Shown one piece after another: positions 1 to 64,000 of a stretch of 64,000 nt of DNA (positions are counted from its first letter, which is position 1; every line of letters starts with the position of its first letter). The notes under the pieces were generated by a model. That model was not told where the DNA came from. It saw nothing but the letters and a program-made list of their open reading frames with translations, and did not search any database. This stretch comes from Verrucomicrobiales bacterium. Lineage in GTDB: Bacteria > Verrucomicrobiota > Verrucomicrobiia > Verrucomicrobiales > V1-33. The translations under genes and the position numbers were made by a program. Where the stretch lies: NCBI GenBank assembly GCA_018003315.1, contig JAGNEJ010000001.1, forward strand, positions 62,001 through 126,000, read 5' to 3'.

Positions 1-783
1 CCGAACCAGGCCTTTTACCTGGCAAACATCCTTGCCTCCTGCCTTTTTGTCTGGCTTTGGATGTTCGGTGGCAGCGTGCCTGCGGCAGACCTGTGGCGTC
101 CGGCATTCATCGCCTGCCTGCACTACATCGGGGGCTGGGCCACATTTCTGGCGATGCGCGAGGGGGACGTGTCGATGGTGACACCGGTTCTGGGTTCCAA
201 AATCGTCTTTGTGGCCCTGTTTGAAGCGCTGGTGGCCGGGCAGGTGCTGCCGTGGACGCTGTGGGTGGCGGCATTGGCGGCATCCGGTGGGATTTTTCTG
301 ATTGGCTTCCGGGATTTCCGCCAGGGCCGGGGCAGTCCGGTGGCATTTTTTCTGGCCATTGCCAGTTGTCTGTGTTTTGGCATTTCCGACATTTTCACTC
401 AAATGTGGGGGACCCGTTATGGTGGTCTGGCATTTCTGGGGGCCAACGCCGCGGCATTGGGAGTGTATTCCCTGATCCACGCAGCATTGACCGGACCGCG
501 CCAGTTGTTGCTGCCTGCGGGCACGCGCGTTCCGGTGCTGCTGGGTTCCTGCGCCCTGGCTGCCCAGGGATTCCTCATTGCCTACTCCCTGATGGTTTTC
601 AACGACGCCACCGGGGTCAATGTGGTCTATGCAACCCGGGGGCTGTGGTCGCTGGTGCTGGTGTGGTTTGCCGGAAAATGGTTTGAAAACCACGAACGCC
701 GCACCAGCCGGGACGCCCTGCTCTGGCGGGCTGCGGGATCAGCCCTGGTCTTGGCCGCTGTGGCTCTCGCGTTCGCACGGTAG
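1..783 (+). CDS. DMT (EamA-type) permease, 5' end outside window
   Basis: The reading frame is open from base 1 (Pro-Asn-Gln-Ala-Phe...), so the start lies to the left and about 260 residues are visible. The protein is almost entirely hydrophobic, with about eight apparent membrane segments. The arrangement resembles the drug/metabolite transporter superfamily (EamA): a first half with a VSMVTPVLGSK segment and a second half with DATGVNVVYATRGLWSLVLVW, i.e. the two internal repeats in which the end of each half carries a conserved helix. It probably exports a small metabolite across the inner membrane; the substrate cannot be deduced. An internal ATG at 61 is not the natural start because the upstream codons continue the same membrane pattern. 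About 260 bp separate it from the ATP synthase operon, so it is probably a separate transcription unit. Confidence 0.75.
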   Translation, partial: PNQAFYLANILASCLFVWLWMFGGSVPAADLWRPAFIACLHYIGGWATFLAMREGDVSMVTPVLGSKIVFVALFEALVAGQVLPWTLWVAALAASGGIFLIGFRDFRQGRGSPVAFFLAIASCLCFGISDIFTQMWGTRYGGLAFLGANAAALGVYSLIHAALTGPRQLLLPAGTRVPVLLGSCALAAQGFLIAYSLMVFNDATGVNVVYATRGLWSLVLVWFAGKWFENHERRTSRDALLWRAAGSALVLAAVALAFAR

Positions 784-879
784 CCGCCGCCGATACGGTA
801 CAGCGCCCCTCCCCGTTCCGGACTCGCGAGCCCTGCATTGCAACCGCACCGGCTCGGCACCCCGGCCTCACGGCGGGAC

Positions 880-899
880 TTTGTGAAAAATTTCACAAA
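880..899. promoter_or_regulatory. CRP/FNR-type palindrome upstream of the F0 operon
   Basis: A 20-bp perfect inverted repeat, TTTGTGAAA-AA-TTTCACAAA, has its centre about 155 bp before the atpB start. The inner part (882-897) is TGTGA-N6-TCACA, exactly the consensus of cAMP receptor protein-class regulators. I saw no second copy of this pattern in the window. The site lies in the 260-bp gap between the permease gene and atpB, where the operon promoter should be. Binding by a CRP/FNR-family protein is an inference from the motif only. Confidence 0.6.
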
Positions 900-1043
900 T
901 TGGGCTTGCGGCAAAATCTGTTTCCGTCTATGCAGGCAGCCCGAGTGCCGGAGGCTGCGTTGACTCCGAATGCGGTGTGGACTCCGGCGCTTCCCGGTTG
1001 TTCGCCGCCCCGGCACAGATTTGCCGATTTCTTTATCGTCCCT

Positions 1044-1985
1044 ATGTTTCTTTCATCCCTTGCAGCATCCGGCCTCGCCCTGCTGGCGAACGCGACTCCG
1101 GTGGAATCCACGGGCCACGAGGCTGCGGGCGGCCATGGAGGCGGTGAGCACCATGGCGTCAGCGGTGCGGCATCCGATCTGTTCGGCTATTTCACCAATT
1201 CCATGCTCACGGCAGCCATCGTGTGCGTGCTGGTCATCCTCTTTGTGCGCAGTGCCATGCGCCGCCCCGCGCTCATTCCCGGACGCAAGCAGAACTTCGT
1301 GGAATTCCTCGTCGAATTCCTCTACAAGCAGGTCGAAATCATCCTCGGCCCCAAAGTCGCCCCCAAAGCCTTCCCGCTGCTCGGCACCATCTTCATCTTC
1401 GTGCTCGTTTCCAACTACCTCGGCCTGCTGCCCGGGGTGGGCACCATCGGCCTGGAACCGGCATCCGATGTCAAAAGCGCCTTCTCGGTGCACAGCATCA
1501 CCACCCCGCTCTTGCGCCCGTCCACCGCGGACATGAACATGACCATCGCCATCGCGATCGTCGCCACCATCATCTGGTTCATTCTCACCATGCTGGAGAT
1601 TGGCCCCTGGGGATTCATCGTGCACACCTTTGGTCCCAAGGGCGGCCTCAAGGGGTTCATGAAATTCGGTCTCATGCCCATTTTTTTCGTCGTCGGACTC
1701 ATCGAGATTTTCTCCATTGTCTTCCGTCCGGTTTCCCTGTCGTTTCGACTTTACGGAAACATCTTTGCCGGGGAAAACCTGCTGCACACCATGTCCGGCC
1801 TGGTGAAGGGAAATGCCTTCGTCGAATTTCTTTTCAGCGTGCTGCTGCCCATTCCGTTTTACTTTATGGAACTGCTGGTGGGGCTGCTGCAGGCGATGGT
1901 CTTTGCCCTGCTCTGCGCGGTTTACATCCAGTTGACCACCTCCCACGACGAGAGTCACGGACCCGAAGGGGAGCACGCCCACTGA
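1044..1985 (+). CDS. atpB: F0F1 ATP synthase subunit a
   Basis: Membrane subunit a of F-type ATP synthase, which forms the proton half-channels against the c-ring. The 313-residue product has a secreted-looking N-terminus (MFLSSLAASGLALLANA), a His/Gly-rich periplasmic stretch and then membrane helices. The essential Arg lies in the SLSFRLYGNIFAGE motif, followed by the terminal helices ending in LLCAVYIQLTT. I prefer ATG 1044: the frame is open to 900, but the 48 extra residues are Pro/Arg rich and unlike the family, and that start would sit on the palindrome at 880-899. It is first of four genes in the order a-c-b-delta. The acidic/His-rich tail (HDESHGPEGEHAH) is longer than in most homologues. 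Confidence 0.93.
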   Translation: MFLSSLAASGLALLANATPVESTGHEAAGGHGGGEHHGVSGAASDLFGYFTNSMLTAAIVCVLVILFVRSAMRRPALIPGRKQNFVEFLVEFLYKQVEIILGPKVAPKAFPLLGTIFIFVLVSNYLGLLPGVGTIGLEPASDVKSAFSVHSITTPLLRPSTADMNMTIAIAIVATIIWFILTMLEIGPWGFIVHTFGPKGGLKGFMKFGLMPIFFVVGLIEIFSIVFRPVSLSFRLYGNIFAGENLLHTMSGLVKGNAFVEFLFSVLLPIPFYFMELLVGLLQAMVFALLCAVYIQLTTSHDESHGPEGEHAH

Positions 1986-2072
1986 GAGACGCTTTTTTGC
2001 CGTCCGTGACCATGGCTGGACTGTGGGCGGCGGCGCTGCAACACAAACCATAACAAAAACCAAAACAATACC

Positions 2073-2309
2073 ATGATGGACCTCATCAACCTCCTCGCTG
2101 CCGGTGAGACACTCAACGGCTCCTTCACCCTCGGCGTGGCCGGGGCCGGCGCCGGCATCGGCATCGGACTTGTCGGCTACGGCGCCGCCACCTCCGTGGG
2201 CCGCAATCCCGGCGCGTTCGGCAACATCCTGACCATCTCCATCATCGGCATGGCGCTGGCGGAAGCCATTGCCATTTACGCTTTCGTGCTCGCGCTGCAG
2301 GGCCGTTAA
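2073..2309 (+). CDS. atpE: F0F1 ATP synthase subunit c
   Basis: A 78-residue proteolipid that forms the rotating c-ring. It shows the Gly/Ala helix-packing pattern of helix 1 (AGAGAGIGIGLVGYGAA), the polar loop Arg44-Asn45-Pro46, and helix 2 with the ion-binding acidic residue Glu64 (MALAEAIAIYAF). Helix 1 lacks the Gln, and helix 2 lacks the Ser/Thr after Glu, that mark Na+-coupled rings, so proton coupling is likely. The leader is A-rich (ACAAAAACCAAAACAATACC) and has no Shine-Dalgarno sequence, although subunit c must be made in excess. A second ATG directly follows the first, so the start could be 2076. Confidence 0.95.
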   Translation: MMDLINLLAAGETLNGSFTLGVAGAGAGIGIGLVGYGAATSVGRNPGAFGNILTISIIGMALAEAIAIYAFVLALQGR

Positions 2310-2403
2310 GCATCCCGTCTGTTCCCTTTCCGCAGCGGCGGCCTGCATGCCGCACCGCCGCCGCTGCGGAGATTTTTTTTCAATTTTCCAAACGCCTACC
2401 GCC

Positions 2404-2928
2404 ATGTCCGTCCAACTCCTGGCTGACCTCAGTGAAATTCCGCGTCAACTCGGCATCGAATGGCCCAAGCTCATCGCCCAGACGATTACCTTCATGGTGG
2501 TTTACTGGGTGCTCAGCAAGTATGCGTTTGGCCCCGTCAGCCAGCTCCTCGAACAGCGCCGCCAGCGCATCGCCGAGGGCGAGGAAAACCTCAAGAAAAT
2601 CCGCACGGATCTCGATGCCGCCAACGCGACCGCCTCGGAAATCCGCACCAAGGCGGAAGACGACGCGCGCCGCATCGTCAAGGAGGCGCAGGACGCCGCC
2701 AATGCCGCCCGGGAAGCCCGGACTCAGGAAGCGGTGGCCGAGGCTGCCAGCATCGTGGCCAAGGCTCGTGAGGCCTCCCAACTGGAGCGGGACCGCACGT
2801 TTGCCGATTTGAAAAACGAATTTGCCCGGCTGGTCGTCAACACCACCTCCAAAGTGACCGGCAAGGTGCTTTCCCCGGATGATCACTCCCGCATCAACGA
2901 CGAGGCGCTCTCACAAATTTCCAAATAA
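2404..2928 (+). CDS. atpF: F0F1 ATP synthase subunit b
   Basis: Peripheral stalk subunit b, 174 residues. After a short N-terminus there is one membrane helix (IAQTITFMVVYWVLSKYAFGPV), then a long charged, Ala-rich helical region (about residues 50-150) that forms the right-handed coiled coil joining F0 to F1. ATG 2404 is preferred to the in-frame ATG at 2269, because the upstream 45 residues overlap the end of atpE and are Cys/Arg-rich in a way not seen in this family. Only one b-type gene is present, so the stalk is presumably a b2 homodimer. Confidence 0.92.
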   Translation: MSVQLLADLSEIPRQLGIEWPKLIAQTITFMVVYWVLSKYAFGPVSQLLEQRRQRIAEGEENLKKIRTDLDAANATASEIRTKAEDDARRIVKEAQDAANAAREARTQEAVAEAASIVAKAREASQLERDRTFADLKNEFARLVVNTTSKVTGKVLSPDDHSRINDEALSQISK

Positions 2929-2961
2929 CGGCGGCCCGCCAAGCACCCCGAACTCCACGTC

Positions 2962-3360
2962 ATGAAAATCCCCAAGGAGGCCGCCCGCACTGCCCGCCAG
3001 CTCATCCGCCACACCATGCGGAACGGCTCCGTGGACACCGCGTTCGCCAAAACGGCGGTGGAAAAAATTGCCGCTGCAAAACCCCGGCACTATCTGGCGA
3101 TTCTCACCGCATTTCAGCGGCTGCTCCGCATGGAGTTGGACCAGCGCCACGCGGTGATCGAAAGCGCCCAAACCCTTTCCGGTGCCGAACAGGAATCCGT
3201 CCTCAACGGCCTGCGCGCCAAATACGGCGCAGACATCTCCTCGGAATTTCGCGTCAATGCCGACCTGCTGGGAGGCATGCGCATCAAGCTCGGTTCCAAT
3301 GTCTGGGATGGCACCGTGAAGTCCCGGCTCGAAGCGCTGCGCGATCGGCTCACGGCGTAG
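2962..3360 (+). CDS. atpH: F0F1 ATP synthase subunit delta, short form
   Basis: Stalk subunit delta (OSCP), which joins subunit b to the top of F1. The C-terminal family signature is clear: GGMRIKLGSNVWDGTVKSRL matches the usual 'GG..i..GD.viDGSv..rL' segment. The product has 132 residues against about 175-180 in most bacteria, and the shortening is in the N-terminal helical domain that contacts subunit alpha. The gene starts 33 bp after atpF. It is the last ATP synthase gene here; 228 bp later a sensor kinase begins in place of atpA. Confidence 0.85.
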   Translation: MKIPKEAARTARQLIRHTMRNGSVDTAFAKTAVEKIAAAKPRHYLAILTAFQRLLRMELDQRHAVIESAQTLSGAEQESVLNGLRAKYGADISSEFRVNADLLGGMRIKLGSNVWDGTVKSRLEALRDRLTA

Positions 3361-3588
3361 CCCAGTCGCTTTCCAGTTCCCGACCGGCTGCCGTGCAGTC
3401 GCCCTGTGCGTCCGCCATCCGGCGTGGTTCGTGAGTGGCGCTTGCCCCAGTGACCTGGAGACGCTGCGCCATTCGCCCAAGTCCGCGCGGTTCGGTTCCA
3501 TGCAACAGCCGAGAGTGGCAAAATCGATCATTGCCGGAACCGGCGGACTCGGCTAGTTTTCGGTTCACCGCCGATTTTATTCTGCACT

Positions 3589-5610
3589 GTGTCCCACTCC
3601 CAGCCTGAAGAAATTGTTTCGTTAGCCGAACAGTCTGTGCCGCCGGGTCAGGCCGGGGTGGTGATTGAGGTGCTGCGCACCCTGGTAGTGGAGCCGGATT
3701 TGAACGCGGGAGCCGTCCTGGCATCGCTCGCGGGTGCGCGGGGTCATGAGGTGGCACAAGTCACCGGGTGTGCCGAGGCCCGTGCGGTGCTGCGGGAAAC
3801 GCCCCCGGATTTCATCCTGCTGCGGCTGAACCATGACACCGCATCCGCCGTGGCGGATTTGCTGGTGGAAATTTCCGCCAATTCCGGCGGCGCACAGCCG
3901 CATGTCATCGCCCTAACCGATGACGACGAACCGTCCAACCGCATCGAGGCGTGGCTGACGCGGGGATTTGACGATTTCATCACGTTTTACGACCAGCAGT
4001 CCTCCGCGGTGGTGCGCAACCGCTTTGCCATCGCGGAAGCCGCCCTGCTGCGGCGTCGTGCCCGACAGCGGGCCGAGGCGGCGGATGCCGCCGCAGCCCG
4101 GCGGTATGAGGAAAGCTTTTTCCGGTCTCCGGATGCCGCGCTGGTGGTGACGGAGCGCGACGGATTCATCACGGAAGCCAATCCCGCCGCGGAACAACTG
4201 CTGGGCCTGCCGCGGCAGGACCTCGTACAGCGGTATCTCTCCCTGGTGCTGCCGGATCTCTTTGACCACGAGGACTATGACCCCCGACTTCTGGCCGTGC
4301 AGGACACGGTGCGGCTGACGGAAGTTTCCTACACGCGCCCCGACCGCACCCGGCGGTTTCTGGACGTTTTCCTGACAAAAATCCCCTGGCCGCCCGGGTC
4401 CGCACTGCTCCTGCAGATGCATGACCTCACGCTGCTCAAGCAGCGTGAACAGCACCGCCTGCTCGAAGCCCGGCAGGAGGCGTCCGGGCGGATTCTGCTG
4501 GGAGTGGCGCGGGAAATGAGCGACGCCCTGACCTCGGTGCGGGGAAATCTGGACCTGCTGGCACGGCAGCCCCAGGTGCGTCAGGAAACGCGGGAACTGC
4601 TGGCAGGAGCCGAGGCCGGCTGCGGTCATGCGGAGGAGGTGACCCGCCGACTGGCGCAGCTCGGCAGGCAGCAGCAGGGGATGGCCATCAAAAAGCGCCC
4701 GCTGCACCTCAAGCCACTGCTGGAAAAAGTCGTGCCCTTCGCCCTGCTCAATGGAAAAAGCCGTCCGGTCATTCATGTGGGGGACGACCTCTGGCCGGTG
4801 GAGGCGGACGAGCCGCTCCTGGCCGATGCCCTGCGCCGGCTGACTGAAAACGCGGACCAGGCCATGCCGGAAGGAGGCAGTCTGTTTGTGGACGCGCGCA
4901 ACATCCGGGAGCGCCGCGGCGAAAACCATGAAGCCGCCGGCGTAAGCATCCGTCTGCGGGATCAGGGCACGGGCATTTCTCCAGAAAACCAGGTTAGGGT
5001 ATTCGATCCGTTTTATTCCACCACCGGCCGTGAAGGCACCGGCCTGTCGTTTGCCGCCGCCGCTGTCCACGCCCATGGCGGACGCATTCTCCTTGAGTCC
5101 GTTCCAGGTGAAGGCACCACCATCTCCGTCTGGCTGCCGGTGAACATCAAAATGATTCTGGCTGGCGGCGGCTCCGTACCCACGTCCGCCGACCTGCCGC
5201 CCCTGGCTCCTGCTGCGGCGGAGGTGCGGGCCCGCATCCTCTTCATGGACGACGACGACCAGGTCCGGACCCTGGTGCGGAAAATCCTTGGCGCCCACGG
5301 TTTTGACATTTACTGCACCCGCGACGGACAGGAGGCCATCGACGCCTTTCGCAAGGCCCACCAGTTCGGCGCTCCGTTCGATGTCGTGCTCATGGACCTC
5401 GACGTCCGCGGCGGCATGGGCGGCATGGAAGCGGTGGCCCGGCTGCGCGCTGAATTCCCCAGCCTCAAGGCACTCCTCACCACCGGCTACATCGACGATG
5501 CCCTGCTGGACAGCCATCGCGATCATGGTTTCCTCGGAGTGATTCCCAAGCCCTTCCAGGTGGAGCGCCTCGTCGGGGTGCTCTCAAAACTCGTCGGCGT
5601 GCAGGTGTGA
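3589..5610 (+). CDS. Hybrid PAS histidine kinase-response regulator with no phospho-acceptor His
   Basis: A 673-residue cytoplasmic protein that starts at GTG. In order: a degenerate receiver-like domain (about 28-140; the acceptor Asp position reads LLRLN), a PAS domain (about 165-290; ESFFRSPDAALVV...), a dimerisation helix, a HATPase domain (about 400-515) and a C-terminal receiver (about 540-670). The HATPase keeps the N-box Asn (LTENADQAM), G1 (DQGTGI), F-box (FDPFYSTT) and G2 (GTGLSFA). The C-terminal receiver is complete (MDDDD, VLMDLD, LLTTGY, PKPF). The helix that should read 'GVAHDFNN' reads GVAREMSD, so the usual phosphorylated His is Arg308 (codon CGG, 4510-4512). It may act as a phosphatase, a pseudokinase or by another mechanism. 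No DNA-binding domain or partner regulator is adjacent. Confidence 0.85.
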   Translation: MSHSQPEEIVSLAEQSVPPGQAGVVIEVLRTLVVEPDLNAGAVLASLAGARGHEVAQVTGCAEARAVLRETPPDFILLRLNHDTASAVADLLVEISANSGGAQPHVIALTDDDEPSNRIEAWLTRGFDDFITFYDQQSSAVVRNRFAIAEAALLRRRARQRAEAADAAAARRYEESFFRSPDAALVVTERDGFITEANPAAEQLLGLPRQDLVQRYLSLVLPDLFDHEDYDPRLLAVQDTVRLTEVSYTRPDRTRRFLDVFLTKIPWPPGSALLLQMHDLTLLKQREQHRLLEARQEASGRILLGVAREMSDALTSVRGNLDLLARQPQVRQETRELLAGAEAGCGHAEEVTRRLAQLGRQQQGMAIKKRPLHLKPLLEKVVPFALLNGKSRPVIHVGDDLWPVEADEPLLADALRRLTENADQAMPEGGSLFVDARNIRERRGENHEAAGVSIRLRDQGTGISPENQVRVFDPFYSTTGREGTGLSFAAAAVHAHGGRILLESVPGEGTTISVWLPVNIKMILAGGGSVPTSADLPPLAPAAAEVRARILFMDDDDQVRTLVRKILGAHGFDIYCTRDGQEAIDAFRKAHQFGAPFDVVLMDLDVRGGMGGMEAVARLRAEFPSLKALLTTGYIDDALLDSHRDHGFLGVIPKPFQVERLVGVLSKLVGVQV

Positions 5611-6046
5611 AGCCCGTCGGTGCCGCCTGTTTTTCCGCCATTGGAAACCATTGGAGCTTCGGCCAAAAGGATCCTGCCAACTGCGGTGACCTGCTGAAAA
5701 TCAGGTTTTTCTCCCAAGGAACTTGGGCCGCCAAATGGCACCCGCCGGCAAATTCCTATCCAAATCCCTGAAGCCACGCCAGCCAGCGTGGCCTTCCAAA
5801 ACCGTCTTGGGTGGACGGGACCGATCATCAATCGCCCGGGGACATTTCCTTGCATCGGATCCCACGCCCCGCGCCGTACCTGCCGCCGCGGAATTGATCG
5901 GGCGTCAGCGGGAACTTGTATCAAGAAAAGACACCACCCGGCTGATTGAATCAGAGCCGATTCCATCCCACCCTCGCGCCGTTTCGACCAACCCCGAATC
6001 TGCCATGCTGGCGGCGGTCGCTGCCCCCTGATCGTTTTCACTGACA
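5611..6046. other. 436-bp intergenic region
   Basis: No convincing gene is seen between the sensor kinase and the giant secreted protein. A short open frame around 5723-6031 encodes a Pro/Arg-rich sequence without recognisable features and is probably chance. The only structure found is the hairpin at 5773-5792. The promoter of the secreted protein should lie in the right half, but no clear -35/-10 pair is visible. Confidence 0.5.
5773..5792. repeat. Perfect 7-bp-arm hairpin
   Basis: GCCACGC - cagcca - GCGTGGC forms a perfect stem of 7 bp with a 6-nt loop, and can be extended by AAG/CTT with one bulged C. No T-run follows on either strand, so it is not a standard intrinsic terminator. It could be a transcript-stabilising or attenuating hairpin, or a copy of a dispersed palindromic element. 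Confidence 0.4.
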
Positions 6047-9000
6047 ATGCATTCCTTCCGGTTATTCCTCGCCGCCCTGTTTGCCTCGCTGGCTTTCATC
6101 CACACCGCCCTCGCCGCTCCCGACACGCTGGTCCAGACGGTCACCAAAGACGGCCAGACGCTCACCTTGCGGCTGACCAAGCAGGACCTGCGCGGGTCGA
6201 ATTTCGGGGTCAAAGTGCAGAACTCCAGCGGCACCTACGACAACTTCACCCCGGTGCCGGAGCGCTCGTACCTCGGCACCGTGGATGGTAAGCCGGACGC
6301 CATCGCCTCGGGCATCATCCAGGACGACGGCGTGTTCCGCGGCGCGGTGTATTTCGACCGCGGCAGCACGTGGTACACGCTGGGCACCGCGGTGACCGGA
6401 ACCTCGGGCCTCACCCAGCCGGCCAGCTTCAATTTCGCCACCTACACCACCGCACCCGGCCAGGCGGGCAGCACGATGTATGGCTTCGAGATCGGCTTCG
6501 ACGCGGAATACAACTATTTCACCACCTGTGCCGGAAGCAGCGTGGCCAAGACGCTCGAACTCATCGAATACGGCGCGGCCATCACCCGCGCGCTTTACAT
6601 GCACGACGCGCTTCTGCGCCCCTACCTGTCGCGAGTGATCGTCCGCACCAGCCAGGCGCATGATCCGGCGAACGGGAAATCCGGCGGCGGCTACCTCGAT
6701 GCGATCCGCACCGATTGGGAAACCAACCACCAGGACGCCCCGCGCGACGTGGTCGCCGGCGTCAGTCCGGCCCGCGTCGGCGGCGGCCTGGCATGGGTCG
6801 GCGTCATCGGCACCAGCTTCGCCTACTCGGTCAACGACAGCGGCAACGACGGCAATTTCCATGCCTATCTGCGCCACGAACTCGGCCACAACTGGAGCAT
6901 CAGCCACTTCGACGGCGGCGCGCCGGAGGGTGCCACCATCAACAGCAGCAACCAATACGCCCGCATGAGCGGCCCGGAACTCGACAAGGTGCTCGACCAT
7001 CGCAACGGCCGGCTCAACAAGTTCACCGACGAGGGCACTTACACCGGCGTCAACATTCCGCCCTACGCCTCCATCGACACCGGCACCGTGGCCAACGGCA
7101 CCTTCGGCGAGGTCGCTTTCGACGTGCTCGCCAACGACCACGACGCCAACGGCCACGCGCTCAGCCTGACGACCTTCGACTCCACCTCGGTCAACGGCGG
7201 GAAAATCATCCGCCACGGCGACAAACTGATCTTCATCCCGCGCGGCGATTTCCTCGGCACCGATTCGTTCACTTACAAGATCCAGGACTCCAGCGGCCAG
7301 ACCGCCACCGGCGCGGTCACGGTGAAGGTGCAGCCTCACGATCGCCTCGCGCTCGATCTGCCGCTCGACGAAACGAGCGGCACCAGTGCCGCCGATCAAT
7401 CGGTCTTCAAGCGCAACGGCACGCTGACCGGCACCGATTTCGCCACCGCCACCGTCGCCGGAAAATTTGGCAACGCTGTGGATTTCGACGGCGTCGATGA
7501 CGCCATCTCCACCTCCGGCGTCAGCCTGGACTCGAACACGGTGACCCTTTGCGGCTGGATCAAACGCGAGGCCACCCAGGTCAACCTTGCGGGCATTCTT
7601 TTCGACCGCTCGTCCTCGGGCCACGGCATCAACCTCACCAGCGGCGGCGAACTGCGCTACCACTGGAACGGCGCGCAATCCGACTGGGCATCCGGCCTCA
7701 CGCCACCCGTCGGCGTCTGGACCTTCGTCGCCCTCGTCGTCGAGCCGAGCAAGGCGACGATCTACATGAACAGCGGCTCCGGATTCACCAGTGCGGTGAA
7801 CACGACTGCCCACGGCAGCGCGAAATTCAGCACCGTCCACGTCGGCAGCGACCCCACCGGCGGGCGCTTCTTCAATGGTGCCATCGACGACGCCCGCGTC
7901 TATGGCGTGGCACTTCCCCAGGCGGAGTTGGAAAAAATCGTCTCCGGCGGTGCGGCGGAGGGCCCTACCCCCTTTGACGGCGCGACAAATGTGTCGTTTT
8001 CCAAGCTTACTTGGACGCCTTCGGCGGCGGCGACCAGCTATCGTGTCTATTTCGGCACCAGCCAGGCGGCGGTGCAGAACGCGACCACCGCTTCGCCCGA
8101 ATACATCGGCCAAGTCACCGCGCCGGAGTTTGTGAATCCGACAGCGAACTTCGCCAGCGTGCAGTTCTGGCGCGTGGATGTGGAAACTGCGGGCGGAACT
8201 TTTGTCGGCAATGTCTGGAAATTTTCCCGCAAGGCCGGCGGCCCGGGCGTGGCGCCGATCGTCAATCACAGCTTTGAGAACGGGCCGTTGGCGACCGGTG
8301 CGCCGGTGGGCTGGACGCGCACCGGCGGCAACGCGAACTTCATGGGCGTCGGATCGGGAGGCTCCGACGGTGCGCGGCACCTCTGGATGATCAGCGGCAC
8401 GCAATTGACGCAGGACTTGAACTACTACCTGACGACCGGCGAAGCGCTGACGCTCCAGTTCAAAAGTTATTTCAACGCTCCCCGCACCATCGAACTGCTC
8501 GCCAAGAGCGGCGGCAGCTACACCGTGCTCGCTACCACCACCGCCACCACGGGCAGCACGATCTGGCCCACCGTCACCCTGAACCACACTGTGGCTGCGG
8601 CCAATGCGACCAAACAGCTCGCCCTGCGCATCTCAAGCGGCGGTTCCGGCGCGGAGAACCGCTTCGACAACTTCACCCTATCCACCCTCCTCCCGGGGGC
8701 ATTGGATTCCAACCAGGCCCCGAACTTTGCGGGCGATCCGTTCACCTTCCCGAATGCCGCCGTGCTCGGCAACTACAGCGGCCAAACCCTCGCCGGTCTC
8801 GCCAGCGATCCCGAAAGCTCGCCGCTGACCTACGCCAAAGTCTCCGGCCCCGCTTGGCTGCAAGTCGCACCCGACGGCACACTCAGCGGCACGCCCACCT
8901 CCGGCAACGCGGGCGACAACCTGTTCCTCGTGAAAGTCATGGATCCCTCCGGTGCCCGTGATTTCGCCGACCTCATCATCCCGGTCGGCAGCGCCCAGTT

Positions 9001-11161
9001 CTATGACATCAACGGCGCCACCGCCGGTTCCGGGGCCAACTCGGGCGGCACCTGGGACGGCTCCGCCCAATGGACCGCCAGCGCCGCCGGTTCTACCGCC
9101 ACCTTCGCCTGGGCCGATGGCGGCACCGCCAGCTTCAGCGCCGGGGCCGACGCCACCGGCAGCTACACCGTCACCAACAGCGGCACCCGCGTGATCGGCG
9201 GCCTCATCGCCCGCAGCGGCAAGCCGGCCATCACCGGCGGTTCGCTCCAGATCAACCTGGCCGAGGCTCTCTTCCACGTGGACGCCAGCTCGGGCTGGAT
9301 GGACGTTCTTTCTCCCGTCACCGGCAGCGGTGGCCTCTTCAAGGATGGCCCCGGCACCCTCGTCCTCGGTGGGAGCAACACCTTCACCGGCCACACCACC
9401 ATCACCGGCGGCACGCTCGAACTCACTCCCGCCGCCAAGCTCTACAACGGCGGCTTCAACAACAACGCCGTCGTCACCATCGGCGCGGGTGGCACCTGGC
9501 GCGTCCCGAATTTCTCCTACTCCGGTGTCGGAAAGCTCGCCGACTACGCCGCGCGCCGCGTGATCAACGGCGGCGTCATCGAAGTCACCGGCGCGGGCCA
9601 CGTTTCCGGCCAGGACTTCACCGTCACCACCGCCGGCGGCATCTTCCGCTACACCCCCGTCGGCCAGACCTTCCGGCTGGAGGGCAATGGCAACAGCAAC
9701 ATCGTCACCTCCGGCGCGCTCACCTTCGACACCCTCGGCAACATCTCGGTCACCGGCACCTACACCCCCGGCCCGCTTCCACAGATCCCCGGCACCACCA
9801 CCAGTGCGAACATCACCGGCAGCGGCTCGGTCGTGAAAACCGGCAGCGGCACGCTCACGCTCGGCCATGGTGCCAACAGCTTCGCCGGTCCGCTCATCGT
9901 CCACGACGGCAAACTCATCACCAGTGCCGCCAGCGATGGCTCGAACACGGCCCTCGGCGCGAAATCCGGCGCGCGCTCCATCATCATTAACAGTGGGGCG
10001 TCCATGGAGTGGACCAGCAACAACATCTTCGGCGGCGGCGGACTCTCGGCGGCCAATCTGCCGACCATCGTGCTCAACGGCAGCACCTTCAAAACTACCC
10101 GTTACAATGTCATCGGCCACCTCAGCCTCGGCGGCGGCACCTTGATCAATGCCATCCCCGTCGGCACCGATTCGGCAAACTTCGACGGCTTCCAAATCCT
10201 CGGCACCATCACCGCCGACGGCGAGGCCCCGTCCTCCATCACCACCACCACCAACCGCGGCACCCACCTGCGCGGCGGTGCCACCACCGACTTCGCCGTC
10301 ACCGACCCCATCGGTCGCCTCACCGTCGCCACCATCCTGCGCAACGGTTCGAACGACTACCCCGGCGTCGCCTCGCTGCGCAAAACCGGCCCCGGCACGC
10401 TCGCACTGACCGCCGCTAACGTCTTCACTGGAATGACCACCGTCGCCGAGGGCATCCTGACCGGAAACGGCACGGTCGCCGCCCTCACCGTGCAAAATGG
10501 AGCCACCTTCGCCCCGAACTCCGGGGCCTCCTTCAATACCGGCGCGCTGACCTTTGAAAGCGGCTCCACCTTCCTGGCCGACGGCCGCGCCACCATCACC
10601 GGCGACCTCAACATCAGCGGCGCCAGCCTCGTCACCACCGTCGGCAGCGCGCGCATCCTCGCCAGCTACACCGGTGCCCGCAGCGGCACTTTCACCGCCA
10701 CTGTCCCGCCCGGCTGGCAGCTCGCCTACGACGACTCCGCCAAACAAATCCGCCTCGAAGCCGCGCCCACCGGCTACTCCGGCTGGATCGCCGGCTTCGC
10801 CACCAACGGCCAGTCCGGCTTCGACCAGGACGCCAACTCCGACGGCATCGCCAACGGCCTGGTCTTCCTCCTCGGCGGCGACCCGACCGTGGCCGGCAGC
10901 ACCGCGCTGCCCGTGCTGACCAAAACCGTCGGCGGCTTCACTTACACCTTCACCCGCGCCGCCCGCGCCCGCGGCACCACCACCGTCACCGCCCGCCTCA
11001 GCAGCGACCTCGCCACCTGGCCGGTCGAGCGGAACATCCCCATCGCTCCCGCCACCCCCGGCGTGACCATCACCAACCTGGGCGACCACGACCTCATCAC
11101 CGTCACCATTCCAGGCACTGACCAGCGGACATTTCTCCACCTGTCGGTTGCTTTGCCGTGA
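6047..11161 (+). CDS. Giant secreted metzincin protease with LamG, Ig-like and autotransporter-type beta repeats
   Basis: A 1704-residue exported protein. A signal peptide (FRLFLAALFASLAFIHTALA) precedes a metallopeptidase domain with the zinc motif HELGHNWSISH (His277, Glu278, His281, His287; HExxHxxxxxH), followed by ARMSGPELD, which may be the Met-turn. Then come a VCBS/cadherin-like module (about 345-430), a LamG/concanavalin-like module (about 435-635), a fibronectin-type segment (about 640-725), a jelly-roll-like module that starts VNHSFENGP, a putative Ig domain (NQAPNF...), and at least three autotransporter-associated strand repeats of the form 'K.GpGTL.L...N.FtG.T.i..G.L'. It ends in the GYSGWIAGF...QDANSDGIANGL module common in Verrucomicrobiota. 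I see no outer-membrane barrel and no PEP-CTERM tail. It presumably digests proteins at the surface or outside the cell. Its ACC/GGC-dominated codon use differs from its neighbours. Confidence 0.8.
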   Translation: MHSFRLFLAALFASLAFIHTALAAPDTLVQTVTKDGQTLTLRLTKQDLRGSNFGVKVQNSSGTYDNFTPVPERSYLGTVDGKPDAIASGIIQDDGVFRGAVYFDRGSTWYTLGTAVTGTSGLTQPASFNFATYTTAPGQAGSTMYGFEIGFDAEYNYFTTCAGSSVAKTLELIEYGAAITRALYMHDALLRPYLSRVIVRTSQAHDPANGKSGGGYLDAIRTDWETNHQDAPRDVVAGVSPARVGGGLAWVGVIGTSFAYSVNDSGNDGNFHAYLRHELGHNWSISHFDGGAPEGATINSSNQYARMSGPELDKVLDHRNGRLNKFTDEGTYTGVNIPPYASIDTGTVANGTFGEVAFDVLANDHDANGHALSLTTFDSTSVNGGKIIRHGDKLIFIPRGDFLGTDSFTYKIQDSSGQTATGAVTVKVQPHDRLALDLPLDETSGTSAADQSVFKRNGTLTGTDFATATVAGKFGNAVDFDGVDDAISTSGVSLDSNTVTLCGWIKREATQVNLAGILFDRSSSGHGINLTSGGELRYHWNGAQSDWASGLTPPVGVWTFVALVVEPSKATIYMNSGSGFTSAVNTTAHGSAKFSTVHVGSDPTGGRFFNGAIDDARVYGVALPQAELEKIVSGGAAEGPTPFDGATNVSFSKLTWTPSAAATSYRVYFGTSQAAVQNATTASPEYIGQVTAPEFVNPTANFASVQFWRVDVETAGGTFVGNVWKFSRKAGGPGVAPIVNHSFENGPLATGAPVGWTRTGGNANFMGVGSGGSDGARHLWMISGTQLTQDLNYYLTTGEALTLQFKSYFNAPRTIELLAKSGGSYTVLATTTATTGSTIWPTVTLNHTVAAANATKQLALRISSGGSGAENRFDNFTLSTLLPGALDSNQAPNFAGDPFTFPNAAVLGNYSGQTLAGLASDPESSPLTYAKVSGPAWLQVAPDGTLSGTPTSGNAGDNLFLVKVMDPSGARDFADLIIPVGSAQFYDINGATAGSGANSGGTWDGSAQWTASAAGSTATFAWADGGTASFSAGADATGSYTVTNSGTRVIGGLIARSGKPAITGGSLQINLAEALFHVDASSGWMDVLSPVTGSGGLFKDGPGTLVLGGSNTFTGHTTITGGTLELTPAAKLYNGGFNNNAVVTIGAGGTWRVPNFSYSGVGKLADYAARRVINGGVIEVTGAGHVSGQDFTVTTAGGIFRYTPVGQTFRLEGNGNSNIVTSGALTFDTLGNISVTGTYTPGPLPQIPGTTTSANITGSGSVVKTGSGTLTLGHGANSFAGPLIVHDGKLITSAASDGSNTALGAKSGARSIIINSGASMEWTSNNIFGGGGLSAANLPTIVLNGSTFKTTRYNVIGHLSLGGGTLINAIPVGTDSANFDGFQILGTITADGEAPSSITTTTNRGTHLRGGATTDFAVTDPIGRLTVATILRNGSNDYPGVASLRKTGPGTLALTAANVFTGMTTVAEGILTGNGTVAALTVQNGATFAPNSGASFNTGALTFESGSTFLADGRATITGDLNISGASLVTTVGSARILASYTGARSGTFTATVPPGWQLAYDDSAKQIRLEAAPTGYSGWIAGFATNGQSGFDQDANSDGIANGLVFLLGGDPTVAGSTALPVLTKTVGGFTYTFTRAARARGTTTVTARLSSDLATWPVERNIPIAPATPGVTITNLGDHDLITVTIPGTDQRTFLHLSVALP

Positions 11162-11423
11162 GCCCGCGGGCCTTGGACTGCGGCGGCCTGCCGGTGTTTT
11201 CGCCACGTTGCCTTGGGCACAACTGGTAGGACCACCGCCACGGGCCACCAACCGGTGAAAACCCAAAATGCGGTGCACCTCGACCACCTGCGATACGGAT
11301 ATGAAATTCCAGAACTGGACAGCGGAGTGTTTTTGACCTGAGGAGCGGCTGGGGCACAGGGGAAGCGGCGATGGCGAAAGGCGGGGCACGCTGATCTGGC
11401 GGGGCATCCCTTGGCCAAGCCTC

Positions 11424-12251
11424 TCACTGCATCCGCTGGAGGTGATTGAGGGCGTCAATGCGGCGTCGGCCGCTTCCCCAGCGGAACGACTGGGCGATGG
11501 CAGCGCTGACGAATTTCTTGGCCTGACGAACCGCGGTGCGTAGCGGTTCGCCTTTTGCCAGGGCGGCGGTGATGGCGGCCGAATAGGTGCAGCCGGTGCC
11601 ATGCGTGCTGATGCCAGGAACAAACGGGGCGCGATGCCAGGTGAAACCGCGCTGGTCGCGCAGGACATCAACGGCGGTTTTCCCGCGCAGATGCCCTCCT
11701 TTGAGCAGCACGGCGCATCCGTAGCGGCTGTGGAGGGATTCCGCCGCGGGAGCAAGATCGGTTTCCCTGGTTAGTTTGCGCTTAAGCAGCACCGCGGCTT
11801 CATCGAGATTCGGGGTGATGACTTCGGCAATGGGAAAGAGCAGTTCCTCATAGGCTCCGATGGCATCCGGTTCGATCAACGGGTCCCCGCTGGTGGCGAC
11901 CATGACGGGATCCACCACCAGCTTCGGACGCCGTGCCACCGGAATCTGACAAAGCAGCGCCGCAACCTGACGAATGACTGCCTGCGAATGCAGCATTCCA
12001 GTTTTCAGCGCGGCGACGGGAAAACCTTCCAGCAGCAGCGCCAGTTGGTCGGCAACCATCTCCGGATCAATGAGGGCAATGCGGTTGACCTTGCCGGGAA
12101 CTTCCGAGACCACGCAGGTTACCACCGTCAGACCGTAAGTGCGGAAGGCGGAAAACGTCTTCAAATCTGCCTGCAGTCCGGCACCAGAGGAACAGTCGCT
12201 GCCAGCCACGCTCAGCGTCACGGGAAAGGATGCGGAAGTTGCCATGACCAC
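11424..12251 (-). CDS. thiD: Hydroxymethylpyrimidine/phosphomethylpyrimidine kinase
   Basis: A 275-residue ribokinase-fold kinase that phosphorylates HMP and then HMP-phosphate in thiamine pyrophosphate synthesis. Family landmarks are all present: AGSDCSSGAGLQADLKTF near the N-terminus, ALKTGML, VVDPVMVATSGDPL, ITPNLDEAAVLL, VLLKGGHL, and the catalytic/ATP-site segment STHGTGCTYSAAI with the base Asp replaced in the usual position by the T-H-G-T-G-C run typical of ThiD. Two start codons lie close together (12251 and 12245). No other thi gene and no TPP riboswitch is seen nearby, so it appears to be a stand-alone gene. A 262-bp gap on its 3' side separates it from the secreted protease gene. 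Confidence 0.88.
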   Translation of the reverse strand: MVMATSASFPVTLSVAGSDCSSGAGLQADLKTFSAFRTYGLTVVTCVVSEVPGKVNRIALIDPEMVADQLALLLEGFPVAALKTGMLHSQAVIRQVAALLCQIPVARRPKLVVDPVMVATSGDPLIEPDAIGAYEELLFPIAEVITPNLDEAAVLLKRKLTRETDLAPAAESLHSRYGCAVLLKGGHLRGKTAVDVLRDQRGFTWHRAPFVPGISTHGTGCTYSAAITAALAKGEPLRTAVRQAKKFVSAAIAQSFRWGSGRRRIDALNHLQRMQ

Positions 12252-12291
12252 GGAATGCGCAAGGGTGCCGGGGTTGCAAGCCCGGTTTTTT

Positions 12292-12762
12292 TCAATGCGC
12301 AGCCAGGGGTGAGGCGGCCCAAACCGGTCGGGGCAGCCGCAGGTCCATCTCGCGGCCGTTTGCGCGCCGCACCGGTGCGCTCAGGAGACCGGTGCCCTTG
12401 AAGAGACCAGCTTCCCGCGGCACCCCGAAACGTTCCCACGGAATGCTCAACGCCGGGTGCCCGACGGCGAAAATCGCGATGGGCCGCAGATGAATGGCAT
12501 CCGGCGTCACTGCGATGGTCAGGACCCGGTTGTAGCGCGTCCAGCCGAGCACGGCGCTTTGCCCATGAAACAACCGCGCCGTGGGCGGAGGCGGCCAGGG
12601 GGAGGAAAACTCCGCAGCCAGACTGCGCCAGCGCACGCCGACGAGCCACACCACCGCACACCAGAACAGCGGAAACACGACGAAGAATCCGAGCACGATG
12701 GCGACCACAACCCATGCAGGCATGGGATCGGGCGCTGGAGCGGTGCAAAAGATCAGGGGCAT
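12292..12762 (-). CDS. Small membrane protein of unknown function
   Basis: A 156-residue protein with one strong membrane helix (about 16-42: WVVVAIVLGFFVVFPLFWCAVVW). The soluble C-terminal domain is beta-rich (HGQSAVLGWTRYNRVLTIAVTPDAIHLR...) and resembles the PH-like domains often found attached to one or two membrane helices. I do not recognise a named family. It lies 40 bp from thiD on the same strand and may be co-transcribed with it. The divergent MFS permease begins just to its right. Confidence 0.6.
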   Translation of the reverse strand: MPLIFCTAPAPDPMPAWVVVAIVLGFFVVFPLFWCAVVWLVGVRWRSLAAEFSSPWPPPPTARLFHGQSAVLGWTRYNRVLTIAVTPDAIHLRPIAIFAVGHPALSIPWERFGVPREAGLFKGTGLLSAPVRRANGREMDLRLPRPVWAASPLAAH

Positions 12763-12869
12763 TTTGAGAATGAAATTTTGTCATGGCCCGCCGCTCGCCG
12801 ACAACCTGGAAAATTTCTGGAAATCACTGGCGCAATCAAGCGGCGTTGCTTTGGTGCAGTTCCACTGCC

Positions 12870-14078
12870 TTGACCCCCCGCGTTTCCAAACTCCAGATCT
12901 GCGTGCTGATGTTTGTGCACGCCTTCGCCATTGCGCTCTATCTGGTACCGCTGCCCGGTGTGCTCAAGGCCCACGGACTGGAGGACTATGTCATCTATGT
13001 CTTCTGCATCGCCTCGGCGGCATCATTCGTCTCTCCGATGATTTTTGGATCCCTGGCGGACCGGAAATTCCCACCGGAACGCCTGCTGGGCGTGGTCACG
13101 CTGGGCGGGGCCGTTTTGCTCTGTGCGGTTTATTCCGCCATCCATTTCCACTGGAGCCCCCGAACTTATCTCAGCCTGGTGGTTTGTTATCACCTCTGGG
13201 CCGCGCCCGGTTGGGGGCTGCTGACTTCCATCGGGCTCATGCACCTGGAGCGCCCGGAAAAGGAATTTCCCCCGCTGCGCGTCTGGGCGACGATTGGCTT
13301 CATGCTGGGTGCGGCGTGTGTTAGTTTTGTGCTCAAGGCAGACCGTTCGCCACTCTGCGGTTTTGCGGCGGCGGCGGTGTTTGTCGGCGAATGCCTCTTT
13401 TGCTTTTCGCTGCCGCCCTCGCGCCCCCCGCCCACGGCGGCGCCCAGGCGGCTGCGGGACTACCTGGGCTGGGATGCCCTGCGGTTGATGGCGGACCGGG
13501 ATCACCGCATGATTTTCCTGACCACCGCGCTGTTTTCCATTCCGCTCGCAGCCTTTTATCCGTTCACTAACCGGCACCTCAATTCCCTGGACGTGGAATC
13601 CGTGTCGGGGTGGATGTCGCTGGCGCAGTTTTCTGAGATCGCGGGCATGATCGGCCTGGCAATCATCATGGGGCGCTTCCGCATGAAATGGCTCATGCTG
13701 GCCGCGCTGCTGCTCGGCGTCGTCCGCTACGTTCTGTATGCCACGAACGATTTTGCGGCCATCGTCGTCGGCATTTCCCTGCATGGACTCGTTTACACCC
13801 TCTTTTTCATGACCACGCAAATCTACATGGAAAAGCGGGTCTCCTCTTCGCTGCGCAACCAGGCCCAGGCACTGCTCCTGCTCATGGCCAACGGGGTCGG
13901 CAGCCTCTCCGGCTACCTGCTCAGCGAATGGTGGTATCGACAGTGCCTGGCCGGGGGTCATGCCGACTGGCCGCGCTTCTGGTGGCCGCTTGCGGCGGCG
14001 GTGGCTGGGGTGGCAGTGGTTTTCGCCCTTGGCTACCGCGGCGCTGGACGTCCGCTGAAGGAGGCAGGTTCCGAATAG
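12870..14078 (+). CDS. MFS permease of the nucleoside:H+ symporter type
   Basis: An integral membrane protein of about 402 residues with roughly twelve hydrophobic segments. It resembles the nucleoside:H+ symporter branch of the major facilitator superfamily (NupG-like), with a first helix LQICVLMFVHAFAIALYLVP, a cytoplasmic loop GSLADRKFPPERLL, and a second half beginning ADRDHRMIFLTTALFSIPL. I prefer the TTG at 12870, because it places the first helix near the N-terminus as in the family. The in-frame ATG at 12783 adds 29 Trp/Arg-rich residues that look non-coding. Substrate is uncertain; many Verrucomicrobiota paralogues are annotated only as MFS. It is probably a single-gene unit, about 100 bp before the HAD phosphatase. 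Confidence 0.75.
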   Translation: MTPRVSKLQICVLMFVHAFAIALYLVPLPGVLKAHGLEDYVIYVFCIASAASFVSPMIFGSLADRKFPPERLLGVVTLGGAVLLCAVYSAIHFHWSPRTYLSLVVCYHLWAAPGWGLLTSIGLMHLERPEKEFPPLRVWATIGFMLGAACVSFVLKADRSPLCGFAAAAVFVGECLFCFSLPPSRPPPTAAPRRLRDYLGWDALRLMADRDHRMIFLTTALFSIPLAAFYPFTNRHLNSLDVESVSGWMSLAQFSEIAGMIGLAIIMGRFRMKWLMLAALLLGVVRYVLYATNDFAAIVVGISLHGLVYTLFFMTTQIYMEKRVSSSLRNQAQALLLLMANGVGSLSGYLLSEWWYRQCLAGGHADWPRFWWPLAAAVAGVAVVFALGYRGAGRPLKEAGSE

Positions 14079-14180
14079 CCGCCGGCATCGGTTGCCTGCG
14101 GCAATAATGCGGGAAGGAGCGCAGTTGTCATCGACAATCCAGCATCTGCGTTCAAATTCCATCCTCCCTCACATTTCCCC

Positions 14181-14861
14181 ATGCTTCGCCGGCTGATTTT
14201 TGATTTTGACGGACTCATTGCCGATACGGAATCGGCGATTTATGCCGCGTGGCGGGAATTGTATCAATCCCAGGGACACGATCTGGCCGTGGAACAGTAC
14301 GTGCAGTGCGTGGGCAGCACCTTTCTTTCCTTCGACCCGATGGCCGCTCTGGAGAAACTCGTCGGACACTCTGTGGACTGGGAACCGCTGCTCCGGCGCA
14401 AGGATGCGCGCATCCGGGAAATGCACCGGCAAATGGACACCCTGCCCGGGGTGCGTACACTGCTGGCTGAGGCCAACAGCCACGGAGTGGAATGCGCGGT
14501 GGCTTCGAGTTCGGAAGCCGCCTGGCTTTTTCCCTGGTTGGAGCGGCTGGGCATTCGGCAGCATTTCCGGCATATCTGCTGCCGGGACGACACCGCACGG
14601 GCCAAACCGGCCCCGGATTTGTTTCTGTTGGCCATGGACAAACTGGGCGTGGGGCCGGACGAGTCGCTGGTGCTGGAAGATTCCGCCAACGGCCTGAAAG
14701 CCGCCGTCGCCGCCGGGGTGCCGTGCATCGTGGTACCGAACGCCATCACCCGACACTCGGACTTTTCCCAAGCCGCCGCCATCCTGCCCAGCCTGGAAGG
14801 GCGCACGCTCCGGGAATTGTCGGATGCCGCCGCCAAACCGCTCCTCCGGGGGAATATTTGA
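14181..14861 (+). CDS. HAD-superfamily hydrolase, beta-phosphoglucomutase-like
   Basis: A 226-residue HAD enzyme with all four motifs: I, FDFDGLIADTES (nucleophile and acid/base Asp); II, the Ser in ASSSEAAW; III, Lys in RAKPAPD; IV, Glu-Asp in VLEDSANGLKAAVAAG. The cap between motif I and II is helical (subclass I, residues about 17-85), as in beta-phosphoglucomutase and sugar-phosphate phosphatases. It probably dephosphorylates a small sugar phosphate; specificity cannot be read from the sequence. No sugar-metabolism operon surrounds it. Confidence 0.85.
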   Translation: MLRRLIFDFDGLIADTESAIYAAWRELYQSQGHDLAVEQYVQCVGSTFLSFDPMAALEKLVGHSVDWEPLLRRKDARIREMHRQMDTLPGVRTLLAEANSHGVECAVASSSEAAWLFPWLERLGIRQHFRHICCRDDTARAKPAPDLFLLAMDKLGVGPDESLVLEDSANGLKAAVAAGVPCIVVPNAITRHSDFSQAAAILPSLEGRTLRELSDAAAKPLLRGNI

Positions 14862-14986
14862 ACACCCGGCAGCCCCGGCGGTCTCAAAACAGACGCCCGC
14901 GGAAATGTGCGTGCATCCGGCGCATTCCGTGACAAGCTGCCCGCCCTTTCCGGTCCATCCTGACAATTTTTCCCAGCCCAGCACCC

Positions 14987-16843
14987 ATGTCCTCGCTCGC
15001 CCAACGGATGAACGAAATGCTGCTCATCGCCGCCGAACACGGTGAGGTGCAGGAACGCGAGCCCATCCAGAAACTCATCACCGATGCGGCCAAAGGCCAG
15101 CGTTCCATCGTGGAGGAAATTCTCGACTCCAAACTGGTGAACGAGGAACTGTTTCTGGAATCCTTGGCCAGCCAGATGCGGATGCCGTGGGAAGCCGACT
15201 TGCGCCCGCGCAATTCCAGAAAACTCAAAGAGGTCTGCTCCGCGCAGATCGCCTTGCGGCACCGGCTGCTCCCGCTCTGGTTCGGCGAATGCGATCCCGG
15301 AATCCCCGGCGAGGAAGGTGATGCCGAGGCGGCTGTCGGGGAAACACCGGGGGCGCAAGCTTCCTCGGCTGGCGAAGGCACCGTCACGGCCCAGGCAGGT
15401 CCGGCAACCGGCAAGCCCCGGCTGGCGCTCGTCACCTATGACCCGTTCAATTTCGCCGCCCGGCAGGCGGTGAGTCAGGGCATTTCCCACCCCATTCAGT
15501 GGCATCTGGCCTCCCGCACCCGCCTGCTGCAGGCCGTGCAGAAACTCTATGGGGTGGGTGCCGACACCTTCGAGGCCATTTTGCGGGGGCGCGGTGACCT
15601 GGCGGATACGGGGGCGATGGACCTCAACGAGGAAACCACCGTCCTCGACGACGATGATGACGAGGCCAGCGTGGTGAAATTTGTGAACACCGTCATCCGG
15701 CAGGCGCTGCAGCAGCGCGCCACGGACATCCATGTGGAGCCGCTGGAAAACAACCTGCGCATCCGCTACCGCATCGACGGCCTCCTCCATGACGTTCCGG
15801 TCCCCGAAAACATCAAGTCGCTCCAGTCCATGGTCATCGCACGGCTCAAGATCATGAGCCGGCTGGACATCGCCGAACGCCGCCTGCCGCAGGACGGCCG
15901 CATCGCCCTGGAACTGGAAGGACAGAGCATCGACGTGCGGGTGGCCACCGTTCCGGTGGTGGCTGGCGAAAGCGTTTCCCTGCGTCTGCTCAACCAGCAG
16001 AAATTCACCCTCGACAAGCTCGGCCTGCTGCCTGGCTCCCGGCGCATCGTGAACAATCTGCTGCGCATGTCCAATGGCATCGTCCTCATCACCGGCCCCA
16101 CCGGCTCCGGAAAATCGACCACGCTTTACACGTTTCTCAGTGAGCTGAACACCACGGACACCCGCATCGTCACCGTGGAAGACCCGGTGGAAAACAAGGT
16201 CGAGGGAGTCATGCAGATCGCGGTGAAACCGGAGATCAACCTGACATTTGCCAACGGACTGCGCAGCATCCTGCGCGCGGACCCTGACATTGTCATGGTC
16301 GGGGAAATGCGGGACAAGGAAACCGCGGAAATCGCCATCCGTGCGGCGTTGACCGGCCACCTGGTCTTCAGCACCATTCACACCAATTCCTCCATCGCCG
16401 GCATCACTCGTCTGGTGGACATGGGCGTGGAACCTTTCCTCGTCTCCGCCTCCATCCGCGCCTTCCTTGCCCAGCGTCTGGTCCGGCGGCTCTGCCAGAA
16501 GTGCAAGGTCCCGCATCCCGTTCCGCTCGACCAGCTCCGGGAACTGGGCTACACCGGTGACGGTTCCGGCATGGTTTACGAAGCACGTCCGCGCGGCTGC
16601 GACCACTGCAACAAGACCGGGTTCTTCGGACGGTTGGCCATTTATGAAATCTGCATCGCCACCCGTGAAGTGCAGGACCTCATTGTGCACCGGGCCAGCG
16701 AGCAGCAGATCCTGGACTTGGCATTGCAGCAGGGGTTCATGCCCATGCGGGACTATGGCCTGCACAAGATCCTCGAAGGAGAAACCACGCTCGAGGAGGT
16801 CATTTCCGTGACCACCACGGACATGGTCATGGCGGAGGAATAG
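14987..16843 (+). CDS. GspE/PilB-family secretion/pilus assembly ATPase
   Basis: A 618-residue AAA-like ATPase that powers type II secretion or type IV pilus assembly from the cytoplasmic side. It has the N-terminal MshEN/GspE-N region (1-100), an unusual Ala/Glu/Gly-rich insert (about 101-145), the ATPase N-domain (DIHVEPLENNLRIRYRIDG), Walker A GPTGSGKST (370-378), an Asp box (TVEDPVE), Walker B (DPDIVMVGEMRD), a His box (GHLVFSTIHTN) and the zinc-binding CQKC...CDHC of GspE/PilB. No pilC, pilT, pseudopilin or secretin gene is adjacent, so whether it serves a pilus or a secretion system is open. The leader CCTGACAATTTTTCCCAGCC contains a copy of the over-represented octamer and no Shine-Dalgarno sequence. 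Confidence 0.9.
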   Translation: MSSLAQRMNEMLLIAAEHGEVQEREPIQKLITDAAKGQRSIVEEILDSKLVNEELFLESLASQMRMPWEADLRPRNSRKLKEVCSAQIALRHRLLPLWFGECDPGIPGEEGDAEAAVGETPGAQASSAGEGTVTAQAGPATGKPRLALVTYDPFNFAARQAVSQGISHPIQWHLASRTRLLQAVQKLYGVGADTFEAILRGRGDLADTGAMDLNEETTVLDDDDDEASVVKFVNTVIRQALQQRATDIHVEPLENNLRIRYRIDGLLHDVPVPENIKSLQSMVIARLKIMSRLDIAERRLPQDGRIALELEGQSIDVRVATVPVVAGESVSLRLLNQQKFTLDKLGLLPGSRRIVNNLLRMSNGIVLITGPTGSGKSTTLYTFLSELNTTDTRIVTVEDPVENKVEGVMQIAVKPEINLTFANGLRSILRADPDIVMVGEMRDKETAEIAIRAALTGHLVFSTIHTNSSIAGITRLVDMGVEPFLVSASIRAFLAQRLVRRLCQKCKVPHPVPLDQLRELGYTGDGSGMVYEARPRGCDHCNKTGFFGRLAIYEICIATREVQDLIVHRASEQQILDLALQQGFMPMRDYGLHKILEGETTLEEVISVTTTDMVMAEE

Positions 16844-16877
16844 CCAAACCCGCACCGTTGCCATTCATCGCGCCGGC

Positions 16878-18698
16878 TCAGCGCGGAGCAGCCGCCATCA
16901 TCCGCCGGCGGGCTTCCCGGATGGATTTTAGGATTACCCCTTTGAACTGCGGAGTCTGCGGAGGGTTGTGCAGATAAGCATCGTAAATGCGCCCCAAGTC
17001 CACCAGGGCATCCGCATACGCTCTGGCATTGGGGTGCAGCAGCGGGCGCATTCGGTCGATCCGGCCCTTGGCCATGGCAAAAGGGGTTGCCTCCAGTCGC
17101 TTCTTCCACGGACCGATCTGTGCAGGATCGCCGGGTGCATGCAGGATCGCCGCACCCAGGTGGTTGAGCATCCGGAAAGAACCGCCGGTGGAAAGCGTCG
17201 TCGGCTGTTTTTTCCCCGCCACCAGCCGGAGATAGCGTGCGGAAACAAGATTCGCGTTGAGCTGCAACACGGCATCCAGGTCCTTGACTGTCTCCGGAGA
17301 GCGCAAAACCGGCATCCCTCCCTTGCGGATCCGTTCAGCCACCCTAACAAACTGATCGATGCTGTGCTGCAGCGCCGTTGGGCGCACGGCAAGGCTCAGC
17401 GCCACGCACTCGGAAAAGTTCCTCGCCTCGCACAGCGTCAGGCGGGCCAGGTCGGCAAGGCGTTCCGGATGCAGGACCATGTAATCGGCAATTTCCTCAT
17501 CCCGCCCGCCGGAAATGATGATGACCTGCTCCGGCCCAGCGCAATGCGTGCAGCGCAGCAGCGTTTCCAGATCATGCGCCCGCGTCGTGTTTCCGGTTGC
17601 AGGGTCCAGACCGCACGCTGTGAGCGTGGTCTCATCCACCGCCTCGCCGGAAACCATCGCCTCCAGGAGCAGTCCGATTCCCAGCAGCACTCCGGCCTGT
17701 TTTGGCTGCTCCACGGCCACTGGGGACAATTCGATGCTCCAGCCCGCCGGCCATGCATCGAACCGCCCGCGCAGCAGCGAGCGCAACGGCGGCAGGTCCG
17801 TCTCCAGCGCCTTTCGGACCGGCTCTGGCAGCAACAGTTGCAAGGGCTGATCCGGAGCGTCGGACAGTTTCCGCGCGGTGGCGCCTAGCCGAATTGCTGC
17901 CGGGCCTTCTTTTCCGTCCGAATGAAGCAGCACCTGTGCCCCAGCCTGAGTCAACCGCAGGTCAGCCAGTTCTTCGTTCGCGTAGTCGATACCGTCTCCG
18001 CTATTCTGCTGCAGGCGCTTCCAGTCAACCGGCGGGGCCTTCCCGGCAAAAAGCTCAAACACTTCACGGTTGGAGGCATCCAGATGAAATGCCAGCGCCA
18101 GCAAATAAATCCCCAGCGTTCTGGCGGCAGGCTGCTGGTGTTTCAGCAATGCCATCGCGGAATTCAGAAAGTGGATCGTCACGGTTTCCAGCCGAACGGG
18201 CTGGTCCGGCTCCAGGGGGAGCGGTTCTACGCCGCGGGCCAGTTGACCATTGGCCACCACACAATCCCAGTTCTTTGGGTCCAGGCGCAGCGCCAGCCCC
18301 AGCGCCCTGGCGCGCCAGTCCAGCCCAACTCGCCGGTCTTCTGGGAAATTCCGCGCCAGCACCGCCAGTTGGTGCACCAGTTCACCCCGTTCCCCGGCAC
18401 TGAGCGGAAGATCCGCCTCCCGAAACAACGGGACTGACAAATCCGGCCGTCGGTATTTTCCCTTCACCCTCCGGTCAGGTTCCTGCGCAGGCGCCTCCAC
18501 GGAAGGCAGTGCCAGCGGCACCTGCGCATGCAAATCCCCCGGCTTCCACCCTCTCACGGCGGCAGCCACCAGAAACATGAAGCAAATGCGCGAACTCACT
18601 GGAACAAATTCTGCCAGGACCCGCCTGAAGGATTCCGGCAACCGCCATCCTATACCCCGTTCCCCCTCCCCTGCATCGAAAAAAGTGCCGCGCAGCAC
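16878..18698 (-). CDS. Unknown protein with a degenerate Lon-protease-like domain
   Basis: A 606-residue protein, probably exported: a hydrophobic stretch (ICFMFLVAAAVRGW) occurs near residue 40, and an alternative ATG at 18578 begins inside it. Residues about 325-440 resemble the Lon (S16) proteolytic fold: SIELSPVAVEQPKQAGVLLGIGLLLEA is placed like the strand-helix that carries the catalytic Ser (PSAG, here KQAG), then ACGLDPATGNTTRAHDLETLLR resembles 'TGEi...G.v..vgg...Kl.aA', and EQVIIISGG resembles the 'vi.P' strand. The catalytic Ser is absent, so peptidase activity is unlikely. The rest is helical, perhaps TPR-like. It follows the RAYT gene with no gap on the same strand. Family assignment is tentative. 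Confidence 0.5.
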   Translation of the reverse strand: MLRGTFFDAGEGERGIGWRLPESFRRVLAEFVPVSSRICFMFLVAAAVRGWKPGDLHAQVPLALPSVEAPAQEPDRRVKGKYRRPDLSVPLFREADLPLSAGERGELVHQLAVLARNFPEDRRVGLDWRARALGLALRLDPKNWDCVVANGQLARGVEPLPLEPDQPVRLETVTIHFLNSAMALLKHQQPAARTLGIYLLALAFHLDASNREVFELFAGKAPPVDWKRLQQNSGDGIDYANEELADLRLTQAGAQVLLHSDGKEGPAAIRLGATARKLSDAPDQPLQLLLPEPVRKALETDLPPLRSLLRGRFDAWPAGWSIELSPVAVEQPKQAGVLLGIGLLLEAMVSGEAVDETTLTACGLDPATGNTTRAHDLETLLRCTHCAGPEQVIIISGGRDEEIADYMVLHPERLADLARLTLCEARNFSECVALSLAVRPTALQHSIDQFVRVAERIRKGGMPVLRSPETVKDLDAVLQLNANLVSARYLRLVAGKKQPTTLSTGGSFRMLNHLGAAILHAPGDPAQIGPWKKRLEATPFAMAKGRIDRMRPLLHPNARAYADALVDLGRIYDAYLHNPPQTPQFKGVILKSIREARRRMMAAAPR

Positions 18699-19736
18699 TC
18701 ACCTTTTTTGCAGATCGCGCAGCTCATACAACCCGGCCCCGCGCTCCAGCATCCGCAGCCGCCGGGCACCGCTGGTCCGCTTCGGCCCAAATCGCTCCCG
18801 CGCACCGGTGAAGATTTCGTCAACAAACTCCCGGCTTCCCACCACCGCCCCCGCCGTGAAATGCCGCACCCGCAGCCTCACCACATCAGCCAGCCGCAGC
18901 TCGCCCCCGGCTTTCAGCACGGCCTCGATCTGCTCCACCGCAAAGCCCTTCCTGCCAGGAGTCGCTCCGGCCGCTTTTACCTCCTGACCCTCCCAGTAAA
19001 TCCATTTCCGATACACCGCCTGCGCCTCATCCCACCGCATCGCCGCCGCAGTCTCCAGCTTCTGCCGATGCAGCGCACCCACCGCCATCGCAATGCCCCG
19101 CCTAGCCATGCGTCCTCCGCCCACCGCCTCCCCATAGCCGCTCCACTGGTATTCCTTCGGATCACTCGCCAGCCCGGCCCGGACCGGATTCAGATCGATG
19201 TAGGCCGCCATCGTCGCCACCGCATTGCCCGCTCCCTCCACCAACACACTGGCAAAACGTTCCTCCCACAGCGTCCCCTTGCGCCCGTGTTTCCGGTTGT
19301 ACCATTTGGAAAACCCCAGCTTCAACGCCTGCACAAAGGCGCTGAGATCGAACATCCGCTTCCACAGCGCCGCCAGCACTTTTGGAATCTCCCCCGCACA
19401 CCCATTGCTGCGCCATAGGCCAAACAGATCCCGATACTCCCGCGCCTTCCTCTCCCCCAAAGTCCCCTCCAAATGCGCCAGCATCGCCTCCTCATCCAGC
19501 ATTTGCTCCGGCCGCTCCGGCACCTCCACCAGAATGTGAAAGTGATTGGACATCAGACAGTAAGTAATGACCCGCAGCCCTCCAAACCCCTCATACTTCC
19601 GCATCAGCCCGCGAAACACCCGCTTCGCCTCCTCATCGAACCAGAAGGCCCGATTGACAATGCGGCTGGTGACATGAGCCAGCATCGGCTGACCCGGTGC
19701 AGGACGAAATCGATGGCGCGATGGCATGGCGAGCAC
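18699..19736 (-). mobile_element. REP-associated tyrosine transposase (RAYT, IS200/IS605-like Y1 family)
   Basis: A 345-residue single-strand-type transposase. The N-terminus has the RAYT pattern HVTSRIVNRAFWFDEE, then YCLMSNHFHILVEVPE with the metal-binding His-hydrophobic-His (HFH), and later FSKWYNRKHGRKGTLWEERFASVLVE, which contains the candidate catalytic Tyr, followed by YIDLNPVRAGL. The C-terminal ~130 residues are an extension typical of Verrucomicrobiota/Planctomycetes copies. RAYTs act on REP palindromes and are usually domesticated single-copy genes. Just upstream (19737-19806) is an AT-rich stretch with direct and inverted repeats. Its stop codon abuts the start of the next gene. 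Confidence 0.88.
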
Positions 19737-19772
19737 AGTAGATCAGAACCCAAAAAGCACAACATTTTTTCT

Positions 19773-19806
19773 AATAAAATAACTGACATTTTATTGACAT
19801 TTTATT
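19773..19806. repeat. AT-rich tandem and inverted repeat between RAYT and a propeller gene
   Basis: TGACATTTTATT occurs twice in tandem with one shared base (19784-19795 and 19795-19806). AATAAAAT at 19773-19780 is the reverse complement of the ATTTTATT that ends each copy, so alternative hairpins are possible. It lies at the 3' end of the 19805-20716 gene and about 40 bp upstream of the RAYT start. It could be a terminator-like structure or a remnant of the RAYT's substrate. Confidence 0.45.
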
Positions 19807-20716
19807 AATGATTCGGCTCTGGATAGCTGAACGAAACGTTCTGCCACCACCGGGCCTTGTAGAAACGGGCAAGGGGAATGGTATGACGCTGTTGCTCTTC
19901 GGCAATGGAGGCGACTGAGGTGATGGTATCTGTTTGCCAGGATTGGGCGGCGGGGATGGATTTTGGCTGGGTGATCCAGGTTTTGGCATCCGGGCCCACG
20001 CTGGCGCATTTGATATCGGCGATGGAAAGGAGGACGTGGAATTTCGCGGCTTTGATGTCGAAAACCGACAGGTTCTCGGTGTTGCTGACGAAGAGTTTGT
20101 CGGCATTTGCCACGGGAAAAAGTTCGTGTCCTGTGGGGGCACCGGGCAGGGGATGGGATTTTTTGAGGTTCAACTTCCGGTCTTTGTAGTCATAGAGGTG
20201 GAGCTTGTCGCCCAGTGCCCACAGTTGCTGGCGTTGGTGGTCCCAGCAGGCTCCGTGGGCATACGGCAGGGGGTAGTCGAGATATTCCGCGGCAGAAAAG
20301 TGCAGGCGCAGCTTTTCATCGGTGCTGTTGGCAGTAACAATGGTGCCATCGGGCAGGCATTCGGCGGAGTGACAGCTAGGCGGGGCGGGGTAGTCCCGGA
20401 TCAGCTTCTTGTCTGCGAAGCGGACCAACTGCACGCGCTGGTGATAGCTGGCAAGGATGTGGACAACCCCCTGAACAACCACGCGTTTGGCATCGGTGGG
20501 CATGTATGGCCCGCGTTTGTCCGGGGTGTCGGGATGACGCCAGATGACGGTGGGTTTGGCAGGATCCGAAAGCCGGATGAGCTTGATGCGGTTGTCCGCC
20601 TGATCCGCGCAGAGGATTGCCGTTTCCTCCGGCGGGGCTTCCGGTGTCGTGAACCTTGCTGGTGCAGGGTTCATGCTGATGGCGATGAAGCAGAGGGCGG
20701 GTTTGAGGATGTGCAT
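19805..20716 (-). CDS. Exported beta-propeller-like protein of unknown function (DUF6528-like?)
   Basis: About 303 residues from ATG 20716, which gives a signal peptide (MHILKPALCFIAISMNPAPA). An upstream in-frame ATG (20788) adds 24 residues without signal character. The mature part has repeated beta-strand units with patterns such as ILCADQADNRIKLIRL, AECLPDGTIVTANSTDEKLRL and LWALGDKLHLYDYKDRKL, which suggest a small beta propeller. It resembles from memory the DUF6528 family, but I could not verify this. It is transcribed divergently from the oxidoreductase at 20906, with 189 bp between the starts. Confidence 0.55.
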   Translation of the reverse strand: MHILKPALCFIAISMNPAPARFTTPEAPPEETAILCADQADNRIKLIRLSDPAKPTVIWRHPDTPDKRGPYMPTDAKRVVVQGVVHILASYHQRVQLVRFADKKLIRDYPAPPSCHSAECLPDGTIVTANSTDEKLRLHFSAAEYLDYPLPYAHGACWDHQRQQLWALGDKLHLYDYKDRKLNLKKSHPLPGAPTGHELFPVANADKLFVSNTENLSVFDIKAAKFHVLLSIADIKCASVGPDAKTWITQPKSIPAAQSWQTDTITSVASIAEEQQRHTIPLARFYKARWWQNVSFSYPEPNH

Positions 20717-20905
20717 GACTGGTGGACTGGCAGGGCCAGGGTAACTGCAGTTTGGCTTCAAGAAAGCGATTCTCTGCCATGCAAACACGGAATGAACCTG
20801 CCTGACGGGCGAATCCTGGTGTGTCCAGTGCGCCCGTTTATTTCGGATTGGGATTACGCGGTGCGGTGTTCGACAAACTCACTTCCGGTAACAGATTCGC
20901 CGCGT

Positions 20906-22138
20906 ATGAACGCGAACCACCATTCCAACATCACCGCCGTCCCGGCTCTTGGACGCCGCCGCTTTTTGCAAACCGGAGCGGCCGCCGCGGGGGCGATTTC
21001 CATTCTTCCTTCCGCTACGGTGCGGGCCTTCAATGCCAATTCCAAAATCCGTCTGGGCATCATCGGGTGCGGAGGACGGGGTCAATGGATCGCCAAGCTG
21101 TTTCGGGAAAATGGCAGTTACGAAATTGCCGGTGCGGCTGACTTTTTTGCGGACCATGCCGAGGCGCTGCAACTGGCGCAGGACCGGGTGTTCACCGGAC
21201 TGAAGTGTGGGGAGAAAATGATCGCCAAGGGCGGACTCGACGCGGTGGCGGTCATCAGTCCGCCGTTTTTCCATCCTTCCCAAACCCGGGCCGCGGTGGA
21301 TGCCGGGCTGCACGTTTACCTGGCAAAGCCGATGGCGGTGGACGTTCCCGGATGTCAGGAAATCCAAGCTGCGGGTGAAGCCGCACGCAAAAAGAACCTG
21401 ACGCTGCTCATCGATTTTCAGACCAGGGCCACCGATTTCTTCATTGAGGCGATGAAGCGGGTGCACGCCGGGGCGCTGGGGGACCTCTGCTTCGGCGAGG
21501 CGATGTATCACGGAGGGCGGCTCGGCAAACAGGCGGAAGAAGGAACCAAGGAAGCGATGATTCGCAATTGGGTCTTCCACAAGAGCCTGTCCGGCGATGT
21601 GATGACCGAACAGTTCATCCACGCCATTGATGTGATGAACTGGGCGATGAACAACGCGGTTCCGCTGCGCGTGGATGGTTCGTGCGGGCGCAAAGTCCGG
21701 AAGGACGTTGGCGACTGCAATGACTGCTTTTCCCTGTTGTTCACCTACCCGAACGACGTAAGCATCACCTTTACAGGACGGCAGTATAATGGACACGGCA
21801 CCCGGGAGGGGATCATCAACCGGATGTTTGGATCGAAGGGGACCCTGGAAACCGAGTATGGAGGTGATGTCCTCATCCGCACCGGCGATGCGAACGCCTA
21901 CCGCGGCGGCAAAACCCCGGGCATTTACAAGGACGGTGTCGTCGTCAACATCCGCACCTTTGCGGACAGCATCAAGTCGGGCAATGCCTCCAACCCGACG
22001 CTGGAATCCAGCGTCTTGAGCAATCTGCTGACCATTTTCGGACGCACGGCAGCCTATCAAAAACAGCCGCTTGCCTGGGCTGATTTCATGAAATCCACAG
22101 ACCGGATGACGCCGGACCTCACCGGCCTTCCCGAATAG
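20906..22138 (+). CDS. Tat-exported Gfo/Idh/MocA-family oxidoreductase
   Basis: A 410-residue NAD(P)-dependent oxidoreductase. It starts at ATG 20906 with a twin-arginine signal (GRRRFLQTGAAAAGAISILP), then the Rossmann motif IRLGIIGCGGRGQWIAKLF. The segment HVYLAKPMAVDVPGCQEI corresponds to the conserved 'EKP' region, here with AKP instead of EKP. The C-terminal half carries the beta-sheet substrate domain. Such exported paralogues are very numerous in Verrucomicrobiota and Planctomycetes and are thought to oxidise sugars or sugar derivatives in the periplasm; the actual substrate is unknown. The frame is open far upstream, but the Tat signal fixes the start. It converges on a second member of the same family, with 4 bp between the stops. 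Confidence 0.85.
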   Translation: MNANHHSNITAVPALGRRRFLQTGAAAAGAISILPSATVRAFNANSKIRLGIIGCGGRGQWIAKLFRENGSYEIAGAADFFADHAEALQLAQDRVFTGLKCGEKMIAKGGLDAVAVISPPFFHPSQTRAAVDAGLHVYLAKPMAVDVPGCQEIQAAGEAARKKNLTLLIDFQTRATDFFIEAMKRVHAGALGDLCFGEAMYHGGRLGKQAEEGTKEAMIRNWVFHKSLSGDVMTEQFIHAIDVMNWAMNNAVPLRVDGSCGRKVRKDVGDCNDCFSLLFTYPNDVSITFTGRQYNGHGTREGIINRMFGSKGTLETEYGGDVLIRTGDANAYRGGKTPGIYKDGVVVNIRTFADSIKSGNASNPTLESSVLSNLLTIFGRTAAYQKQPLAWADFMKSTDRMTPDLTGLPE

Positions 22139-22142
22139 CCCG

Positions 22143-23459
22143 TCAGCACTGCGGGTAGCTCCAGGGGCCGCGGTACTTGCGCTGCAGGAGACCGGATGCT
22201 TCCGGATCGCCCACGATTTCTTCTTTCGCGCCGTCCCACTGGAGGCTGCGTCCGGTCCGCATGGAAATCATCGCAAGCATCGGCAGGGTGCTGGAACGGT
22301 GGGCCGTCTCCAGACTGCAGGTCGCAGGGCGTTTCCGGTCGATCGCGTCCAGAAAATCCGCCCACAGCAGGGAAATGTTATGACCATCCGGCTCCTGAAG
22401 CTGTGCGTCCTGGTGGATGGAGGCCGCTTTGTCGTTCGCGGGGTAAAATGTCCATCCGTCGCGCCAGCCGATGTGCAGCGTGCCTGCGGTGCCGTAAAAG
22501 CAGGCCCCGAGGCTGTGTTTTTCTGCGCCGCTGCCCGCAAACTTGCGGTGTTCCCAGGTGGCGGTGAAGTTTTGAAATTCGAAAATGGCCTGCTGCTGCT
22601 CGGGTGAGTCGGTGGTCTGGTCTTCCTTTGTCAGGACCGCCGGACCGGAGAGCGGCCGGCTCCCGGTGCTGAAGACACGGCGCGGCGCGGTCTCGCCACT
22701 CCACCAGAGCACCTGGTCGAGCCAATGCACCCCCCAGTCGCCGATCTGGCCGTTGGCAAAATCCAGAAACTCCCGCCAGCCACCGGGATGGATTCTGGAA
22801 TTGAACGGACGCAGGGGTGCCGGCCCACAGTAAAAATCCCAGTCCAGATCCTCGGGCGGCGGGCTGTTGGGGCGGGGTGATTCCCTGCCACCACGGCTGT
22901 GCACGAAAAGCCGGACGCTGCCGACTTTGCCCAGCCTGCCCTCCCGCAGGAAATTCATGGCCGAGACATGGTGCGGGCCGACGCGCCGATGCAGCCCAAC
23001 CTGGGTCGTCACGCCGGTTGCCTTTGCGCAGTGCACCATGGCGCGGCTTTCGTTCACCGTGTGCGCTGTCGGTTTTTCCACATAAACATGGGAACCCGCC
23101 TGCATCGCGGCCAGCGCCGGGAGCGCATGCCAGTGATCCGGAGTGGCGATGATGACGATTTCCGGCCGTTCCTTGTCCAGCAGCGCGCGGAAATCCGCGT
23201 AGGTTTTTGGCTGGTCTCCGTTGAGTGCGGTGACTTCGGCAGCGGCCAGCTTCAGGCGGCCGGCATCCACGTCGCACAGCGCCACAACTTTGGAGCGTTT
23301 CGCCGCCATGGCCTCGCGCAGGATGTTCATCCCCCACCAGCCCGAACCGATGAGGGCGGTGCGGAAAACGCGGGAGCCCTGTTGTCCGAATACCGGAAAC
23401 GAGGGGAATGCTGCTGCTGCCGCTGCATTCTGCAGAAAGTGACGCCGGGAGAAGATCAT
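22143..23459 (-). CDS. Tat-exported Gfo/Idh/MocA-family oxidoreductase (second copy)
   Basis: 438 residues from ATG 23459, with a twin-arginine signal (FSRRHFLQNAAAAAAFPSF) and a Rossmann segment ALIGSGWWGMNIL. The conserved EKP of the family is present (HVYVEKPTAHTVNES). Further landmarks are PDHWHALPALAAM, WDFYCGPAPLRPF, and NGQIGDWGVHWLDQVLWW, which is typical of the 'GFO_IDH_MocA_C' branch common in Verrucomicrobiota. It is only distantly similar to the neighbouring copy, so the pair is not a recent duplication. Upstream 132 residues in the open frame are low-complexity and not part of the gene. A divergent or shared regulatory region is not evident; the Nudix gene follows 68 bp to the right on the same strand. 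Confidence 0.86.
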   Translation of the reverse strand: MIFSRRHFLQNAAAAAAFPSFPVFGQQGSRVFRTALIGSGWWGMNILREAMAAKRSKVVALCDVDAGRLKLAAAEVTALNGDQPKTYADFRALLDKERPEIVIIATPDHWHALPALAAMQAGSHVYVEKPTAHTVNESRAMVHCAKATGVTTQVGLHRRVGPHHVSAMNFLREGRLGKVGSVRLFVHSRGGRESPRPNSPPPEDLDWDFYCGPAPLRPFNSRIHPGGWREFLDFANGQIGDWGVHWLDQVLWWSGETAPRRVFSTGSRPLSGPAVLTKEDQTTDSPEQQQAIFEFQNFTATWEHRKFAGSGAEKHSLGACFYGTAGTLHIGWRDGWTFYPANDKAASIHQDAQLQEPDGHNISLLWADFLDAIDRKRPATCSLETAHRSSTLPMLAMISMRTGRSLQWDGAKEEIVGDPEASGLLQRKYRGPWSYPQC

Positions 23460-23527
23460 GCCGTTCAGTCTAGAAAACGCCATTGAGGCGGCAATCTCAG
23501 AATCGACGGAATCGCGGAACCGTCCGG

Positions 23528-24118
23528 CTAGCCCAGCACCAGCCGTCCGGAAGTGAGCAGCGCCTGCAATTTCAGCAGACTGGCCACGGAAAGGGCGTCG
23601 CGGATGTGACCGCCAAGCACCAGCTCGAAGGCATCCGCCAACGGGATGCGCTGGATGGCAAGCTGTTCCGTTTCTTCGGGAGCAACGGCGGTGGGGGTTA
23701 ATTCCTGCGCCAGGAAGGTCAAGGAGACCTCGTCGGTGCAGGAATTGGAAAGCTGCATCTCCAGCAGCGGAGTCCAGTGCGCGGCAACCAGTCCTGCCTC
23801 CTCCTGCAGTTCCCGCCGGGCACAGTCCAGCGGGCTTTCGTCCGCTTCCGCGCCGCCTTCGGGAATTTCCCACTCGTAACGGTCGTGCGGGTAGCGGTGC
23901 TGCCCCACCAGCCAGGTGAAGCCTTCCCGATCCACCGGAATGATGCCCACGGCCTTGCGCTTGAAATGCACCACGCTGTAAATCCCAGGATTTCCACTGG
24001 GACGCAGCACGTCGTTATGAATGACGGTGACCCACGGATTGTCGAAAACCTCCGCGGAGGAAACGGTCACCCAGGGGTTCGGCTGGACGGGCAGCGGCAT
24101 TGGGTGCAGACCAAACAC
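23528..24118 (-). CDS. Nudix hydrolase, ADP-ribose/ADP-sugar pyrophosphatase-like
   Basis: A 196-residue protein with a complete Nudix box G-x5-E-x7-REL-x-EE-x-G-L (GGAEADESPLDCARRELQEEAGL region, positions about 89-111), which binds Mg2+ and cleaves nucleoside diphosphates linked to another group. The preceding WLVGQHRYPHDRYEWEIPEGG segment (QxRxx...E.PaG) is typical of ADP-ribose/ADP-sugar pyrophosphatases. The start may be the second ATG (24100), since the first six residues add nothing recognisable. It probably clears ADP-ribose or a nucleotide sugar in the cytoplasm. It is divergent from the cell wall cluster. Confidence 0.85.
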   Translation of the reverse strand: MFGLHPMPLPVQPNPWVTVSSAEVFDNPWVTVIHNDVLRPSGNPGIYSVVHFKRKAVGIIPVDREGFTWLVGQHRYPHDRYEWEIPEGGAEADESPLDCARRELQEEAGLVAAHWTPLLEMQLSNSCTDEVSLTFLAQELTPTAVAPEETEQLAIQRIPLADAFELVLGGHIRDALSVASLLKLQALLTSGRLVLG

Positions 24119-24481
24119 CTTCCCGAGGCACGTGCAAAGGCATTCGATTCAAAAGATCAAATCAACCCCAGAAAATCCGGAAATTATAAGGCTAGTGGTA
24201 AAATTTCGCTATGCCTTAAGAATAAACTCATGTAAGATTTCGGAGTCGAGTTGATAAAATTACTCGAAATTACTTCCATCAAACGAGAATTATCAAAAAA
24301 TTTCTACCGAGTCCAGTCCACTTCGAACGGAGTCTCTCCAAAAATGACATCCCATCGATTGAATCAGAAATTTTTCTGTCCGCTGCGTCTGGAGTTTGCG
24401 GGACGCTTGGCGCAACTGGCTGGCGGGCTGCCACCGGCTTCGGAGACAACGTCGCCCGGTCGGCCGCTGGCCGGATGGCGC
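24119..24481. promoter_or_regulatory. AT-rich leader upstream of the cell wall cluster
   Basis: This ~360-bp gap separates the Nudix gene from rsmH, and its left 230 bp are strikingly AT-rich in an otherwise GC-rich window. It contains an imperfect inverted repeat: 24251-24266 (TTGATAAAATTACTCG) against 24284-24296 (CGAGAATTATCAA). The promoter of the division cluster is probably here, but no -35/-10 pair can be chosen with confidence. There is no mraZ gene and no tandem TGGGN MraZ operator. Confidence 0.5.
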
Positions 24482-25492
24482 ATGGCGCAGGAAGGGGCAG
24501 AGCCCCCGGTGCCGGGATCCGCAGGGGATCGGGGCTGGGCTGGCCCGACCTATCACCGTCCGATCATGGCGGAGGAAATCCTCCATTTTCTGCAGCCGTG
24601 CAGTGGGAAAATTCTGTTTGATGGCACCCTGGGAGGTGGGGGCCATGCGCGTTTGCTGCTCGAAGCGGGGGCAAACGTCATCGCCACCGACCGCGATCCG
24701 GAAGCCATTAGCCGGGCCTGCACCCTGCTGGAACCGGAATATGGCGGGCGGTTCACGGCCATCCGGGGGAATTACGCCGAGGCTGGGCAACGCCTGGAGG
24801 AATCCGGATTGCTGGGCCGTCTGGATGGAATTTTGCTGGATCTCGGCGTGTCCTCCCGGCAATTGGAAAACGCACAGCGCGGATTTTCCTTTTTGCGGGA
24901 GGGCCGGCTCGACATGCGTCTGGACCCGGATGGTCCACTCGATGCCGAAGCGATTGTCAACACCTGGAGCGAGAAAGAACTTGTCAGGATCCTGCAAGAT
25001 TTCGGCGAAGAGCCGGCGGCAAAACGCATCGCCCGGGCCATCATCACCCGCCGTATGCAAAAGCCGCTCCGGCGGACCACAGAGCTGGCGGAACTGGTGG
25101 CTTCCATTGTGCGGCAGAAAGGGCGCACCCACCCTTCCACACGAACCTTTCAAGCCATCCGGATGGCGGTGAACGATGAGCTGGGTTCCCTGCAGCGCGC
25201 CCTGGAGCAGACGCCTGCCTGGCTGCGGCCAGGAGGGCGACTGGCGGTCCTGACATTTCACAGTCTGGAAGACCGGCTGGTCAAAGGCTACCTCCGGCAC
25301 CACAGCGCAGCGGAACTGGACCAGCCGAATTGGCCGCGGCCGAAGCCCAATCCCGACCATCATTTTTCCCTGGTGGTGCGCAAGGCGCTGGCTCCTTCAG
25401 AAACGGAAATCGAGGCCAATCCGCGGGCTCGGAGCTGCAAACTGCGCGTGGCTGAGCGCATCCCCCTGCCCGCCGGAAAGGATTCCAACTGA
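24482..25492 (+). CDS. rsmH: 16S rRNA (cytosine(1402)-N(4))-methyltransferase
   Basis: RsmH (MraW) methylates N4 of C1402 in 16S rRNA and is the usual first or second gene of bacterial dcw clusters. The family signature is complete: YHRPIMAEEILHFL, the SAM-binding FDGTLGGGGHARLLLE, LDLGVSSRQLENAQRGFSF, LDMRLD, the RTFQAIRMAVNDELGSL segment and FHSLEDRLVK. ATG 24482 gives 336 residues and puts 'YHRPIM' near the N-terminus as in the family. In-frame ATGs at 24344 and 24251 lie in the AT-rich leader and would add up to 77 residues without similarity. The next gene starts 10 bp downstream. Confidence 0.92.
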   Translation: MAQEGAEPPVPGSAGDRGWAGPTYHRPIMAEEILHFLQPCSGKILFDGTLGGGGHARLLLEAGANVIATDRDPEAISRACTLLEPEYGGRFTAIRGNYAEAGQRLEESGLLGRLDGILLDLGVSSRQLENAQRGFSFLREGRLDMRLDPDGPLDAEAIVNTWSEKELVRILQDFGEEPAAKRIARAIITRRMQKPLRRTTELAELVASIVRQKGRTHPSTRTFQAIRMAVNDELGSLQRALEQTPAWLRPGGRLAVLTFHSLEDRLVKGYLRHHSAAELDQPNWPRPKPNPDHHFSLVVRKALAPSETEIEANPRARSCKLRVAERIPLPAGKDSN

Positions 25493-25502
25493 ACCATCCC
25501 GC

Positions 25503-25826
25503 ATGAAACGATCCCATCTGATTTACCGCAACAGCCTGAATCCAGGACTGCTCCTCAACCTGGCCCTGGTAGGCGTTCTGCTGGCGTTTTTCTTCGTTGC
25601 GCACACCACGCTGGGCATGCGCCTGCATGAAAAGGAAAAGCAGAAACGCAAACTGGAGGAAACCACCGCGCAGTTGGGCAACGAGATCCGCCGGCTGGAC
25701 GTGGACGTGAGCCACCTGCTGTCCAACGGCTCGCTGGTCAGCCAGATGAAGTCGCTGGGCATCAACCTGCGCCTCATTCAGCCTTCTGAAATCGTCGAAT
25801 TGCAAACCAAAGAATCCCATGACTGA
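25503..25826 (+). CDS. ftsL: FtsL-like cell division protein
   Basis: A 107-residue bitopic protein: short cytoplasmic N-terminus, one membrane helix (about 14-37: GLLLNLALVGVLLAFFFVAHTTLG), then a coiled coil (LHEKEKQKRKLEETTAQLGNEIRRLDVDV) in the periplasm. Size, topology and position between rsmH and ftsI match FtsL, which forms the FtsQBL scaffold that activates septal wall synthesis. Sequence conservation in this family is low, so the call rests mainly on context. It overlaps ftsI by 8 bp. Confidence 0.72.
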   Translation: MKRSHLIYRNSLNPGLLLNLALVGVLLAFFFVAHTTLGMRLHEKEKQKRKLEETTAQLGNEIRRLDVDVSHLLSNGSLVSQMKSLGINLRLIQPSEIVELQTKESHD

Positions 25827-27777
25827 CCCGCAGCGCCGTTTCCGGGACCCCGACGACGTTTTTGTGACCCGCCGCATCCTGCAGGTGGCGTTGGGGTTTG
25901 TCGTCCTGTTCAGCATTGTTTCCGGACGGCTGTTCTACATCCAGATCGTCAAGCCTGACAAATGGGCGCTCCAGTTGGATAAAAACCGCAGGGAGGAGGT
26001 GGAACTGCCCGCCGCCCGCGGCCCGATCATGGATACGCGCAACCGTCTGCTGGCAGCGGATGAAATGGTGCAGTCAGTGATTTTCGACAACATTTTCCTT
26101 GATGAAAAAAAATCCACCGGGGCGCTGGACCGCATGGCGCAGGCTCTTTCCAAGGTGGAAAAGCGTCCCTGGCCGGACATTCGCAGCGCCTGGTCGCCGA
26201 CCGAGCTGCGGGATCGCTATGTCCGCTGGGTGACGCACCTGCTCTCCCCGGCACTGGACAGGACACCGGAGGAGCTGATCCAGGCCATTTACGAGCGGAA
26301 AACCAAGGCAGGCAGACTCCTGGCGCCTGAAGAAGGAGAAAGTGTCCTGGCAAAGGGCATCAACGCCATCCAGAGCGGCCAGCTCCACCGGCTGCTGGAC
26401 GAACATCCGCTGAGCTGCCTGCGGATCGACTCGTCCTTCCGGCGCGTCTATCCGCATGACCGGCCGCTGACGCACATCGTGGGGCTCATCAATTCCAATG
26501 GTCCGGTTTGCGGCGTGGAATATGCCAGGCAGAAGGAAACGCTCGGAACTCCAGGCAGCAGAACCTATGAACGGGATATCCGCGGCCGTGAAGTGGCTGC
26601 GTTCCCTGCCGAAGTGGTGCCGCCCAAGCAGGGAAACTCGCTGCGTCTGACACTGGACGCCGTCCTGCAGGACATCGTGGAGGAGTCGGTCGATGAAACC
26701 GGCAGTGATCCCAACGAAATTTACGCACCCGCCCTCGATGCCAAACGGCTCATTGTGCTGCTGTTGGATGCAAAAACCATGGCGATCAGGGCCATCGTCT
26801 GCCGCAAAAAGGAGGAGCAGACCGACACCAAAGGCAATGCCCATTCCCTGAACACCCCTTCCGGCCCGCTGCTCGTGAATCCGGCGGTGGAGGAAGTTTA
26901 TGAACCGGGATCGACGATGAAAATCGTGACGCTCGCAGCGGCGCTGGATTCGGGAAAACTGACGCCAAACACCATGATCCCGACCAATTGGGGATACTAT
27001 GACGACGAGGACGTGGAGCCGATCCGGGATGACGAGGGACACGGCGAACTGAGCGTGACCAACATTCTGGTGCACAGCAGCAACATCGGAGCCTACAAGC
27101 TGGCCCGGACCGTGGGCCTGCGGAGATTTTACGATTACATCCGCGGATTTGGCTTCGGCGACCTGACCGGCGTGGAATGCCGCCGGGAAAGCAAGGGCAT
27201 TCTTCACGCCTACAAGGACTGGAACTACAACGTCCTCAGCCGCTGCGCCTACGGCTACAACATCGCCGTCACCCCGCTGCAGATGTGCGCCGCACTGGGA
27301 GTCATCGTCAACGACGGCAACTATCAAAAACCCTATCTCGTGGAAGCGACGCTGGACGACCGCAACCGTGTGGTGCGGGACTACCAGCCCGAGGAAGCGC
27401 GCCGGGTGATTTCACCGCGGGCGGCAAAATTCACCCGCGAAGCGATGAGCGATGTGGTGGAGCGCGGCACCGGAACCAAAGCGCAGAGCGCGGATTACTG
27501 GATCGCCGGAAAAACCGGCACTGCACGGAAGGCGAAATCCGAAGAAAAAGGCTACGAGGATGGCAAATACGTGGTGTCCTTCCTGGGCTATGCGCCCAGT
27601 GACAATCCGAAGCTTCTTGGCGTGGTCATCATTGACACGCCGCATGACGAGGCGAAAAACCTCTACGGCGGCAAACTGGCCGCGCCGCTCTTCCGCCGCA
27701 TCATGGAGCGCTCCCTGCGCTACTACGCGGTGCCCGCCCAGGAAGTGGCCCACCTGGACAAAGCCAGCCGCCAGTAA
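25819..27777 (+). CDS. ftsI: Class B penicillin-binding protein, septal transpeptidase FtsI
   Basis: A 652-residue monofunctional transpeptidase that cross-links septal peptidoglycan. It has one N-terminal membrane helix (LQVALGFVVLFSIVSGRLFYIQI), the PBP dimerisation domain (about 60-260, with the conserved RGPIMDTRNR segment) and the acylated catalytic motifs: SxxK (Ser365-Thr-Met-Lys368), SxN (Ser420-Ser-Asn422) and KTG (Lys565-Thr-Gly567). A Glu/Asp-rich insertion near the active site (DDEDVEPIRDDEGHGE) is notable. Context in the dcw cluster and with an FtsW favours FtsI over an elongation PBP2. Confidence 0.92.
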   Translation: MTDPQRRFRDPDDVFVTRRILQVALGFVVLFSIVSGRLFYIQIVKPDKWALQLDKNRREEVELPAARGPIMDTRNRLLAADEMVQSVIFDNIFLDEKKSTGALDRMAQALSKVEKRPWPDIRSAWSPTELRDRYVRWVTHLLSPALDRTPEELIQAIYERKTKAGRLLAPEEGESVLAKGINAIQSGQLHRLLDEHPLSCLRIDSSFRRVYPHDRPLTHIVGLINSNGPVCGVEYARQKETLGTPGSRTYERDIRGREVAAFPAEVVPPKQGNSLRLTLDAVLQDIVEESVDETGSDPNEIYAPALDAKRLIVLLLDAKTMAIRAIVCRKKEEQTDTKGNAHSLNTPSGPLLVNPAVEEVYEPGSTMKIVTLAAALDSGKLTPNTMIPTNWGYYDDEDVEPIRDDEGHGELSVTNILVHSSNIGAYKLARTVGLRRFYDYIRGFGFGDLTGVECRRESKGILHAYKDWNYNVLSRCAYGYNIAVTPLQMCAALGVIVNDGNYQKPYLVEATLDDRNRVVRDYQPEEARRVISPRAAKFTREAMSDVVERGTGTKAQSADYWIAGKTGTARKAKSEEKGYEDGKYVVSFLGYAPSDNPKLLGVVIIDTPHDEAKNLYGGKLAAPLFRRIMERSLRYYAVPAQEVAHLDKASRQ

Positions 27778-27802
27778 TTCGCCATTGCCCGTTTTGGACG
27801 CG

Positions 27803-29290
27803 ATGAAACTTCACAACCTTGTTGATTCCCTGACCCAGGCCCGGCCCGCGGGCTCCCTGGAGGGCGAGGTCGTGTCCCTGACATTCGACTCGCGCAAGGT
27901 GGAACCGGGATCCGTGTTCTTTGCCATCCGCGGCGAAAAGGCGGACGGCCACGCCTACATTCCCGCGGCACTGGAAAAGGGGGCCAGCGCCATCGTCGCA
28001 GAACAGGATGTTCCCCCTGGGCATCTGGGCACCTGGATTCAGGTCAAGGACACGCGCCGCGCCCTGGCAGAAGCGGCCGACTGGCACTTTGGCTCGCCCA
28101 GCCGCGATCTGCTTCTGGCAGGAATTACCGGAACCAATGGGAAAACGACTTCGGCATTCATCATCCAGAGTCTCATTGCCGCCGCCGGCGGGCGCTGTGG
28201 GCTCATCGGCACGGTCAAATACGACCTGGGCGGCGGCAGGACGCTTCCCGCAGCACGCACCACTCCAGACAGCATCGAGTTGCAGCGACTGCTCGGCGAA
28301 ATGCGCAGCGGCGGCTGCGCCGGGGCCGCCATGGAAGTCTCCAGCCATGCACTGGACCAGCACCGCGTCACTGGGATTGAATTCGACGCCGCGGTCTTCA
28401 CCAATCTCACCCAGGACCACCTGGACTACCACGGCACCCTGGAAGCCTATTTCCAGGCCAAGGCAAAATTCTTTGAGCACCTGACGCGGCAGAAACAAAA
28501 GCGCCAGCCCACCGGCATCGTCAATCTGGATGACGCCCAGGGAAAACGGCTGGTCGGCATGTTTCGCGGGCAATTCCCCATCCTGACATTCGGCATGGGC
28601 TTTGGCGCGGATTTTCGGATTTCCGACATCCAGACCACCATGGCCGGCAGCAGCTTTTCCCTGGAGGCAAAGGGCAGGTCCTTTCTTGTCAGGATTCCCT
28701 TCATCGGGCGCTTCAATGTGTTCAACGCCGTGGGAGCCCTGGCCGCGGTGAACGCCATGGATTTCAACCTGCGCGAGACCATTGGTAACCTGGCAAAAAT
28801 CCCTCAGGTTCCCGGGCGCATGCAGTGCGTGGGAACGCAGAAATCCTTCCGCGTTTTCGTGGATTATGCCCACACTCCGGATGCCTTGGAAAACGCCCTG
28901 CGCACGCTGCGCAGCCTCAACCCGCGCCGCATCATCACCGTCTTCGGCTGCGGCGGGGACCGTGATGCCGGCAAACGTCCGTTGATGGGCGCTGCCGCCG
29001 CGGAACTGAGCGATGCGCTCGTCCTGACTTCCGACAATCCGCGCAGTGAGGACCCGGAGAAGATTCTGGACGGAATCGCCGCAGGCATTTCCCGGGGAAA
29101 TCCTGTGCGGATCACCGACCGTGACGACGCGATTGCCCACGCCATCGGGCTGGCGAAGGAGGGGGACATCGTGCTCATCGCAGGGAAGGGACACGAGACC
29201 GGACAAACCTTCGCGGATCGCACGGTTCCGTTCGATGATGTCCGAGTGGCGGCGAAACACCTCAAAAACAGAAAGTCCGCGCAGCCATGA
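27803..29290 (+). CDS. murE: UDP-MurNAc-tripeptide synthetase (meso-diaminopimelate adding)
   Basis: A 495-residue Mur ligase that adds the third residue to UDP-MurNAc-L-Ala-D-Glu. ATP-binding GTNGKT lies at 110-115. The substrate-selecting motif is Asp411-Asn412-Pro413-Arg414 (DNPR), the established marker for meso-diaminopimelate, so the wall should be of DAP type. The start ATG 27803 follows the ftsI stop by 25 bp; the longer open frame upstream overlaps ftsI and is not coding. The stop overlaps murF by 4 bp (ATGA), implying translational coupling. Confidence 0.95.
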   Translation: MKLHNLVDSLTQARPAGSLEGEVVSLTFDSRKVEPGSVFFAIRGEKADGHAYIPAALEKGASAIVAEQDVPPGHLGTWIQVKDTRRALAEAADWHFGSPSRDLLLAGITGTNGKTTSAFIIQSLIAAAGGRCGLIGTVKYDLGGGRTLPAARTTPDSIELQRLLGEMRSGGCAGAAMEVSSHALDQHRVTGIEFDAAVFTNLTQDHLDYHGTLEAYFQAKAKFFEHLTRQKQKRQPTGIVNLDDAQGKRLVGMFRGQFPILTFGMGFGADFRISDIQTTMAGSSFSLEAKGRSFLVRIPFIGRFNVFNAVGALAAVNAMDFNLRETIGNLAKIPQVPGRMQCVGTQKSFRVFVDYAHTPDALENALRTLRSLNPRRIITVFGCGGDRDAGKRPLMGAAAAELSDALVLTSDNPRSEDPEKILDGIAAGISRGNPVRITDRDDAIAHAIGLAKEGDIVLIAGKGHETGQTFADRTVPFDDVRVAAKHLKNRKSAQP

Positions 29291-30690
29291 GTCCGGTCAC
29301 CCTCCAGCAGATTGCCGACTGGTGTGGCGGACAACTTCTCCAAGGCGATTCCGCCGGGCTGATTTCCACCGTGTCCACTGACACGCGGACGCTGCAGCCC
29401 GGCGCCCTGTTTGTCCCCTTGAGCGGGGAAAATTTCGACGCCCATGAGTTCATTCCCGCAGCGGCCGCGGCGGGCGCTGCCGCTTTCCTGACAGCAAAAG
29501 CGCTGGCCACCCCTCCACCCGGCGGCGTGATTCGGGTCGCGGACCCGCTGCGGGCACTGCAAGACCTTGCCCGGTGCTGGCGCCTGGCCTGGGACGGCAG
29601 GGTCATCGGCCTCACCGGCAGCAATGGAAAAACGAGTACCAAGGACTTTGCCCGGGCCATACTGGCGCGGCGCTTCCGGGTTCATGCCACCCGGGGAAAT
29701 CTCAACAACCACATCGGCCTGCCCCTCACCCTGCTGGCCGCAGACGCTGAACATGAACTGGCGGTGTGCGAGCTGGGAATGAACCACCCCGGAGAAATCG
29801 CACCCCTGGCTTTCATTGCCGCCCCGGATGCCGCCATCATCACGAACATCGGCACGGCGCACATTGAATTTATGGGCACACGCGAAGCAATCGCCCTGGA
29901 AAAGGGAATGCTGGTCGAGGCGGTTCCCGCGGAGGGCTTTGCGGTGCTCAACGCGGATGACCCCTTCACCCCGTCACTGGCACGGCGCTGCCAAGGCCGG
30001 GTTTTGCAGGCTGGCTTCGCCAATCACGCCGACATCCGCATTGTGGACGCCCGTCCGGAGCACTCCGGCAGCCGGTTCACGCTCTGCCTGCCCGATGCCG
30101 CTCCCATGGAAATTTTCCTTCCCGTGCCCGGGCGGCACATGGTTGGCAATGCCGCCCTGGCCGCCGCTGCCGGTTTCGGTTTTGGCCTCAGCGCGGCGGA
30201 GATCGCCGAAGGGCTTGCATCCTGCGCTCCTCCCAATAGCCGCCTGCAGCGCCGGGAGGTCGGCGGCATTTCCTTTCTCGATGACAGTTACAATGCCAAT
30301 CCGGATTCAATGGCGGCGGCGCTTGAGGTGCTCAAGACTCTTCCCTGTCAGGGTCGCCGCATCGCGGTGCTCGGACGCATGGGAGAACTGGGCGCCCACT
30401 CCGACGAGGCTCAACGTCAACTCGGCATCGCAGTGGCCAGGCAGGCCATCGCCGTGCTCTGTGCCGTGGGCGAACGTGAAGCGCAATTGATTGCCCAAGG
30501 GGCTGCCGCGGAATCCGGCCCAACGGAAGTCCACCATTTTGCTGACGCCACTGCCTGCGCTTCGTTTCTGGTCGGCTGCGCGACGCCCGAAGACCTCATT
30601 CTGGTCAAGGGCAGCCGATCCTCAGCCATGGAGCGGGTCATTGATTTCTTTTCCCAACAATCATGCTTTACTGGCTCTACGAAACCCTGA
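29287..30690 (+). CDS. murF: UDP-MurNAc-tripeptide-D-Ala-D-Ala ligase
   Basis: A 467-residue Mur ligase that adds the D-Ala-D-Ala dipeptide, finishing UDP-MurNAc-pentapeptide. Landmarks are STDTRTLQPGALFVPL, the ATP loop GLTGSNGKTSTKDF, the LNNHIGLPLTLL segment typical of MurF, NIGTAHIEFMGT, and DDSYNANPDSM in the C-terminal domain. It is coupled to murE by a 4-bp overlap and overlaps mraY by 28 bp, so the mraY start lies inside murF. Confidence 0.95.
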   Translation: MSPVTLQQIADWCGGQLLQGDSAGLISTVSTDTRTLQPGALFVPLSGENFDAHEFIPAAAAAGAAAFLTAKALATPPPGGVIRVADPLRALQDLARCWRLAWDGRVIGLTGSNGKTSTKDFARAILARRFRVHATRGNLNNHIGLPLTLLAADAEHELAVCELGMNHPGEIAPLAFIAAPDAAIITNIGTAHIEFMGTREAIALEKGMLVEAVPAEGFAVLNADDPFTPSLARRCQGRVLQAGFANHADIRIVDARPEHSGSRFTLCLPDAAPMEIFLPVPGRHMVGNAALAAAAGFGFGLSAAEIAEGLASCAPPNSRLQRREVGGISFLDDSYNANPDSMAAALEVLKTLPCQGRRIAVLGRMGELGAHSDEAQRQLGIAVARQAIAVLCAVGEREAQLIAQGAAAESGPTEVHHFADATACASFLVGCATPEDLILVKGSRSSAMERVIDFFSQQSCFTGSTKP

Positions 30691-31808
30691 AGAACGACAG
30701 CAACCGGAGCTTCTTCGAAAAGGCGTCGAACGTCCTGCAATATCAGACGTTCCGTTCGCTGACGGCGGGGCTTCTGGCCATGTTTGCGACACTGGTCATC
30801 GGAAACCGGATCATCCTCAAACTGCTGTCACTGAAAATGGGCCAGCCGATCCGCACGGCGGAGGAGGTGCGCCAACTGCACGCCCTGCACGAGGGGAAAA
30901 AGGGAACCCCCACCATGGGCGGCATCATGATTCTGCTCACCCTCATCATTGCAACGTTGTTGTGTGCCAACTTGAAAAACCCGCTGGTCTGGGTGGTGCT
31001 GTATGTGACCGTTTCCCTGGGACTGTTGGGCTTTTGGGATGACTACCTGAAGGTCTCCAAGAAGAACAGCAAGGGAGTCAGCGGAAAAACCAAGCTGGCG
31101 GTCCAATTCGCCGTGGCCGCGTCGGCGGGGCTGTTCATTTTTCTCCGCAACCCGGAGTTTTATGGAAAGCTCTGGCTGCCCTTTCTCAAAACGCCGGTGA
31201 TCCATGGCGGCGGCTGGATGAACATGGCCTTTTTCATCCTGCTGTTTGCCGGGGTCATTGTCGGCTCCTCCAATGCGGTGAACCTGACAGACGGGCTCGA
31301 CGGACTGGCCATCGGCTGCACCATCCCCACGGCCCTGACATACGCCGTCTTTTGCTATCTGACGGGAAATCACAAAACTGCCGACTATCTGCTGCTGCCC
31401 CACAATTTAGAAACGGCAGAGGTTGCCATCGTTGGATTTGCCCTGCTGGGCTCCGCCATGGGCTTTCTTTGGTTTAATTGCGCACCCGCACGTGTTTTCA
31501 TGGGTGACACGGGATCCCTGGCCATTGGCGGGGCCATTGGCTCCATCGCCATCTGCTGCAAACAGGAGATGCTGCTGCTCATCGTCGGCTTCGTGTTTGT
31601 TGCCGAAGCGCTCTCCGTCATGCTGCAAGTGGCTTATTTCAAATACACGCGGCGCAAATACGGCGAGGGCCGCCGGCTGCTGCGCATGTCACCCCTGCAC
31701 CACCACTTCGAACTGGCGGGATGGAAGGAGACCCAGGTGGTCGTCCGCTTCTGGATCCTCAGCGTGGTCTGCGCCCTTGCAGGACTCGCCACCCTGAAAC
31801 TGCGCTAA
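30663..31808 (+). CDS. mraY: Phospho-N-acetylmuramoyl-pentapeptide transferase
   Basis: A 381-residue membrane enzyme with about ten helices that transfers phospho-MurNAc-pentapeptide to undecaprenyl phosphate, forming lipid I. Catalytic and signature segments are visible: KKGTPTMGGIMIL, GFWDDYLKVSKKNSKG with the Asp pair, SSNAVNLTDGLDGLA, GDTGSLAIGGAIG and the histidine-rich MSPLHHHFELAGWKETQVV. The N-terminal MLYWLYETL matches the family start, supporting ATG 30663 despite the 28-bp overlap with murF. It is followed after 22 bp by murD. Confidence 0.95.
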   Translation: MLYWLYETLKNDSNRSFFEKASNVLQYQTFRSLTAGLLAMFATLVIGNRIILKLLSLKMGQPIRTAEEVRQLHALHEGKKGTPTMGGIMILLTLIIATLLCANLKNPLVWVVLYVTVSLGLLGFWDDYLKVSKKNSKGVSGKTKLAVQFAVAASAGLFIFLRNPEFYGKLWLPFLKTPVIHGGGWMNMAFFILLFAGVIVGSSNAVNLTDGLDGLAIGCTIPTALTYAVFCYLTGNHKTADYLLLPHNLETAEVAIVGFALLGSAMGFLWFNCAPARVFMGDTGSLAIGGAIGSIAICCKQEMLLLIVGFVFVAEALSVMLQVAYFKYTRRKYGEGRRLLRMSPLHHHFELAGWKETQVVVRFWILSVVCALAGLATLKLR

Positions 31809-31830
31809 CTTTTCAACCGGACTCTCACCC

Positions 31831-33168
31831 TTGCTTGATCCATCCAAACATTCCGGACAAAACCTCGCCGTGCTGGGCTGCGGAACCAGCGGGGCGGCCG
31901 CGGCTCGTTTGGCAAAAAAACTTGGCGCCAGTGTGACGCTGCTGGATTCCTCCGACGCGGAAGCGGTGCAGCACCGGGCCAGCGTCCTGCGCGACCAGGG
32001 CTTTTCCGTCCTGCTGGGGCAAGCGGCGCTCTCCAGTCGCCGCTCATTCGACCTGGCCGTGCTGAGTCCAGGGCTGGACCCCTCCTGGCCGCTGGCCCGC
32101 AAGATGCTGGATGCCGGGGTTCCTTGTCTGGGTGAACTGGAGTTTGCCTGGCAGAACGCCGTCCGGCCGGTGATCGCCATTACCGGTACCAACGGAAAAA
32201 CGACCACGACGGAACTGGTCGAGCGCATCCTGCAACACGCCGGTGTCAGGACGGTGGCGGGAGCCAACCATGGAATCGCCTTTTCCGAACTCATTGCCGA
32301 GGAAACGCCGGTGGATGTTTACACGCTGGAGGTCAGTTCCTTTCAACTGGAACTCATCCGGGATTTCCGTCCTGACATCGCCGTGTGGATGAACTTTGCA
32401 CCGGATCACCTCGACCGGCATCCCTCCCTGGAGGCGTATCGCAGCGCAAAACTCCGGATTTTCGAAAACCAGCGCCCGTCAGATTTCGCCATCCTCAATG
32501 GCGCGGAAGAATTCCCCGTGCTGAAGGCTGGACGGATCACCTTCAGCGCCCATCGGATGGATTGCGACTACCACCAGCGCCTTGGCAAAATCTGGCTGGG
32601 CAATGACCGACTGCTGGACATGGCCCAGACAAACCTGCGGGGGCTCCACAACGCGGAGAACGTCATGGCGGCCATGGCGGCCGCTCACGCCTACGGCATT
32701 CCATTTTCCACCATGGAAAAAGCCATCTGTTCCTACCGCCCGCCGCGGCACCGGTGCGAACTGGCCGGCATCATCCGGGGGCGCGAATTCCTCAACGATT
32801 CCAAGGCTACGAACATTCACGCAATGGAAAGTGCGCTGCGCGGCCTGGAAACGCCCGTAGTGCTCATAGCCGGAGGCAAGGAGAAGGGGCTCGACTACCG
32901 TCCGGTCCGGGATCTGGTGGCGCGGAAAACCACGGCGGTGTTCTCCATCGGGGAGATCCGGGACAAGCTGGTCGATGCCTGGGGCGATGCCGTTTCCGTC
33001 ACCGCCTGTCCGGATTTGGAGAGTGCGGTGCGCAGCGCCTATGCTGCGGCCGCCGACGGCCAGATGGTGCTGTTTTCCCCCGGCACCTCCTCGTTCGACA
33101 TGTTTTCCGGCTATGAACACCGGGGCAATGCCTTTTGTGAAACCGTTCAGCAATTGTTAGAATCATGA
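31831..33168 (+). CDS. murD: UDP-MurNAc-L-alanine-D-glutamate ligase
   Basis: A 445-residue Mur ligase that adds D-Glu to UDP-MurNAc-L-Ala. It starts at TTG 31831. It has the N-terminal UDP-binding LAVLGCGTSGAAAARLA, the ATP loop ITGTNGKTTTTEL, VSSFQLELI, NFAPDHLDRH, HNAENVMAA and the C-terminal NDSKATNIHAMESAL, all diagnostic of MurD. In the cell it acts before MurE and MurF although it lies downstream of them. Its stop overlaps the LysM gene by 4 bp. Confidence 0.95.
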   Translation: MLDPSKHSGQNLAVLGCGTSGAAAARLAKKLGASVTLLDSSDAEAVQHRASVLRDQGFSVLLGQAALSSRRSFDLAVLSPGLDPSWPLARKMLDAGVPCLGELEFAWQNAVRPVIAITGTNGKTTTTELVERILQHAGVRTVAGANHGIAFSELIAEETPVDVYTLEVSSFQLELIRDFRPDIAVWMNFAPDHLDRHPSLEAYRSAKLRIFENQRPSDFAILNGAEEFPVLKAGRITFSAHRMDCDYHQRLGKIWLGNDRLLDMAQTNLRGLHNAENVMAAMAAAHAYGIPFSTMEKAICSYRPPRHRCELAGIIRGREFLNDSKATNIHAMESALRGLETPVVLIAGGKEKGLDYRPVRDLVARKTTAVFSIGEIRDKLVDAWGDAVSVTACPDLESAVRSAYAAAADGQMVLFSPGTSSFDMFSGYEHRGNAFCETVQQLLES

Positions 33169-34148
33169 AACCGACCCGTCAGAACATTCGCGTCCGCAAC
33201 CTCAAGAAAGCCCGGCAGCGCATCGCGGATGCCGCACTCGCCCGGCCGGAACCCCGAGCGTCCTCCCGCCACCGGTTTTCAGCGAGTACGACGGAGGAAA
33301 ACCAATGGGAGTCCGGCGAAGCTCCGCAGGTCAAAACCTCGCGGATGTTTGTAGCCATGGTGCTGCTGCATTTGGTCGCAGTGGGAGGCCTGGTGGCCTT
33401 TCACTATTTTGGGAACGACGGCGATGCTGGGAAACCGCCGGCGGGCACCAAGGTAAGCAAGGCCGGTGCCGACGCACCGAAATCCACTTCCCCAGCATCC
33501 ACCACCAGGGCGCGCATCGTGCCGGACGCGCCCCCCGCAGAAACCAACCGTCCGTTGCCGGAAGGCTACGTGGAACATTTGGTTCGCGAGGACGAAACCG
33601 CTGAATCGATCGCAGCAGGGCGCGGCATCACCCTCGCAGAATTGCGTCAGGCCAACCCTGGCGTGGATTTTTTCCATGTGGGGCGCCGCATCGTGCTCCC
33701 CCCGCGCCGCAACGTGGTCAGTGCAGTTCCTGACGACACCGCCCGGAGGCTCGCCGAGAAACAGCAGGACTCCATGCATTACCCTAACAACACCCGGGCC
33801 GGTTTCAACAAGTACGCACCCAACCCTGAGGCCGCCAAGCCCCAGCAGGCACTGCCGTCGCCGCTGACCCGCAGCGAGCCGGCTGTCCCTCCCCGGACCA
33901 AACCGCCGCTACCGCAGCCACCGCGGGCAAAGATTGTCGATTCCACCCCCAAGGGCTCCGCGGTGAAAGTGGTGGAGAAAAAGGCTGTGAAAACCTCCTC
34001 CAGCTACATCGTGCGCAAAGGTGACACCCTCTACAGCATTTCACGGGACACCGGAGTTTCCGTATCTGCCCTGCAGCGGATGAATGGCATTGCTTCCCCT
34101 GACAAACTGCAGCCCGGCAAGCAGCTCAAACTTTCCGCTTCAAAATGA
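33165..34148 (+). CDS. Membrane-anchored LysM protein in the division cluster
   Basis: A 327-residue protein with a basic cytoplasmic N-terminus, one membrane helix (about 65-82: MFVAMVLLHLVAVGGLVAFHYF), Pro/Ala-rich linkers, and two LysM peptidoglycan-binding domains: a weak one at about 130-175 (EHLVREDETAESIAAGRGIT...) and a strong one at the C-terminus (SYIVRKGDTLYSISRDTGVS...). It is coupled to murD (4-bp overlap) and 7 bp from ftsW. LysM proteins are not part of the standard E. coli dcw order. A role in anchoring the division machinery to the wall, or in activating hydrolases, is an inference from position. Confidence 0.82.
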   Translation: MKPTRQNIRVRNLKKARQRIADAALARPEPRASSRHRFSASTTEENQWESGEAPQVKTSRMFVAMVLLHLVAVGGLVAFHYFGNDGDAGKPPAGTKVSKAGADAPKSTSPASTTRARIVPDAPPAETNRPLPEGYVEHLVREDETAESIAAGRGITLAELRQANPGVDFFHVGRRIVLPPRRNVVSAVPDDTARRLAEKQQDSMHYPNNTRAGFNKYAPNPEAAKPQQALPSPLTRSEPAVPPRTKPPLPQPPRAKIVDSTPKGSAVKVVEKKAVKTSSSYIVRKGDTLYSISRDTGVSVSALQRMNGIASPDKLQPGKQLKLSASK

Positions 34149-34155
34149 TTCATCC

Positions 34156-35328
34156 ATGATCGCCAAGACAAGTCCATACATCCTGCTCGGCGCCGTTTTG
34201 GGACTGCTGGGACTGGGATTTTCCATGCTGGTGAGTGTCGGCCCCTACGTGGCAAACGGTGCTGGCTCCCTCAACGGGGCGGGTGGCACGCTCAATCCCA
34301 ACGCAGAGGCATGGAAACAGGCTGGTTTTGCGGGCGTTGGCCTGTTGGCACTGGGCGCGGGTGCCTTTCTGGACTACCGAGGCTACGCCCGCTGGAGCTG
34401 GGTGGCCTATGTGCTCATCGTGATCGCCCTGGCCCTCTGCCTGATGCCCCATGTCGGGGTCGTGAAAAACGGAGCCAAGCGCTGGATCCGCCTGGGTTCC
34501 ATCATCCTCCAACCATCCGAGTTTGCGAAGCCTGTGGTCATCGCCACGGTGGCCGCGTGGTGCGCGAAGCACCGGGAACTGCGGGGAACGTTTCTTGCCG
34601 GCTTTGCCTACCCGCTGTTGATCGTCCTGTTGCCGGTGGTTCTCATCGGCGTGGAAACCGACCTGGGCAACGCCACTCTGCTGGCAGTCGGCTCGCTGGT
34701 GGTGCTGTTCGCCGCCGGGACGCGCCCTCTGCATCTCGCGGTTCTGGTCCTCGGCGGGGCCTCCGCTCTGGCCGCAGCGGTTTGGTACAACCCGGAACGC
34801 ATGGGACGGATTCTGGCCTTTTGGGATCTGGAAAAATACAAATCCGGCGATGGACTCCAGCAATGGCTGTCCCTGACCGCATTTGCCAGCGGCGGGGAGT
34901 GGGGGCTGGGCATTGGCAACAGCCGGCAGAAAATGTGGAGCCTGCCCTATCCCAACACTGACTTCATTTCCCCGATCATCGGCGAGGAGCTGGGCCTCTG
35001 GGCCTGCATGCTCATGGTGCTGGGCTATGTCTGCATCACCCTTGCGGCGGTGGCCATCGCCATCCACGCGCCCGACCGCTTTGGCAAGCTTCTTGGGTTT
35101 GGTCTGGCGATTCTCATCGGGTTTCAGACGGTGATTCACCTGGGCGTCACCACGGGGATGCTGCCGAACAAGGGCATGCCGCTTCCATTTGTCAGTGCCG
35201 GCGGGTCGAACCTCGTCTGTCTCCTGTTTTCCGTCGGAGTGCTCTTCAACATTTACCGCCAGGCCCGCCATCTTGACCGTGAGTGCGATCCGGTGCTGCG
35301 GAACCGGAAAATCACCCCGTCGCTCTAA
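34156..35328 (+). CDS. ftsW: SEDS-family lipid II polymerase FtsW
   Basis: A 390-residue membrane protein of the SEDS family with about ten helices; with FtsI it polymerises septal glycan. Diagnostic segments: KNGAKRWIRLGSIILQPSEFAKPV, ETDLGNATLL, NPERMGRILAFWDLEKYKSGDGLQQ, the conserved NTDFISPIIGEELGL, and the C-terminal GMLPNKGMPLPFVSAGGSNL. I use ATG 34156; a longer open frame begins within the LysM gene. FtsW rather than RodA is chosen because of the murG and ftsI context. Confidence 0.92.
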   Translation: MIAKTSPYILLGAVLGLLGLGFSMLVSVGPYVANGAGSLNGAGGTLNPNAEAWKQAGFAGVGLLALGAGAFLDYRGYARWSWVAYVLIVIALALCLMPHVGVVKNGAKRWIRLGSIILQPSEFAKPVVIATVAAWCAKHRELRGTFLAGFAYPLLIVLLPVVLIGVETDLGNATLLAVGSLVVLFAAGTRPLHLAVLVLGGASALAAAVWYNPERMGRILAFWDLEKYKSGDGLQQWLSLTAFASGGEWGLGIGNSRQKMWSLPYPNTDFISPIIGEELGLWACMLMVLGYVCITLAAVAIAIHAPDRFGKLLGFGLAILIGFQTVIHLGVTTGMLPNKGMPLPFVSAGGSNLVCLLFSVGVLFNIYRQARHLDRECDPVLRNRKITPSL

Positions 35329-35343
35329 CGGACCGCCGCCACC

Positions 35344-36474
35344 ATGAGCGAACCCACTCAGCCGCTTCGTCTCGTCATCGCCTGCGGTGGAACCGGCGGT
35401 CATCTGTTTCCGGGAATCGCCGTGGCTCAGGCCGCCCGGGCTCGCGGGCATGAAAGCCTGGTGCTCATTTCCGAAAAGCAGATCGACGCCCTCGCATCCG
35501 AGGGACACGGGGATCTGCGTTTTGAAAAGATCCCAGCCATTGCCATGCCGCGACTGCTCTCACTGCAGATGCCGAAGTTTCTGCTGCGGTTTCTCCGCAC
35601 GGTGAAAGCCTGCAAAGGCCTGCTGCGCGGGTTCAGGGCGGACGCCGTGCTCGGGATGGGCGGCTTCACCTCGCTGCCGCCGCTCTATGCCGGGCGCAAA
35701 CTGCACCTGCGAACGCTCCTCCACGAATCCAATGCCTATCCCGGCAAAGCCAACCGGATGTCGGCAAAATTCTGCGACCGGGTGCTGCTCGGTCTGGCCG
35801 ACTGTGCGCCGCATTTCCCCGCAGGAAAAACCCGGGTCGTCGGCACGCCACTGCGTGCCGCCTTGCGCGACGCCATGGGTCAGGCTGTTCCCGACGCGGC
35901 GGATTCCCTGGCATTTTTCGGACTGGATGCCGGGAAAAGCACCCTGCTGGTCATGGGAGGAAGTCAGGGAGCCCGCGGAGTGAATGACCACGTTTGCGCC
36001 GCCCTCCCAGCGCTGAACCCCGCGGCGGTCCAGGTGATCCACCTCACCGGTCCGGCGGACATTGAGAGGGTGCGAACGGTGTATGCGAACAGCCCTCTGC
36101 GCGCCCATGTGGCTCCATTTTGCCAGCGCATGGAGCTGGCCTACCCCATTGCCACCGCCGCCATTTGCAGATCCGGAGCCTCCAGCCTCACGGAACTGTC
36201 CGCTTTTGGCGTGCCCACCATTCTCATTCCCTATCCGTTCGCTGCCGACGACCACCAGACGAAAAACGCCGAAGTGTTTGTTCGCGCGAAGGCCGCCCTC
36301 ATGGTCCAGGAACGAGACCTCAACGCCGGTCGCATGGCCGGACTGCTCAATGACTTGTTAGGCGACGCCTCGGTCCGCAATTCCCTCGGCGCAAATCTCC
36401 GCGCCCTAGCCGTCACCGATGCCGCTGAACGCGTCTGCAAGGCCATCGAGGACCTCGCATCCACTCCGCGTTGA
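35344..36474 (+). CDS. murG: UDP-GlcNAc:MurNAc-pentapeptide-PP-undecaprenol GlcNAc transferase
   Basis: A 376-residue GT28 glycosyltransferase at the inner membrane face that turns lipid I into lipid II. It shows G-loop 1 (ACGGTGGHLFPGIAVA), G-loop with GMGGFTSLPPLYAG, the HESNAYPGKANR motif, GGSQGARGVND, and the UDP-GlcNAc site CRSGASSLTELSAFGVPTIL followed by PYPFAADDHQTKNAE. The gene ends the Mur series: murC, which normally follows murG, is absent. 123 bp separate it from the class A PBP. Confidence 0.95.
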   Translation: MSEPTQPLRLVIACGGTGGHLFPGIAVAQAARARGHESLVLISEKQIDALASEGHGDLRFEKIPAIAMPRLLSLQMPKFLLRFLRTVKACKGLLRGFRADAVLGMGGFTSLPPLYAGRKLHLRTLLHESNAYPGKANRMSAKFCDRVLLGLADCAPHFPAGKTRVVGTPLRAALRDAMGQAVPDAADSLAFFGLDAGKSTLLVMGGSQGARGVNDHVCAALPALNPAAVQVIHLTGPADIERVRTVYANSPLRAHVAPFCQRMELAYPIATAAICRSGASSLTELSAFGVPTILIPYPFAADDHQTKNAEVFVRAKAALMVQERDLNAGRMAGLLNDLLGDASVRNSLGANLRALAVTDAAERVCKAIEDLASTPR

Positions 36475-36597
36475 ATCACCGGGATGGGTGCTGGCCGTCC
36501 AATTTTTTGATGGCAGTTCTGGCCACTGGTGCGCGATTTCCCAGGTGGAAATGGCCGTTGTGGACGGCGGCGACGCCTTTATGGTGCGAGTGTTTGC

Positions 36598-38799
36598 ATG
36601 CCGAATCCCCAAGCGCATTCCGATCCGTCAGCCCCCAGGCCGCCACAGCCTGGACGGTGGCGGCGCTACTGGCGCTGGCTGGGCAGGCTGCCCTGGTGGG
36701 CACGATGGCCGGCTCGGTTGGGGTCGGTCGCAGCCGCCACCTCATTGTTAGGGATGGCGGGCTTTGAACTTTCCTATGGAGTGATGGCGCGGGGGTATGA
36801 TTTGGCGGATCTGGAAAACATTCCGGAACGCTCGCTGGTGTTTGACGTGCATGGCGAAGTCATTGGGAAACTGCACGGGGAAAACCGGTTGGTGGTGAAG
36901 CTTGCGGATGTGGCACCGGCATTTGTGGAGGCGTTGCTGGCCCGCGAGGACAACCGGTTTTTCAGTCACGGCGGAGTGGATTGGAAAGGAGTGGTGCGTG
37001 CGGTGGTCCGCAACATGAAGGACAAAAAAGCCACGCAGGGGGCAAGCACCCTCACCATGCAGTTGGCACGGAACAGTTTCGGGCTCGGCGCCGAAAAAAC
37101 GCTGCACCGCAAGCTGATGGAAGTCGCCCTGACGCGGCGCATTGAAGCCCACCGGAGCAAGGAGGAGATTCTGGAACTCTATGTGAACCGGATCTATTTC
37201 GGCAACAGCCTTTACGGCATCGAACGGGCAGCGGAGGCGTATTTCGGAAAACACGCCAAGGCACTGGACCTTGGAGAGGCCGCCCTTCTGGCGGGAATCA
37301 TCCGGGGGCCGAACCGTTTCTCGCCGTTCCGCAATGCCAAAGGCGCCCAGGCGCAGCGGGATGCCGTGCTGGATCGGATGGTGGCGACGGGACGGCTTGA
37401 TCCCGCGGATGCTGCGGTGGCCAAAGCGCGTCCGATGCGCATCCGTCCCCAGCGGCGCACCCTGCGCCAGGAAACCTACGCCCTGGATGCAGTGCGGCGC
37501 GATTTGGATGTGGTGCTCGACCAGGAGGAAATCGAGGACGGCGGGCTGCGAATTTTTACCACCATCGAACCCGCTCTTCAGGAAGCGGCGCAGGCGTCTG
37601 TGGAAGCGCGACTGGCCGCGGTGGAAAGGACCCCTGGCTACCGTCACCAGACGCGCGAGGACTACTCAAAAGCAACGGCGGCGGGATCGGAGGTTCCGCC
37701 GGAATACCTCCAGGGCGCGGTCATGGTCATCGAAAACCGCACCGGTGCAATCCGTGCGGTGGTGGGTGGACGGGATTTTTCCCAGAGCGCCTACAACCGC
37801 GCGCTGCTTGCCAAACGCCAGGTGGGCTCCACCTTCAAACCGTTTGTGTATGCGGCGGGCATTGAGTTTGCCGGACTGCTGCCGGAGTGCCTGGTGAGCG
37901 ACGCGGCCCTTGAGCCGGCGGACATCCGCAGCGCCGAGGGATTTTTCAGTCCGCGGAATTCTGATGGCACCTTCACCGGAATGCAGCCGGTGGAGTTTGG
38001 CCTCATCAAAAGCCGCAACACCATGGCCGTGCGGGTGGGAGAACGGGCGGGTATCGACCATGTGCTGCAGTTGGCAGACACGGCGGGAATCAAGGAAATC
38101 CCCAGCCGCAGCCCCCAGGTGTATCTGGGGAATCTCGGCGCCACGCTCAAATCCATGACCAGCGCCTTTTCGCTGTTTCCGAATGAGGGCCGCCGCTGCC
38201 GACCGTATGTGATCGACCGCATCGAGGACGCCCACGGCGGCATTCTCTTCCGCAGCGGAACGATGGAATACGAGGTGGTGAGTCCGGGCACGGCCTGGCT
38301 GGTGACGGGCATGCTGGAAAAAGTGGTGCGGCCTGGAGGCACGGCGGCGGCGGTGCACCACCTCGGCCTGCATTCCCCGACGGCTGGAAAAACCGGAACC
38401 ACCGATGACTATCACGATGCGTGGTTCATCGGCTCCACGCCGAAACTGACCTGCGGCGTCTGGGTGGGGTTGGACGATCCGGAGCGAATTGTTGGTCAAG
38501 GCTACGGCGGCCGGTTGGCGGTGCCCATCTGGGGTGATGTCATGAAACAGGCGGAGGTGAGCGGATCATCCGGCGGCGCTTTCCCAAAACCAGCGCTGAC
38601 CGGCGTGGCGATCTGCCGCATTTCCGGCCTGCTGGCTACGGACCGGTGCGGGAACACCGTCCGGGTGGACCTGCCGGAAGATCGGGCACCCGCCGCCGCC
38701 TGCAGCCTCCATTCTCCCGGCCGCAATGCGCCGCCCGGGGCGGAGGAAAACCCTGACAAACCTACGCTATGGGAACGCTTTCTGCGCCTCTTTGAGTAG
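36598..38799 (+). CDS. Class A penicillin-binding protein (bifunctional PBP1A type)
   Basis: A 733-residue enzyme with one membrane helix near residues 35-65. The GT51 transglycosylase domain has AREDNRFFSHGGVDWKGV, GASTLTMQLARNSFG and RRIEAHRSKEEILELYVNRIYFG. The transpeptidase domain has SxxK (GSTFKPF), SxN (KSRNTMAVR) and KTG (AGKTGTTDDYHDAWF). It polymerises and cross-links peptidoglycan. I prefer ATG 36598 (MPNPQAHSD) over 36529. The C-terminal tail (about 60 residues) is short and Pro-rich. It converges with ftsH; only 3 bp separate the two stops. Confidence 0.92.
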   Translation: MPNPQAHSDPSAPRPPQPGRWRRYWRWLGRLPWWARWPARLGSVAAATSLLGMAGFELSYGVMARGYDLADLENIPERSLVFDVHGEVIGKLHGENRLVVKLADVAPAFVEALLAREDNRFFSHGGVDWKGVVRAVVRNMKDKKATQGASTLTMQLARNSFGLGAEKTLHRKLMEVALTRRIEAHRSKEEILELYVNRIYFGNSLYGIERAAEAYFGKHAKALDLGEAALLAGIIRGPNRFSPFRNAKGAQAQRDAVLDRMVATGRLDPADAAVAKARPMRIRPQRRTLRQETYALDAVRRDLDVVLDQEEIEDGGLRIFTTIEPALQEAAQASVEARLAAVERTPGYRHQTREDYSKATAAGSEVPPEYLQGAVMVIENRTGAIRAVVGGRDFSQSAYNRALLAKRQVGSTFKPFVYAAGIEFAGLLPECLVSDAALEPADIRSAEGFFSPRNSDGTFTGMQPVEFGLIKSRNTMAVRVGERAGIDHVLQLADTAGIKEIPSRSPQVYLGNLGATLKSMTSAFSLFPNEGRRCRPYVIDRIEDAHGGILFRSGTMEYEVVSPGTAWLVTGMLEKVVRPGGTAAAVHHLGLHSPTAGKTGTTDDYHDAWFIGSTPKLTCGVWVGLDDPERIVGQGYGGRLAVPIWGDVMKQAEVSGSSGGAFPKPALTGVAICRISGLLATDRCGNTVRVDLPEDRAPAAACSLHSPGRNAPPGAEENPDKPTLWERFLRLFE

Positions 38800-38802
38800 G
38801 CG

Positions 38803-40857
38803 TCAAGCCGGTGCGCCGGCCAGGCCGCCGGGAAGTCCTTCTTCGGGATCGGATTCCTCCGCAGCCGGGCGGTGGGATGTCATTTCCGCAGGCGGCAGCG
38901 TTGGCGGTTTGTTGCGCGGCGGATTGATGAGCCTGCCGTGCTCCATGATTTCCCGGATGTGGCTGCCGTCGAGGGTCTCAAATTCCAGCAGGGCCTTGGC
39001 AATGGCGTCGAGCGCCGGACGGTTGGCGCGCAGCATTTCCTTGGCCCGCCGGTAGGCCTGGTCGATGAATTTTTTAACCTCGATGTCGATTTTCTGAGCG
39101 GTGGCCTCGCTGTAGTCGCGGGTGCGTCCGAGGTCACGAGCCAGAAACACATGCTCATTGCCATCGCCGTATTCCACCATGCCGAGTTCCTCGCTCATTC
39201 CCCACTCGCACACCATTTTCTTGGCGAGGTTGGTCGCCATTTTGATGTCACCAGAGGCGCCAGAGGTGACATCGCCAAAGACGATTTCCTCCGCGACGCG
39301 CCCCCCCATGGCCACGACGAGGCTGTCCAGCAGTTCGTTTTTCCGGGTGTTGTATTTGTCCTCCTGCGGCAGCCACATGGTGGAGCCGAGGCTGGGACCG
39401 CGGGGAATGATGGTGACCTTGTGCAGCGGTTCGGTGTGTTCCAAGGCCACCAGACAGATGGCGTGACCGGCTTCGTGATAGGCGGTGTTTTCCTTTTCCT
39501 TTTCGGAAAGCGCCAGACTGCGCCGCTCCTTGCCCCAGCGGACTTTGTCCCGGGCCTCCTCCAGCTCGCGCAGGGTGATGGCCTTGAGGTTTTTGCGCGC
39601 AGCGAGCAAGGCGGCTTCGTTGATGACGTTGGCCAGTTCTGCTCCGGAATAACCAGGCGTGTCGCGGGCAATGACTGCCAAGTCCACCTCCTGCGACATC
39701 TTCACCTTCTTGGAATGCACTTTCAAAATCGCCTCCCGGCCCTTCACGTCAGGAAGATTGACCACGACCTGACGGTCGAATCGACCGGGACGCAGCAGCG
39801 CGGGGTCGAGCACATCCGGGCGGTTGGTCGCGGCGATGATGATGACACCCTCCTGCGTATCGAAACCGTCCATTTCCACCAGCAGCGCATTGAGCGTCTG
39901 CTCGCGTTCATCGTGACCGCCGCCCAGACCGTGGCCGCGATGCCGGCCAACCGCATCGATTTCGTCGATGAAAATCAGGCAGGGGGCGTTCTTTTTCCCC
40001 TGCTCGAACATGTCGCGGACGCGCGAGGCTCCGACGCCGACAAACATTTCCACGAAATCCGATCCGCTGATGCTGAAGAACGGCACGTCGGCCTCGCCGG
40101 CGATGGCTTTCGCCAGCAGCGTCTTGCCGGTGCCGGGAGCGCCGACCATGAGCACCCCTTTGGGAATGCGGCCGCCGAGCCGCTGGAATTTCTTCGGATC
40201 CTTCAAAAACTCCACCAGCTCCCAGACTTCCTCCTTGGCCTCTTCCACGCCGGCCACGTTCTTGAAGGTCACTTTGTTTTTGTCCATGGACAGCAGCCGG
40301 GCCCGGCTTTTGCCGAAACTCATCGCTCCACGGCCCGCCATTTTGATCTGCTGGCGGAACAGGAAATACAAAATGGCCAGCAGCACCAGAATGGGCAGAA
40401 TGGAAAACATGAAGCTGCCGAACATGCTGGATTCATTGCGGGAATTCGCCACCACGCCCAGCTTGTCGATCTTCTCCAAAATGCGCTTGGTGAACTCGCT
40501 TTCGAGCACGACTTCCACCCGGAATTCCTGCGGTGGGCGACCTTCCTGGTCGGGCAGGAGGTATCCGCTGATGTATTCCTTGTTGGCCCCGAGGTCGCGG
40601 ACGATGTTGATGCCCTTGTCGAGGTCAAAGACCAGGTTCTGCCGCTCGTTCTTCTCCTTGGCGGCTGCATGCTGGTCCACCATCTTCGAAAATTCCTGAA
40701 ACGTCAGGGTTTTCGACCGGCCATTGCCCTTGAGCAGGAAAGCCATGCCGATGAGACTGACTGCAAATGCCAGAATGATCACTCCGCGCCAGTTGAACCC
40801 CGATTCGGGGCCGCGGCGTTCGGGTCCCGTGGCGGGTTTGTTTTCGTTTTGAGACAT
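38803..40857 (-). CDS. ftsH: ATP-dependent zinc metalloprotease FtsH
   Basis: A 684-residue membrane AAA+ protease that degrades misfolded membrane proteins and selected regulators. It has two N-terminal membrane helices ([20 protein letters not shown] and [17 protein letters not shown]) around a periplasmic domain. The AAA module carries Walker A GAPGTGKT, Walker [13 protein letters not shown], and the SRH with [17 protein letters not shown]. The M41 protease has the zinc site HEAGH. ATG 40857 (MSQNENKP) is preferred; a frame open to 40917 adds 20 unlikely residues. The C-terminus ends in an acidic, Gly-rich tail. Confidence 0.95.
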
Positions 40858-41024
40858 GGTGGGTGGTGGGTTGGCCCGGAAGGGGGCGTTTTTTGAGGGG
40901 GAAGCAAAAGAGCCCAACCGGCCAGCAGGGTATCACAGCGATCTTTCCGCTGCAACTGGTGAACTGGACTCCAATTTCCGCGTAGAAAAACCCTGGTGGG
41001 CAGTAGGGGGCTTTGGCGGTCGGA

Positions 41025-41624
41025 TTAAGAACCTGGGGAGTTCCAGAAAAGGAGTGCGCAGGCGAGGACCAAAACCCCGTAGCCGATGCCGGCCAGACAC
41101 AGGGTTTTCCAGCGGCCGGGGGACTTCGTGACCCACGTTGCCTGGTCGCGCAGGGTGTAGGGCATGCCGATCCAGAACAACCCGAAGACAACCCACACGT
41201 AGCACAGGGCCGCAAGGACCGCGCGGCTCTGGGGTGGCTGCAGGAAGGCCGCATTGAGAATGGGACACGCCGCCAGACAGGCGAGGATGCCGACCGAGCG
41301 GGCGCCGAGGTAGTCGTTGGTGTAAAACAGCATCGACAGATAGATCAATGGCAGCGCCACCTGGGCCAGGTAGCGCAACCGGGCAAATTCCCCAAGATCC
41401 ATGGATGTCGCCACCAGCAGCGCCCAGATGAAATCGAGCGTGAGAATCCACGTGCCAAGGCTCTGGTTGCGCGGGAGCTTGCGCAGCCATTCCTGGGTGG
41501 CCTCGGCCCGCCACAACGCCCAGGCATGTGACAGAATGAGCATCAAGCCCACGATGATCCCCACGGTTTGCAGGCTCAATCCGTGGTAGAGAAACTCGTA
41601 AATCTTGTCGCTGATGTCCTTCAT
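41025..41624 (-). CDS. Polytopic membrane protein of unknown function
   Basis: A 199-residue protein with about six hydrophobic helices (for example VGIIVGLMLILSHAWALW, LPLIYLSMLFYTNDYLGA, LCYVWVVFGLFWIGMPYTL). The charged segments between them are short. I do not recognise a family. It is separated by 167 bp from ftsH on the same strand and is probably not in the same operon. No catalytic motif stands out. Confidence 0.65.
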   Translation of the reverse strand: MKDISDKIYEFLYHGLSLQTVGIIVGLMLILSHAWALWRAEATQEWLRKLPRNQSLGTWILTLDFIWALLVATSMDLGEFARLRYLAQVALPLIYLSMLFYTNDYLGARSVGILACLAACPILNAAFLQPPQSRAVLAALCYVWVVFGLFWIGMPYTLRDQATWVTKSPGRWKTLCLAGIGYGVLVLACALLFWNSPGS

Positions 41625-41824
41625 GTGCGATGAGCGCCGGACTTAGGCCAGCGTTTGCCCGGCGTAAAGGGGAAAGAACACCCGCGGAATCGGCGGCCTT
41701 GCTGCATCCACAAAGCCGCCGGAATGCATTCTGATGTTGAGGCAATGCGTAGGGGATTTTCCCATGGATGCCAGGATTGGCAGCACCCCCAAGCCGCAGT
41801 AGAGTTCCACCGTTACCCCCTCTG

Positions 41825-42580
41825 ATGCCGATGCGTGGAATCCTGCCATTTTCTGTTCTTGCCCCACTGCTGTGCGGTCCGTTGGTGATGACGTTGCAGG
41901 CGGATGGAAAAAACCTCATCGCGAATCCGACATTTGAGGATCGGAACCATCCGCTGGCCGGCTACCGGATCGACTTTCCGCACGAGGAATGGTATCGGAA
42001 AAACAAGGGCTATGTGCGCGTGGTCAACAACCCCAAGGGCTCTGGAAAATGTGTCCAGATCGACCTGCCGCCCGGCGTGGCCGGCAACGAAGGCGGGAAG
42101 ATCGAGACGGAATTTCTCCCGGTGGTGCCCGGGGCGACTTACCGGGTGGAGGTGGACTGCCTGACCTGGGATTTCACCGCGAAACTGCACGCTGAGGCTT
42201 GGGTGAAAGATCCGCGACCACATCCCAAACCGGACAAATTCTGCGTTCCCGCGGAAGGGAGCCGCCCCGCCCTGGTGCAGTGCTACCGGGCGCAGATTCC
42301 CGATCCGGGCGGCCGCCTCAAGGAATGGAAAACCGTGAGCCGGGAATTTACCGTGCCCATGGCGGCGGTGGTGGCGGGAAAAAAATGCGCGCCGGCCTGG
42401 CTTTCCGTAAAGGCCTACACCTACGCCGCCACGATGGATGCCGGAAAATGTTACTTCCGGAATTTCCGCCTCTTTCTGATCAAGACACCGGAGGGAAACA
42501 GCGGTGGCACCGTGGAAAAGAACGGACTGAACCGCCAACCTGAAATGCCTGCACCCGGTCGGACACCTCCCGGCAAATGA
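41825..42580 (+). CDS. Secreted protein with a carbohydrate-binding-like fold
   Basis: About 251 residues beginning with a signal peptide (MRGILPFSVLAPLLCGPLVMTLQA; ATG 41825 or 41831). The mature N-terminus NLIANPTFEDRNHPLAGYRI is the typical first strand ('N..F E') of jelly-roll carbohydrate-binding modules, and KIETEFLPVVPGATYRVEVD continues the pattern. There is no catalytic domain, so it is probably a small binding or surface protein. It is the last gene before the restriction-modification unit, and ends 71 bp before it. Confidence 0.6.
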   Translation: MPMRGILPFSVLAPLLCGPLVMTLQADGKNLIANPTFEDRNHPLAGYRIDFPHEEWYRKNKGYVRVVNNPKGSGKCVQIDLPPGVAGNEGGKIETEFLPVVPGATYRVEVDCLTWDFTAKLHAEAWVKDPRPHPKPDKFCVPAEGSRPALVQCYRAQIPDPGGRLKEWKTVSREFTVPMAAVVAGKKCAPAWLSVKAYTYAATMDAGKCYFRNFRLFLIKTPEGNSGGTVEKNGLNRQPEMPAPGRTPPGK

Positions 42581-42651
42581 CTGCGGTGCGACAGTTGCAT
42601 TGTTCGCAAAAAATATCGCCCCTTCGCAGTTTCTAAGTCAATCTACAACGC

Positions 42652-43242
42652 ATGCCGATCAGTGCCTTTCCCAAATCTATTCGAGACCACTTCGAGCTTC
42701 ATGAGTGGCGCCATGCATCCGCCATTTTCGAGCGCGATTTTCCCGCAGAATGGGCAGATGTGTGCGACGTTTTGTCACGCTTCCGCCTCTGCGAGTCTTT
42801 TCTAACGACACCGGGCGGCCGCAAGTCGCAGGTTTCTGAATGGATTGATAGCCAGCTCTACAAGAGGGGCTGGGTGGAGAAGGAGTTTGACACATCTTTT
42901 GTCGTTGACGGAAAGGCAGTGGAGAGCCCAACCCATACCGTGGACTGTTATAAAAATCGTGTTGCGCTCGAAATCGAGTGGAACAACAAGGATCCCTTTT
43001 TCGACCGTGACCTAAACAATTTCAGACTGTTGTTTGAGCTTCGGGTGATTTCGATCGGAATCATCGTCACCCGTTGCGACTCGCTTCAGGAGATTTTCGA
43101 CTCCTTTGGACGTGGCAAGAGCTACGGAGCCTCAACCACGCACATGAGCAAACTGCTTCCGAAGATTGAGGGCGGGGGCGGCGGGGGCTGCCCCGTTTTG
43201 GTTTTCGGCATCAAGGAGACACTCTATGACAAAAGTTGTTAA
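42652..43242 (+). CDS. BglII-like type II restriction endonuclease
   Basis: A 196-residue protein with a PD-(D/E)XK-type core at Asp98-x8-Glu107-Ile-Glu109 (DCYKNRVALEIEW). In BglII the catalytic residues have the same spacing, D-x8-E-x-Q, so Glu109 replaces the Gln. Other conserved parts are NNKDPFFDRDLNNFRLLFEL and GIIVTRCDSL. BglII cuts AGATCT, but this enzyme's site cannot be deduced. Base composition is clearly lower in GC than the flanking genes. It overlaps its partner methyltransferase by 17 bp; nuclease first, methylase second. No control (C) protein or promoter box is evident. Confidence 0.78.
   Translation: MPISAFPKSIRDHFELHEWRHASAIFERDFPAEWADVCDVLSRFRLCESFLTTPGGRKSQVSEWIDSQLYKRGWVEKEFDTSFVVDGKAVESPTHTVDCYKNRVALEIEWNNKDPFFDRDLNNFRLLFELRVISIGIIVTRCDSLQEIFDSFGRGKSYGASTTHMSKLLPKIEGGGGGGCPVLVFGIKETLYDKSC
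43213..43218 (+). promoter_or_regulatory. Strong Shine-Dalgarno for the methyltransferase, inside the nuclease gene
   Basis: AAGGAG lies 7 nt before ATG 43226 and within the last codons of the endonuclease gene. It fixes the methyltransferase start and differs from most genes here, which have no Shine-Dalgarno sequence. A strong site for the methylase and none for the nuclease would favour protection before cutting. Confidence 0.6.
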
Positions 43243-43909
43243 CATCCCGCAACCCACGCCAGCCGATGACCTTATGGCGAAGGCATCGGAAAGATACACA
43301 ACTATTCTGGCTGACCCTCCGTGGCAATTCCAGAATCGAACTGGCAAGATGGCACCTGAGCACAAGCGTTTGCTCCGATATCCAACTATGGAATTGAAGG
43401 AGATCATGGAGCTTCCTGTTCCTCGTCTTGCGGCAGCGAAGTCCCACCTTTACCTGTGGGTTCCGAATGCACTTTTGCAGGAAGGATTAAAGGTGATGGA
43501 GGCATGGGGATTCACCTACAAGTGCAATCTTGTGTGGTTCAAGGTTCGGAAGGACGGAGGGCCAGATGGTCGTGGAGTCGGTTTCTACTTCCGTAATGTT
43601 ACTGAACTGATTCTTTTTGGTGTGAGAGGCAGTATGCGCACCCTTCAACCCGGCAGAACCCAAGTGAACTTGCTTGCGACCCAGAAACGCGAACACAGCA
43701 GAAAGCCAGATGAGATCTATGACATTATCGAAGGGTGCTCACCTGGACCATATCTAGAGTTGTTTGCGCGATTCCGACGTGACGGCTGGGATCAGTGGGG
43801 CAATGAAGATGTCGAAGAGAATTCATTTCATGGCGTTGCCAAGCGCAACGGGCATCACGACTCACAGATGAGACTGTTTGAGGGACCAGCGCAATATCGG
43901 CGAAAATAA
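43226..43909 (+). CDS. MT-A70-family DNA adenine-N6 methyltransferase
   Basis: A 227-residue methyltransferase with the catalytic Asp30-Pro-Pro-Trp33 (DPPW) and the MT-A70 pattern: TTILADPPWQF, HLYLWVPNALLQEGLKVMEAWGF, NLVWFKVRK, GFYFRNVTELILFGVRG and REHSRKPDEIYDIIEGCSPGPYLELFAR. It should transfer a methyl group from SAM to N6 of adenine in the sequence cut by the adjacent endonuclease. ATG 43226 is chosen for its strong Shine-Dalgarno; an upstream in-frame ATG (43166) would encode a Gly/Ala-rich extension within the nuclease gene. Lower GC than the surroundings indicates transfer together with the nuclease. Confidence 0.86.
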   Translation: MTKVVNIPQPTPADDLMAKASERYTTILADPPWQFQNRTGKMAPEHKRLLRYPTMELKEIMELPVPRLAAAKSHLYLWVPNALLQEGLKVMEAWGFTYKCNLVWFKVRKDGGPDGRGVGFYFRNVTELILFGVRGSMRTLQPGRTQVNLLATQKREHSRKPDEIYDIIEGCSPGPYLELFARFRRDGWDQWGNEDVEENSFHGVAKRNGHHDSQMRLFEGPAQYRRK

Positions 43910-43928
43910 AATACGAACCATCGCATGG

Positions 43929-44028
43929 ACCTAACGCCTACCCGCTGTCACGCCGGATGCTGGATCACTTCGCCCGCTGGCATCCGTCGCGCCACCGATC
44001 CGGCGTAGGTCATGCGGGACGTTAGAAT
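43929..44028 (+). other. attC-like integron recombination site (candidate)
   Basis: A ~95-nt imperfect palindrome directly after the methyltransferase. Its outer arms are CTAACG (43931-43936) and CGTTAG (44020-44025), next CCCGC (43941-43945) and GCGGG (44014-44018), then CGCCGGAT (43951-43958) and ATCCGGCG (43998-44005), with a small inner hairpin GGATGC/GCATCC. The left end ACCTAAC fits RYYYAAC, the attC R'' box. The right end GTTAGAA fits GTTRRRY except in the last base. Order (gene, then R''-L''-L'-R') is that of a gene cassette. No integrase gene or second site is found in the window. The right end lies 6 to 9 nt before the ATG of the next gene. Confidence 0.5.
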
Positions 44029-44030
44029 CC

Positions 44031-47000
44031 ATGACTCCAGAACTGCTTCATTCCCGTCTCGGCCGCGCCGCAAAGAGGCTGCGGCGGTCGCGCTTCCTGC
44101 AGTGGCTATGCGCGGGAGCAGCCCTGGCGGCGGCGGTGCTGTTGGTGGCGCTGCTGGCTGATGCCTGGTGGCACTTTGGTTCCGGGGGACGCTGGATTGC
44201 TTTTGGATTGACGGTGACGCCGGTGGTCGCGGGTCTGGTGCTGGCCGTGTGGCACGGGCGAACAACGCTGACATCGGAAGCGATGGCCCGCCGGATCGAG
44301 TCGGAAAGTCCAGAGCTTGGGGCAAGAAATGCGCTGATCAACGCGGTGCAGTTCGACCTGGAACTGGCGGACCGGCAAACACTGCGCAGTGCGGTTTTCG
44401 CGGAAGTGCAGGATCCCTTCCGGGGCGTCAACTGGGGGGCGGTTTTTCAATGGAAAGCGCTGCGGCGGCTGGGAATCGGACTGGCAGGTGCGGGCGGACT
44501 GTTGGCGCTCTGGGCGACGGCGAGCCCAAATCACTTTTCCAATTCCGCGGCCCGGATTTTCCTGCCGGCCAGCGACATTGCGCCTCTGACGCGCACCCGC
44601 ATTCAAGATGTCACGCCGGGGCGGAACGCCCGGGTGGTGCATGAGGGGGAATTCAAAGTGCAGGCGAAGCTGGCAGGAACCGTGCCGTTTCAAGCCTGGG
44701 TGCATTTCCGGGAACCGGGTGCCGACTGGCAGAAGGCGCCGATGCATTTCGAGCGCACCGAAACAGAAACCCGGATCGACTTTTCCTGGGTCAGGCTGGT
44801 GCAGCCAATGGAGTGGTTCATTGAGGCGGGCGATGCCCGGACGCCGGGCTGGCAGGTGGAGATCCGGCCCCGAACCGTCGTGCGAAAACAGTCCGCAGAA
44901 ATCGAACCCCCCGCCTACACCCGGCGGGGCATGGAGCGGCGGGCGAATGGCAGTCCGCTCACCGGAATCCTGCCCGGTTCCCGCGTGAGCCTGGAAATAG
45001 AATTCAGCGCGGGAGTCAAGGAACTGCGCGCCACCGATGAACGCAACGCCACCCTGACAACCACCCGGCTCTCCAACAATGTCTGGCGGGTGGAGTGCGG
45101 AACGCTCTCCGGAACCAAAACCGCAACGCTGCAACTCACCGACGTGGACGACTATCATGATGCGGTGTCGATCCCCTTGGGCACGGAGCCGGATGCGGTG
45201 CCGGTCATCACCATTTCCCAGCCGGAGGAAGGGCGGCTGCTAACCGCAGACCGCGCAAGCGTGCTTCCGCTCCGATTCAAGATCACGGACAATTACGGAC
45301 TGGCCAAAGCCGGAATTTTCCGGACCGATGAACATTCCCAGGATGGCGAACTGGTCGAGAATTTCCCCGCTGCAGCGGGGTCTGTGAATCTGGAAATGAC
45401 CGCGGGCATTCCCCTGGCAAAATTTGCCACGGAAGGCGCGGACCGGATCACCTTTGTCATTGTGGCCACAGATGCCAACAACCTCACCGGCCCCGGGCGT
45501 GCGGTGTCGCGTCCGCTGGTGGTGAATCTGGCGAGTGCCGGTGACCTGACGCGGCTGGCACAGCAGGCACGGGAGGATTTTCAGTCCGGACTGAAAAAAT
45601 TGATCGAGGGACAAACGGCGAACCTGAAGGAAACCCGCCATACCCAGCAGAGAAACCGGGTGGAAGGCACAACGCCGGGGTTCAATCAGGCCGCGGTGTC
45701 GCCGCTGCTGGCCCGGCAGGCAGCGCTGGGTGAGTCTGCGGCGCGGCTCGCTGCGTTGGGAGAGAAAATGGCGGGACTTCTGGCATCAGAATTAAAGTGC
45801 CTGGTGCAGAACGAAATGCAGGGGGCGATCCTGGCGCTGCGCAATGGTGTTTCTGCAACGACACTGGAAGAACGCGGAAAATTCCTCGACCAGGCGGCGG
45901 CGCTGGAAACGCAAATCCTGGCCCGGCTCCTGGGCGCTCCAGACCGGATGACCGCGGAGGCAGACGATGCCAAAATCCGCGACCTGCTCGCCGGCGTGGG
46001 CGACCTGCTCAAACAGCAGCGCATCCTGACAAAAGAAACGGATGCCGCAATGGAGGCAGCACTGGTGGCGCTGGCCGCCAGGCAGGACCGGCTGGCGGAC
46101 CAGTCCCTGAAAGTTAGGGAACAACTGGAGCGCGACAGCAAGGACGCTTCCGCAGGCGATGCGAAATTTCGCGAACACCTGAGCAGAGCCTGGGTCATGA
46201 TGAACGACCTGAAGGTGTATGAAGACATGCTGACCGCAGCGGAAGAAATCGAAAACAGGAAGCGGGATGACGGCCTCCGGATGCAGCATCGCGTCGAGAA
46301 CAGCCTGGTGCAGGTGCTCAAATTGTTGAACGAATGGCAGTTTGCCGAAGCCAAGGAGCTGGCGCAGGAAGCCAGGGATGACCTCAAGACGCTTTCCGAA
46401 AATCTGACCAAGCTGGAGCAGATGCAGCAGGAGATCGTGGAAAAAAGCCGGGAAATGGCGCGACGTGCGGAATTCCGTCCGGAAGACGCGGCCGCGGCGG
46501 ACCAGATCGCCCAGCAGCGGGAAGCGATGAAGCAGATGCTGGAGAAAATGCTCACCGACATGCATGCGCTGCCGGATTTGAATCCCTCCAATGAATTGAA
46601 GTCCGAACTGGTGAGCATTTTCGAGGATGTAATCCAGGCGGACCGCGAGGCCGTGGAGCGGGAGGAAAAGAAGCCGACAGAGATCGCCGTGCAGAAGGAG
46701 GAAAGTCTGCTGACTGCGCTGGATGAAGCCCAGAAGCGGGCGGAGGAGATGGAGCACTGGCTGCCCAGCACCGCGGAGGCGGAAAAATGGCTTTTGGAAA
46801 ATTTCGACAAATCCGAGCTGCCGCAGATTCCCAACATCCCCCTGCAGGAACAGATGGAGGACCTGGTGGGGGATTTGTTGAAAGAGCAGGAAACCATGGA
46901 CCAGGAAGTGCAGGATGCGGCGTCGAATCAGGCGCTGCAGCAGAACGTCAACGGCTGGGATGTGCGCGACGGGCCGATGCCGGGATTCGGCAACAATGGA

Positions 47001-47654
47001 AAGTCCGGCAACGAACGTCCCAACGACAACGAAATGACCGGACGCTCCAGCGGCGGACGGGAAGGCAAAAGCAACGGCGAAATGGTGGGCAACGACACCA
47101 AGGACTTGGAGGGGCGTGAAACCGAAGTGCGCCGCACCAATGATCCCATGCAGCAGGGCAAGGTGGGCGACAATTCCCAGATCAGCGATGCCAAAGCCAC
47201 CGGCGGAGGCAAGGCTGGCGGCTTCAGCAACGGCGTGGCGATGGATGGCGAGGCCCCGCGCCGACAGGCCGCCGCACCCAGCCGCGAAACGACCGATGCC
47301 GCCGCGGCAGCCCAGGCAATGCTGGCGGAAAAAACCGCCCGAACGGCCACGCAGGCCAAACTGCTTTACCTGCCCAGCCAGGGGGTGAACGAAGTGGCGA
47401 AGCTCATGGACGAATCCGCCCGGGCGCTCAAGGCGGGACGGCTCAGCGAATACGGTTCGCTGCACCGGAAAATTGTGGCGAAACTAAAATCCATCCAGGA
47501 CGGCATGGGCAGCGGTGAAGTGGTGAGCATGCCAAACGCCGATGCGGTGCGGCAGCAGGAAAAGCAGCTGCTGGGCGGTTACGAAGGGGAGGCTCCCGAC
47601 GCCTACAAGGACCGGGTGGCGGACTATTACAAGGCGCTGACCGACGAACCATGA
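44031..47654 (+). CDS. Large membrane protein with long coiled coil (DUF4175-like architecture)
   Basis: A 1207-residue protein. Two N-terminal membrane helices (about 24-46 and 56-74) and a third near 140-160 are followed by a beta-rich region (about 180-500), an extensive coiled coil (about 510-950, Glu/Lys/Ala rich), a Gly/Asn/Ser-rich low-complexity stretch (about 970-1080) and a helical C-terminus. The layout is like the DUF4175-type proteins that lie in MoxR/vWA clusters, but I could not confirm the family. It starts the operon 44031-51808 and overlaps the next gene by 4 bp. The leader has no Shine-Dalgarno and begins right behind the attC-like site. Confidence 0.7.
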   Translation: MTPELLHSRLGRAAKRLRRSRFLQWLCAGAALAAAVLLVALLADAWWHFGSGGRWIAFGLTVTPVVAGLVLAVWHGRTTLTSEAMARRIESESPELGARNALINAVQFDLELADRQTLRSAVFAEVQDPFRGVNWGAVFQWKALRRLGIGLAGAGGLLALWATASPNHFSNSAARIFLPASDIAPLTRTRIQDVTPGRNARVVHEGEFKVQAKLAGTVPFQAWVHFREPGADWQKAPMHFERTETETRIDFSWVRLVQPMEWFIEAGDARTPGWQVEIRPRTVVRKQSAEIEPPAYTRRGMERRANGSPLTGILPGSRVSLEIEFSAGVKELRATDERNATLTTTRLSNNVWRVECGTLSGTKTATLQLTDVDDYHDAVSIPLGTEPDAVPVITISQPEEGRLLTADRASVLPLRFKITDNYGLAKAGIFRTDEHSQDGELVENFPAAAGSVNLEMTAGIPLAKFATEGADRITFVIVATDANNLTGPGRAVSRPLVVNLASAGDLTRLAQQAREDFQSGLKKLIEGQTANLKETRHTQQRNRVEGTTPGFNQAAVSPLLARQAALGESAARLAALGEKMAGLLASELKCLVQNEMQGAILALRNGVSATTLEERGKFLDQAAALETQILARLLGAPDRMTAEADDAKIRDLLAGVGDLLKQQRILTKETDAAMEAALVALAARQDRLADQSLKVREQLERDSKDASAGDAKFREHLSRAWVMMNDLKVYEDMLTAAEEIENRKRDDGLRMQHRVENSLVQVLKLLNEWQFAEAKELAQEARDDLKTLSENLTKLEQMQQEIVEKSREMARRAEFRPEDAAAADQIAQQREAMKQMLEKMLTDMHALPDLNPSNELKSELVSIFEDVIQADREAVEREEKKPTEIAVQKEESLLTALDEAQKRAEEMEHWLPSTAEAEKWLLENFDKSELPQIPNIPLQEQMEDLVGDLLKEQETMDQEVQDAASNQALQQNVNGWDVRDGPMPGFGNNGKSGNERPNDNEMTGRSSGGREGKSNGEMVGNDTKDLEGRETEVRRTNDPMQQGKVGDNSQISDAKATGGGKAGGFSNGVAMDGEAPRRQAAAPSRETTDAAAAAQAMLAEKTARTATQAKLLYLPSQGVNEVAKLMDESARALKAGRLSEYGSLHRKIVAKLKSIQDGMGSGEVVSMPNADAVRQQEKQLLGGYEGEAPDAYKDRVADYYKALTDEP

Positions 47655-49723
47655 TGCACGGGCCGGTCCACAGAAAAACGCCCGCGTCCGCCGCCGCTTC
47701 GCAAAGCCTCCGCGCACTGCTGGCAGCAGCGCTGTGGCTGCTTGGACACGTTCCGGGTGCAGCCGCAGAATGGCATGTGAAGGGAGCGCCATTCCGTGCG
47801 GCAGTCCGGCTGGAAAAACCGCCGCAATCCCCCGCTTTCGGCATTGCGCTGGAAGTGCCCGAATTTGGCTTTACCCGCCCGGACATGGGCGACCTGACCC
47901 TGACCGACACCTCCGGAACCGCGCTGCCGCTGGCCCGGCTGTGGCGCGGCGAGGGATCAAAACTGCTGCTGGCGGCGAAGGAAATTCCGGCCAGCGGGGC
48001 CTGGCTGTATTTCGGCGGACCGCGGTCGGTGAAGTCGGAAAACTGGAATCCCAAACTCAGTCTGCTCATGGAAACGCGCAGCCTGACTCGCACCGATCTG
48101 AAATTTGAAACGTCGGCGGAATGGAACCGCGGCTGGGAGTCCGGCAAACCACTGGGCATGGCATTTGTGGAACAAATCAACCTGGCGGGAAATTCCCTGG
48201 GAGAGGACGAAAATTTCCTGGCAAAATTCACCGGAACACTCCGTGCGCAGGGTTCGGCGCCGGAGGAAACGATGTTTTACACTCAGTCGTCGGATGCCTC
48301 GTTCATCGAGGCCAATGGCCGTCCGATTTTCTCCTGGCCGGGAGCCCATGCGGCCAACGCCAATGCCGGCACCGCTCCGACTGGAAAAATCGAAACCGGT
48401 CCGCGGCCGGTCGATCTGGTTTATCGCCACGCCAAATTTGCCAATAGCCAGGCGGTGATGCTGCTGGGCTGGAAGCGCGGCAAAATGGAGCCGGTGCCCG
48501 CATCCGCCTGGCACCATCCTGGACGGGCGTCGGTGGAAAAACTGGAGGAGGCCCAAGGACGTCCGGTGCCCCTGCCGCGCGGGACCATTCATTCCTATCT
48601 GGGCTATGCCGACGCCTGGCTTTATGATGTGGAACTGTCACTGCCTCCCGCTGATTTGTCAGGATGGGAGGTGCAGTGGTCCTTTGATGACGGAGCCGTG
48701 CTGTCGGGGCCGACCTGCCGCCGCATTCTGCCGACGGGGAATTCCGCACTGATCACGGTGAGCTTGAAAAAAGACGGCGAAGCCATCAAGGGGCTGAAGC
48801 GCGTTGATTTTACCGTGACTCCAAAAGCGGCCTCGATCAACCATCCTGAAGATGTGGCCAATTATCTGAAATGGCTGCGAACGGTGGAGGCATACCTGCT
48901 TTCCACCGCTTCGCTCCGGGCGGTGTTTCCCTTTCTCAAGGATTTTGGCGACGACGCACTGGTGGGCGGCTACGGGGTGGCGCTGGCGGCGAAACTTCCG
49001 GAGACGGATCCCCTGTGGATCGAGGCGCAGGTGGCGCGACTGCGCGCCCAAGCCCAGGGGAATCCGGCGCAGGCTCTGGCCGAATTGAAAGCACTGCCCG
49101 GCGAGATGCGGCGCAAATACGCGGAACGACTGGGGCTGCTCGAAATTGACCTTCGCACTTTCAGACAGCGGGACCCCGGGCTGCCGGAATTGGTGAAGAA
49201 TTTTGTCTTTGAATTCAAGAACGGCAGCGCTGCAAAACTCGCACAAATCCGGCTGGGTGACTGGCATCGGCTTCAGGGAAATTTCGCCGAAGCGGTGGCG
49301 CAGTATCAGGCAGTGGAAAAGGCGGGCACCGACGAAACGGAAGCTCGGAAGCTGCCGGTGCAGGACCGCGCCTACGCCCTGGAAATTTCCAACCTCATCG
49401 ACGCCGGTCAGCGCGACCCCGCGGAGGCCAAAATGCTGGAATGGGAACGGGTGCATCCGATGGCAAAACTGGGCACCGATTTCCTGCTGCTGCGCGGGCG
49501 GGTGCACATGCTGTTTGGCCGCTGGAACGCCGCCATGCTGGAGTTTGAATCCTTCGCCAGCCTCAATCCCGACAGCCCCTATCAAATCGATCTCGACTAC
49601 TACGGCGCCCACTGCCGCGCCAGCCTCGGAAAAACCGACGAGGCCAAGGCCATCTGGAAAGCGATTGCCGCCAAATTTCCCAACCATCCCCTGGCCGCCA
49701 AAAGCCGGGAATTAAGCCAATGA
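47651..49723 (+). CDS. Exported TPR-type protein in the FHA-MoxR operon
   Basis: A 690-residue exported protein: signal peptide (SLRALLAAALWLLGHVPGAAA), then a beta-rich N-terminal part (about 40-390; LYFGGPRSVKSENW, FYTQSSDASFIEANGRPIF) that looks like PA14/CBM-type sheet structure, and a helical C-terminal half (about 400-690) with TPR-like units such as LGDWHRLQGNFAEAVAQYQA, RVHMLFGRWNAAMLEFESF and CRASLGKTDEAKAIWKAI. It is translationally coupled to both neighbours by 4-bp overlaps. No enzyme motif is seen. A scaffold or envelope role together with its operon partners is likely but unproven. Confidence 0.68.
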   Translation: MMHGPVHRKTPASAAASQSLRALLAAALWLLGHVPGAAAEWHVKGAPFRAAVRLEKPPQSPAFGIALEVPEFGFTRPDMGDLTLTDTSGTALPLARLWRGEGSKLLLAAKEIPASGAWLYFGGPRSVKSENWNPKLSLLMETRSLTRTDLKFETSAEWNRGWESGKPLGMAFVEQINLAGNSLGEDENFLAKFTGTLRAQGSAPEETMFYTQSSDASFIEANGRPIFSWPGAHAANANAGTAPTGKIETGPRPVDLVYRHAKFANSQAVMLLGWKRGKMEPVPASAWHHPGRASVEKLEEAQGRPVPLPRGTIHSYLGYADAWLYDVELSLPPADLSGWEVQWSFDDGAVLSGPTCRRILPTGNSALITVSLKKDGEAIKGLKRVDFTVTPKAASINHPEDVANYLKWLRTVEAYLLSTASLRAVFPFLKDFGDDALVGGYGVALAAKLPETDPLWIEAQVARLRAQAQGNPAQALAELKALPGEMRRKYAERLGLLEIDLRTFRQRDPGLPELVKNFVFEFKNGSAAKLAQIRLGDWHRLQGNFAEAVAQYQAVEKAGTDETEARKLPVQDRAYALEISNLIDAGQRDPAEAKMLEWERVHPMAKLGTDFLLLRGRVHMLFGRWNAAMLEFESFASLNPDSPYQIDLDYYGAHCRASLGKTDEAKAIWKAIAAKFPNHPLAAKSRELSQ

Positions 49724-50406
49724 AACACACCGCCATTCTTTTGTCAGGGCTGCTGATGACCGCCGCCGCTGTTGCCCAGTCTGACCGGCTTTACACCCGG
49801 ACGGAAGCAACCGATGTCGGGGGCCTGAAAGGCCGACTCGAATCTGGAACACTCACCCATGCCATCGCCGTGGACCAGCGTTTGCAAAAGGTGTTTCTGG
49901 CCGAGCTGGACGGCGCCGGAAGGGAATTCAATTTCACCCGCCTGCCGACGGCCAAATATGATCTGGTGCTCGTGACTGCTGACGGCCGGGTCTGCGAAGG
50001 GATCGCCCGTGAAGGAATGAAACTCGAAGACATCGACCCGGCCAGCGCCGCCAACCTCCGAACTCGGATTGGCAAAGCGGATGCGTTCTTCAACCAGAGC
50101 AAGGTGCACCGGGTGATCGTCGGCGAAGACCGGGCGTGGATTTTCGTGGAACGGGTGCGGGACAAGCTGATTTTGAAACAGTCGGGCGAAGAGCTTCCGG
50201 CCAGCCTGCGGCGGTTGGAAATTGCCGAACTCCGCAAGGCGTCCGATGACTGGCAGATGGTCCATACGCGCCACGTCTACCGCGAGGAAATCCCCCGCGG
50301 GCAGAGCACCGGTTTTTTCAAACACGCCTATCTTTCCGCACTGGGAAACATCCGCATCACAGGAGGTGTCAAGGATCTGGGTGCGGTGAGCATTCCCCGT
50401 GAATGA
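49720..50406 (+). CDS. Small secreted protein of the FHA-MoxR operon
   Basis: A 228-residue protein with a clear signal peptide (MKHTAILLSGLLMTAAAVAQ). The mature part starts with a short beta domain (LESGTLTHAIAVDQ...FTRLPTAKYDLVLVTADGRVCEG) resembling a carboxypeptidase-regulatory/transthyretin-like fold, then a mixed alpha/beta region. I do not recognise a family. It is coupled to the preceding gene through a 4-bp overlap and lies 55 bp before the FHA-MoxR gene. Confidence 0.62.
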   Translation: MKHTAILLSGLLMTAAAVAQSDRLYTRTEATDVGGLKGRLESGTLTHAIAVDQRLQKVFLAELDGAGREFNFTRLPTAKYDLVLVTADGRVCEGIAREGMKLEDIDPASAANLRTRIGKADAFFNQSKVHRVIVGEDRAWIFVERVRDKLILKQSGEELPASLRRLEIAELRKASDDWQMVHTRHVYREEIPRGQSTGFFKHAYLSALGNIRITGGVKDLGAVSIPRE

Positions 50407-50461
50407 GCTGCCGCAACGGTGATTTTGTTGTTCCCTCCGCTGATTCTCTGCTTCTTGTCAC

Positions 50462-51808
50462 ATGCCACAATTGCGCTCCATCAACGGCCCCCAGCAAGGG
50501 ATCCTATTTCCGGTGACTGCCGCGGAATTCCGCATTGGGCGGGAACCGGGCTTCGATCTGGTGCTCAACGAATCCAGCGGAGCCTCGCGGCATCACGCCA
50601 GCATCCGCCAATTGGATGGCCAATGGCTTTTGCAGGACCATCAGAGCACCAACGGAACCAGAGTGAACGGGCAGCGGGTCGAAACCCGGATTCTGAAACC
50701 GGGGGACGATCTTGAAATTGGCGATTTCCATTTCGTTTTTGAATCCGGAGCAGCAAGTCCGGCGCAGGGTGCCGCCGTGACTCCACCGGCGCATGCTGCC
50801 GAAGAAGACGCGATGCAGCACCGCGTGCGAGCGATGCGGGACAAGATGGAAGCGATCAGTCAGGAACTTTCCAAGGTGATCATCGGACAGAAGGACATCG
50901 TGCGGCAACTGCTGATGGCGATCATTTCCAACGGACATGTGCTCATGGTTGGCCTGCCGGGGCTGGCGAAGACGCTGATGATTTCGACGCTCTCGCGCAT
51001 CCTGGATCTCAACTTCTGCCGCATTCAGTTTACGCCGGACCTGATGCCCTCCGACATTACCGGAACCGACGTGCTGGAGGTGGAGGAAAAGTCGGGACAG
51101 AAGGTGTTCCGGTTCATCAAGGGCCCGGTTTTCACCAACATTCTGCTGGCGGATGAAATCAACCGCACTCCACCCAAAACCCAGGCAGCCCTGCTGGAGG
51201 CGATGCAGGAACACAAGGTGACCGCCGCCGGCCAGACCTATCCGCTCATCCCGCCGTTCTTTGTGCTGGCCACGCAGAACCCGCTCGAACAGGAAGGCAC
51301 CTATCCCCTGCCGGAAGCGCAGCTCGACCGCTTCATGTTCAGCATTTTCATCGACTATCCGGACGAGGCGGATGAGGAGCGCATTGCCAAAGTCACAACG
51401 ATGCGCCGCAGCGTTCCGTTGAACAAAGTGATGACCGGCCATGACATCCTGGAAGTGCAGGCGGTGCTGAACGAACTGCCCATTTCCGACCACGTCGTGA
51501 AGTATGCCACCCGCCTGGCCCGCGCCACGCGCCCTGGCAACAAATGGGCTCCGGAATTTGTGGGCCGGTGGCTGCACTGCGGCGCTGGACCGCGGGCCAC
51601 GCAGTACCTGGTCATCGCCGCCAAGGCCCGCGCCGTCCTCGACGGACGCCTGCTCGTCAACTGCACCGATGTGCGCGAGAGCGCCCGGCCGGTGCTGCGC
51701 CACCGCCTGTTCACCAATTTTTCCGCCGACGCCGAAGGCATCACCACGGACAAGATCGTGGAGATGCTGCTGAAGGAAGTGCCCGAACCCGGCGAGAAGG
51801 ACTATTGA
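50462..51808 (+). CDS. FHA domain-MoxR AAA+ ATPase fusion
   Basis: A 448-residue protein that joins two modules. Residues about 5-93 form a forkhead-associated domain (FRIGREPGFDLVLNE, SRHHASIRQ, QSTNGTRVNGQRVE), which binds phosphothreonine peptides. After an Ala/Pro linker, residues about 120-448 are a MoxR AAA+ ATPase: GQKDIVRQLLMAIISNGHVL, Walker A GLPGLAKT, FTPDLMPSDITG, Walker B ILLADEINRTPPKTQ, FFVLATQNPLEQEGTYPLPEAQLDRFMF. MoxR proteins are chaperone-like factors for vWA-domain partners, but the usual DUF58 and vWA genes are absent here. The fusion suggests that a Ser/Thr kinase recruits or controls the ATPase. The stop overlaps the convergent sufE gene. Confidence 0.88.
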   Translation: MPQLRSINGPQQGILFPVTAAEFRIGREPGFDLVLNESSGASRHHASIRQLDGQWLLQDHQSTNGTRVNGQRVETRILKPGDDLEIGDFHFVFESGAASPAQGAAVTPPAHAAEEDAMQHRVRAMRDKMEAISQELSKVIIGQKDIVRQLLMAIISNGHVLMVGLPGLAKTLMISTLSRILDLNFCRIQFTPDLMPSDITGTDVLEVEEKSGQKVFRFIKGPVFTNILLADEINRTPPKTQAALLEAMQEHKVTAAGQTYPLIPPFFVLATQNPLEQEGTYPLPEAQLDRFMFSIFIDYPDEADEERIAKVTTMRRSVPLNKVMTGHDILEVQAVLNELPISDHVVKYATRLARATRPGNKWAPEFVGRWLHCGAGPRATQYLVIAAKARAVLDGRLLVNCTDVRESARPVLRHRLFTNFSADAEGITTDKIVEMLLKEVPEPGEKDY

Positions 51809-52254
51809 GCGGCACGCTCAAGGTCCAGCCAGTGCTGCACCGCGACCTTCATTCGCCCCAGCAGGTAATAGACGGTCCGGCTGCGCAGCCGCACCAAATC
51901 CGCTCCCACGATTTGCGGCACGATTTCCGCGGGCACAGCCAGAATCTCCCTGGCCGGGGCTCCATTGAGACCCTGACATAAAATGGCGGTCATGGCCCTC
52001 GTCAGAGTCTGCACCTGCGGACCGAGTGCGACGCGGAACTGCACCCTTTGTCCGTGGGAAATGTTCAGAAACACTCCCACTGTGTCCGAACACTCCGTGT
52101 CCCTGCGCACCTCCTCCAGGACGAAGGTTTCAGTTTCCGCTGGGGCGTGATGGGGTGCCTGGTCGGCAAAGCTGATGAGCAATTCCCGCCGCTCCGATTC
52201 TGCGAGGCCGGAAAAGAGGCGAATGATTTCCTGCAGCGGCGGCGGAAAGACCAT
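51802..52254 (-). CDS. sufE: SufE-type Fe-S cluster assembly sulfur acceptor
   Basis: A 150-residue protein of the SufE/CsdE family, which takes sulfur from the cysteine desulfurase SufS. It has LQEIIRLFSGLAESERRELLISFAD at the N-terminus, a beta segment in which Cys55 (RDTECSDTVGVFLNIS) takes the place of the acceptor Cys, and the terminal helices FRVALG...LCQGLNGAPAREILAVPAEI and LRSRTVYYLLGRMKVAV. In most SufE proteins the Cys is in 'GC.S.vWl'; here ECSDTVGVFL has lost the Gly and Trp. ATG 52254 is preferred; the open frame upstream (to 52347) adds 31 unlikely residues. No suf genes are adjacent. Confidence 0.8.
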   Translation of the reverse strand: MVFPPPLQEIIRLFSGLAESERRELLISFADQAPHHAPAETETFVLEEVRRDTECSDTVGVFLNISHGQRVQFRVALGPQVQTLTRAMTAILCQGLNGAPAREILAVPAEIVPQIVGADLVRLRSRTVYYLLGRMKVAVQHWLDLERAAQ

Positions 52255-52343
52255 GGTTCTGATGTTGATTGCGCCACCCTGACAAATCCACCGGTTTCCG
52301 GATGGCGGCAGTCGCGCTGTGGTTCTGGACACTTCCTCGCCGT

Positions 52344-53648
52344 TCACACTTCATCCAGAGGCATTTTGGCGTCGCCAAAACTCTCCGGATGAAAGCCGCA
52401 TTTGTCCATGAGCGACAGGTAGAGCCGGCACATCTGCCGGTTGGGGTTGTTGCGGTAGTCGAGCACCCGCCCTCCCTTGATGCGCCCGCCGCCGCCGCCC
52501 AGCACAAGCACGGGAAGCTGCGACGCGTCGTGGTTGCCGTTCAGCATCGACGAACAATAGAGCAGCATGGTGTTGTCCAGCAGGGTGCGTTCCCCTTCCT
52601 GGATCGACTGCAGTTTGCGCGCGACATAGGCCACCTGTTCGAGGAAAAACTGATTCACCTTGAGCCAGTCGGCGGAGTCGGAATGGGAGAGCAGATGGTG
52701 GATCATGTAATCCACGCCGAGATTGGGAAATCGCAGGGAACTGTGGTCATTGTTGAGCTTGAGGGTAGTGATGCGGGTAGTGTCGGTCTGGAATCCCAGC
52801 ACAAGCAGGTCGCACATGAGCCGCATGTGTTCTCCGATGTCCTGCGGAATTCCATCGGCGGGCCTCGGGATGTTTGGTTTTGTCAGGGTGGGCCGCCACC
52901 CTTGGAGTTCGCCGCGTTTGCCGGCATTTTCGATCCGCTGCTCCACATCGCGAACCGAGTCGAGGTATTCATCGAGCTTGCGCTGGTCATTGCGGCTGAG
53001 GTCGCGACGGAGGTCCTGGGCATCACCCATGACGGCATCCAGCACGCTGTGGTCGCTGCGGCTGACCTCATCTTTGAAGAGCCGGTCGAAGGCCAGCGCA
53101 GGATAGATTTCGAGCGGCGTGGGCGTGGTCGGTGAACTCCAGGAAATGTGCGAGCTGTAAAGCATCGAATAGTTCTTGTGCACCGAAGGGTTCGATTTTT
53201 CGCATCCCAGAACCAGGCTGGGAACCTTGGTGGAATGCCCGTACTTCTGTGCCAGCAGTTGATCGATGCTGGTGCCGGAGCGAATGTCCCCGCCGGCCGC
53301 CAGAGGAGCGCCGGAAAGGAGGTTGCCGGTCTGCGAGCTGTGGATGTTGCCCTTCTGCGCCTCCGCGTTGAAGAGGCCGCGGATGAAGAGCAGGTTTTCG
53401 CGGAAGTCCGCGAGGGGCGACAGCACGCCGCCCAATTCCATGGTGCGGCCTTCGCCTTTGGCCCACCACTCGCGGCTGTGGAATCCGTTGCCGGAAAAAA
53501 GCGCCGCCAGGCGCACCGGCGCTTCGCTCGAAGGTTCTTTTCCCTTGGGCTCATCCCCCCAGACCCGCAGTGACTCCATCCACGGAAGCGCCATGCTAAC
53601 GCCGACTCCGCGAAGGAATGTCCGGCGGGAAAAATGGTGAGGACTCAT
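52344..53648 (-). CDS. DUF1552 exported protein
   Basis: A 434-residue protein with a twin-arginine signal (FSRRTFLRGVGVSMALPWME) and the DUF1552 landmarks: RLAALFSGNGFHSREWW, NLLFIRGLFNAEAQKGNIHSS, SGTSIDQLLAQKYG, LGCEKSN and the C-terminal NTMLLYCSSMLNGNHDASQLPVLVLGG. DUF1552 proteins are sulfatase-like exported proteins of unknown activity, almost always encoded next to a DUF1592/DUF1588/DUF1585 protein, as here (53730-57932). I start at ATG 53648; 53684 and 53660 are alternatives. The two genes are on the same strand with 81 bp between them. Confidence 0.88.
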   Translation of the reverse strand: MSPHHFSRRTFLRGVGVSMALPWMESLRVWGDEPKGKEPSSEAPVRLAALFSGNGFHSREWWAKGEGRTMELGGVLSPLADFRENLLFIRGLFNAEAQKGNIHSSQTGNLLSGAPLAAGGDIRSGTSIDQLLAQKYGHSTKVPSLVLGCEKSNPSVHKNYSMLYSSHISWSSPTTPTPLEIYPALAFDRLFKDEVSRSDHSVLDAVMGDAQDLRRDLSRNDQRKLDEYLDSVRDVEQRIENAGKRGELQGWRPTLTKPNIPRPADGIPQDIGEHMRLMCDLLVLGFQTDTTRITTLKLNNDHSSLRFPNLGVDYMIHHLLSHSDSADWLKVNQFFLEQVAYVARKLQSIQEGERTLLDNTMLLYCSSMLNGNHDASQLPVLVLGGGGGRIKGGRVLDYRNNPNRQMCRLYLSLMDKCGFHPESFGDAKMPLDEV

Positions 53649-53729
53649 GTCCGCAACCATAGGCGTCCCCAGTTCCAGGGGCAAGCTCGCGTCTGCGGAG
53701 GCGCGGCCCCATCCAAAGCGCAGAAACCC

Positions 53730-56700
53730 TCATTCGGCGGCGTCCCATTCGGTGCCGCGCACTTCGCGGAACTGGCGGCTTTGGACGATCATCTCCATGG
53801 CGGTGGAAATGCGGAAATCGGTTTCGGCCAGCCGCCGCATCATCTCGGCCAGCAATGGACGGTCGGAAAGCAGGACGCTGCGCCCCAGCGCGTAGCCTAG
53901 CAATTTTTTGCAGAACTGCCGGAGGAAATCCTCGCGGCGCGAAGTCAGCAAATACTGACGCAGCCCGTCGAGTCCATCAAAGGTGACGCCGTTGAGCAGC
54001 GTGGCCCTGACATTCACCGGCAGGCCCGCGGCATCCTTCGTGCGCAGGCGTCCGATGGCATCGTAGCCCTCCAGGGCGAAGCCGAAGGGATCGATGCGCT
54101 CATGGCATCCCGAACACTTGGGGTCGAGACTGTGCTTTTCGATCATCTGCCGTTCCGTGAGCCCTTCCGGCGCGGTTTCGGGCAGGACCGGAACTCCTTT
54201 GGCAGGAGGTGGGAGGCGGTCGCCCAGCAGTGATTCGCAAAGCCAGTTTCCGCGCAGAATGGGGCTGGTGCGCGAGGCACCGCTTTGTTTGGCCAGCGTG
54301 GCGGCAAATCCAAGAATGCCCCCGCGTCCCCTGGCTTTGACACCCTCCACGCGCTGCCAGTCCGGTCCCTTCAGTCCGTCCATACCATAGTGGGCCGCCA
54401 GGTCCGCATTGACGAAGGTGTGGTCGGCTTCCAGCAGCGAAAGCACTGAACGGTCGTTTTGGAACAGGTCCGTAAAAAAACGCGCCACTTCCTCCTTCAT
54501 CGCCCCGCGCAGACTGTTGAAGGTGGGGAAATGCCGCTCGCTCTTCTCATCCAGGGTGTCGAGGTCTCTGACATGCAGCCACTGACAGCCAAATTCCATG
54601 GCCAGGCGGCGGCTGCGCGGATCCTGGAGCAGGCGGCGCATCTGGTTTGTCAGGACATCAGGATCGCCCAACCGATCTTCAGCCGCGAGGGTTCGCAGTT
54701 CGGCATCCGGCGCGGTGGACCACAGGAAATAGCTGAGCCGGGCCGCCAACTCCCATGAAGTCACCGGTGCGGAGTCCACCCCGACGGCGGATTTTTCCCC
54801 GCGGTAAAGGAACGCCGGCGCAACGAGCACCCGCGCCAGCAGCAGGCGCACCGCCTGGTCGTGGGGAAGCTCCTGCTCGCGGAGCTTCCGGAAAAGTTCG
54901 CGCAGCGACTCGATTTCCGATGGCTGCAGCGGACGACGCCACGCCTGCGCGGCAAAGTCGAGCACCGCTTGAATCTGGCCGGGCTCCGCAGCGGTGAGCT
55001 GACGGCGGAATTCTTCCGCCCGCCGCAGAATCGGCTCGCGCATCGGCTCAAATGCGCTGGGGTCCGCGTCCTGGGTGGCGAACTGCCAGAGCTGCTCGAA
55101 GGCATCGACCTGCGTCAGGGCATCGCGACTGACAAAATGCAGTTCCTCCCACAAGCGGTTGAGTTCGGCGGTCTGCGCCTCATCCAGCATCAGCCGCCGC
55201 AGTTCATGATCCTCGCGATAAAACAGGGTGAGCGTCACCACTTCATCGACGGGAACAATTTTCGTATAGCATAAGGCCGCCGGAAACAGGCTGCGGAATT
55301 CCTCGAACTGCGCCGCAATGCGACGGCGGGCGGAAGAATTGTCTGCCGTCAAAATGGGTGCGGCGAAACTGAGCGGCGACTCGCCGTCCGACCAGGTTCC
55401 CTTGGCGACGGAGGAAGCAGTTGCGCTGGCTGCCAGTCCGGGCACGCCGTCCGGCCGCACCGTCAGCACCTGCATCTGCACGCTGGCTTCCGGCTGGGCC
55501 TCCGGATGCAGGGCTGCGGTGACCACCAATTCGCCGCCCTCCACCAGTTCCGGGGGCACCGCGATTTCCAGCAGCGCCGGAGCCTTGAGGCAGAGGCTGG
55601 CAGCATCGACCGCACTCCCGTTGGGGTGCCTGCCGAACAGGGCGGGATCAATGCCGATTCCGGCGGCATCCGGAACGGAAATGGAACGTGTTGCATCCAA
55701 TACAGTGGCTAGTGCTGCCAGCAGTGGCCCGCGGGGCGAGAGCAGTCGCCGCCGCAATTCCGCATCCGGCGCTGCTGCTGCCGCGGAGGTTTTCCCTTCC
55801 AGGAGGGTCTGGATTCGAGCCGCCCACTGCGGCTTCTGTGCTGCATCGGCAGCCCGCCAGGAGGCCAGCAGCGATCCGGCGGGAATGGCCGCATCGGCAT
55901 TTGCTCCGGCTTCGTCGGGTTCACTAAAAAAATGCCAGACATTTGGATTTCCCAAACGGTCGGCGTGGGGATTTCCGGCCAGGATGTCGGGCGACACATC
56001 CCCTGACAAATCCCATGATCGCCCATCGCCGGAAAGGGCGAGGTCCACGGCCGTCAGGTCGCAGACATGGCTGCCGTCGCGCGGACCAATGCTCAGCACG
56101 GCGAAATCCCCCTGCCGCACGGTTACCGTTGCAAAAGGCCCGATGTCGATGCGTTTGGTTCCCTCTGAATTGCCTTCGGCCAGGCGCTGCCGCGCGGATC
56201 CGCGGCGCATTTCCAGCCGCCAGGAAATTCCATTGCCGCAGTCGGAATGGGCGTCCTGCACCGCAGCGGAAATGCGCAGCGTTCCTGCGACTGGACTTTT
56301 CCAGCCAATGGCGACGCGGTTTTTGGGAGATGGGTGCACCACCACGCCGTGGGCTCTGGCTTCCCCAGGGATGCGCACGGTCTGACCGCTGGCATTGGCC
56401 ACCACGCTCAGGGCGTCCGCGCCGGTCCAGCCGCTGATGAAATCGAAATTTGCGGCCCGTGCGGTTTTTCCCGTGACATAGGGGCCGAGCTTTACCTCGC
56501 CCCCGCCGAGGCCCAGCAGGTCCAGCCACGCCCCCAGCACTGAGGCATCCACCCCCGACTGATTTGCCAGGGCGGATACGGTGTTTTTGTCAGGATTTTC
56601 CGGCGTCTTCGCCGCAGCATTCAGGCAGGCGGCTGCCGACGCGGCGATTTGGTGGCGGCGCGCGGCGAGTGCCTGCGCAGCGGAGCGAACCTCCCGCAGC

Positions 56701-57932
56701 AGCAAATCCGCACGGCCCGGCACGACAAACCGCGGCTGTTCCCAGACGACAACGTCGCTTTCATTCCCATCCGCTGCGTCTCCAGCGCTCAGCCACAGGT
56801 GCACCAGGCCGTCCGGCTGGGGCGGCGGCAGCTTCAGGCGAATCTCCTGCCGCACTGCCTGCGGGTCCACCGGCACCTGCCAGGCCTTGGGACCATCGCG
56901 TTTTCCAATGTGGCCGACCGTGGTGAACCGCCACAGTGCCTTTTGCCACGCGGCAATCCGCGCCGCCACTTGAGGGGCGGCTTCGGGCTTTGCCGAATCC
57001 CATTGGCGGCGGATTCCATCCAGGACCAGCGAGGGAGTGCGCGCATTCAGCGCCGCCCACAGCAGTGAAAAATACTTCGCATTCAACCCATGCGCAGCGG
57101 CGGCGGCGTCCGGGGTTGTTATCCCGTTCCTGAGTGCCTCGCGTTCTGTCAGGGTGGCGGCGAGGTATTTTTCCAGCGGCAAGCGACCTCCGGCGTTGGT
57201 TTCAAAGTTGATGCCCTGCAGGTTGACCGCAGTGGCGCCGCCCGAATCGCTGAAACGGGCGTAAAATGCCCGGATGGATGTGAGTTTTTCCTCCGTCCAG
57301 TCGCGCGAGGAGGTGGACGGCGAAAAGGCCATTCCGCTGGGCAGAAGCACGGCGTGGGCGGCCACCTCCTTGGCGGCGTCCAGATATTTTGTCAGGAGCG
57401 CGGGCGACATGACCAGCGCCGCGCCCACATTGGTGAAGCCCTCCCCCGCCGCTCCGTCCACGGGAAACTCCCTGGCCGGGTCCAGCGATTCCACGCCGGT
57501 CAGGTCCCGCAGCGTCCAGGTGTATTCCGCATTGGACAGACGCCGCAGCACCACCGGACCCGGATCACCCGCATTTTCCTTTGCCAGCATTTCCAGGGTG
57601 CCAGACAGCCAGGCCAGCAGACGGTTTTTCTGCACTGGGTTGAGTTGCGGTTTTTCCTTGGGAGGCATTTCCGCATCGTTGAGCTGTTCCAGCGTGCGCT
57701 CCCAGAGTTCCGGCTCATGGCGCACCGCCTCAAAGGTCGCAAATCGCTCCAAATCCAGATCGCCTTTTTGTTTTTCGGTGGAGTGGCAGTTGTTGCAAAA
57801 TTCCCTCAACAGCGGGCGGATGCCATCCTCGTAATCCGCGGCGGGATTTGATTCCGGTTCCGCGGCCTGCAGGTTTCCCGTGGCAAACAGCACCAGCAGA
57901 CCGCGGGAAATGACGTAAAGGATTCGGTGCAT
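53730..57932 (-). CDS. Giant cytochrome-c domain/DUF1592-1588-1585-family exported protein
   Basis: A 1400-residue exported protein. The signal peptide (RILYVISRGLLVLFATGNLQAA) is followed by a planctomycete-type cytochrome c module with the heme motif Cys46-Asn-Asn-Cys49-His50 and an AEMPPKEKPQL ligand region. Next is a DUF1587-like segment (RRLSNAEYTWTLRDLTGV), a large central beta-rich region with carbohydrate-binding character (about 350-850), and C-terminal DUF1592 (LLLARVLVAPAFLYRGE), DUF1588 (RRLAMEFGCQWLHVRDLD...FVNADLAAHYG) and DUF1585 (RREDFLRQFCKKLLGYALGR) parts. Usual members are 700-1000 residues, so the central region is enlarged. It is probably a periplasmic redox protein; with the DUF1552 neighbour it may act on complex polysaccharides, but this is unproven. 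Confidence 0.85.
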   Translation of the reverse strand: MHRILYVISRGLLVLFATGNLQAAEPESNPAADYEDGIRPLLREFCNNCHSTEKQKGDLDLERFATFEAVRHEPELWERTLEQLNDAEMPPKEKPQLNPVQKNRLLAWLSGTLEMLAKENAGDPGPVVLRRLSNAEYTWTLRDLTGVESLDPAREFPVDGAAGEGFTNVGAALVMSPALLTKYLDAAKEVAAHAVLLPSGMAFSPSTSSRDWTEEKLTSIRAFYARFSDSGGATAVNLQGINFETNAGGRLPLEKYLAATLTEREALRNGITTPDAAAAAHGLNAKYFSLLWAALNARTPSLVLDGIRRQWDSAKPEAAPQVAARIAAWQKALWRFTTVGHIGKRDGPKAWQVPVDPQAVRQEIRLKLPPPQPDGLVHLWLSAGDAADGNESDVVVWEQPRFVVPGRADLLLREVRSAAQALAARRHQIAASAAACLNAAAKTPENPDKNTVSALANQSGVDASVLGAWLDLLGLGGGEVKLGPYVTGKTARAANFDFISGWTGADALSVVANASGQTVRIPGEARAHGVVVHPSPKNRVAIGWKSPVAGTLRISAAVQDAHSDCGNGISWRLEMRRGSARQRLAEGNSEGTKRIDIGPFATVTVRQGDFAVLSIGPRDGSHVCDLTAVDLALSGDGRSWDLSGDVSPDILAGNPHADRLGNPNVWHFFSEPDEAGANADAAIPAGSLLASWRAADAAQKPQWAARIQTLLEGKTSAAAAAPDAELRRRLLSPRGPLLAALATVLDATRSISVPDAAGIGIDPALFGRHPNGSAVDAASLCLKAPALLEIAVPPELVEGGELVVTAALHPEAQPEASVQMQVLTVRPDGVPGLAASATASSVAKGTWSDGESPLSFAAPILTADNSSARRRIAAQFEEFRSLFPAALCYTKIVPVDEVVTLTLFYREDHELRRLMLDEAQTAELNRLWEELHFVSRDALTQVDAFEQLWQFATQDADPSAFEPMREPILRRAEEFRRQLTAAEPGQIQAVLDFAAQAWRRPLQPSEIESLRELFRKLREQELPHDQAVRLLLARVLVAPAFLYRGEKSAVGVDSAPVTSWELAARLSYFLWSTAPDAELRTLAAEDRLGDPDVLTNQMRRLLQDPRSRRLAMEFGCQWLHVRDLDTLDEKSERHFPTFNSLRGAMKEEVARFFTDLFQNDRSVLSLLEADHTFVNADLAAHYGMDGLKGPDWQRVEGVKARGRGGILGFAATLAKQSGASRTSPILRGNWLCESLLGDRLPPPAKGVPVLPETAPEGLTERQMIEKHSLDPKCSGCHERIDPFGFALEGYDAIGRLRTKDAAGLPVNVRATLLNGVTFDGLDGLRQYLLTSRREDFLRQFCKKLLGYALGRSVLLSDRPLLAEMMRRLAETDFRISTAMEMIVQSRQFREVRGTEWDAAE

Positions 57933-58097
57933 CGGCGGGCTACATACCCGATCCGATCGCCGGTGGAAATTACGCTTGTGCGCCGCTCCCCTGCCCGCGG
58001 GTGGGCCTGGTGCAAGGGAATTCCGGCGCCTCGGTCAGAAATTCGCCTTGATTCCGCATCGGGTAACCGGAAAGTTGACCGCCAACATCCTTCCGCC

Positions 58098-59027
58098 ATG
58101 TCCACCGCCACTCCCGCCGCTCCTCAGGAAAAGCTCACGAAAAAAGCCCTCACCGCTGACCATCCAACCTGGTGTCCGGGGTGTGGGGATTTCGCGGTGC
58201 TGGCTATTTTCTACCGGGTGCTGGAGAAATTGCAGATCCCGCACGAAAAGATTGTGACGATCGCCGGCATCGGATGTTCGAGCCGGTTTCCCTACTTCGT
58301 CAACGGCCACGGAGTGCACTTTCTCCACGGAAGGGCCCTTCCGTTCGCCACGGGGGTCAGCCTTTCGCGGCCTGACTGTCATGTGTTTGTCTTCGGCGGC
58401 GACGGCGACGGATTTTCCATCGGTGGAAACCACCTGAACCACGCCGCGCGGAAAAACCTAAAGATGACCTACATCATCATGGACAATCAGGTCTATGGTC
58501 TGACCAAAATGCAGACCAGCCCGACCAGTCCGGTGGGATTCAAGTCAAAAACGGACCCGATTGGGGCCATCGACCAGCCCATCAACCCGATTAAACAACT
58601 GTTGGCCACAGGAGCCTCATTCATCGCGCGGACGCATGCGGCGCAGGTCAAGCACATGGAGGAAATGTTTGAGCGGGCCATCCGGCATGACGGATTCAGT
58701 GTGGTCGAGTGCCTGAGCGAGTGCGTGATGTTCCATGCGGGGGCTTTCGACAGCAGCATTCCGCGCAAGGGCGGAACCTTCACAGTCATCGATGAAAAGA
58801 AGTGGGACAACTCCCCCGAAGACGAGGCCCGCCACGATGTGACCGACGGTTCCGCCGCCTTTGGACTGGCTGAGGATCTCAATCCCGGAAAATTCGGCGT
58901 CTTCTACGAAGTGGACCGTCCCACCAAAAATACCTTGGAACAAAAGTGGATCGCCGCGACCCGGGAAAAGCTGGGCAACCCCTCCGCCAAGGAAGTCCTC
59001 CAGAAGCGGCTGGATTTGATGAAATAA
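58098..59027 (+). CDS. 2-oxoacid:ferredoxin oxidoreductase, beta subunit (KorB/PorB type)
   Basis: A 309-residue thiamine pyrophosphate-binding subunit of a 2-oxoacid:ferredoxin oxidoreductase. It has the N-terminal Cys pair WCPGCGDFAVL, GIGCSSRFPYF, HGRALPFATG, and the TPP motif GGDGDGFSIGGNHLNHAARKN with the downstream IIMDNQVYGLTKMQ, typical of KorB (2-oxoglutarate, TCA cycle) and related enzymes. The alpha subunit that must pair with it is not adjacent: upstream is the divergent DUF1592 gene and downstream a non-coding stretch. ATG 58098 is used, although the frame is open to 57927. A small GC palindrome (GCCCC-GT-GGGGC, 59034-59045) follows the stop. Confidence 0.87.
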   Translation: MSTATPAAPQEKLTKKALTADHPTWCPGCGDFAVLAIFYRVLEKLQIPHEKIVTIAGIGCSSRFPYFVNGHGVHFLHGRALPFATGVSLSRPDCHVFVFGGDGDGFSIGGNHLNHAARKNLKMTYIIMDNQVYGLTKMQTSPTSPVGFKSKTDPIGAIDQPINPIKQLLATGASFIARTHAAQVKHMEEMFERAIRHDGFSVVECLSECVMFHAGAFDSSIPRKGGTFTVIDEKKWDNSPEDEARHDVTDGSAAFGLAEDLNPGKFGVFYEVDRPTKNTLEQKWIAATREKLGNPSAKEVLQKRLDLMK

Positions 59028-59484
59028 CCGACAGCCCCGTGGGGCGGTAGATCGAACACTTCATCGGCGGCGGCGGCAGGGATCTGTTCGGTTCCCATGC
59101 ACACGGACTGGCTTGGGTTCAGCGGAAATTTTCCGTGAAGAGAAGTCGGGCCTACCATTGTCAGGGAGTGAACTCATCACCGCAGTGTCCGCCGTTTTAT
59201 CGCACGGAAGAATATCTGCGAACAGGCACACTGGAGCAGAACTGTTCCTGCGGACGGACGCACCTCACTGATTTCGTTCACGACCACCAACGCAAGACCC
59301 AACCGCTGTGCGCTCCCTTGGACCTGCTGCGCGGCCGAACTTGACCAGCCCCAATCTGCACCAACGCCCCGCTACGGACTCCCTGTTCTCGCACTCTGGG
59401 CGGCATTTATTATTGAAAAACTGAAAATTATGGAAATTATCTTGTCAGGGAAAGAAATGGTTCTACCGTTACGGCTTTGAGGAC
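59028..59484. other. 457-bp intergenic region with a possible AT-rich promoter
   Basis: No supported gene. An open frame at 59135-59344 (69 codons) contains a CxC pair but has no recognisable domain, and I treat it as unproven. An AT-rich stretch at 59406-59442 contains TTGAAA (59413-59418) with TTATCT 18 nt later, a weak candidate promoter for the zinc-ribbon gene. Two copies of TTGTCAGG lie here (59158-59165, 59442-59449). Confidence 0.4.
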
Positions 59485-60102
59485 ATGACTCATCTGCTGA
59501 CAAAAGTATCGCCACAACCGGTTCGGTTTCCCTGTCCGCATTGTTTTGCGGAACTGGGGATCCCCGCCAGCCAGACAACCCAGGCGGGACCGTGTCCGGT
59601 GTGCTGGCAGCCAGTCGTGGCCCCGCCGTGGATCAACGGCGAGAACGGCGGCACGAAACGGCGCTTTCGGGCGGACAGCGCGGAATCGAAGCCCACCCGA
59701 AAATCCCCGAACTCGTTCCAGGCCTCGCAGGTCATTCCGCCGAGCAGCAAACCGCCTGACGAAACCTGGAAAATGGTGCATGCCAAGCGCCGGCGCGCAT
59801 TCCACCGCCGCCACAATTTGGACAAGGCATCCAGCCGGTTTCTGGAGTCGCGGCTCTTTTTGTGGTTTCGCTGGCTCTTGGGGCTGGCGTTGTTGGGCAC
59901 GGTTGGGTTCACGGTGGTGTTCATGAAACTTCACAGTTGGCGTCCCTGGTGGAACAAAGAGCCAGAAAGCGTCGCTCCGCACAATTATCCCGAGGCCATG
60001 TCACCTTCGGCCGGTGGCGAGCCGCTGCCAGCCATCGCCCCCTTCCCCGCGCAACCCCAGACAAGCATCGAAACGGACGAACTGGCCCCGCTTGGGCAGT
60101 GA
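59485..60102 (+). CDS. Zinc-ribbon single-pass membrane protein of unknown function
   Basis: A 205-residue protein with an N-terminal zinc ribbon (Cys17-x2-Cys20 and Cys37-x2-Cys40: CPHC...CPVC), a long basic and Ser/Pro-rich linker, one membrane helix (about 125-147: FLWFRWLLGLALLGTVGFTVVFM), and a short C-terminal tail that is Pro/Glu rich. The same layout (ribbon, linker, helix) is frequent in Verrucomicrobiota and Planctomycetes, mostly without known function. It stands alone between korB and the convergent galU. Confidence 0.6.
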   Translation: MTHLLTKVSPQPVRFPCPHCFAELGIPASQTTQAGPCPVCWQPVVAPPWINGENGGTKRRFRADSAESKPTRKSPNSFQASQVIPPSSKPPDETWKMVHAKRRRAFHRRHNLDKASSRFLESRLFLWFRWLLGLALLGTVGFTVVFMKLHSWRPWWNKEPESVAPHNYPEAMSPSAGGEPLPAIAPFPAQPQTSIETDELAPLGQ

Positions 60103-60261
60103 CGCAGCAATCCATTGACTCCACCTGGCGGAATCGGGCGTGACTGTGGGTCGCACGATATCACACCCTTGAGGAGGTGGCATGCTTGGGCAGGATGTCC
60201 GCAAAACGATGGTGCGCAGGCTGGCTTTCGCCGCCCACACATCATGGCAGGTACCCGTGCG

Positions 60262-61173
60262 TTACACCGGGTCCTTGGGAGCATCCGCAGTGTCCAGTTT
60301 CAACTCCTGCAAAAATTCCCTGACGGCGGGGGCGGTGTCGGGGCGTTCCAGGGCGAAAAGCAGGTTGGTTTTGAGGAAGTCGATCTTGTTGCCAATGTCG
60401 AACCGGCAGCCTCCGTGACGCAGGCCGAACATGGGTTCGCGCAGCAGCAATCCGGCCATGGCGTCCGTCAGTTGCAGTTCGCCATTTTTCCCAGGAGGGG
60501 TGGATTCGAGCAGGTCAAAAATTCCAGGCGTGAACACATAACGGGCGGAAATGGCCAGGCGGCTGGGCGCCTCATCCGGAGCGGGTTTTTCGACCCACCG
60601 GGTGACGCGGAGCAGGCCGCCGCGCTCCCAGTCGCCTCCGGCGATGCCGTAGCGGGAAACTTTTTCCATGGGCACTTCCTCGAGTGCGATTGCGGAACCG
60701 CCTTCGGATTCGAAAACGTCGATCAACTGCCGTGTGACTGGACGGTGTCCTGAGGCGGGTCGCACAATGGTGTCGCCCAGGAGGACAGCGAACGGCTCGC
60801 CGCCCGCGAAGGCCCTGGCATGCCGCACGGCGTCACCGAGTCCGCGCATTTCCTGCTGCCAGACGAAATGAAGGTTCGCCAGGCGGTTCAGCCGGGCAAT
60901 GTCCTGCAGTTCGGCTGTTTTGCTTTTGGCGGCGAGTTCGCTTTCCAGTTCGGGTGCCGGGTGGAAATATTCTTCCAACGAACGCTTCCCGCGGCTGATG
61001 ACGAAAAGCATGTCGGTAATGCCGCTGGCGGCAGCTTCCTCCACCACATACTGGATCACCGGCTTGTCCACCACCGGAAGCATTTCCTTGGGCACGGATT
61101 TTGCGACCGGCAGGAATCGGGTGCCGAATCCCGCTGCCGGGATGACTGCTTTGCGGACGGTGGTGGGCATCAC
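60262..61173 (-). CDS. galU: UTP-glucose-1-phosphate uridylyltransferase
   Basis: A 303-residue nucleotidyltransferase that makes UDP-glucose from UTP and glucose-1-phosphate, feeding envelope polysaccharide and glycogen-related pathways. It has KAVIPAAGFGTRFLPVAKSVPKEMLPVVDKPVIQYVVEEAAASGI (nucleotide-binding loop and active-site Lys), VWQQEMRGLGDAVRHA, FAVLLGDTIV with the metal-binding Asp, RYGIAGGDW, WVEKPAPDEAPSRLAISARYVF and GGCRFDIGNKIDFLKTNL. The gene is on its own, followed (on its 5' side) by a secreted protein gene 34 bp away. Confidence 0.93.
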   Translation of the reverse strand: MMPTTVRKAVIPAAGFGTRFLPVAKSVPKEMLPVVDKPVIQYVVEEAAASGITDMLFVISRGKRSLEEYFHPAPELESELAAKSKTAELQDIARLNRLANLHFVWQQEMRGLGDAVRHARAFAGGEPFAVLLGDTIVRPASGHRPVTRQLIDVFESEGGSAIALEEVPMEKVSRYGIAGGDWERGGLLRVTRWVEKPAPDEAPSRLAISARYVFTPGIFDLLESTPPGKNGELQLTDAMAGLLLREPMFGLRHGGCRFDIGNKIDFLKTNLLFALERPDTAPAVREFLQELKLDTADAPKDPV

Positions 61174-61207
61174 AGGAAGTGAAGGAACCGGAACGTCGGC
61201 AATGGGT

Positions 61208-61933
61208 TCAGGATCTGCCGGACTTTTTGGAAGGCGGGGTCTTTTTGGGAGCCTTGTGCTCCTGGGAGGCGGGAGTTTTTTCTCCGGAGGCTGCCGGAGT
61301 GCCGGAAGTGTTGCCGGATGAAGTGCCGGGGACGGCGTCCTTCTGCAAATCCTTCAGCGGGGTGACTTTCGGGACCTGTTCATTCAAGCCCACCATCCAC
61401 TTGTCTCCGCGTTTCAGAAGGGAGACCAGTTCCAGGTTTTCCACCTGAACCCGCCCGTTGTTGTGCTTGGTGCGCACCAGCACATGGGTCAGGGTGTCGG
61501 ATTCCGGTGCAACCCCCAGAATGCGCAACTGCATGCTGTCCCGCACGGTCTGCAGCACTTCCGCTGGAACATCGGTCCGCTCTTTGAGCATCTGGTGGTA
61601 CTGCGTATAAAAAATCCGCGGATCGATTTTTTCGATGTCCTCCAGCCGCTTCACCTTGAATTTCTCGATGATTTCCTTCTCCTCGTCCAGCGTGAGCATG
61701 CCAGGACGCTTCATGCGCTTGAGGTAGTCGTCACGCAGCGCCGCCATGGACTGCTCCTCCACCAGGGCGGATGAGTGTTCCCAGTCCTGGGCCAGCATGT
61801 ATTTCATGTAATCGCGGACCACCTTCACCGCAGGATGGTCCTCGTTGGGCACGGGCTTGTCCTGGGCAGGCAACGGCAGCGCTGAAAACAAGACGCAAAG
61901 CGCCGGAATGAGGAAACGTGGGAGGATGTTCAT
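61208..61933 (-). CDS. Small secreted protein of unknown function
   Basis: About 241 residues with a signal peptide (MNILPRFLIPALCVLFSALPLPAQ) if translation starts at ATG 61933; the frame is open to 61969, overlapping the start of the neighbour. The mature part is a helical and then beta-sheet domain (DHPAVKVVRDYMKYMLAQDWEHSSALVEEQS... LKRGDKWMVGLNEQVP) like NTF2-type or DUF4440-like domains. A low-complexity Ser/Pro/Lys-rich tail (about 40 residues) ends the protein. It lies between galU and a sugar isomerase on the same strand. No family is recognised. Confidence 0.6.
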   Translation of the reverse strand: MNILPRFLIPALCVLFSALPLPAQDKPVPNEDHPAVKVVRDYMKYMLAQDWEHSSALVEEQSMAALRDDYLKRMKRPGMLTLDEEKEIIEKFKVKRLEDIEKIDPRIFYTQYHQMLKERTDVPAEVLQTVRDSMQLRILGVAPESDTLTHVLVRTKHNNGRVQVENLELVSLLKRGDKWMVGLNEQVPKVTPLKDLQKDAVPGTSSGNTSGTPAASGEKTPASQEHKAPKKTPPSKKSGRS

Positions 61934-61965
61934 GAGTTGGAATCGCATCAGAGAGGGGGCGGACT

Positions 61966-62898
61966 TCATAGAGCAGCGGGTGCAGCTTGGCCAGAACGAA
62001 TGCGCTGCAATAGCGCCTCCAGTGCCCTGCCGTAATCCACGTAACTTTGGAATTGTTCCGCGGCTTTTGCTTCGGGATCCAGATCCGCAGCGGCGCCGGT
62101 CGAGTGAAACACGACCGAAACATGCGGCTCGATGCTCACGAAGCCCTGGTATCCGCTGCGGATCAAATCATCCAGAACCCTCCCCACCTGTCCGTCGCCC
62201 TGGCCGGGCAGCAGGTAGTCGCAGTCATTTTTCGCCGCATTCCACACTCCATCCTTGATGTGGACATGGGAAATGTGCGGTTTGACCGCCTGGTAGAACT
62301 CCCAGGCATCCTGACGATGCCCGGGGCGATTGCGGTCCTCGTTGAAAACGGGATTGCCCGTGTCGAAAACCCAGCGCAAGCCCGGCACCTGGTCCAGCGT
62401 TTCCAGTGCGTGGGAAATGCTCATGCCGCCGTAGTTCATGCAGTTTTCATGAACCATGGTGATGCCGGCATCGTCAAAACGCTGTTTCAACGCACGCAGC
62501 CGGCGGAAGCGCTCTGCCGGCATCTGATCCGCCGCATCCTTTCCAGCCTCGTCCTTGCGGATCGCGTAGCTCATGACCCGAATGATCTTGGTCCCCAGTC
62601 GTTGCATCCGCGGGATGGCTCGATCCACCCGCTCCAGGGAGGCCTCGAACGGATCGGTGATCTGACTCGCCCAATTGCCAATCGTCGAGCCAAAGCCCGC
62701 CACCTGCATGCCCTGGGACTCCAGCGTGGCACACAGGGCATCGAACGCCTCCGGTGGAATGTCATGCACGTTTCCGTTGGGAAACCCCGGAACCTCGACG
62801 TTGCGCAGTTCGAGGTGCGTCCAACCCAGTTCCTTGGTCGCCTGGATTTGCACCGCGAGGCGGTTGCCGGCTTCATCGCTAATGCCGCAAAGTGTCAT
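61966..62898 (-). CDS. Sugar phosphate isomerase/epimerase (AP endonuclease 2-like TIM barrel)
   Basis: A 310-residue xylose isomerase-like TIM barrel. The N-terminus ISDEAGNRLAVQIQATKELGWTHLELRN, then MVHENCMNYGGM (metal-ligand Glu), WVFDTGNPVF (Asp), HISHVHIKDGVW (His) and FVSIEPHVSV (final Glu) are the family's metal-binding strands. Members isomerise or epimerise small sugars or their derivatives, often near inositol or sugar-oxidation genes. The Gfo/Idh/MocA oxidoreductases of this genome could supply substrates but are not adjacent, so the substrate is unknown. Confidence 0.85.
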   Translation of the reverse strand: MTLCGISDEAGNRLAVQIQATKELGWTHLELRNVEVPGFPNGNVHDIPPEAFDALCATLESQGMQVAGFGSTIGNWASQITDPFEASLERVDRAIPRMQRLGTKIIRVMSYAIRKDEAGKDAADQMPAERFRRLRALKQRFDDAGITMVHENCMNYGGMSISHALETLDQVPGLRWVFDTGNPVFNEDRNRPGHRQDAWEFYQAVKPHISHVHIKDGVWNAAKNDCDYLLPGQGDGQVGRVLDDLIRSGYQGFVSIEPHVSVVFHSTGAAADLDPEAKAAEQFQSYVDYGRALEALLQRIRSGQAAPAAL

Positions 62899-63050
62899 GG
62901 GTTTTTGGTGGTTGGAGGCGTGGAAATCAAGCCAGAGTGAGGGGGCTGAATTTTGCGGTCAAGCGCCGCGGTGTCAAGTCGCTGCCCAAATGGCCATTGA
63001 CACTCTCCCTGCCGAAGCTAGGCTGGCTGACACGCGGTTGGTTCCAGCTT

Positions 63051-63125
63051 GGCGAGGTAGCAAAGTGGTAATGCACTGGTCTGCAAAACCGGTATGCGCG
63101 GGTTCGATTCCCGCCCTCGCCTCCA
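63051..63125 (+). tRNA. tRNA-Cys (GCA)
   Basis: A complete cloverleaf: acceptor GGCGAGG / CCTCGCC, D arm with a GTGGTAA loop, anticodon stem CTGGT / ACCGG with loop CTGCAAA and anticodon GCA, a short variable loop, T arm GCGGG-TTCGATT-CCCGC, discriminator T and an encoded CCA (63123-63125). The discriminator U is the expected identity element of tRNA-Cys. It lies 152 bp upstream of the sugar isomerase start, on the opposite strand, with no second tRNA beside it. Nothing at its 3' end suggests an integrated element. Confidence 0.96.
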
Positions 63126-63168
63126 CCTTGCAAAACCAGCACCCTCGTCGGCATCGACGGGCTTGCTC

Positions 63169-64000
63169 TCAACGGGCTGCGGGTTTTTCCGCCACCAGGC
63201 GGGTCAGGCGCTGGAGTTCACTGGCCGTGGTGCCGAGTTGCCTGATTTTGGCGAGGTCGATCTGGGCGTTGTGGTCGTCGCCCAGGAGGTGCTGGGCGAG
63301 GCAGCGGTCGAGCAAGAGGGTGACGGGAGGCGGATCCATGGTCAGTCGGGTGTTCAGTTCTGCGATGGCCGCAGCAAGATCCGCCCTTGCCTCCGCGGTC
63401 CGGCCGGAGGCGAAGAAGACCCGGGCACGGCGGATGAGCCAGGAACTTTGAAACCGGGAGGTGGAAAGTTCTGTTTCGATGCACGGCAGGGCTTCGGTGC
63501 CACGTCCGGCATCGATGAGCGCCTCCAGCCAGTCGTTGCGGAGGATGACGGCTTGGCTGCGCTGCCAGGCAGCCTGCAGGCTGGCGATGCGCTCGTCGTG
63601 CTGTCCCAGGATGCGCAGGGCTTCGGAGCGCAGACGGATGGTTTCGAAATCCGGCGTGGTGCTGGCAGCCAGTGACTCGTTGAATGCGTTGAGAGCCTCT
63701 GCGGGATGGTTGAGGGAGAGCAGGAGTTCCCCTTCCATTTGCAGGCAGCCAGGGACGAGAAAGGCGTGATCCGCCGGGGCGTCGGCCAGGGCCTTTTGCA
63801 GCACCTCCAGGGCCATTTTCGCATTTCCCCGCACCTGACAAATTCGGGCCATGAGCCGCTTGGCGGGGAGGTAGTCGCTGCGCAGAGCCAGCGCCCGGTG
63901 CAGGTCGGCCTCGGCAGCGTCCAGCCTGGTCATGGCCAGCAGTTCGTCGGCCCGCTGGTAGTAGAGTTCGGCAATGCCCGGCGTTTTTAGAATTTGGGCA
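63169..64000 (-). CDS. TPR-repeat protein, 5' end outside window
   Basis: About 276 residues are visible. The frame is open up to the window edge (AQILKTPGIAELYYQRADELLAM before the internal Met at 63933), so the N-terminus is missing. The sequence is made of helical pairs with TPR-like spacing: ELYYQRADELLAMTRLDAAEADLHRALAL, LMARICQVRGNAKMALEVLQKAL, EGELLLSLNHPAEALNAFNESLA, SEALRILGQHDERIASLQAAW and RRARVFFASGRTAEARADLAAAI. These are protein-interaction repeats. No catalytic domain is seen in this part; the missing N-terminal region may carry one. The stop is 44 bp to the right of the tRNA-Cys. Confidence 0.7.
   Translation of the reverse strand, partial: AQILKTPGIAELYYQRADELLAMTRLDAAEADLHRALALRSDYLPAKRLMARICQVRGNAKMALEVLQKALADAPADHAFLVPGCLQMEGELLLSLNHPAEALNAFNESLAASTTPDFETIRLRSEALRILGQHDERIASLQAAWQRSQAVILRNDWLEALIDAGRGTEALPCIETELSTSRFQSSWLIRRARVFFASGRTAEARADLAAAIAELNTRLTMDPPPVTLLLDRCLAQHLLGDDHNAQIDLAKIRQLGTTASELQRLTRLVAEKPAAR

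Follow-up and report, generated by a model that had tools for sequence, protein, structure and literature searches.

Insertion of integron cassettes into genomes at attG sites has been described (Loot et al. 2024, as cited in PMC11023631 and PMC12901181), and by the integron rule cleavage takes place at G/TT (PMC12901181). CALINs, which are defined by at least two attC sites and no intI, are reported by IntegronFinder 2.0 from two attC sites upwards by default (PMC9024848). Integrons of Verrucomicrobiota, like restriction cassettes, have been documented before (PMC8618304). The 64,000-nucleotide stretch of DNA analysed here (the window) comes from a Verrucomicrobiales genome assembled in 155 contigs, and it carries a unit that is very probably a single integron cassette with a type II restriction-modification (R-M) pair, excised as a circle by an integrase and inserted outside an array. 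As such it clearly belongs to an established type of mobile DNA, not to a new one. An initial annotation of the window had already proposed a solitary cassette of integron type, which is borne out by the attC model and by the single attC in the window; the alternative it offered, membership of a cluster lacking an integrase, is not, since one attC falls short of the two or more that define a CALIN.

The first gene of the unit encodes a BglII-type restriction endonuclease of 196 aa (42652..43242, + strand) that matches the Pfam family Endonuc-BglII (PF09195) over the entire profile (148 bits, E 2.7e-43). The second encodes an MT-A70 family adenine methyltransferase of 227 aa with a DPPW motif (43226..43909, + strand), which matches PF05063 (106.5 bits), PADLOC type II methyltransferase profiles (309 bits) and, by sequence, MT-A70/METTL3 structures. 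Both open reading frames lie on the + strand and overlap by 17 bp, so the profile matches and the overlap confirm the overlapping BglII-like nuclease and MT-A70 methyltransferase genes that had been recognized from the bare sequence. With a BglII nuclease domain and an adjoining methyltransferase, the pair belongs to the type II R-M systems of BglII type. Residues D98, E107, I108 and E109 of the nuclease are invariant across 22 homologues from many phyla and, going by the spacing in BglII, are likely to belong to its catalytic set; single-sequence and profile searches of the nuclease against PDB sequences gave no match. In almost every one of the 80 homologous loci retrieved, a methyltransferase lies directly 3' of the nuclease, and BglII-type nucleases were found in 23/388 genomes.

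The pair would restrict foreign DNA, the nuclease presumably cutting unmodified DNA and the methyltransferase shielding host sites. In 232 kb comprising the window and 12 other stretches of its own genome, AGATCT is under-represented (9 seen versus 25 expected), a deficit that is compatible with BglII specificity without showing it. The same 232 kb lack GTCGAC (58 expected) and GAGCTC (36 expected) entirely, and CAGCTG and CACGTG are rare in it, hinting at other restriction specificities in the lineage. Elsewhere in the genome, a 33-aa fragment that is 88% identical to the MT-A70 methyltransferase (contig C89, 19068-19166) is possibly the remnant of a second methyltransferase copy.

The unit ends in a genuine attC site of 116 bp (43912..44027, + strand), which begins 2 bp past the methyltransferase stop codon and thus stands at the 3' end of the cassette genes and in their orientation, as in integron cassettes. 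A search with attC covariance models, proposed in the initial annotation as a check whose failure would refute the cassette, matched 43912-44027 on the + strand with both models built. The first, R1, was made from 25 sites of Verrucomicrobiota integrons and of plasmids including class 1 integrons, with the window excluded; these sites align gap-free, with AAC and CGTT invariant. R1 gives the window site 17.9 bits, a score such as array sites also reach, and finds 109 sites across 436 kb of loci that contain integrons. The second model, R2, was trained on those 109 array sites, likewise without the window locus, and scores the same site at 33.9 bits (E 1.8e-5 over 182 kb, E-values being rough according to the tool). 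With filters off, over 10 kb, R1 does not list the site, unlike R1 with default filters. An attC finder that demands perfect R pairing misses the site and was replaced.

The R'' box TACGAAC (43912..43918, + strand) is placed by covariance model and geometry, and the L'' box CGCATGGAC (43922..43930, + strand), with one extrahelical base, and the L' box GTCATGCG (44009..44016, + strand) by geometry; the R' core GTTAGAA (44021..44027, + strand) is read from the sequence, its bases from 44022 on being host flank. A geometry rule that requires an L box of 8 bp, a single extrahelical base at a fixed offset and a GTTR core picks out just one position in the window versus 0.025 expected (1 match in 40 dinucleotide-shuffled windows). 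Folded de novo, the bottom strand of 43912-44027 reaches -31.6 kcal/mol (z -3.3; 1/200 shuffles as good) and the top strand a less stable -23.6 kcal/mol; in the bottom-strand fold the L boxes are paired and the extrahelical bases lie on the L'' side, and the bottom strand is the expected recombining strand. The site keeps its GTT and AAC cores, and its L boxes pair so as to leave a single base of L'' extrahelical. Between R'' and R', only 4/6 positions scored are paired, and both boxes depart from the full GTTRRRY/RYYYAAC consensus, GTTAGAA at the last base and TACGAAC at three; the attC sites of the same genome and of the training set vary from it too, so that it is no absolute requirement.

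The left arm holds extra internal bases that allow alternative pairing, and the CTAACG/CGTTAG pairing is such an alternative, weaker register. The initial annotation had seen an attC-like site in the palindrome 3' of the genes and had taken ACCTAAC (43929) for its left end. The palindrome is present as described, occurs once in the genome and exceeds chance by fold z-score and geometry, and its attC character is upheld by model score, geometry and fold. ACCTAAC as R'' was rejected, as models and geometry place R'' at 43912. The same hairpin might be read as a transcription terminator or a dispersed REP-like repeat behind an R-M pair acquired in some other way. It is indeed a GC-rich inverted repeat behind a gene, and related loci do contain REP-like elements, but no T run follows at the hairpin end, a terminator scan does not list it, its single copy does not suit a dispersed element, and it conforms to attC in geometry, in model score and in where its extrahelical base lies, which together make such a reading highly improbable. 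An Rfam search over the region gave no match.

The genome has an integron of its own. Contig C112 encodes an integron integrase (312 bits, above the TIGR02249 cut-off) that is split by a frameshift at a CCCCCC run (locus L102, 1900-1960). Homopolymers in intI are slippage hotspots favouring inactivation (PMC11023631); the frameshift here possibly reflects real inactivation or an assembly error. Behind the integrase and in the same direction lie a proposed attI with two GACCGGTCGGT repeats and then a cassette of 46% GC, with G/TTCGAT at its start and a 34.2-bit attC at its end. This attC and that of the window have in common the motifs CGAAC, CCTAACGCCT, ACCCG and GGCGTAGG; CCTAACGCC, part of the inner stem of the window attC, is likewise common to the C112 attC and to a half site on contig C116. 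That half site (C116:15177-15219) follows a gene, preserves the left half of this type of attC but not the right, and reads as a truncated cassette end. R2 also matches C112 at L102 3521-3747 with 21.9 bits, possibly a false positive; this doubtful match covers the start of a YefM-like antitoxin-type open reading frame near the integrase (L102 3199-3588). Upstream of the integrase, L102 2611-2916 is duplicated at 94% identity on contig C153 (locus L104, 1-307), which also carries an integrase C-terminal fragment.

Genome-wide, with 150 of ~2000 candidates scored, attC matches were found on at least contigs C90, C25, C74, C106, C112 and C143; both the intI and the further attC sites that the initial annotation had suggested looking for exist. 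The window's own site was not listed by this search. Two of the contigs share a 430-bp cassette encoding a 130-aa protein without known function, in copies that are 95.8% identical: the C90 copy (41.6-42.0 kb; L198) sits beside other attC sites and the C25 copy (14.5-15.0 kb; L199) is alone. Identity starts at GTTCTCC and ends at CGTT, with the flanks diverging at the G/TT crossover on both sides, and the R'' box GGAGAAC and 5' core GTTCTCC of this cassette are complementary at every position. The idea that the C90 and C25 matches are REP hairpins was dropped after this boundary comparison. Together, the array copy and the lone copy support the same reading for the window unit.

The cassette of the window would span 1,419 bp (42603..44021, + strand), from the T of G/TTCGCA to the G of G/TTAGAA. 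Its 3' end is given by the attC model and the geometry. The best candidate for its 5' end is the core GTTCGCA (42602..42608, + strand), as judged from complementarity to R'' TACGAAC at 6/7 positions and from an attI-like flank; the gap contains three GTT in all, so that a match this good would arise by chance with an estimated probability of ~0.15. The first cassette of the C112 integron likewise starts G/TTCGAT. Of ~4840 GTT sites compared, this junction comes second only to attI itself, the 48 bp before it (42555..42602, + strand) agreeing with the proposed C112 attI in 28 positions for a length that was chosen post hoc, and the distance of CCGGTCGG in this flank from the crossover equals that of the outer direct repeat in the proposed C112 attI. 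Another site in the window, at 41893, is nearly as attI-like (25/48; 31 against 30 at 60 bp), and the attI-like character of the flank is best taken as suggestive.

The same resemblance would be expected if the flank were a decayed attI, the relic of another integron platform that captured the cassette in the normal way, lost its integrase gene and left the cassette solitary at a later stage. We regard this as unlikely: no integrase remnant adjoins the unit, the upstream gene is without a family match, its reading frame overlaps the attI-like stretch, and the window holds one attC only. For insertion of a lone cassette outside an array, which we prefer, the empty site would read ...GTTGCATTG joined to TTAGAATCCATG. 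No orthologous empty site was found among 37 relatives searched, because the neighbour genes have no close orthologues in them.

Related R-M pairs lie beside attC in at least four other genomes. Among the 80 homologue loci, an attC adjoins the pair in three: L029 (an array with at least three sites), L036 and L040, the L-box arms of the last being nearly those of the window attC; locus L222 (genome G181) was counted as the same case as L040, because its attC is identical. On 814 kb around homologous R-M genes, R2 gives only four matches up to E 10 (two in L029 and one each in L036 and L040), and in every such locus the nuclease gene lies by an attC. In genome G089, the pair is ~3.3 kb from intI and among attC-like repeats, with a REP-transposase-like insertion interrupting the stretch behind the methyltransferase. 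REP or REP-transposase-like insertions lie directly behind the methyltransferase, at the expected place of an attC, in L029 (from 5100) and L140 (from 8480 down). An integron integrase above the cut-off is encoded in 81/289 Verrucomicrobiota genomes sampled, and attC matches were found in 8/11 relatives, including the sole genome of the same genus. The initial annotation had held an R-M system of this type in Verrucomicrobiota to be of interest; because integrases are this frequent and similar pairs adjoin attC elsewhere, it is less surprising than supposed.

GC content is 52.4% for 42603-44021 versus a window mean of 61.8%, in agreement with the earlier remark that the unit is lower in GC than its flanks, and the first 1.3 kb (51.7%) are the second lowest of 1,254 1.3-kb stretches (mean 61.8%, s.d. 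2.6%). GC and GC3 below those of the neighbour genes would suit a cassette that was acquired horizontally from the integron of another species in a single insertion, with the resident array uninvolved. So would the identity of 64-83% that nuclease relatives share across phyla, and the near match of the L-box arms to those of the G181/L040 attC, which belongs to another Verrucomicrobiota family. Against this stand the internal attC motifs, which match the resident C112 site, and we hold the scenario as a possible but less favoured one; a foreign origin of the cassette and action of the resident integrase may both be true.

For the preferred reading of a cassette placed outside an array, a mechanism can be proposed from sequence comparison. 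IntI would act on the folded bottom strand of attC, the cassette would be released as a circle by the integron integrase, and the circle would be joined to the chromosome at a double-stranded G/TT; this target, which separates two host genes and lies away from the array, is perhaps attI-like. Because the window attC resembles that of C112, the C112 integrase or a close relative probably inserted the cassette; because a resident integron, further attC sites and the C90/C25 pair are present, insertion outside the array is the most likely origin of the lone cassette. More tentatively, BglII/MT-A70 pairs could be long-lived, recurrent integron cargo that is inherited across phyla along with its own attC arms, the integrase of this host placing cassettes at attI-like chromosomal sites and so spreading defence genes beyond its array. 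The locus offers a natural example, from a little-studied phylum, of a defence cassette off the array that can be compared directly with the genome's own integron. The C90/C25 pair shows, within one genome, a cassette outside the array as well as its copy in the array, so that the target rule of off-array insertion becomes readable from sequence.

Among known systems, the unit resembles cassettes at genomic attG or secondary sites in being a single cassette with an attC and putative G/TT junctions outside any array, and differs from them in that its insertion is deduced from sequence, its flank is attI-like and its host belongs to the Verrucomicrobiota. With CALINs it shares an attC without an adjacent integrase, although a single attC sets it apart. 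Its nuclease matches the BglII family of type II enzymes (PF09195) across the whole domain but is paired with an MT-A70 methyltransferase. Finally, like the restriction and methylation cassettes of chromosomal integrons (reviewed in PMC8618304), it carries defence genes as cassette cargo, whereas neither this type of R-M pair nor such a solitary placement is described in the literature surveyed.
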